From: Bacillota bacterium
Lineage (GTDB): Bacteria; Bacillota_C; Negativicutes; JAEYSJ01
Assembly: GCA_023434855.1 (NCBI GenBank)
Contig: JAEYSJ010000125.1
Coordinates: forward strand, 1 to 7,212
Direction of reading: 5' to 3'
DNA length: 7,212 bases
Shown here: positions 1 through 7,212 of the stretch, piece by piece
Numbering within the stretch: the stretch's first letter is position 1
How the letters are laid out: each line of letters begins with the position of its first letter
Translations under genes and position numbers: made by a program
The notes under the pieces: generated by a model
The model's input: the letters and a program-made list of their open reading frames with translations, nothing else
The model's database searches: none
Told to the model about the DNA's origin: nothing

Positions 1-35
1 TTAAGATAGAGGCTGATTACTTTGTATAGCTCCCT

Positions 36-506
36 TTAAATTGTTTCACTGATTTTCTTTATAATATTTGTTGAAGATCTTCCAGCAACTTCAGGAACTA
101 ATACTGTTTTCCCACCATTAGCAGCTACAATCTTAGCTTCCGGAATCTCCTCTATGCAATAATCGCCACCCTTTACATAAATATCGGGTTTGACTTCGTC
201 AATCAAACTCTCGGCGGTTCGTTCATCAAATATAATCACATAGTCAACAACTGCCAGAGCAGCAATTACTTCAGCCCGGTCCTCTTGATGATTAACAGGG
301 CGGGTTGGCCCCTTCAATTCTTGGACAGAGCGGTCACTATTAAGGCCTACAATAAGACACGCCCCAAGCTTTTTAGCCTCAGCTAAATAGCGGACATGGC
401 CGGCATGGATAATATCGAAACAGCCGTTGGTAAATACAATTGTTTTACCAGCGGCTTTATTATTGCAGACAATTTCTCTAAGTTGCGAACGATCAATGCA
501 TTTCAT
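36..506 (-). CDS. rfaE2: D-glycero-beta-D-manno-heptose 1-phosphate adenylyltransferase (RfaE2 / HldE C-terminal-type)
   Basis: This cytoplasmic enzyme transfers AMP from ATP to heptose 1-phosphate, giving the ADP-heptose used for the LPS inner core. The 156-residue protein is a complete cytidylyltransferase-like fold. It has FTNGCFDIIHAGH near residues 25-37 with the nucleotide-binding HxGH signature at 34-37, GLNSD at 54-58, VKGGDY at 111-116 and the closing GRSSTNII at 142-149. Length fits stand-alone RfaE2 proteins. The frame stays open upstream to position 575, but that stretch codes for the kinase C-terminus in another frame. I chose the ATG at 506-504 because the family homology begins just after it and a GAGGT lies 4 bases upstream, a slightly short spacing. 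The gene overlaps the kinase gene by 14 bp, which suggests translational coupling. In E. coli the two activities are fused as HldE; here they are separate. Family assignment is very secure. Confidence 0.95.
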   Translation of the reverse strand: MKCIDRSQLREIVCNNKAAGKTIVFTNGCFDIIHAGHVRYLAEAKKLGACLIVGLNSDRSVQELKGPTRPVNHQEDRAEVIAALAVVDYVIIFDERTAESLIDEVKPDIYVKGGDYCIEEIPEAKIVAANGGKTVLVPEVAGRSSTNIIKKISETI

Positions 507-1497
507 AATGACCTCGCACCGCTTCCTGAAGTTCTTTGAGTGTAGCTGTTGCCGTACCTGGTTTTCTAACAACAATGCCTGCTGTGAAATTAGCCAGACT
601 AGCGGCTTCTACGTAAGTGGCACCGGCAGCAACAGCTAAAATCATTGCAGCAACCACTGTATCGCCCGCACCCGTAACATCATACACTTCACTGACATTC
701 GTAACCGGAATATGGGTTACTTTGCCCGATTTCTCAAAAAGCGTCATTCCATCAGGGCCTTGGGTAATCAGTACCGCTTCCGCCTGAAGTTGATTTAAGA
801 TTTCATTCCCGGCACTGAGCAAAGACTGCTCGTCAAGTGATTTTAATCCGACTGCAGCTGCCGCTTCTGACTCATTTTGTTTGACGATCGATACATCTTT
901 ATATTGCATGACCTTATAACGGGAATCAACAACAGACGGTATGCCATGTGAAAGGCAAGTATCAATGACCGCCCGTAAGACAGCCGAAGTTACTGTTACG
1001 CCGCCGTAGTCACTTAAAACTACTGCATCCATCTGTGGAATGATTTCCCGTATATAATTTATGATCCGTCCTTCAATATCCTGGCTCAGCGCGTCTTTTT
1101 TTTCCCGATCAATGCGTACAACTTGCTGGCGCACGGTGGCTTGCCCACCAGCCATTACCCGAGTCTTGGTAATAGTCGGCCTGGTAATATCCGGGATGAG
1201 GCCCGCTGTTATTACACCCTTAGATTCCAGTTTCCGGGCAAGCTCCTGCCCAGGAAAATCATCACCAACAACGCCTACAGCATACACCTGTCCGCCTAAT
1301 GTAGCGGTGTTGTGTACGGCATTGGCCGCACCACCAGGGACGACGTTTTCTGCAGTATGTTCCAGAATCAGTACAGGGGCTTCCCGCGAAATGCGGGAAA
1401 TCCGTCCCTCTAGGTACACATCAGCGATCATATCACCGATTAACATAATTCTTTTATTTCTCATTTTACTGATAATTTGCAGTAACGCTTCTCGCAT
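493..1497 (-). CDS. rfaE1: D-glycero-beta-D-manno-heptose-7-phosphate kinase (RfaE1 / HldE N-terminal-type)
   Basis: PfkB/ribokinase-family sugar kinase that phosphorylates heptose 7-phosphate at C1, the first activation step towards ADP-heptose. Numbering from the chosen start (334 residues), it shows LIGDMIADVYLEG near 19-31, the HldE-type RISREAP near 35-41, the substrate-binding PGGAANAVHN at 54-63, an NxxE motif (N208, E211) and the catalytic DVTGAGD ending near 279. The DNA frame extends to a GTG at 1512. The ATG at 1497 is preferred because GAGGA (1510-1506) sits 8 bases before it; the intermediate ATG at 1506 has that motif right on top of it. The gene follows the lptD-like stop codon directly and overlaps rfaE2, so the three form one operon. 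An oddity is SDYGGV near 162-167, where the family usually has DYxKG. Function is secure; start choice is moderately secure. Confidence 0.94.
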   Translation of the reverse strand: MREALLQIISKMRNKRIMLIGDMIADVYLEGRISRISREAPVLILEHTAENVVPGGAANAVHNTATLGGQVYAVGVVGDDFPGQELARKLESKGVITAGLIPDITRPTITKTRVMAGGQATVRQQVVRIDREKKDALSQDIEGRIINYIREIIPQMDAVVLSDYGGVTVTSAVLRAVIDTCLSHGIPSVVDSRYKVMQYKDVSIVKQNESEAAAAVGLKSLDEQSLLSAGNEILNQLQAEAVLITQGPDGMTLFEKSGKVTHIPVTNVSEVYDVTGAGDTVVAAMILAVAAGATYVEAASLANFTAGIVVRKPGTATATLKELQEAVRGHYEMH

Positions 1498-1505
1498 CCG
1501 GTTCA

Positions 1506-1510
1506 TCCTC
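1506..1510 (-). promoter_or_regulatory. Shine-Dalgarno of rfaE1, next to the lptD stop codon
   Basis: GAGGA lies directly after the TAA stop of the lptD-like gene (1515-1513), with 8 bases to the ATG at 1497. It decides the start among three in-frame candidates (GTG 1512, ATG 1506, ATG 1497). Its position at the stop codon suggests that ribosomes finishing lptD re-initiate on the kinase gene. Confidence 0.6.
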
Positions 1511-1512
1511 AC

Positions 1513-2895
1513 TTACCATTTAACGGCATCTACTTTTACCCTAACTTCTTTCCGTTTGGCTCTGTACGTAATATCCGCTTCAAAACAATGCAGATTACGA
1601 CGCCATGTATAATCTATATCCTTAGTATTGCCATGCTCCAAATCATACCGTACTTTTGCACCCAAACCATTTAACCGGTCTATCTGGTACATAAAGCCAA
1701 TTTTTCCTTCTTCCGCTACATCAATCCGGTCAAATTCATATGGTGTAGTGCCGATATCGCTGCTATAGCTGTACCCCAGCCAAGTATTTAACCGGCTATT
1801 CGGTTTTATATCCACACGGGAATCAAAGTGGAATACACTATTGGCAGAATCATTATATCCATAAAAATTACGGTCAAATCCTGTTCCCAGCTTAAGCGTA
1901 GCTTTAGAGCCAAGCTTAATAGGATCATTGGCTAAATACATACTAAAACCCGAATGAGTACCTCTGACATCCCCCTCATTCCATTGTCCCCAGGCTGCAG
2001 ATGCATTCAGTGTCAAAGAACTAGCTCCCAGGCGCTGTGAACTTAGCTGCAGCGAGAGCTCCGGTTCTTTTTTGATCCATTCATGATCATCATTTTCATC
2101 ATTACCGTAACTCAATTTAGCCGTAAAGTTGCTGTTGCGGCTAATTAGGCCATACATTGGCTTGAAATTTACTTTACTGTAGTAATCGAGGTCCGCAAAG
2201 ACTGCCAGACTTGGACTGAAGGGAACTTCCAGATGCTGCGAAATGCCGATGCCGTTATCCGATGAATAGCTCGGTTTCGGAAATGCAACACTTGCCCCCT
2301 CGCCTTCCCGTAAAGAAGCCTGATATCTTGGCAATGAAAAAATTACCGTATTTTTAATCCAGAACTTAGCATTGTAGGCAATCATTTTATCGCCAGGCCA
2401 TATTTCCACTCTTTCGGCACTGATATGATAATCGGGCACCTCTGCCGGACAGCCCGTAACCGTTCCCTCATTCATAGTGGTATGCACAGGAGAGGTAGTA
2501 ATTGCTTTGCTGGTGATATGCAGATGCTCAATTGTACCTTTGCTAGACTGCATACTGCCGCTGTGATCGTTCAAATTATAGCGCATACCCGTAGTGGTAA
2601 GCTCCATTCCCGGACGGGAAAGCACCGCTTCACCATCTGTCCAGACTTCATTCTTCTGTGTATTGCCTTTAAGAAGATTAGCCGCTACTTTATCCTCATT
2701 TTGCTTAATTTGAACATTTCCTCTCGCATACAGATCGCCAGTAGAATCACTGAAATACAGCTCATCAGCCTCTACCACAATCGGCGCCTTGGTAGTTGAG
2801 GAGCTGTTAGACGGCTTAGCAGGAGCCGCACTTGCCGTCCCGAATACAAAAATGAGGGCTAATAACCCAATCATTACTTTTTTGGATTTATTCAT
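1513..2895 (-). CDS. lptD: LptD-like LPS-assembly / OstA-family outer-membrane protein, short form
   Basis: Likely the OM component that receives LPS from the periplasmic Lpt bridge and inserts it into the outer leaflet. The 460-residue protein starts with a signal peptide (cleavage probably after ASA at 21-23). Residues about 38-130 form an OstA/LptA-like beta-jellyroll (IVVEADELYFSD, ARGNVQIKQ). An LptD hallmark follows at about 144-190: GTVTGCP, PDYHISAERVEIWPGDK, YNAKFWIKN and SLPRY. The remaining 270 or so residues look like amphipathic strands and end in Trp, as in many beta-barrel proteins. It is much shorter than E. coli LptD (784 residues), so the barrel must be small. Only two cysteines exist, C149 and C437. 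AAGGAG lies 6 bases before the ATG. It opens the operon with rfaE1 and rfaE2, which supports an LPS role. The alternative is an LptD-related OstA protein with a different client. Confidence 0.85.
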   Translation of the reverse strand: MNKSKKVMIGLLALIFVFGTASAAPAKPSNSSSTTKAPIVVEADELYFSDSTGDLYARGNVQIKQNEDKVAANLLKGNTQKNEVWTDGEAVLSRPGMELTTTGMRYNLNDHSGSMQSSKGTIEHLHITSKAITTSPVHTTMNEGTVTGCPAEVPDYHISAERVEIWPGDKMIAYNAKFWIKNTVIFSLPRYQASLREGEGASVAFPKPSYSSDNGIGISQHLEVPFSPSLAVFADLDYYSKVNFKPMYGLISRNSNFTAKLSYGNDENDDHEWIKKEPELSLQLSSQRLGASSLTLNASAAWGQWNEGDVRGTHSGFSMYLANDPIKLGSKATLKLGTGFDRNFYGYNDSANSVFHFDSRVDIKPNSRLNTWLGYSYSSDIGTTPYEFDRIDVAEEGKIGFMYQIDRLNGLGAKVRYDLEHGNTKDIDYTWRRNLHCFEADITYRAKRKEVRVKVDAVKW

Positions 2896-2942
2896 AAATT
2901 GCTCCTTCTAGCATTAACTTACAGTATGTCCATCATTCAACT

Positions 2943-2971
2943 AATTCGCTGTTTGTCGTCTTTTTCCTGCC
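2943..2971 (-). promoter_or_regulatory. Putative sigma-H-type promoter of the lptD-rfaE1-rfaE2 operon
   Basis: On the minus strand GCAGGAAAA is followed by 11 bases and then AGCGAAT. This fits every defined position of the known sigma-H consensus RNAGGAWWW-N11/12-RNNGAAT, as in B. subtilis spoVG. Transcription would start near 2936, about 40 bases before the lptD ATG and after the previous gene's terminator. The match is seen directly; use by sigma-H is inference. No convincing sigma-A promoter was found in this gap. Confidence 0.6.
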
Positions 2972-2974
2972 TCT

Positions 2975-2981
2975 TTCGACA
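2975..2981 (-). promoter_or_regulatory. Possible Spo0A (0A) box upstream of lptD
   Basis: The minus strand reads TGTCGAA, an exact match to the 0A box TGNCGAA. It ends four bases before the GCAGGA of the sigma-H-like -35 element. Seven-base matches occur by chance (roughly one per few kb), so support comes mainly from position, since known Spo0A-controlled sigma-H promoters carry such boxes near the -35 region. Confidence 0.35.
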
Positions 2982-3004
2982 TAGTAATGAAAGGCAGATA
3001 TGGC

Positions 3005-3040
3005 AAAATAGCGCCAGACATGGCACATGCTGGCGCTATT
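3005..3040 (-). terminator. Intrinsic terminator after the repeat-containing exported protein gene
   Basis: An 11-bp perfect stem (3007-3017 with 3030-3040, containing AGCGCCAG/CTGGCGCT) encloses a 12-base loop. The loop can itself form a 4-bp CATG/CATG stem with a GCA tip. On the minus strand a short T run (four T) follows. It lies 9 bases past the TAA at 3051-3049. The short T run makes it weaker than the other terminators here. Confidence 0.75.
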
Positions 3041-3048
3041 ATCTCCAT

Positions 3049-3960
3049 TTATTTGACTTTTAAACCATAAACACTGGCTTCGGTTTTTGTTTGAATATAG
3101 AGCTCCGCTCCAGCAGGAATCGTTACATCTTTGCCATGAATAAAAGCCCCACCGACAACACCGACAGGCCCTAGCACAATCAGTCCGGCAACAGTAGCTC
3201 CTGCAGCTTTGGCTAGAGATTTAGTCTCTTCCTTGGCCTTATCGCCCAGGAAAGTCTGCACTTCAGTTCCGTCAAAGGCCTGCAGAGTATCGAAACTTAG
3301 ATCCAGCTTCGCATCCCGGCCAAAATTTCTTGCCTGCTGGACTTTCAGTACCTTGCCTGCACCAACTGCCCCCTTGGCAATCACCAGGACGCCGTTGCTA
3401 TAGACATCTTCCGATGCTTGAAAAGCAAAGGAATCACCCTCCCGGTTTTGGCGGGTATCTAGCGGAGTAACCATCTTAATCTTGACAAGAGTGTCTTGAA
3501 AGAGCGTAACTTCACTTATTTCCGGGGATTCGGTAAAAGCAATATTGGTTACTTTTGTAATTCGCTTATCAAAAGCCCCGGTTGCAGGTGCTCCGATCAG
3601 CAGCTGTTCTAACTGCTCCAGTTTTTGTTTAGCCGGTACAGCCGTTTGATCATGGCTGATTGCCCATTCAACAGCATTTAACCGCGTAATTAAAGAAGGA
3701 GCGGTTAGTGTATTCTCTTTGGAATAGGTATAAAGCTTGTCCGCTTTCCCCATCAAAGCATCTTTTGATTCAGTGCCATAAATATCTTTTTCCAGCCTGG
3801 TAAGACGTTCCGATAAAGAACCGGTTTGATCCGTTCCATATAAAACTTGCTCTACTGCTTTGGTTTTGTCCACTATTGTTAATTCTGCATGTTGAGCAAA
3901 AACAGGTGTACTTGCTAATAGCAGTACAGCAAGCGTACTAGAAATCCATTTGCGTAGCAT
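3049..3960 (-). CDS. Exported protein with N-terminal 27-residue repeats and a C-terminal beta-rich domain, function unknown
   Basis: I do not recognise a characterised homologue. The 303-residue protein has a signal peptide (MLRKW, hydrophobic stretch, cleavage likely after FA at 21-22). Residues 36-62 and 117-143 are equal-length, alignable repeats with the pattern xEQxLxG, then TG, then R (VEQVLYGTDQTGSL versus LEQLLIGAPATGAF). A partial copy (ITRLNAVEWAI) lies near 91-101. From about 150 onward the chain is beta-rich, with PLDTRQNREGDSFAF and IAKGAVGAGKVLKV, loosely resembling the barrel of VirB10/TrbI-like proteins. A glycine-rich hydrophobic segment at 252-274 is followed by IPAGAELYIQ. 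There are no cysteines. GGGAGGGG lies a few bases before the ATG. It stands alone between two terminators, among envelope genes. Role in the periplasm or at the OM is inferred only from export and context. Confidence 0.88.
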   Translation of the reverse strand: MLRKWISSTLAVLLLASTPVFAQHAELTIVDKTKAVEQVLYGTDQTGSLSERLTRLEKDIYGTESKDALMGKADKLYTYSKENTLTAPSLITRLNAVEWAISHDQTAVPAKQKLEQLEQLLIGAPATGAFDKRITKVTNIAFTESPEISEVTLFQDTLVKIKMVTPLDTRQNREGDSFAFQASEDVYSNGVLVIAKGAVGAGKVLKVQQARNFGRDAKLDLSFDTLQAFDGTEVQTFLGDKAKEETKSLAKAAGATVAGLIVLGPVGVVGGAFIHGKDVTIPAGAELYIQTKTEASVYGLKVK

Positions 3961-4007
3961 AAAATCCCCTCCCAGGTTATGATGTCTTATCAGAATAGTT
4001 CGTGCTG

Positions 4008-4043
4008 AAAAAAGAAATATCCTGCCAGTGATTGGCAGGATAT
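4008..4043 (-). terminator. Intrinsic terminator after the 145-residue exported protein gene
   Basis: An 11-bp perfect stem (4017-4027 with 4033-4043, core CCTGCCA/TGGCAGG) closes a 5-base loop. On the minus strand it is followed by TTTCTTTTTT. It lies about 10 bases past the stop codon at 4053. Confidence 0.88.
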
Positions 4044-4052
4044 AGGAACTTG

Positions 4053-4490
4053 TTAGATTTTAACGTCAATCAAGGCCGACAAACCTACGCCTTGAACACG
4101 GGAGAAGTTAGTAGGATTCTTGCTGTCAATCGGAATTAATACTTTGGCCCGGAATTGCCTGCCGTTGAAGTTTCCTTCAGCCTGCAGAACAGCTTGCACT
4201 TGATCTACTAATTCCGGTGAGCCCATTACCTGCGCTGCTCCAATGTAGCCACCACTGCCTATGGTAATAATCGGTACTACCTTGGTAGCATAGTCATGAC
4301 CGCCACCACTTTGGAAAGTAAGCGTGTTGATAAACTTATTGAGTGGTCCGGAAAACTTATCAATTAAGATCCCTATGCCACCCACTTTTAGTACATCACC
4401 AAGACTAAACGCCTGTGTAACAGGTACAGCTGCAACTGACAGGAGGCAAAAGAGCAGCAAACCGATAACAAAGGATTTTTTTGTTTTCAT
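4053..4490 (-). CDS. Small exported protein of unknown function
   Basis: The 145-residue precursor has a clear signal peptide (MKTKKS, then a hydrophobic run, cleavage probably after TQA at 25-27), leaving about 118 residues. I recognise no known domain. The mature part starts with FSLGDVLKVGGIGILIDKF, then a polar SGGGHDY at 61-67 and two glycine-rich hydrophobic strands (VVPIITIGSGGYIGAAQV, 71-88). It ends in an apparently beta-structured tail with VLIPIDSK and VGLSALIDVKI. The one cysteine (C15) is inside the signal peptide and is not in a good lipobox (LLFC, with Phe at -1), so a lipoprotein is unlikely. AAAGGGGG lies 6 bases before the ATG. It has its own promoter and terminator and sits between envelope genes, which suggests a periplasmic or OM-associated role. 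That is inference. Confidence 0.85.
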   Translation of the reverse strand: MKTKKSFVIGLLLFCLLSVAAVPVTQAFSLGDVLKVGGIGILIDKFSGPLNKFINTLTFQSGGGHDYATKVVPIITIGSGGYIGAAQVMGSPELVDQVQAVLQAEGNFNGRQFRAKVLIPIDSKNPTNFSRVQGVGLSALIDVKI

Positions 4491-4514
4491 ATGTATCCCC
4501 CTTTCTTATCCCCT

Positions 4515-4543
4515 ATTATACATAAGAATTAAGAGAAATACAA
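4515..4543 (-). promoter_or_regulatory. Sigma-A-type promoter of the 145-residue exported protein gene
   Basis: The minus strand has TTGTAT (4543-4538), a 17-base spacer, and a perfect TATAAT (4520-4515). Transcription should start near 4508, leaving a leader of about 20 bases that contains the AAAGGGGG ribosome-binding site. The -35 is weak (3 of 6), but the -10 and spacing are ideal. Confidence 0.75.
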
Positions 4544-4575
4544 TAAAAAGTGACTGGACAGTCGGTTGTAAGGGT

Positions 4576-4603
4576 AAAAACTCCCATGCATAAGCATGGG
4601 AGT
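4576..4603 (-). terminator. Intrinsic terminator after the SLH-less porin gene
   Basis: A 10-bp perfect stem (4580-4589 with 4594-4603, ACTCCCATGC/GCATGGGAGT) closes a 4-base loop. Five T follow on the minus strand. The TAG stop of the porin gene is at 4614-4612, so the hairpin begins 8 bases after it. Confidence 0.9.
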
Positions 4604-4611
4604 CAGAAATA

Positions 4612-5580
4612 CTAGAATTTAATGCTAACAGTGGTACGGAAAGAGGTGTTCTTTTGAGAACTGTCCACCACTTTTTTCATATCGCGCAGGAAGAACTTCA
4701 CAGTGGTATCTTTGTTGTACTTATAGTTGTAACCATAGTACATACCCTTCCAGCCGGATTCATAATCAGTCCAATCGTTCATATCTGCTAATTCTTCAAT
4801 TTTGTAGTTAATAGCGTAGAAGGTATTCTTAGCATCCGGCGAGTACGATACGCCTAAACCATAAGCACTATTATCAGAGTCGGCATTGGATTTACCATAT
4901 TCAGCAAAATAAGATGCTTTGCCTTGATCATAACCAGCATTTACTGCCCAATGATTAGTATCATCCTGGGAAGAATCTTTATAATCATACTTCGCCAAGG
5001 TTCCTCCCAAAGTCCAGTTTTGAGCAGGGCTATAGGATGCAGAAAGCGCGAATAATTTATTTTCATCAGAGCTAGCTTTTCTGTCTTCTTTTAAAGCAAT
5101 AACTTTTAAATCAGTTACGCCAGACTTACCAGTTATAGTGATACCATCAGCAAACATATATTTGCCAAGATAAGGGCTGGTATTGTAGAAAATAGCAGTC
5201 GAGCCAACACTAGCATCCTGACGGCCTATTTTGTAGCTAAATCCGTTCGTATCTTTGAAAACAAAGCCGAACTGATCAATAGCTGCTGTATTTTCTCCAC
5301 TTGTTGCATCAGAAGAGAAATCCTTACCAATTGTAGCATGTTGAGCAGCAAAACGAGCGAAGAAATCTACATTTTTACCAACATTAGTAGTAGCGTTTAA
5401 GATAAGAGTTGATTTGAAACCATCTTCATTGTCTGGAGCATCAGTAACATTATCCCAGGTATTATAACGATACTGGTGCTCAAATTTTCCATCGAATTCG
5501 ATAGGAGCGGCGAATACACTACCAGCGGTAGTCAGAACGAAGGCGGCTGCCAATGCAGCGGTAAGAGCTTTTTTCTTCAT
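4612..5580 (-). CDS. Porin-like outer-membrane beta-barrel protein without an SLH domain, related to the OmpM barrel
   Basis: Predicted OM channel of 322 residues. The signal peptide (MKKKALTAALAAAF, cleavage likely after VFA at 22-24) is followed directly by barrel-like sequence of alternating polar and hydrophobic strands rich in Tyr, Phe, Asn and Asp. It ends in Phe (VSIKF), the usual barrel-assembly signal. There are no cysteines. Homology to the neighbouring OmpM is visible by eye. IGRQD at 118-122 matches IGRHD there. The last 47 residues align without gaps (GWKGMYYGYNY versus GVKGLGYGFNY, then D, K and a final F at the same spacing). It lacks the SLH and coiled-coil segment, so it cannot tether to peptidoglycan the same way. 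AAGGGGG lies 8 bases before the ATG. Own promoter region and terminator make it monocistronic. Substrate is unknown. Confidence 0.88.
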   Translation of the reverse strand: MKKKALTAALAAAFVLTTAGSVFAAPIEFDGKFEHQYRYNTWDNVTDAPDNEDGFKSTLILNATTNVGKNVDFFARFAAQHATIGKDFSSDATSGENTAAIDQFGFVFKDTNGFSYKIGRQDASVGSTAIFYNTSPYLGKYMFADGITITGKSGVTDLKVIALKEDRKASSDENKLFALSASYSPAQNWTLGGTLAKYDYKDSSQDDTNHWAVNAGYDQGKASYFAEYGKSNADSDNSAYGLGVSYSPDAKNTFYAINYKIEELADMNDWTDYESGWKGMYYGYNYKYNKDTTVKFFLRDMKKVVDSSQKNTSFRTTVSIKF

Positions 5581-5591
5581 TTTAGTTTCCC

Positions 5592-5628
5592 CCTTGGTTT
5601 TTTAATAATTATAATAAGGTCACCAAGG
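5592..5628 (-). promoter_or_regulatory. Inverted repeat covering the porin gene's Shine-Dalgarno
   Basis: In the minus-strand transcript CCTTGGT (5628-5622) can pair with ACCAAGG (5598-5592) around a 23-base A/U-rich loop. The right arm includes the first four bases of the AAGGGGG ribosome-binding site. The left arm shares two bases with the 3' arm of the next upstream stem (5627-5632), so the two helices may compete. The pairing is seen directly; a role in translation control is inference. Confidence 0.45.
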
Positions 5629-5683
5629 CTGGTTTTACTCAAGAGTAAGTGTCCACGTTTCCTTATTCCGATCAAAGCCAGCC
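5627..5683 (-). promoter_or_regulatory. Long-range stem in the porin leader
   Basis: The transcript arms GGCTGGCTTT (5683-5674) and AAAACCAGCC (5636-5627) pair at 9 of 10 positions. The enclosed region includes a small hairpin with arms TTACT/AGTAA around four bases (5635-5648). It lies between the 5' leader hairpin and the Shine-Dalgarno repeat. It does not match any riboswitch class I know. Confidence 0.4.
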
Positions 5684-5699
5684 ATCTCTATACTAAGAA

Positions 5700-5743
5700 A
5701 TCCTGCCGCGACTAAGTAGTGCACATCCTTGTTGCGACAGGAT
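5700..5743 (-). promoter_or_regulatory. Hairpin near the 5' end of the porin leader
   Basis: The transcript arms AUCCUGUCGC (5743-5734) and GCGGCAGGAU (5709-5700) form a 10-bp stem with one G-U pair around a 24-base loop that contains the palindrome GTGCAC. From the sigma-H-like promoter, transcription would start a dozen or so bases upstream, making this the first structure in the RNA. It may stabilise the messenger or act as a regulatory domain; no known family was recognised. Confidence 0.45.
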
Positions 5744-5765
5744 AACCGAAAGAGAATATAATGTT

Positions 5766-5793
5766 TATTCGATCAGAATTCGTAAACTCCTGC
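5766..5793 (-). promoter_or_regulatory. Putative sigma-H-type promoter upstream of the SLH-less porin gene
   Basis: The minus strand reads GCAGGAGTT, 11 bases, ATCGAAT. This matches the sigma-H consensus RNAGGAWWW-N11/12-RNNGAAT at all defined positions except one W (a G). Spacing is identical to the copy before lptD. Transcription would start near 5758, giving a leader of roughly 175 bases. Confidence 0.5.
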
Positions 5794-5807
5794 TTATACT
5801 AGGGATT

Positions 5808-5836
5808 ATTGTAAAAAAAAATTAACATTGCGTTAA
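5808..5836 (-). promoter_or_regulatory. Candidate sigma-A-type promoter upstream of the SLH-less porin gene
   Basis: The minus strand has TTAACG (5836-5831), a 17-base spacer ending in a T tract, and TACAAT (5813-5808). That is 4 of 6 and 5 of 6 matches to the consensus with ideal spacing. It lies about 40 bases upstream of the sigma-H-like promoter, so the gene may have two tandem start sites. The A/T-rich setting raises the chance of a false match. Confidence 0.45.
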
Positions 5837-5849
5837 CAATAATATTACA

Positions 5850-5918
5850 AAGTACGACACAGTAAGACATTTGTACATCTTTACACCTATGCTATTCCAT
5901 AGCTAAGTAGCTTTAGAC
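5850..5918. other. Rest of the 5581-5962 gap: no gene seen
   Basis: This A/T-rich stretch lies between the OmpM terminator and the candidate promoters of the next gene. I see no reading frame with a ribosome-binding site. It holds only small inverted repeats, such as AGCTA/TAGCT at 5901-5912 and CTATG/CATAG nearby, with no evident function. It may act as upstream promoter DNA. Confidence 0.5.
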
Positions 5919-5949
5919 AAAAAAACAGATCCCCAATCGGGGATCTGTT
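5919..5949 (-). terminator. Intrinsic terminator after ompM
   Basis: An 11-bp perfect stem (5924-5934 with 5939-5949, AACAGATCCCC/GGGGATCTGTT) closes a 4-base loop. A run of seven T follows on the minus strand, partly inside the stem. It lies 13 bases past the TAA at 5965-5963. This is the strongest terminator in the window. Confidence 0.95.
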
Positions 5950-5962
5950 CGTAAAGCTTTTC

Positions 5963-7212
5963 TTAGAACCAGAAGTCAGCGCGGACGAATCCGTAACCTG
6001 CGCGTTCAATGCTGCCATCATAAGATTTCAGATCTTCATAAGTAGCAGTAACTATCATGTTTTTGGAGAAGGTGTAGTTAAAGCCATAACCAAGACCTTT
6101 AACGCCATTAGTCATCGTAAATTCATCAGCAATGCCTTGGAACACAGGGTTGCTGTTCATTTTGTAATCCAATGCGCTAGCGCCGAATTTTTTGTAGTTA
6201 ACAAACAAACCGAAGGATTTCGGATTAGCTTTGTTAGCACCTTTGTAACCAAGCAAAGCATTCCAGGCATGATCATCAGGACCAATATTGGAAGCTTCAT
6301 TAGTTGCATATTCGCCAGTAAGAGTGAAGTTTTTGTCTAACTTAGCTTTGGCGCCTAAACCGTATACTTCATAATTGTAACCTTTGGTGTTGCTGTAGTA
6401 TACAGTACCAATTGTTTGGAAGCTGTTGGAAGGAGTATATTTAATTTCTGCAGTAGTTAGATCAATATCGCTTTTAGCTGTAGCTTTGTTTTCCAGAGCT
6501 TTATCTGTACCAGCAACACCAGAACCAGTCCGGCCAGAGATATCGCCAAAGCCTACAATGGCTTTCACTTTGTCGCCACCAACATAAGCTTTCACACCAT
6601 CATAGCCGCCGGTAATATCCGACACTAAGCTATAACCCATAACTAAGTCATGACGGCCGATTGAAAGGTCTGCACTGCCAACAACATCTTTAAGGGTGAA
6701 ATAGCCATAGTCAAAGGTTAAGGAGTTGTTTTCACCAGCAACGACTTCACTATTGCTCACATTAGAGAGAGTCAAGCGGCTTTTGAAATCAACTTGATCA
6801 CTTACCTTGCCATCAACATACAAACGAAAACGTTGGTCAAATTTGTCATGGCTGCCAGACAAGTTGCCATTAGCATCAGCTGCTGCATTTTCCCAGCCGC
6901 GGATACGAGCGTCAGCACCGATTTTTACAGTAGGAGCATTTTTTTCGAGTTTGCTTACGCGAACTCCCAGATTATCCAATTCTTCGCTGAATTCAGCGGA
7001 GAGTTTGTTCAGTAGAGCTTTTTGCTCAGCGTTAGCTTTGTCTTCTTTAGCAAGAGCTTTAGCTACGATTTGAGCCATTTCATAACGGGTGATGTTTTTG
7101 TCGCCACGGAAAGTTCCGTCGCCATAACCATCAACGATACCAGCTTGAGCCAATTTGCTTACAGCGTCATAAGCCCAGTGTTTTGCAGGAACGTCAACGA
7201 AAGGATTAGCAG
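5963..7212 (-). CDS. ompM: OmpM-type porin with N-terminal SLH domain, 5' end outside the window
   Basis: Major OM protein of Negativicutes, a porin barrel that also anchors the OM to peptidoglycan; in studied relatives the SLH domain binds polyamine-modified peptidoglycan. The frame is open to the window edge, so the signal peptide and first SLH residues are missing; 415 residues are visible. Counting from the edge, residues 1-52 are an SLH domain (NPFVDVPAKHWAYDAV, GIVDGYGDGTFRGD, ITRYEMAQIV). Residues about 50-92 are a charged, probably coiled-coil linker (EDKANAEQKALLNKL, NLGVRVSKLEK). The rest is barrel, with IGRHD near 184-188 and a terminal ADFWF ending in Phe. There are no cysteines. 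A TTG at 7153 is in frame but lies inside the SLH domain and is not the start. Many Negativicutes carry several ompM copies; which one this is cannot be told. Confidence 0.93.
   Translation of the reverse strand, partial: ANPFVDVPAKHWAYDAVSKLAQAGIVDGYGDGTFRGDKNITRYEMAQIVAKALAKEDKANAEQKALLNKLSAEFSEELDNLGVRVSKLEKNAPTVKIGADARIRGWENAAADANGNLSGSHDKFDQRFRLYVDGKVSDQVDFKSRLTLSNVSNSEVVAGENNSLTFDYGYFTLKDVVGSADLSIGRHDLVMGYSLVSDITGGYDGVKAYVGGDKVKAIVGFGDISGRTGSGVAGTDKALENKATAKSDIDLTTAEIKYTPSNSFQTIGTVYYSNTKGYNYEVYGLGAKAKLDKNFTLTGEYATNEASNIGPDDHAWNALLGYKGANKANPKSFGLFVNYKKFGASALDYKMNSNPVFQGIADEFTMTNGVKGLGYGFNYTFSKNMIVTATYEDLKSYDGSIERAGYGFVRADFWF

Follow-up and report, generated by a model that had tools for sequence, protein, structure and literature searches.

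It has long been asked how bacteria with two membranes coordinate the building of the outer one with engulfment. Acetonema longum keeps an outer membrane throughout sporulation, and links to sporulation have been drawn for the origin of the outer membrane in Firmicutes as well as for its loss (PMC5007114). The window described here, a stretch of 7,212 nucleotides from contig JAEYSJ010000125.1 of a member of the Negativicutes, poses this question at a promoter in front of genes for lipopolysaccharide (LPS) assembly and heptose synthesis. The genes listed for the window, from the SLH porin to hldC, all lie on the minus strand:

7212-5963, minus strand: SLH porin, cut by the window end (open reading frame)
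4612-5580, minus strand: porin-like gene of 322 amino acids (open reading frame) behind a second sigma-H-like site
4053-4490, minus strand: protein of 145 amino acids without a known family, with no match in Pfam and NCBIfam searches
3049-3960, minus strand: gene upstream of lptD, 303 amino acids, no known family, a conserved neighbour
1513-2895, minus strand: lptD-like gene for LPS assembly, 460 amino acids, named from profile matches, orthologue names and synteny
493-1512, minus strand: hldA-like heptose-7-phosphate kinase (TIGR02198, 321.4 bits, below the cut-off of 345)
36-506, minus strand: hldC-like heptose-1-phosphate adenylyltransferase (TIGR02199, above cut-off), overlapping hldA

The LptD name is based on family-profile matches of the LptC type and to LptD, both of them weak, on a profile match to solved LptD chains with an E value of 1.6e-4, and on the source names of orthologues. 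The name is also given because the synteny fits the published lptD cluster, in which lptD and the gene before it are conserved and syntenic in all Negativicutes, and LptD was located in the outer membrane in a study of Veillonella parvula (PMC5491611). The hldA frame begins directly at the lptD stop codon with no gap between them. Relatives of hldA and hldC are found downstream of lptD in 23/23 loci, although not directly behind lptD in L017, L019 and L023. The 303-residue gene stays beside lptD across much of the class, and a possible equivalence to LptE has been suggested for its counterpart in Veillonella (PMC5491611). The nearest genome is that of Anaerospora hongkongensis (G001), the one genome of its genus in the sample. 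Between the window and A. hongkongensis the 145-residue protein shows 98.6% identity, compared with 84% for LptD, and its identity in the other loci where it is found is 64-74%.

The gap before lptD is 153 nt long and features a terminator-like hairpin followed by the sigma-H site:

3003-3040, minus strand: terminator-like hairpin with a T run (scan, sequence and RNA fold)
2975-2981, minus strand: TGTCGAA, perfect core of a putative 0A (Spo0A) box, 4 nt before the -35 element
2962-2970, minus strand: -35 element GCAGGAAAA, conserved in spo0A-positive genomes
2944-2950, minus strand: -10 element AGCGAAT, 11 nt behind the -35 element
2936-2938, minus strand: transcription start predicted from the spacing to the -10 element

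The minus strand across the site reads ...CATTACTATGTCGAAAGAGGCAGGAAAAAGACGACAAACAGCGAATTAG..., in the order TGTCGAA (2981-2975), AGAG, GCAGGAAAA (2970-2962), 11 nt and AGCGAAT (2950-2944). The initial annotation had described a sigma-H motif matched at every defined position with TGTCGAA 4 nt upstream of it, and both descriptions are confirmed; the site matches 13/13 defined positions of RNAGGAWWW-N11/12-RNNGAAT with a spacer of 11. The site also fits the SigH form given in PMC4754846, (A/G)(A/C)AGG(A/G)(A/T)(A/T)(A/T)-N11-12-(A/G)(A/G)(A/C)GAA(A/T). The strict motif occurs once in the whole window, where first-order simulations give an expectation of 0.023 (7 of 300 simulated windows had at least one), and the expectation for the lptD strand of the 153-nt gap is 0.0007. 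A sigma-70-type scan of 2400-3400 gave no minus-strand site, in agreement with the earlier description of the sigma-H site as the only good promoter in the gap. RNA folding of 3001-3045, ahead of the promoter, gave -21.6 kcal/mol, and the terminator-like hairpin would separate the upstream gene from the lptD promoter. The sigma-H part of the site is very probably a real promoter.

The reading that we prefer, with a probability of roughly 0.75, is that in Negativicutes that form spores, transcription of the lptD-hldA-hldC operon begins at a sigma-H promoter. RNA polymerase carrying SigH would read GCAGGAAAA-N11-AGCGAAT and start at about 2938-2936, and the preceding transcript would be ended by the terminator ahead of the lptD promoter. 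If SigH starts this operon, LPS export and heptose supply would follow SigH activity from growth into stationary phase and the entry into sporulation. Statements on the host rest on the genomes of its relatives, from which we infer the use of SigH in this organism, its timing and its benefit.

The comparison with A. hongkongensis shows which parts of the region are kept. Identity is 11/11 in the block that has the 0A core at its end, 0/4 in the 4 bases between this block and the -35 element, 9/9 in the -35 element, 8/11 in the spacer, 7/7 in the -10 element and 12/22 in the 22 bases behind it, the pattern that selection on a promoter would leave. The SigH protein of A. hongkongensis scores 374.7 bits (cut-off 294.8), and Spo0A and SpoIVA are also present. 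The genome contains 59 strict N11 sites vs 4 for the reversed control pattern; 47/59 lie outside long open reading frames, which were picked mechanically, and for 36/59 a predicted start also follows 24-90 nt downstream. The genes behind these sites include spo0A, spoIIAA, dnaG (two sites) and rpoD as well as those for HPF, XerD and GalU, all but spo0A named here by matches above NCBIfam cut-offs, and those for a SpoVD/FtsI-like penicillin-binding protein and a ZapA-like protein, both below the cut-offs. That canonical SigH genes carry the motif supports its being read by SigH in this lineage.

Clostridioides difficile is a single-membrane organism and, to our knowledge, has no LPS genes for SigH to control. 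Its SigH targets include spo0A, spoIIAA, spoVD and a sigA gene (PMC7438776), and like C. difficile, A. hongkongensis has the SigH motif before spo0A, spoIIAA, the SpoVD/FtsI-like gene and rpoD. A closer system is Sporomusa sphaeroides, which shares its bacterial family with relatives compared here. Start-site mapping of strain KIAC placed the SigH motif AGGA...GAAT at 322 start sites, with the same AGGA and GAAT elements as at the lptD site and a core spacing of 17-18 nt (PMC12456013). A term search of the main text of PMC12456013 did not return the words lptD, LPS or outer membrane.

The distribution of the site was determined in a sample of 150 genomes of the class around A. hongkongensis. 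A match to lptD was found in 147/150 genomes, SigH over the family cut-off in 136/150 with weaker or partial matches in 11 more, Spo0A over cut-off in 55/150 and SpoIVA over cut-off in 51/150, and most of the 136 genomes with SigH lack Spo0A. Upstream DNA was analysed in 130/150 genomes; those left out had no lptD match (3), a weak or partial one (8), a locus cut by a contig end or frameshifted (6) or were near-copies (3). G025 and G032, with less than 120 nt of upstream DNA, were then dropped, giving 128 genomes (45 spo0A-positive and 83 spo0A-negative).

Within 330 nt before lptD, 40/45 spo0A-positive vs 2/83 spo0A-negative genomes have a match of at least 12/13 positions; within 550 nt the counts are 42/45 vs 4/83. 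The reverse-strand control gave 0/45 and 1/83, and the perfect 13/13 form is found in 19/45 and 0/83. Shuffled upstream DNA gave best motif scores that average 10.3 and 10.1, and control genes of the same regions carry a site in 7/58 cases in spo0A-positive and 21/494 in spo0A-negative genomes. The spacer is 11 nt in 39 of the 40 spo0A-positive sites within 330 nt. Three of the six cut or frameshifted loci were inspected outside the main counts: G082 (spo0A-positive) has a 13/13 site, and no site was found before lptD in G060 and G136 (both spo0A-negative). The initial annotation had proposed this comparison of spore formers with non-spore formers and had named an absence of conservation in close relatives, or equal conservation in lineages lacking sigH and spo0A, as results that would speak against it; the comparison came out as predicted and neither of these results was observed, since relatives keep the site and genomes without spo0A seldom have it.

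There are some exceptions to this distribution. Three spo0A-positive genomes have no site even at 550 nt (G024, G034 and G043); SpoIVA is present in G024 and missing in the other two. Pectinatus (L022 = G018), with no Spo0A over cut-off, has a strict match before lptD and the spo0A-negative G054 has a 12/13 match at a similar place; both sites look as if they overlap a terminator-like arm and T run. G003, G020 and G087 are spo0A-positive with perfect sites and no SigH over cut-off (best E values 1.7e-14, 2.0e-9 and 2.9e-9), where the missing SigH is likely due to assembly gaps. At the Pelosinus loci L004-L007 a TATAAT overlaps the sigma-H spacer and the AGGA or GAAT has decayed in some of them, which suggests a transition between two promoter types.

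Kinship matters here, and these genome counts are not independent events. The LptD tree requires at least 7 changes of spo0A, and well-supported branches force 5 of them. Five independent genome pairs gave 3 for, 0 against and 2 neutral, a result that is not significant (p = 0.25), and the use of SpoIVA as the marker (2 pairs) or of either gene (4 pairs) was not significant either. In the pair tests G041 and G044 were set positive by hand, their sites lying beyond 330 nt, and in the spo0A pair test G054 and G078 were set negative by hand; the family of G040 is represented by 2 genomes. The tie of the lptD site to spore formers is thus supported by the distribution, with too few independent events behind it.

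The explanation that survives best beside the preferred one accepts the promoter as real and treats SigH as a general factor of the growth or energy phase, with lptD merely one member of a large regulon and no special bond to sporulation, so that spore formers would keep the lptD site because they keep a large SigH regulon. We regard this as a serious possibility that falls somewhat short of even odds. The 322 starts in S. sphaeroides belong to a broad regulon that is active during growth and includes acetogenesis and envelope genes, the envelope being among the enriched classes, and sigH rises on H2/CO2 (PMC12456013). In Listeria monocytogenes, a non-spore former, SigH with the same consensus as at the lptD site drives competence genes (PMC4754846), so SigH need not mean sporulation. 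Across the class, strict sites fall together with spo0A, from a median of 62.5 per genome in 46 spo0A-positive genomes (46 of 47; G032 was left out of the genome-wide table) to 22, 11 and 7 in three large spo0A-negative clades. However, the median in nine other spo0A-negative genomes is still 46 sites (control 4), and a 12/13 site before lptD is found in none of them. Likewise, the spo0A-negative clade of 27 has 739 strict sites vs 55 for the reversed control, and between this clade and the nine other genomes only G054 reaches 12/13 before lptD.

The remaining genome-wide counts against the reversed control are 2944 vs 288 in the 46 spo0A-positive genomes, 257 vs 42 in a spo0A-negative clade of 23, 169 vs 98 in a Veillonella-like clade of 24, and 352 vs 40 in the nine other spo0A-negative genomes; the clade names Veillonella-like and Selenomonadaceae-like are tentative assignments. 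A loss of the lptD site through the loss of SigH itself was rejected, since SigH is kept in nearly the whole class, and the loss at lptD follows the sporulation genes rather than SigH. A collapse of the whole regulon fits the Veillonella-like clade and not the others. G084, one of the nine genomes, carries SpoIVA and probably represents an incomplete spore former. In G071, G088, G096 and G121 the SigH matches reach only 168.9-222.3 bits (cut-off 294.8) with few sites genome-wide, and the task of SigH may have changed there.

The proposal that LPS transport and heptose synthesis are linked to sporulation therefore stands in part. The sigma-H assignment is well supported by conservation, by the canonical genes of A. 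hongkongensis and by the published Sporomusa mapping. Since SigH is common in genomes without Spo0A, the lptD promoter need not serve sporulation only, and with the breadth and growth-phase activity of SigH described for Sporomusa, the phrase "linked to sporulation" may be too narrow.

Lineages without sporulation genes would start lptD from another promoter or have a shrunken gap that puts lptD directly behind its upstream neighbour. A perfect TATAAT at -200 to -15 before lptD is found in 20/23 genomes of the spo0A-negative clade of 23, with 4 on the reverse strand. The clade of 27 has 8 vs 6 on the reverse strand, the Veillonella-like clade 0/24 and the other nine genomes 2, and TATAAT also stands before lptD in 12/47 spo0A-positive genomes. 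A general switch of non-spore formers to TATAAT was rejected, the signal being clear only in the clade of 23 by this crude measure. In the Veillonella-like clade the lptD gap is only 8-37 nt in 18/24 genomes, so lptD there must be read from upstream. The lptD cluster of V. parvula has the same synteny as the window, but the Veillonella-like genomes mostly have no intergenic room for a promoter.

A second alternative is that Spo0A directly controls the promoter through the TGTCGAA beside the -35 element, making lptD a joint target of Spo0A and SigH; we consider this unlikely, at about one chance in four. The exact core is present in the window and in A. hongkongensis, within the fully identical block that is followed by four diverged bases. 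It occurs once in the window, where about 0.94 is expected on both strands, with about 0.002 expected in 30 nt of one strand, a test that was chosen post hoc. At this place the exact core is limited to the window and A. hongkongensis; among 39 spo0A-positive lptD promoters it is present in that of A. hongkongensis and missing from the remaining 38. At a fixed place on the opposite strand, 17/39 promoters have TGTAGAA, which differs from the 0A core by one base, and a core with at most 1 mismatch is found within 60 nt in 20/39 vs 5.4 expected from shuffles, an excess that is not independent because the 39 promoters are related. However, TGTAGAA lacks the C at position 4 of the core, which is a contact base (PMC3485338), and forms part of a longer conserved stretch. 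Near the 59 sigma-H sites of A. hongkongensis the exact core is found at 3, and one-mismatch cores show no excess (10 vs 7.7). The link to Spo0A through the 0A box, as put forward in the initial annotation, is not supported in that form, and the tie of the lptD promoter to Spo0A appears weak.

Alignment of the 39 spo0A-positive lptD promoters shows a conserved stretch of approximately TTTTCTACATATTRCCG, 12-28 nt ahead of the -35 element; its opposite strand reads TGTAGAA in 17 of these promoters. A matrix score of at least 10 within 400 nt was obtained in 33/45 spo0A-positive genomes, a count that is partly circular, and in 8/83 spo0A-negative genomes. The element in the window itself (2998-2982) is weak, with a score of 4.1. 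As a general part of SigH promoters the element was rejected: the 59 A. hongkongensis sites give a median of -11.0 at the same offset, compared with -15.8 for random background and a leave-one-out median of 11.6 for the lptD promoters. Possible roles of the element are weak binding of Spo0A or binding of another activator, and part of it may instead belong to the terminator tail.

That the site is unused, its match being chance or a relic with lptD read from upstream or from an unrecognised sigma-A promoter, is very improbable: the short gaps of the Veillonella-like clade show such reading from upstream, but the boxes here are conserved with strand bias, a terminator-like hairpin stands ahead of the promoter and no sigma-70-type site was found on the lptD strand of the gap.

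Further sigma-H-like sites lie in the neighbourhood of lptD. A second sigma-H-like site was found by motif scan before the porin-like gene at 4612-5580:

5767-5793, minus strand: GCAGGAGTTTACGAATTCTGATCGAAT, matching 12/13 positions

A. hongkongensis also has this site (5793-5767), though within a block that is 88% identical over its full length. The 322-residue protein had no match in Pfam and NCBIfam searches, so the term porin-like reflects its setting and look. Open reading frames for SLH porins near lptD have a site of at least 12/13 within 450 nt in 23/33 cases in 15 spo0A-positive genomes and in 5/35 cases in 17 spo0A-negative genomes; another gene-picking script with a limit of 330 nt gave 17/28 and 3/30. 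SigH may control a wider set of envelope functions that includes LPS export.

A broader picture can be offered tentatively, and we hold it to be rather less than an even bet. Outer-membrane assembly in diderm spore formers would be wired into the circuit that opens sporulation, with SigH driving both the LPS-export and heptose operon and the neighbouring SLH porins, helped by the conserved TTTTCTACATATTRCCG element that some regulator, perhaps Spo0A, would read. After the loss of sporulation, lptD would have been rewired to sigma-A or to its upstream neighbour. In the open PMC literature no report of a link between SigH and lptD was found.

The sigma factor that opens sporulation apparently also turns on the LPS-surface genes of spore formers with an outer membrane, and relatives that lost the sporulation genes seem to have lost the sigma-H switch at lptD as well. 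The most cautious formulation places LPS export of spore-forming Negativicutes under the control of the transition-phase sigma factor. With a sigma-H promoter before lptD in almost every sampled spo0A-positive genome and in very few others, the link between the outer membrane and sporulation can be tested cheaply.
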